The notes under the pieces: generated by a model | What the model saw: only the letters and a program-made list of their open reading frames with translations | Told to the model about the DNA's origin: nothing | Database searches by the model: none | Part shown: positions 1 to 10,303 of the stretch, one piece after another | Layout of the letters: each line of letters opens with the position of its first letter | Position numbering within the stretch: the stretch's first letter is position 1 | Position numbers and translations under genes: made by a program | From: Methanocaldococcaceae archaeon | Lineage (GTDB): Archaea; AGJL01; Methanococci; Methanococcales; Methanocaldococcaceae | NCBI GenBank assembly: GCA_027023665.1 | Contig: JALVUY010000132.1 | Location: 1-10,303 of the forward strand | Direction of reading: 5' to 3' | DNA: 10,303 nucleotides

Positions 1-15
1 GTTTAGGGAGAGTAG

Positions 16-294
16 ATAGAAATAGCAAAAAGTTATTATGATGAAGATAAAATATTCTATTCAAAAACTAAAAGAGGAGTTTATAAAATAAAAAGTTTTA
101 GTAAGGACAAAATAGTTATTAAAAAATTGAGTGGAAAATTGGATGAGGTTTTAGGTAAAAAAAGATTTATTGAAAATTGGGACAAACTTATTCATGGCAT
201 AGAATGGAATATATCTCCAGCAATAAAATCTTTTTTAAAATTGCATCCAAAAATAGTTGAAGATGAAAAAGGAAACCTTGTCTATAAAGAATAA
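16..294 (+). pseudogene. 3' part of an unrecognised gene, 5' end missing or frameshifted
   Basis: An open frame of 92 codons ends at TAA 292-294 and reads as convincing protein: charged, lysine-rich, with motifs such as YKIKSFSKDKIVIKKL and NWDKLIHGIEWNISPAIKSF. It has no ATG, GTG or well-placed TTG start with a ribosome binding site. Two in-frame TAG codons (4-6 and 13-15) lie just upstream. The +3 frame is open from base 3 to about 38 (LGRVDRNSKKLL), and the two frames could be joined at the A-run 27-31 if one A were absent. So this may be the C-terminal part of a longer gene broken by a frameshift, a decayed gene, or a sequencing error. I do not recognise the family. It converges on the zinc-finger gene at 303-455 with 8 bases between the stop codons. 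Confidence 0.45.
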
Positions 295-302
295 AATTTT
301 AT

Positions 303-455
303 TTATTCTTCCTTATTTTCTTTTTTAAATAAATGTCCATGAGCCTTATTAACATGTCTAGTGTAGTCCTTAGAGTATTTAAACAATTTTCCACATCTTG
401 GACACATGAAGAATGTTCCATATCTGTTTGTTATTTTTATTGCCTTTAATCTCAA
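303..455 (-). CDS. Small single C2H2 zinc-finger protein, 50 aa
   Basis: The reverse strand encodes 50 residues beginning (M)[15 protein letters not shown] and ending KKENKEE. One classical C2H2 finger occupies about residues 18-39: CPRC, twelve residues, H, four residues, H (spacing C-x2-C-x12-H-x4-H). An aromatic at finger position F and a following basic tail are also present. The start chosen is TTG at 455-453, because GGTGA lies five bases upstream, within GGGGGTGATTTCA. A GTG three codons earlier overlaps that ribosome binding site and is less likely. The only in-frame ATG falls directly before the first zinc cysteine. Tiny C2H2 proteins are known in archaea and are thought to bind nucleic acid or partner proteins. 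The specific role here is unknown. The non-ATG start and small size make the gene easy to miss. Confidence 0.72.
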
Positions 456-524
456 TGAAATCACCCCCAAACTTTCGTGTTTTGTATTTTAAATTTTTTA
501 TTTTAAATCTTTAAATAAATTTAA

Positions 525-535
525 TTTTATATACT
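525..535 (+). promoter_or_regulatory. TATA box of the acyl-CoA synthetase gene
   Basis: TTTTATATACT contains the methanogen-type TTTATATA core, preceded by an A/T-rich stretch that could be a BRE. Using the usual archaeal spacing of about 26 bases, transcription would start near 555-558. That leaves a leader of roughly 60 bases before the ATG at 621. A GGGGGAT stretch at 609-615 serves as ribosome binding site. Confidence 0.5.
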
Positions 536-620
536 ATAACCAATATAAATGTAGGATAAGAGAAAATAAAGTAAAAATAGTATAAAAATTTTTCTTAGAA
601 ATTTATGTGGGGGATAATGT

Positions 621-2720
621 ATGAGTTTAAAATACATTTTTTATCCTAAATCAGTTGCTGTCATTGGGGCTTCAAAAGTTGAGGGAAAAGTTGGTTATGC
701 AATAATGAAAAACTTAAAAGATTTTAATGGAAAAGTTTATCCTATAAATCCAAAATATGATGAGATATTTGGAATAAAATGCTATAAGTCAGTTTTAGAC
801 ATTGATGATGAGATAGATTTGGCAGTTATAGTAGTTCCAAATATCGTAGTTCCTAAAGTATTAGAGGAGTGTGGAAAAAAAGGAGTTAAAGGGGCTGTAA
901 TAATTACAGCAGGATTTTCAGAAGTAGGAAATTATGAATTAGAAGAGAAAATTAAAGAAATTGCAAAAAGATATAATATAAGAGTTATAGGCCCTAATTG
1001 CTTGGGTATAATGAACACGCACATAAACCTTAATGCCACATTTGCAAAGATATTTCCTCCAAAAGGACATATATCAATAATTTCACAAAGTGGGGCTGTT
1101 TTAAATGCCATATTAGACATTGCTCCATTGTTGAATATAGGATTTTCTAAGGTTGTTAGCATTGGAAACAAAGTAGATATTCAAGAAAGTGATTTATTGG
1201 AATATTTTAAAGACGATGAGGATACAAAATTAGTTGTTCTATATATAGAGGGACTAAAAGATAAAAGATTTTTAAAGGTTGCTAAAGAATTGTCTAAAAA
1301 GAAACCTATAATTGCTCTAAAATCTGGAAGGACTGAAATGGGTAAAAAGGCGGCAAAATCTCATACAGGTTCATTAGCTGGAGAGGATGTTGTTTATGAA
1401 AGTGCTTTCAAAGAGGCAGGAATTATTAGAGCATATACATTTGAGGAGTTAGTTGATCTAATTCATTTATTCTCAACTCAGCCAGTTATAGATTCTAACG
1501 ATATTGGAATAATAACAAACGCTGGGGGCTTTGGTGTCTTAGCGGCAGATAGTTGTGTTGATTATAATATGAAATTGCCAAATTTTGAAGATACAACAGT
1601 AGATAAACTTAAAGATATTCTCCCATCCTCTGCCACTATATCAAACCCATTAGATATAATTGGAGATGCTACACCAGAAAGATACAAAAAAGTTATAGAA
1701 GTTCTATCTGAAGATAAAAATATTAAAGGACTTTTAGTTATTTTAACTCCACAGGAAATGACTAAGCCATTAGAAGTTGCTAAATCAATAGTAGAAGTTA
1801 GAAATACTCACAGATCTTTAAAAAATAAGCCATTGATTACCTCATTTGTAGGAGGAGTTTCAGTTAAAGGGGCTAAAAGTTATTTAAGAAAAAACGGAAT
1901 TCCAGCATACATAACTCCAGAAAATGGTGTTAAGGCACTTCATAACTTATACAAATACAGTTTAATAAAAGTTAAAGAAGATTATGACGAATATGTAGAA
2001 AAAGTTAAAGAAGAATTTTTAAAGATAACTGAAAATAATAAAGAAATTATTAATCAACTATTACAAAATCCAAATGAATATAATGCAAAAAAATTGCTAT
2101 CTATTTATGGTTTTCCAGTTCCTAAGGGATACTTAGCTAAAAATGAAGATGAAGCATTAGAGTATTGCAAAAAATTAGGTAAATGTGTGATGAAAATTGT
2201 CTCTCCTCAAATATTGCATAAAACAGAAGCAGGGGGAGTAATAATAAATCCAGATAATCCAAAAGAAGCCTTTAAAAAATTAATAAACAATGCCAAAGAG
2301 TATGCTAAAAAGAATAATATTGATAATTTAATTATAGAAGGAGTTTTAGTTGAGGAGTTTATAGATAGAGAGAAAATAGAGATTATTGTAGGAGGAAAAA
2401 GAGATGATATATTTGGTTCAGTAATTATGGTAGGATTAGGTGGGGTTTTTGTTGAAGTTTTAAAGGATGTTAGTTTTGGTATTTCACCAATAACGAGAGA
2501 TTTTGCTTTGCAAATGTTAAAAGAATTAAAATCATACAAAGTTTTAGAGGGGGTTAGAGGTAGAGCTAAAAAAGATATTAACTTCATTATAGACACTTTA
2601 ATAAAGATTGGAGTATTTATGGACATCCACAAAAATATTAAAGAAATGGATTTAAACCCAGTATTTGTATTTAATGAAAATGAAGGAGGATGTATTGGAG
2701 ATGTTAGAATAATAAAATAA
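621..2720 (+). CDS. ADP-forming acetate/acyl-CoA ligase, fused alpha-beta type
   Basis: The 699-residue protein has the full layout of archaeal NDP-forming acyl-CoA synthetase with alpha and beta parts fused. These enzymes convert acyl-CoA, ADP and phosphate to free acid, CoA and ATP in the cytoplasm. Residues 1-140 form the CoA-binding Rossmann domain (VAVIGAS, then VIGPNCLGIMN). Residues 148-290 are the succinyl-CoA-ligase-like domain (SIISQSGAV). KSHTGSLAG carries the expected phosphohistidine at His248. Residues 295-450 form the second ligase domain. From about 485 comes an ATP-grasp domain, with LHKTEAGGV supplying the second conserved histidine, His533, and ending in DLNPVFV. Length matches the fused family. 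From memory, the equivalent M. jannaschii enzyme is MJ0590, which acts on acetate. Substrate preference here cannot be read from sequence. Nothing appears truncated. Confidence 0.93.
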   Translation: MSLKYIFYPKSVAVIGASKVEGKVGYAIMKNLKDFNGKVYPINPKYDEIFGIKCYKSVLDIDDEIDLAVIVVPNIVVPKVLEECGKKGVKGAVIITAGFSEVGNYELEEKIKEIAKRYNIRVIGPNCLGIMNTHINLNATFAKIFPPKGHISIISQSGAVLNAILDIAPLLNIGFSKVVSIGNKVDIQESDLLEYFKDDEDTKLVVLYIEGLKDKRFLKVAKELSKKKPIIALKSGRTEMGKKAAKSHTGSLAGEDVVYESAFKEAGIIRAYTFEELVDLIHLFSTQPVIDSNDIGIITNAGGFGVLAADSCVDYNMKLPNFEDTTVDKLKDILPSSATISNPLDIIGDATPERYKKVIEVLSEDKNIKGLLVILTPQEMTKPLEVAKSIVEVRNTHRSLKNKPLITSFVGGVSVKGAKSYLRKNGIPAYITPENGVKALHNLYKYSLIKVKEDYDEYVEKVKEEFLKITENNKEIINQLLQNPNEYNAKKLLSIYGFPVPKGYLAKNEDEALEYCKKLGKCVMKIVSPQILHKTEAGGVIINPDNPKEAFKKLINNAKEYAKKNNIDNLIIEGVLVEEFIDREKIEIIVGGKRDDIFGSVIMVGLGGVFVEVLKDVSFGISPITRDFALQMLKELKSYKVLEGVRGRAKKDINFIIDTLIKIGVFMDIHKNIKEMDLNPVFVFNENEGGCIGDVRIIK

Positions 2721-2724
2721 TCAT

Positions 2725-2759
2725 TGCTAACTGGTCCCATAAAGGGTTCCCAGTTAGCA
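2725..2759 (-). promoter_or_regulatory. Archaeal SECIS element of the HesB-like selenoprotein
   Basis: Read on the minus strand, this is TGCTAACTGG, GAA, CCC, TTTAT, GGG, A, CCAGTTAGCA. A perfect ten-base-pair lower stem is followed by an asymmetric internal loop with GAA on the 5' side and a single A on the 3' side. A three-pair C/G helix and a five-base apical loop complete it. This is exactly the architecture described for SECIS elements of methanogenic archaea, which direct UGA to be read as selenocysteine. The stem's first six bases are the final Cys codon and the TAA stop of the selenoprotein gene, so the element overlaps the coding end. On the plus strand the same hairpin lies four bases after the stop of the acyl-CoA synthetase gene and might also help end that transcript. 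Confidence 0.9.
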
Positions 2760-3041
2760 CTCTCCGCTACCTTTTATTTTAATATACTTTCCAAATATTG
2801 ATCTTCTTAAAGTAAGAGTAACTTCATCTAACCATTGGTCAGCGATAGGGTCTATATAGATTTTAAATTCATTATCATAAATTAATTTATCTTTTTCGTT
2901 TGGTTGTCCAATGGATATCCCAAATTTAGGTCCTCCTCATCCAAAACCATCAAAGTGTATAATTATAGTATCCTTATTTACTTTTTTTAATTTATCTAAG
3001 ATAAACTGTTTAGCTTCATCTGATATATTTACCTTCTTCAT
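2754..3041 (-). CDS. HesB/IscA-like selenoprotein with in-frame UGA at codon 35
   Basis: From ATG 3041-3039 the reverse strand reads MKKVNISDEAKQFILDKLKK and continues to DGFG, then TGA at 2939-2937, then GGPKFGISIGQPNEKDK. It ends at GSGEC with TAA 2756-2754, giving 95 residues if TGA is read as selenocysteine. Frame and family similarity continue unbroken across the TGA. The Sec sits where Cys is expected in the G-[CU]-GGP-x-FG motif of HesB-like proteins. HesB-like selenoproteins are an established class in Methanococcales. The family is related to A-type iron-sulfur carriers, but the function of this selenium form is not settled. A GGTGAT ribosome binding site lies about six bases upstream, and a SECIS hairpin overlaps the stop. 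The gene is convergent with the acyl-CoA synthetase gene and divergent from psmA. Open frames on the opposite strand here are shadows. Confidence 0.93.
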
Positions 3042-3087
3042 TGATTATCACCTTCACTATTTACATTTATTATTTGTCTTAACTTCT

Positions 3088-3100
3088 CATATATATAATT
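3088..3100 (-). promoter_or_regulatory. TATA box of the HesB-like selenoprotein gene
   Basis: The reverse strand reads AATTATATATATG. With usual spacing, transcription would start near 3066. That gives a leader of about 25 bases that includes the GGTGAT ribosome binding site just before ATG 3041. Confidence 0.45.
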
Positions 3101-3192
3101 TACGGTTATGACACTATCATACACAATCATAGTTTGCAAACACAACATACAAATAATGAACAATAGAAAGAATAAAAAATAAAAACTATTAT

Positions 3193-3204
3193 AAATATAT
3201 AAAG
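3193..3204 (+). promoter_or_regulatory. TATA box of psmA
   Basis: AAATATATAAAG, preceded by an A-rich tract suited to a BRE, lies about 55 bases before the psmA start codon. The predicted transcript start is near 3224. The GGAGGG ribosome binding site at 3241-3246 lies six bases before the ATG at 3253. Confidence 0.5.
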
Positions 3205-3252
3205 TTTAAATTTATTATCTGAATTTAATCATTATATTTCGGAGGGAAAATT

Positions 3253-4008
3253 ATGCAAATGGTTCCACCCAGTGCTTATGATAGAGCAATTACAGTATTT
3301 AGTCCAGAAGGAAGATTATATCAAGTAGAATATGCCAGAGAGGCTGTAAGGAGAGGTACTACAGCGATAGGAATAACTTGCAAAGAGGGGGTAGTGTTAG
3401 CAGTAGATAGAAGAATAACAAGCAGACTCGTAAAAATTAGATCAATAGAGAAAATATTCCAAATTGATGATCATGTTGCTGCAGCTACATCAGGGTTAGT
3501 CGCTGATGCTAGAGTTTTAATAGATAGAGCAAGATTAGAGGCACAAATTTATAGATTAACTTATGGTGAAGAAATTCCAATTGAATTATTAGCAAAGAAA
3601 ATTTGCGACATTAAACAGGCATACACTCAGCATGGTGGAGTTAGACCATTCGGAGTTTCATTATTACTCGCTGGAATTGATAAAGATGAAGCAAGACTAT
3701 TTGAAACAGACCCAAGTGGAGCTTTAATTGAGTATAAGGCAACAGCAATCGGTAGTGGAAGACCAGTTGTTATGGAGTTCTTAGAAAAAGAATATAAAGA
3801 AGACTTAACTTTAGATGAATCTTTAAATTTAGCTATTACTGCTTTAGCAAAAGCTAACGAAGATATAAAACCAGAAAATGTAGATGTATGTATAATATCT
3901 ATTAAAGATGCTCAATTTAAAAAAGTACCTACTGAAAAAATAAAAAATATTATTGAAAATGTTAAAGAAAAACTAAGTAAAGAAGAGAAAGAAAAAAACA
4001 AAGAATAA
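3253..4008 (+). CDS. psmA: 20S proteasome alpha subunit
   Basis: The 251-residue protein forms the outer heptameric rings of the archaeal 20S proteasome and gates entry of unfolded substrates to the beta-subunit chamber. The N-terminal gate and family signature are plain: YDR at residues 9-11, then ITVFSPEGRLYQVEYA. RRGTTAIGI and VVLAVDRRIT follow, then the SGLVADARVLIDRARLEAQ helix and RPFGVSLLLAGID. As expected for an alpha subunit, no N-terminal propeptide or catalytic threonine is present. The C-terminus is a lysine/glutamate-rich tail (residues 230-251). The start is supported by GGAGGG six bases upstream; a second in-frame ATG two codons later is an alternative that changes little. In relatives psmA leads a conserved cluster with SBDS and L37Ae. 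Here it is followed by 272 non-coding bases and then accessory genes. Confidence 0.97.
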   Translation: MQMVPPSAYDRAITVFSPEGRLYQVEYAREAVRRGTTAIGITCKEGVVLAVDRRITSRLVKIRSIEKIFQIDDHVAAATSGLVADARVLIDRARLEAQIYRLTYGEEIPIELLAKKICDIKQAYTQHGGVRPFGVSLLLAGIDKDEARLFETDPSGALIEYKATAIGSGRPVVMEFLEKEYKEDLTLDESLNLAITALAKANEDIKPENVDVCIISIKDAQFKKVPTEKIKNIIENVKEKLSKEEKEKNKE

Positions 4009-4280
4009 GTTAGGTGTATATTTTAAACTCTTTTATTTTAGAAACTATTCCATTAATTTCTCTTTACTTAATTTTTGTGATTTAATATTACTTATTTTTA
4101 AACCATATTATCTTAATTAAATAATACTTTAATGATTATTCTATTTTTGTATACAATAATATTCATATATTTGGATGTATTAAATAGTTAGATATATATA
4201 CACCATATTCTAATTATACACAATTAACTTTATTACAATTAAAAAATAATTTAGTAAGTAATATTTATAGGTGATTAAGT
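4009..4280. other. Non-coding spacer after psmA with terminator-like T tracts and the TPR gene leader
   Basis: I see no gene on either strand in these 272 bases. Pyrimidine/T-rich runs between about 4017 and 4075 are typical of methanogen transcription ends and probably terminate psmA. A TATA-like AGATATATATACA at 4190-4202 may be the promoter of the TPR gene, giving a leader of roughly 55 bases. Just before the ribosome binding site, AAGTAATATTTA (4256-4267) repeats exactly in the promoter of the small peptide genes at 5814-5825. The AGGTGAT ribosome binding site is at 4269-4275. Confidence 0.5.
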
Positions 4281-5681
4281 ATGAAAGGATATGCAAAGTT
4301 AATAATAGGTATTATATGCATTGCATTGGCGTTTGGTTTGGCAGTTGATGCTTACAAAACCTATTCTACAGAAGCAACTGCTATAAAGTATACTAATGAG
4401 GCGGTTCCAATAGTCAGAGATGCCATAGCAAATGATAATATGACAGAATATAAAATCGCTGAGCAATTATTAAAAAAGGCTATAGAAGCTGATCCAAACT
4501 ATCCATGGGCTTGGTATAATTTAGCTAATGTATATATCAATCAAGATCACTTCCACCATTATGATAAATTCCCATACCACACATACAAGCAAGATGGTTT
4601 AGAACAAGAGGATAAATATTATCATGAAGGTATCTATGCTATTGAGAAATTTATGAAATTAATGCCTGAAGCAAAAGCATTAGGATATGTAAGAATTGGA
4701 GATGCTAACTACTTCTACTATGACTCATATCCTGACAGAGAGCATAAAGTATTACCATACTACTTTAAAGCAATGCAAGATATTCCAGTACTTGAAAAAT
4801 ATGGTGGAAAAGGGGCTGTGGCAACATTATATGCAAATATTGCAAGAACATACTTGGCAATGGGAGAATTCCCAAAGGCACTGTATTACTATAATTTATC
4901 AGTAAATACTGCACCAGAAGGTCCAGCATATGAGCACTATGTTTGGTCATACATAATAAATTCAGAATTTGGTAATGCAAACTATTCAACTGCATATTAC
5001 TACTGTCACAAGTTTATTGACGACTATGGACCAAAATATGGATGGCAAATGGATTTAGGATATATGCCTACAGCAGTTGCCGCTTATGAACTTGGTAAAT
5101 ACGATGAAGTCCTTAAAATATGTAATAAAATACTAAAAGACTTCCCAGACTCTGATTACACTGGAGAAGCTCACAGATATATCGCTATGGTAGATATGAA
5201 AAGAGGAGACAAAGAAGATGCTATAAAAAACTTATTAGCAAATGTTGAATTCTCTACTGGTATGACTGAAGATGGTGGAGATCACTACCCAGGAGATTTA
5301 CCAGTAGGACATTATGAAAGAGGATTAGCATACTACTACCTTGGTGAATACACAGGAAATAAAAGTTACTACAAAAAAGCATTAAAAGATTTCTTATATC
5401 TTTCAAAATATTGGAACATCTCTGACAGATCAATTGCACATGAAAACTATTACTTCTTAGGTACTGAAATGGCTGCATTTACATATGCTAAGTTAGGAGA
5501 TAAAGATAATTCAATAAAATACGCTGAAAAAGCAGTTAATGAATTAAAAACTGATAAAGTACAACTTGTAGGTTGGGCTAAATACTTCACTCCAGAGGCT
5601 GAACATATCCTTCAACTTGCAAAAGAAGGTAAATTAAATGAAACTCCATTACCTGCATTCCTATACCAAATAGAACACTAA
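4281..5681 (+). CDS. Membrane-anchored, secreted-side TPR-repeat protein, 466 aa
   Basis: Residues about 6-24 (KLIIGIICIALAFGLAV) are a single hydrophobic N-terminal segment without a clear cleavage site. The rest should lie outside the membrane. The body is helical TPR-like repeats. The clearest are near 58-86 (AEQLLKKAIEADPNYPWAWYN), 179-210 (LYANIARTYLAMGEFPKALYYY), 260-290, 295-320 and 395-424. It is rich in tyrosine. Six N-glycosylation sequons (N53, N205, N234, N360, N379, N453) fit a cell-surface protein. A histidine cluster (H90, H92, H93, H100) and a second Gly/His loop near 332-344 could bind metal, though this is only a possibility. Frequent TAC and GAC codons suggest high expression. 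The start is supported by AGGTGAT five bases upstream. It has its own promoter and lies 175 bases before the MCAP peptide genes. TPR proteins act as docking scaffolds; its partner is unknown, but the neighbouring peptides are the obvious candidates. Confidence 0.85.
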   Translation: MKGYAKLIIGIICIALAFGLAVDAYKTYSTEATAIKYTNEAVPIVRDAIANDNMTEYKIAEQLLKKAIEADPNYPWAWYNLANVYINQDHFHHYDKFPYHTYKQDGLEQEDKYYHEGIYAIEKFMKLMPEAKALGYVRIGDANYFYYDSYPDREHKVLPYYFKAMQDIPVLEKYGGKGAVATLYANIARTYLAMGEFPKALYYYNLSVNTAPEGPAYEHYVWSYIINSEFGNANYSTAYYYCHKFIDDYGPKYGWQMDLGYMPTAVAAYELGKYDEVLKICNKILKDFPDSDYTGEAHRYIAMVDMKRGDKEDAIKNLLANVEFSTGMTEDGGDHYPGDLPVGHYERGLAYYYLGEYTGNKSYYKKALKDFLYLSKYWNISDRSIAHENYYFLGTEMAAFTYAKLGDKDNSIKYAEKAVNELKTDKVQLVGWAKYFTPEAEHILQLAKEGKLNETPLPAFLYQIEH

Positions 5682-5856
5682 ACTAATTCTCTCTTTATTA
5701 TTTTATTTTTTATTAAGTAATATTATTACTTTATAATATACTAATCATAAATTTTATGATTTTTATATAATTTTTTCATAAAAAAATTAATACAGAAAAC
5801 TTTATATATTTGCAAGTAATATTTAATAATTGTAAAATTTTTGGAGGTGATTGTAT
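5682..5856. promoter_or_regulatory. Intergenic region: TPR terminator, two dyads and the MCAP peptide promoter
   Basis: A T-rich run at 5688-5714 looks like a terminator for the TPR gene. Two near-perfect dyads follow: AAGTAATA-T-TATTACTT at 5715-5731 and AATCATAA-ATT-TTATGATT at 5743-5761. They may be operators or transcript-end hairpins. The promoter is CAGAAAAC followed by TTTATATA (5793-5808), a close match to BRE plus TATA. It predicts transcription from about 5828-5831 and a leader of about 27 bases. The ribosome binding site GGAGGTGAT (5843-5851) is near the ideal complement of the 16S rRNA end. Confidence 0.6.
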
Positions 5857-6021
5857 ATGTGTGCACCAATAGCAATAACTACTGGAACTGGAGTTCCTAC
5901 TCTCGGATTAGTCCTACCACAAATAATGGGAATGATCGTCTTAGGACTCGCAGGAGTTTGGGCAATAGTTTCAGCTAAAGCTTCAGAAAGAGCAAATGTT
6001 AAAACTATCTCTTCAAACTAA
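5857..6021 (+). CDS. Small hydrophobic MCAP peptide 1, 54 aa, putative modified-peptide precursor
   Basis: The peptide begins MCAPIAITTGTGVPTLGLVL, has a hydrophobic stretch through about residue 46 (PQIMGMIVLGLAGVWAIVSA), and ends with a polar tail, KASERANVKTISSN. Its single cysteine is residue 2. The hydrophobic part (about 17-40) is long enough to span a membrane and is glycine-rich (GMIVLGLAG). A strong TATA promoter and a perfect GGAGGTGAT ribosome binding site five bases before the ATG support a real, highly expressed gene. So does the second peptide downstream with the same opening residues. I do not recognise the family. The radical SAM enzyme encoded just downstream suggests a post-translationally modified peptide. 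A bacteriocin-like or structural membrane peptide is also possible. The short polar tail and lack of a classical leader-core layout are unlike many known RiPP precursors. Confidence 0.82.
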   Translation: MCAPIAITTGTGVPTLGLVLPQIMGMIVLGLAGVWAIVSAKASERANVKTISSN

Positions 6022-6075
6022 ATTAATTATGTTGCTTTCTCTTACTCTTAATTATTTTTAAGGAGGTGATAAGTT

Positions 6076-6228
6076 ATGTGTGCACCAGTATCAGTAACTA
6101 CAGTTTCTGCATCAACAATAGTAACAGCATTCTCAATTGCTCAAGTTGTAGGAATTGCTGCTTTAATAGGAGCTATGGCATTAGCGTTAAAAGATTCTTT
6201 AAAAATACCATTCTTGAGTAGATCTTAA
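6076..6228 (+). CDS. Small hydrophobic MCAP peptide 2, 50 aa, paralogue of peptide 1
   Basis: The peptide begins MCAPVSVTTVSASTIVTAFS. It continues through a hydrophobic, alanine/glycine-rich helix (about residues 15-38, including VVGIAALIGAMALAL) and ends KDSLKIPFLSRS. It shares with peptide 1 the opening MCAP, then a V/I, a small residue, a V/I, TT, and a single cysteine at position 2. The rest diverges while keeping the same plan: a membrane-length segment and a short basic tail. Its ribosome binding site AAGGAGGTGAT (6060-6070) stands five bases from the ATG, the same geometry as peptide 1. The two genes are separated by 54 bases and are probably co-transcribed. Conservation of only the first residues points to those residues as a recognition or modification site. 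Confidence 0.82.
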   Translation: MCAPVSVTTVSASTIVTAFSIAQVVGIAALIGAMALALKDSLKIPFLSRS

Positions 6229-6317
6229 ATTTATATTTCTTTTTATTTTTCTTACTATAAATTTCTTCTTTATTTTAATTAAATTTTTAAAATTAAAATT
6301 AATTAAAATGTGAAAAT
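6229..6317 (+). terminator. T-rich tracts and AT dyad between the peptide genes and the radical SAM gene
   Basis: Runs such as TTTCTTTTTATTTTTCTT (6235-6252) and TTTCTTCTTTATTTT (6262-6276) resemble archaeal oligo-T termination sites. An 11-base inverted repeat, ATTTTAATTAA (6272-6282) and TTAATTAAAAT (6299-6309), ends one base before the weak GTGA ribosome binding site of the next gene. Partial termination or a leader hairpin here would keep enzyme levels well below precursor levels. This is an inference from the sequence only. Confidence 0.4.
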
Positions 6318-7154
6318 ATGCTCTCATTCTTGATAAAACCTAAAATATTACAGGTGGAAACGACAAACGACTGTAATAGCAACTGTAAAATTTGTATGAG
6401 ACGTCATTTAAATAGACTTGTAGGTTATATGTCATTTGAAGATTTCAAAAAATTGCCACTTAAAGATTTTAATGAAGTGGCTTTACATGGTTGGGGTGAA
6501 TGTCTTCTTCATCCAGACTTATTTAAAATGGTCTCCTATGTAAAATCATTAAACATTAAAGCTAGTCTTTGTACTAATGGAACATTACTCGATAAAAGAT
6601 TAGAAGAATTGTTAAATAGTGGATTAGATGAAATAGCATTTGGTATATTCTCATTAGATGGAAAAGAAAAAGTTTTGGAAAATATAAAAAAACTTATTGA
6701 AGAAAAAAATGAAAGGAATATTCCATTAACTACTTATATTGATGTTACTATGTTCAAGGATAATTTAGATCATATTCCAGAAATTATAGATGTAGGAATT
6801 GAATTAGGTGTTGATGGGATTGTGTTACATAGATTGTTTGATATTTATGGAGTAGATCCTGATGTAAAGTATGGATTATCTTCAAAAGAAGAAAAAGAAT
6901 TTTTAACTAATTTATTATCGAAATATAAAAATAAAATAAAGGTATATCCACCTCTACCACATACTACACCTTGTAGAATATTATTAAACTGTATATTTGT
7001 TAGATGGGATTGTATGCAATCTCCCTGTGTATATTTAACAGAAGACTCCTTAGGTGATGCAAGAACTTCATATAGTGAATTAAGAAAAAGACATATTCTA
7101 TATATAAAAAAGATGGTGAAAAAAAATGACATCTGTAAATACTGTATCTGGTAA
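6318..7154 (+). CDS. Radical SAM enzyme with SPASM/twitch-like C-terminal cysteine region
   Basis: The 278-residue protein opens with KILQVETTNDCN and the radical SAM cluster motif C19-x3-C23-x2-C26 (CNSNCKIC), which binds the [4Fe-4S] cluster that cleaves S-adenosylmethionine. A variant of the SAM-binding GxGE motif follows at GWGECLLHPDLF (59-69), then LCTNGTLL (84-91). The C-terminal part has six more cysteines: 219, 225, 232, 237, 273 and 276. The pattern of C219, SPC237, then LGDARTSYSEL and a final CKYC resembles the auxiliary-cluster domain of peptide-modifying SPASM/twitch enzymes. C225 and C232 are extra, with C232 standing where glycine is usual (RWDC rather than RWDG). The start has only a weak GTGA site at 6310-6313. 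The gene lies 89 bases after the MCAP peptides and overlaps the membrane protein gene. Peptide modification is inferred; the reaction cannot be named. Confidence 0.9.
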   Translation: MLSFLIKPKILQVETTNDCNSNCKICMRRHLNRLVGYMSFEDFKKLPLKDFNEVALHGWGECLLHPDLFKMVSYVKSLNIKASLCTNGTLLDKRLEELLNSGLDEIAFGIFSLDGKEKVLENIKKLIEEKNERNIPLTTYIDVTMFKDNLDHIPEIIDVGIELGVDGIVLHRLFDIYGVDPDVKYGLSSKEEKEFLTNLLSKYKNKIKVYPPLPHTTPCRILLNCIFVRWDCMQSPCVYLTEDSLGDARTSYSELRKRHILYIKKMVKKNDICKYCIW

Positions 7155-7725
7155 CATAGATGAGAATACTCCAGTAATTACAAATAGTATAGCTAAACTT
7201 GGAGTTTCATTTGTATTTGCAAGTATTGGGTACTTTATAAGCCTTGCAGCAGGAGGAGAAGCAACATTTTCCTCTTGGTTACATGCTCCATTTTTAGGGC
7301 CTGCAATATTTGGAGGAATTTACTATATATTTTGGATAGTACTTGCTAAGGAGTTATGTGGAAGATACTATGGAATTGTTGTTTCATTATTATTAGCTTC
7401 ATTTTATCTCTTAGAGGGTCCATGGTTTAGTATAGTAGTTCCTACATGGTATAGTATAATAGGAATTATATCTACCTTAATTATGGGATATTTAACAGAG
7501 AGATTTAATGGTGCTGTAGGACTTGCAGTATTTATGATTATTAATTGGATTTGCTACTATACTATAGCAGTATATCCTCACTGGTCATCATATTATACAT
7601 TATCAGGAGTTATTATTGCATTTATACTATCAATAATATCAGGTTTTGTTGGAGATTATGTAGCTAGATATGTGGCTAAATATATAAAATCATATTATTT
7701 CTCAAAGCAAAATATCTCTGCTTAA
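7126..7725 (+). CDS. Six-segment integral membrane protein, 199 aa, possible peptide exporter or S-component-like
   Basis: After a polar N-terminus of about 20 residues, six hydrophobic segments can be placed near 22-43, 57-76, 80-97, 103-122, 129-150 and 157-178. A basic, tyrosine-rich tail follows (YVARYVAKYIKSYYFSK). Its size and segment number resemble substrate-binding S-components of energy-coupling-factor transporters, but I see no decisive motif, and no ATPase or T-component gene is nearby. The start at 7126 is supported by GGTGA at 7115-7119, seven bases upstream. It lies inside the radical SAM gene, giving a 29-base overlap and probable translational coupling. That coupling suggests the product works with the radical SAM enzyme, for example in moving, inserting or protecting against the MCAP peptides. 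Family and function are otherwise unknown. The end lies 11 bases from the convergent FmdE-like gene. Confidence 0.85.
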   Translation: MTSVNTVSGNIDENTPVITNSIAKLGVSFVFASIGYFISLAAGGEATFSSWLHAPFLGPAIFGGIYYIFWIVLAKELCGRYYGIVVSLLLASFYLLEGPWFSIVVPTWYSIIGIISTLIMGYLTERFNGAVGLAVFMIINWICYYTIAVYPHWSSYYTLSGVIIAFILSIISGFVGDYVARYVAKYIKSYYFSKQNISA

Positions 7726-7736
7726 AATAATATTTT

Positions 7737-8330
7737 TTATTTATCAATTAATTTTTCAAAACATTCCATACAAACTATTTTTCCATTAATTATTCTTCCT
7801 TTGATTTCCATAAAATATTCTCCACACTCTTCACATTTAAGTGATGGATAAATTTTAGCTTTTTTAGGTTCAGGAATTTCTACTTCATTTATAATTAAAA
7901 GATCATCATCTGATAGACTTAAAATTTTCTCTATACATTTATTTTTCAATGCTTCAGCATATTTTTTCTTTTCTTCAGGATCTTCAATGTCTTTTAACGA
8001 AGCTTTTGTTTTATTTATTTCTTCAAAAATAAAGTCTTTAAAAGTTATCCTTATACCCTTTTTACTTTTATTTTCTCTTGAGTAAAAGATATATACATGC
8101 TTACCATAATCTTTAAATATTAAGTTCCCTTTACCAAACGTACAACCTAATAAATACTGAATTGCATCTACACTACATGAGTTATTATATACTATTGCTA
8201 CTAATTCCTCATCTTCAGATCTTTTATAATATTTTTTAACATATTTTGCTACTCTATAACCTAAGGCCAAACCAACACAAAGATGCCCATGAAATTCTAC
8301 AGTTCTCCTTAAATCCTCTTCAAGTTCCAT
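7737..8330 (-). CDS. FmdE-family protein with C-terminal zinc ribbon, orphan copy
   Basis: The 197-residue protein starts with the FmdE hallmark FHGHLCVGLALGYRVA (13-28). It continues with NNSCSVDAIQYLLGCTFGKGN (50-69), whose conserved His/Cys residues (H14, H16, C18, C52, C63) form the family's metal-binding site. The C-terminus has a four-cysteine zinc ribbon: C166-x2-C169 and C187-x2-C190. FmdE was named from molybdenum formylmethanofuran dehydrogenase operons. Many members, like this one, are encoded away from any Fmd/Fwd subunits, so a role in that enzyme should not be assumed. Molybdenum, tungsten or other metal-cofactor handling is the usual suggestion. AGGTG about seven bases before the ATG supports the start. 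The gene is divergent from the potassium channel gene, with 132 AT-rich bases between them, and convergent with the membrane protein gene. Confidence 0.9.
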   Translation of the reverse strand: MELEEDLRRTVEFHGHLCVGLALGYRVAKYVKKYYKRSEDEELVAIVYNNSCSVDAIQYLLGCTFGKGNLIFKDYGKHVYIFYSRENKSKKGIRITFKDFIFEEINKTKASLKDIEDPEEKKKYAEALKNKCIEKILSLSDDDLLIINEVEIPEPKKAKIYPSLKCEECGEYFMEIKGRIINGKIVCMECFEKLIDK

Positions 8331-8462
8331 TATAGCACACCTAATAATATTATTATATTAATCATTAATTTCATCATTAAAATATTTTTCTAAAACTATT
8401 TTTATCCATTACTAAGGAGATTTTAACAATGTTAATTTATTATTAAGGAAATTTGGGATATT

Positions 8463-9125
8463 ATGCCTAAGTTATTTAACATTTACAGTCCAAGAGTGTT
8501 TAAAATCGTTGAAATAATTGGACTACTATGCACTTTTGAAATCTTAGTATCATTTGTTTTATCTACCTACAATCCACCTTACGAAAATATATTAATAAAA
8601 TTAGATTTTATATCTCTTTCATTTCTGACTTTTGAGTTCTTTTATAAATTATTTGGAGCAAGAGATAAATTTAAATTTTTAAAGAATATTTATAATATTA
8701 TAGATGCAATAGTTGTTGGAGCCTTTGTCCTATACTTATTACAAATTACATCAACTACTGCATTTGTCAGTTTAAGGTTAATTAACACTATAAGGGTATT
8801 AGTATTATTAAGAATAATAAAACTTAGACATATTAATCTAAGTCATGAAACTCTTAACTTTATAACAATTTTAATATTTAGTTTCATATTGTCATGTTTT
8901 ATATGGTTGGCTGAAAATGGAGTTAATCCAAAAATAAACAATTTTGCAGATGCATTTTACTTTACGGTTATATCTATAACTACCATAGGTTATGGAGACA
9001 TTACTCCCCAAACTATGTGGGGAAAGATGATAATTGTATTTGCAGTATTATACATTATATCTGGCTTAATATCAAAAGTTCAAAAAATTATAAGTTACGA
9101 AATTGAAAAAAGAGAGAAAAAATAA
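8463..9125 (+). CDS. Voltage-gated-type potassium channel, six transmembrane segments
   Basis: The 220-residue protein has the S1-S6 plan of voltage-gated channels: S1 about 15-35, S2 45-64, S3 76-96, S4 102-123, S5 128-149, pore helix 163-174 and S6 185-205. The selectivity filter is intact (TTIGYGD at 173-179, followed by ITP), marking it as potassium selective. S4 carries spaced basic residues (R105, R111, R117, K120, R122) as expected of a voltage sensor. No cytoplasmic RCK domain follows; the tail is a short basic helix. Length and layout match the MVP channel of M. jannaschii, which opens on hyperpolarisation. Gating direction cannot be read from sequence. The ribosome binding site is weak (GGGAT at 8456-8460). 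A five-codon open frame (8429-8446) with a much better site lies just upstream. Confidence 0.93.
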   Translation: MPKLFNIYSPRVFKIVEIIGLLCTFEILVSFVLSTYNPPYENILIKLDFISLSFLTFEFFYKLFGARDKFKFLKNIYNIIDAIVVGAFVLYLLQITSTTAFVSLRLINTIRVLVLLRIIKLRHINLSHETLNFITILIFSFILSCFIWLAENGVNPKINNFADAFYFTVISITTIGYGDITPQTMWGKMIIVFAVLYIISGLISKVQKIISYEIEKREKK

Positions 9126-9169
9126 AAATTTATTAATTATAACTATTTAAATTATTTAAATTGATAATC

Positions 9170-9184
9170 CGAAACATTTATATA
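9170..9184 (+). promoter_or_regulatory. BRE/TATA promoter element directly before SBDS
   Basis: CGAAACATTTATATA is an excellent match to a methanogen BRE plus TATA box. Its centre lies only about 21 bases before the SBDS ATG at 9202. Normal spacing would put the transcript start at about 9205-9207, downstream of the strong ribosome binding site GGGAGGG (9190-9196). Either transcription starts unusually close to the TATA box, or a leaderless transcript begins near the GTG at 9205, or SBDS is read from further upstream. Confidence 0.5.
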
Positions 9185-9201
9185 ATGCTGGGAGGGATAT
9201 T

Positions 9202-9909
9202 ATGGTGTCCTTAGAAAAGGCAGTAATTGCAAGATATACATCACACGGTGAAAAATTCGAAATTTTAGTAGATCCCTACTTGGCTGCTAAACTCAAAGAA
9301 GGTCAAAATGTTGATATGGATGAACTTTTAGCTGTTGAAGTTGTATTTAAAGATGCAAATAAGGGAGAAAAGGCTCCTGAAGAACTTTTATCAAAAGTCT
9401 TTGGAACTACTGATGTTAAAGAAATTGCAAAAAAAATTATATTAAAGGGTAATGTTCAATTAACTGCTAAACAAAGAGAAGAACTTAGAGAACAGAAAAA
9501 AAGACAAATTATTACTATAATTAGTAGAAACACTATTAATCCTCAAACTGATACTCCCCATCCTCCACATAGAATTGAAAAGGCAATGGAGGAGTTAAGA
9601 ATTAATATTGATATTTACAAAAGTGCTGAAGAGCAAGTTCCTGAAATTGTCAAAAAACTTAAAAAAGTTTTACCAATTAAATTTGAAAAAAGAGATATTG
9701 CTGTTAAAATACCTCCTGAATATGCTTCTAAGGCATACAATTTATTATATCAATTTGGATCTGTTAAGCAGGAGGAATGGCTATCTGATGGTTCTTTAAT
9801 TGTATTGATTGAAATACCAAGTGGTATTGAGGCAGAGTTTTACGCTCAACTAAACAAAGTAACCAAAGGAAATGTTCAAACAAAAGTTGTTAAAAAATAC
9901 AGCGAATAA
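9202..9909 (+). CDS. SBDS-family ribosome maturation factor
   Basis: The 235-residue protein is the archaeal orthologue of SBDS, which acts in maturation of the large ribosomal subunit. In eukaryotes it works with the GTPase EFL1 to release the anti-association factor eIF6. The N-terminal FYSH domain covers about residues 1-90 ([18 protein letters not shown]). The central helical domain contains the family signature [18 protein letters not shown] near 111-128. The C-terminal ferredoxin-like domain follows from about 165. Length is normal. GGGAGGG lies five bases before the ATG; an in-frame GTG one codon later would give a leaderless alternative. It is followed 18 bases later by rpl37ae, so the two are co-transcribed. 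In relatives it sits directly after psmA, but here the two are separated by about 5.2 kb. Confidence 0.96.
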
Positions 9910-9927
9910 TAAGAGAGGTGAAAAAAT

Positions 9928-10206
9928 ATGTTTAGTCATACTAAGAAGGTAGGACCTGCAGGAAGATTTGGACCAAGATATGGTTTAAAAATAAGAGCAA
10001 GAGTTAAAGATGTAGAAGTTAAAGCAAAAAAGAAATATAAATGCCCTGTTTGTGGATTTCCAAAATTAAGAAGAGCTTCAACATCAATATGGGTTTGTGA
10101 AAAGTGTGGGGCAAAAATAGCTGGAGGGGCTTATACTCCAGAAACTGGTGCAGGTAAGGCAGTTATGAAGGCTATAAGAAGAATTGTTGATAGAAAAGAA
10201 GAGTAA
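9928..10206 (+). CDS. rpl37ae: 50S ribosomal protein L37Ae
   Basis: The 92-residue basic protein starts [19 protein letters not shown], the typical L37Ae N-terminus. It carries a zinc ribbon of two CxxC pairs (KCPVCGFP and VCEKCGAKI) and ends with [15 protein letters not shown] and a basic helix. It is a structural component of the large ribosomal subunit. AGAGGTGA (9913-9920) lies seven bases before the ATG and 18 bases separate it from SBDS, so it belongs to the same operon. Length and motifs are complete. Confidence 0.97.
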
Positions 10207-10291
10207 TTTAATCTTACCCTAAAATATTCCCTAAAATATTTTTATTTCTAATTATTTCTAAATTACAAATAATAATTTTTCTGGGATACGT
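10207..10291 (+). terminator. T-rich spacer with a 12-base tandem repeat after rpl37ae
   Basis: CCCTAAAATATT occurs twice back to back (10217-10228 and 10229-10240). It is followed by TTTTTATTTCTAATTATTTCT-type runs resembling an archaeal terminator. A further T run is at 10276-10280. The spacer may attenuate transcription between rpl37ae and the next gene. Confidence 0.35.
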
Positions 10292-10303
10292 ATGGTAGAA
10301 TAT
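10292..10303 (+). CDS. Start of next gene, possibly RNA polymerase subunit P (partial)
   Basis: ATG GTA GAA TAT gives MVEY at the window edge, preceded by a weak GGGAT site at 10283-10287. From memory, rpl37ae is followed in related methanogens by rpoP, whose product begins with similar residues. Only four codons are visible, so this call rests on synteny. Confidence 0.35.

What the first reader, a model, noticed from the sequence alone, without database searches (positions are those of the whole stretch)
4281..7725. Putative peptide-maturation cassette: TPR protein, twin MCAP peptides, radical SAM enzyme and membrane protein
Seen: two adjacent small genes with the same unusual N-terminus (MCAP, hydrophobic, small, hydrophobic, TT) and membrane-length hydrophobic segments. 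They are followed by a radical SAM protein with a SPASM/twitch-like auxiliary region, then an overlapping six-segment membrane protein. A secreted-side TPR protein lies before them and shares a 12-base leader motif with the peptide promoter. Known: small peptides beside a SPASM-type radical SAM enzyme and a membrane protein are the typical makeup of a ribosomally made, modified peptide (RiPP) system. Inferred: this is an archaeal RiPP or modified membrane-peptide system that I cannot match to a described family.
Basis: partly seen in the sequence, partly recalled or inferred. Interest (0 to 1): 0.9.

Follow-up and report, generated by a model that had tools for sequence, protein, structure and literature searches.

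The report
Archaeal membrane peptides with dedicated radical-SAM enzyme
Archaea from two distant groups carry a compact gene set in which tiny membrane peptides starting Met-Cys sit beside a radical-SAM enzyme that probably modifies them and a membrane protein that looks folded like a vitamin-uptake receptor; it appears to be an undescribed modified-peptide system.

Summary
The window (draft genome, same genus group as Methanocaldococcus) carries TPR protein, peptide 1, peptide 2, radical-SAM enzyme and six-helix membrane protein (4281–7725).

In 36 genomes of the order, the same 6 carry enzyme, membrane protein, TPR and peptide 2; 30 carry none. In 398 genomes of a second phylum, enzyme and membrane-protein profiles hit the same 6 genomes; the membrane profile was built from those six, so the news is that none of the other 392 has it alone. 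All 13 loci read have the enzyme, the membrane gene (overlapping in 12) and a type-2 peptide; 11 have a second peptide, 10 the TPR gene. Both peptide types show dN below dS.

The enzyme is a twitch type (four C-terminal Cys) resembling SuiB and SkfB, but also non-peptide enzymes such as BlsE. The membrane protein's model is closest to ECF S-components.

No RRE, protease or exporter was found in the window's cassette. Best reading: radical-SAM-modified peptides that stay in the membrane beside an S-component-like protein, not a classical secreted RiPP. Modification and function are inferred. Ten paper searches found no description.

The parts
4281..5681 (+). TPR protein, 466 aa, N-terminal hydrophobic anchor followed by TPR repeats; C-terminal ..EH shared by the members read
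   Evidence: Pfam TPR_2 E 2e-17; in the same 6 of 36 order genomes as the other genes; in 10 of 13 cassette loci. Outside-facing orientation inferred by eye.
5797..5809 (+). TATA-like promoter element before peptide 1
   Evidence: AAAACTTTATATA; similar sequence before peptide 1 in 5 of 6 Methanococcales loci, window included, by eye. Function inferred.
5857..6021 (+). Peptide 1 (type 1), 54 aa, MCAPIAITT..., one hydrophobic span; ribosome site 5843-5850
   Evidence: ATG 5857 with GGAGGTGA upstream (the frame also has an upstream TTG at 5851); dN<dS; type 1 in 11 of 13 loci, one of them cut by a contig end.
6076..6228 (+). Peptide 2 (type 2), 50 aa, MCAPVSVTT..., one hydrophobic span; ribosome site 6062-6069
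   Evidence: ORF; a type-2 peptide (assigned by position and alignment) in 13 of 13 loci, directly upstream of the radical-SAM gene, gap 11-129 nt.
6318..7154 (+). Radical-SAM enzyme, 278 aa, twitch-type C-terminus (Cys219, Cys237, Cys273-x2-Cys276-x-Trp)
7126..7725 (+). Six-helix membrane protein, 199 aa, ECF S-component-like model; start overlaps the radical-SAM gene by 29 nt

Best explanation
This is a patchily distributed archaeal cassette that makes modified, membrane-resident peptides. Shown: a type-2 Met-Cys peptide, a twitch radical-SAM enzyme and a six-helix S-component-like membrane protein form a fixed core, usually with a second (type-1) peptide and a membrane-anchored TPR protein. 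Inferred: (1) the enzyme acts in the cytosol on the peptides' shared N-terminus Met-Cys-[Ala/Thr]-Pro-[Val/Ile]-x-x-Thr, most likely with the invariant Cys2 as target or partner; (2) the peptides insert with the N-terminus outside and the tail inside, so the modified N-terminus is displayed at the outer surface; (3) there they sit beside the S-component-like protein, whose loops would form an outward pocket, and the surface TPR domain, as a ligand-capturing or sensing complex. I put the core claim (peptides are the enzyme's substrates) at about 0.7, membrane residence at about 0.55 and the receptor/uptake role at about 0.3. The confidence given is for steps 1 and 2 together.
Confidence: 0.5

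Rival explanations
1. A classical two-peptide RiPP (toxin or signal): the Met-Cys N-terminus is a leader read by the enzyme, the hydrophobic helix and tail are the core, which is modified (for example by epimerisation or crosslinking), cleaved and released, and the membrane protein gives immunity or export.
For: Shared N-terminus and different remainders in two co-encoded peptides; patchy distribution (6 of 36; 6 of 398); frameshifted enzyme gene in one genome, as for a dispensable trait; structural likeness to SkfB, CteB, ChlB and the epimerase EpeE; strong ribosome sites before the Methanococcales peptides.
Against: No protease, ABC exporter or RRE family among the window's cassette proteins, and none recognised by eye beside the other cassettes. 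An invariant Cys in a leader would be unusual, and the variable part carries no Cys in 20 of 21 peptides, so Cys-donor thioethers within the core are excluded for those. A single hydrophobic span with a mostly basic tail looks like a resident membrane protein.
Confidence: 0.25
2. The peptides are unmodified small subunits of a membrane complex built around the S-component-like protein, and the radical-SAM enzyme makes or alters a cofactor, lipid or small ligand which that complex binds.
For: BlsE, DesII, MoaA and viperin-like enzymes match the model almost as well as peptide enzymes do; the best NCBIfam profile is a tungsten-cofactor oxidoreductase maturase, though far under its cutoff (110.7 vs 380 bits); an FmdE-domain gene adjoins the cassette in 4 of 13 loci.
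Against: The invariant Cys2 motif spans two phyla and two peptide types and is better explained as an enzyme target or ligand site than as a structural feature; a type-2 peptide directly precedes the enzyme gene in 13 of 13 loci.
Confidence: 0.18
3. Anaerobic-sulfatase-like chemistry: the enzyme oxidises Cys2 (in a Cys-x-Pro/Ala setting) to formylglycine.
Against: No Arg at the required place; twitch with one cluster site instead of SPASM with two; no sulfatase among the window's scanned proteins.
Confidence: 0.06

Closest known systems
Sporulation killing factor enzyme SkfB (twitch radical-SAM sactisynthase)
   Different: SkfB has an N-terminal RRE domain, absent here. That its substrate SkfA has more than one Cys is recalled; 20 of 21 peptides here have one, at position 2.
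Epipeptides (EpeX/EpeE)
   Different: Epipeptides have a 32-residue leader cleaved on export; no protease or exporter is seen here, and the conserved part here is the N-terminal nine residues.
S-components of ECF transporters, and the S-component-like BtuM
   Different: No sequence relation to solved structures found, no ECF motor genes in the cassette, strict AxxxA at the aligned place in helix 1 in only 3 of 13 members, and a constant peptide/enzyme partner.
5TMR sensor kinases with S-component fold
   Same: The same fold can serve as a receptor and there carries an extra N-out/C-in helix H0 (passages of PMC11109136), the orientation inferred for these peptides.
   Different: No kinase or other signalling domain; the extra helices would be separate gene products.

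Membership tests
RiPP system | Genetically encoded precursor peptide beside a modifying enzyme | tested here: met
   13 of 13 loci; peptide coding supported by dN<dS. That the enzyme modifies the peptide is inferred.
RiPP system | Leader or follower removed from a core | not testable with these tools
   No protease gene recognised in the cassette; cleavage can only be seen in the product.
RiPP system | RRE domain fused to the enzyme (common, not universal) | tested here: not met
   The enzyme starts with the radical-SAM domain (Pfam match 13-158 of 278); no RRE/PqqD family hit in its Pfam table and in the 25 of 43 NCBIfam rows shown. A separate RRE gene elsewhere in the genome was not searched for.
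RiPP system | Post-translational modification of the peptide | not testable with these tools
   Needs mass spectrometry.
Twitch-domain radical-SAM enzymes | CxxxCxxC plus Cys-x9-15-Gly-x4-Cys and CxxC near the C-terminus, without the last three SPASM Cys | tested here: met
   C19, C23, C26, C219, C237, C273, C276 invariant; the Gly of Gly-x4-Cys is present in P0004 (vulcanius-type) and replaced by Cys in the window.
SPASM-domain radical-SAM enzymes | Seven-Cys motif for two auxiliary clusters | tested here: not met
   Protein ends two residues after the second Cys of CxxC. PF13186 is listed only for relatives of 49% identity or less.
Tungsten cofactor oxidoreductase radical-SAM maturase (TIGR04317) | Score above curated cutoff 380 | tested here: not met
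   110.7 bits.
ECF S-component | Six-helix S-component fold | tested here: inconclusive
ECF S-component | AxxxA in helix 1 for docking to EcfT | tested here: inconclusive
   Ala32 invariant; Ala four residues before it in 3 of 13, a small residue (A/S/C/T) in 9 of 13 (alignment, read by eye); register against known S-components not established.
ECF S-component | ECF T/A module available | not tested
   None recognised in the window; the rest of the genome was not searched for it.

The most novel reading that the evidence does not exclude
Radical-SAM chemistry is used here to build permanent subunits of a membrane machine: two tiny N-out helices whose processed Cys2 termini carry a modification or metal/cofactor ligand at the outer face of an S-component-fold receptor, in effect detached, modified 'H0' helices. 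This would be a new kind of modified membrane complex shared by methanogens and Thermoproteota.
Probability: 0.25. Interest if true: 0.88.

Novelty: new variant of a known kind. Interest (0 to 1): 0.66.

Why it matters
Few archaeal RiPP products have been identified; the 2025 survey seen here speaks of their scarcity and characterises lanthipeptides (abstract and passages of PMC12144867). If the peptides stay in the membrane, radical-SAM peptide chemistry would extend from released products to resident membrane subunits.

Tried and rejected
Shared 12-base leader as a regulatory link: rejected, not conserved in relatives.

Phage, virus or plasmid origin: not supported where tested. Enzyme: plasmids and phages, no match at E 1e-15; viral contigs, one partial 35%-identical match in a phage-like contig; of the other four cassette proteins only a 9-bit membrane-protein match turned up there. 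Membrane protein: viral contigs, none. TPR protein: viral contigs and plasmids, none.

Anti-phage defence: only weak pVip (viperin) similarity of the radical-SAM core (48 bits). PHROGs gives six radical-SAM or unnamed families for the enzyme and none for peptides or membrane protein. Rfam: no match in the window at gathering threshold.

Solved relatives by sequence: none for the membrane protein or peptides.

Horizontal transfer within Methanococcales: the window's enzyme is 94% identical to Methanocaldococcus sp. 10A, 82% to a Methanothermococcus copy, 71% to M. indicus and 67-68% to copies in three congeneric genomes; the tree nests the Methanothermococcus copy among Methanocaldococcus ones. 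My first AU test (p 2e-11) was badly posed because it left a relative of unknown origin (P0006) outside the held group. Repeated without it the result is p 0.06, so transfer is suggested, not shown.

FmdE as a fifth component: adjoins the cassette in the window, G007, G258 and G264 (a divergent form that looks secreted in the last two), but FmdE genes occur in 23 of 36 order genomes and several cassette contigs end too early to tell, so linkage is weak. The contexts of six FmdE genes away from cassettes were looked at.

Weak enzyme hit in G019 (E 6.6e-16; locus L040): no cassette partner there; not counted.
Full report
WHAT IS THERE. The window is contig C132 of a draft archaeal genome (1.30 Mb, 266 contigs, 82% complete). 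Between a proteasome-alpha-like gene (named by eye) and an FmdE-domain gene lie five genes: TPR protein, peptide 1 (54 aa), peptide 2 (50 aa), radical-SAM enzyme (278 aa) and a six-helix membrane protein (199 aa). The membrane gene starts 29 nt inside the enzyme gene, so its first residues (MTSVNTVSG) are read from the same bases as the enzyme's conserved last residues (..ICKYCIW). Conservation of that N-terminus is therefore partly forced by overlap.

THE PEPTIDES ARE REAL GENES. Of the 12 Methanococcales peptides, 10 have GGAGGTGA and 2 GAGGTGA just upstream; no such site is evident before the peptides of the second phylum. Frames of this kind are almost absent from control DNA (2 in 131,918 bases against 24 in 146,418 bases of cassette loci, 23 of them the peptides). 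Pairwise dN is below dS in all 11 peptide comparisons (the two -1 rows for the G258/G264 enzyme and membrane gene are undefined and not used). Entries for such peptides from M. vulcanius, M. okinawensis, M. indicus, Methanocaldococcus sp. 28A and a Methanothermococcus sp. are in the protein database as hypothetical proteins. Two types recur. Type 2 is the one directly upstream of the enzyme gene; in G311 the types were assigned by position and alignment, since scores there are too low to decide. Type 1 has a different helix and tail, and in four of the five second-phylum loci that have it, it is divergent from type 2. Both share Met-Cys-[Ala/Thr]-Pro/x-[Val/Ile]-x-x-Thr: of 21 distinct complete peptides, Cys2 in 21, Pro4 in 19, Thr8 in 17; one has a second Cys. 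The Met-Cys start is my assignment; several frames have possible starts a few codons upstream.

CO-OCCURRENCE. In 36 genomes of the order, enzyme (profile, E up to 1e-45), membrane protein, TPR and peptide 2 are found in exactly the same 6 genomes. A single-sequence enzyme search gives one extra weak hit in an unrelated neighbourhood (G019). In 398 genomes of the phylum of G036 (record titled Thermoproteales archaeon) the enzyme profile hit 6 (at most six candidates per genome were scored). The membrane-protein profile hit the same 6; its rows include those six proteins, so the information lies in the 392 genomes without a match. A class-level search added one locus (5 of 81) and another class none (2 of 40). 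All 13 loci were read. Enzyme, membrane protein and type-2 peptide: 13 of 13 (enzyme frameshifted in G023). Type-1 peptide: 11 of 13, one of them running off a contig end. TPR: 10 of 13. Of the three without TPR, G311 ends at the contig edge just past the membrane gene and its type-1 peptide, and G258 and G264 show none on the contig held but a convergent FmdE-domain protein, which looks secreted by eye. Locus tags in the protein database fit the same order in M. indicus (peptide 02400, membrane protein 02415).

HOW IT PROBABLY WORKS. Shown: the linked genes and their conservation. Inferred: the enzyme modifies the common N-terminus, with Cys2 as the obvious chemical handle. Seventeen of 21 peptides have no charge before the helix and four have one positive charge; the tail is net positive in 17 of 21, so most should insert N-terminus out. 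The modified ends would then face the same side as the predicted pocket of the membrane protein and the TPR domain. The likeliest role is binding of a ligand at the cell surface for uptake or sensing. The rival is a released two-peptide RiPP with the membrane protein as immunity factor. Patchiness and the broken enzyme gene in G023 fit both.

EVOLUTION. The window's enzyme is 94% identical to Methanocaldococcus sp. 10A, 82% to a Methanothermococcus copy, 71% to M. indicus and 67-68% to the three other congeneric genomes of the set that have it; membrane protein and TPR behave alike (74% against 46-47%, 76% against 57%). Forcing the Methanocaldococcus enzyme copies together is not rejected (p 0.06).

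WHAT IS KNOWN. Ten searches of the paper library gave, in the listings shown, no description of these peptides or of this gene set; the tags Metvu_0463 to Metvu_0467 are not mentioned in it. In the passages seen, the archaeal RiPP survey PMC12144867 mentions radical-SAM RiPPs in archaea only in general terms. The library holds open-licence papers only, and listings were capped at 10-20 papers per search.

Noticed in passing
window 2754-3041 (-), hairpin about 2725-2759 (-): An unannotated HesB-like frame (MKKVNISDEAK...HFDGFG[TGA]GGPKFGISIG...KGSGEC; family named by eye) is interrupted by one TGA and ends in a strong hairpin (-20.5 kcal/mol). It looks like a selenocysteine gene with an archaeal SECIS; Rfam gave no match. 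That HesB-like selenoproteins exist in Methanococcales is recalled, not searched.
   Followed up: partly
window 7737-8330 (-); L038:9939-10607; L059:356-1714; L060:6765-7715: FmdE-domain genes adjoin the cassette in 4 of 13 loci, the last two a divergent form that looks secreted. FmdE genes occur in 23 of 36 genomes of the order, so the link may be chance.
   Followed up: partly
L035:8021-8886 (G023): The radical-SAM gene of the Methanothermococcus okinawensis-type genome is frameshifted in the held sequence, while peptides, membrane protein and TPR are open: a possible natural enzyme-minus comparison.
   Followed up: no
L039:5388-6761 (G023): A second copy of the TPR protein (46% identical) without the rest of the cassette; about 1.4 kb downstream are ABC-transporter-like genes with a binding protein (transporter naming by eye).
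   Followed up: no
window 7126-7154: Overprinting: the enzyme's C-terminal CxxCxW and the membrane protein's N-terminus are read from the same bases, with a 29-nt overlap in 10 of 13 loci.
   Followed up: yes
L057:6905-7573, L056:13-690, L081:3844-4500: A similar gene follows TPR in three of the four second-phylum loci that have TPR (DUF447 by Pfam for L057; the other two by eye); in the fourth (G036) the contig ends.
   Followed up: no
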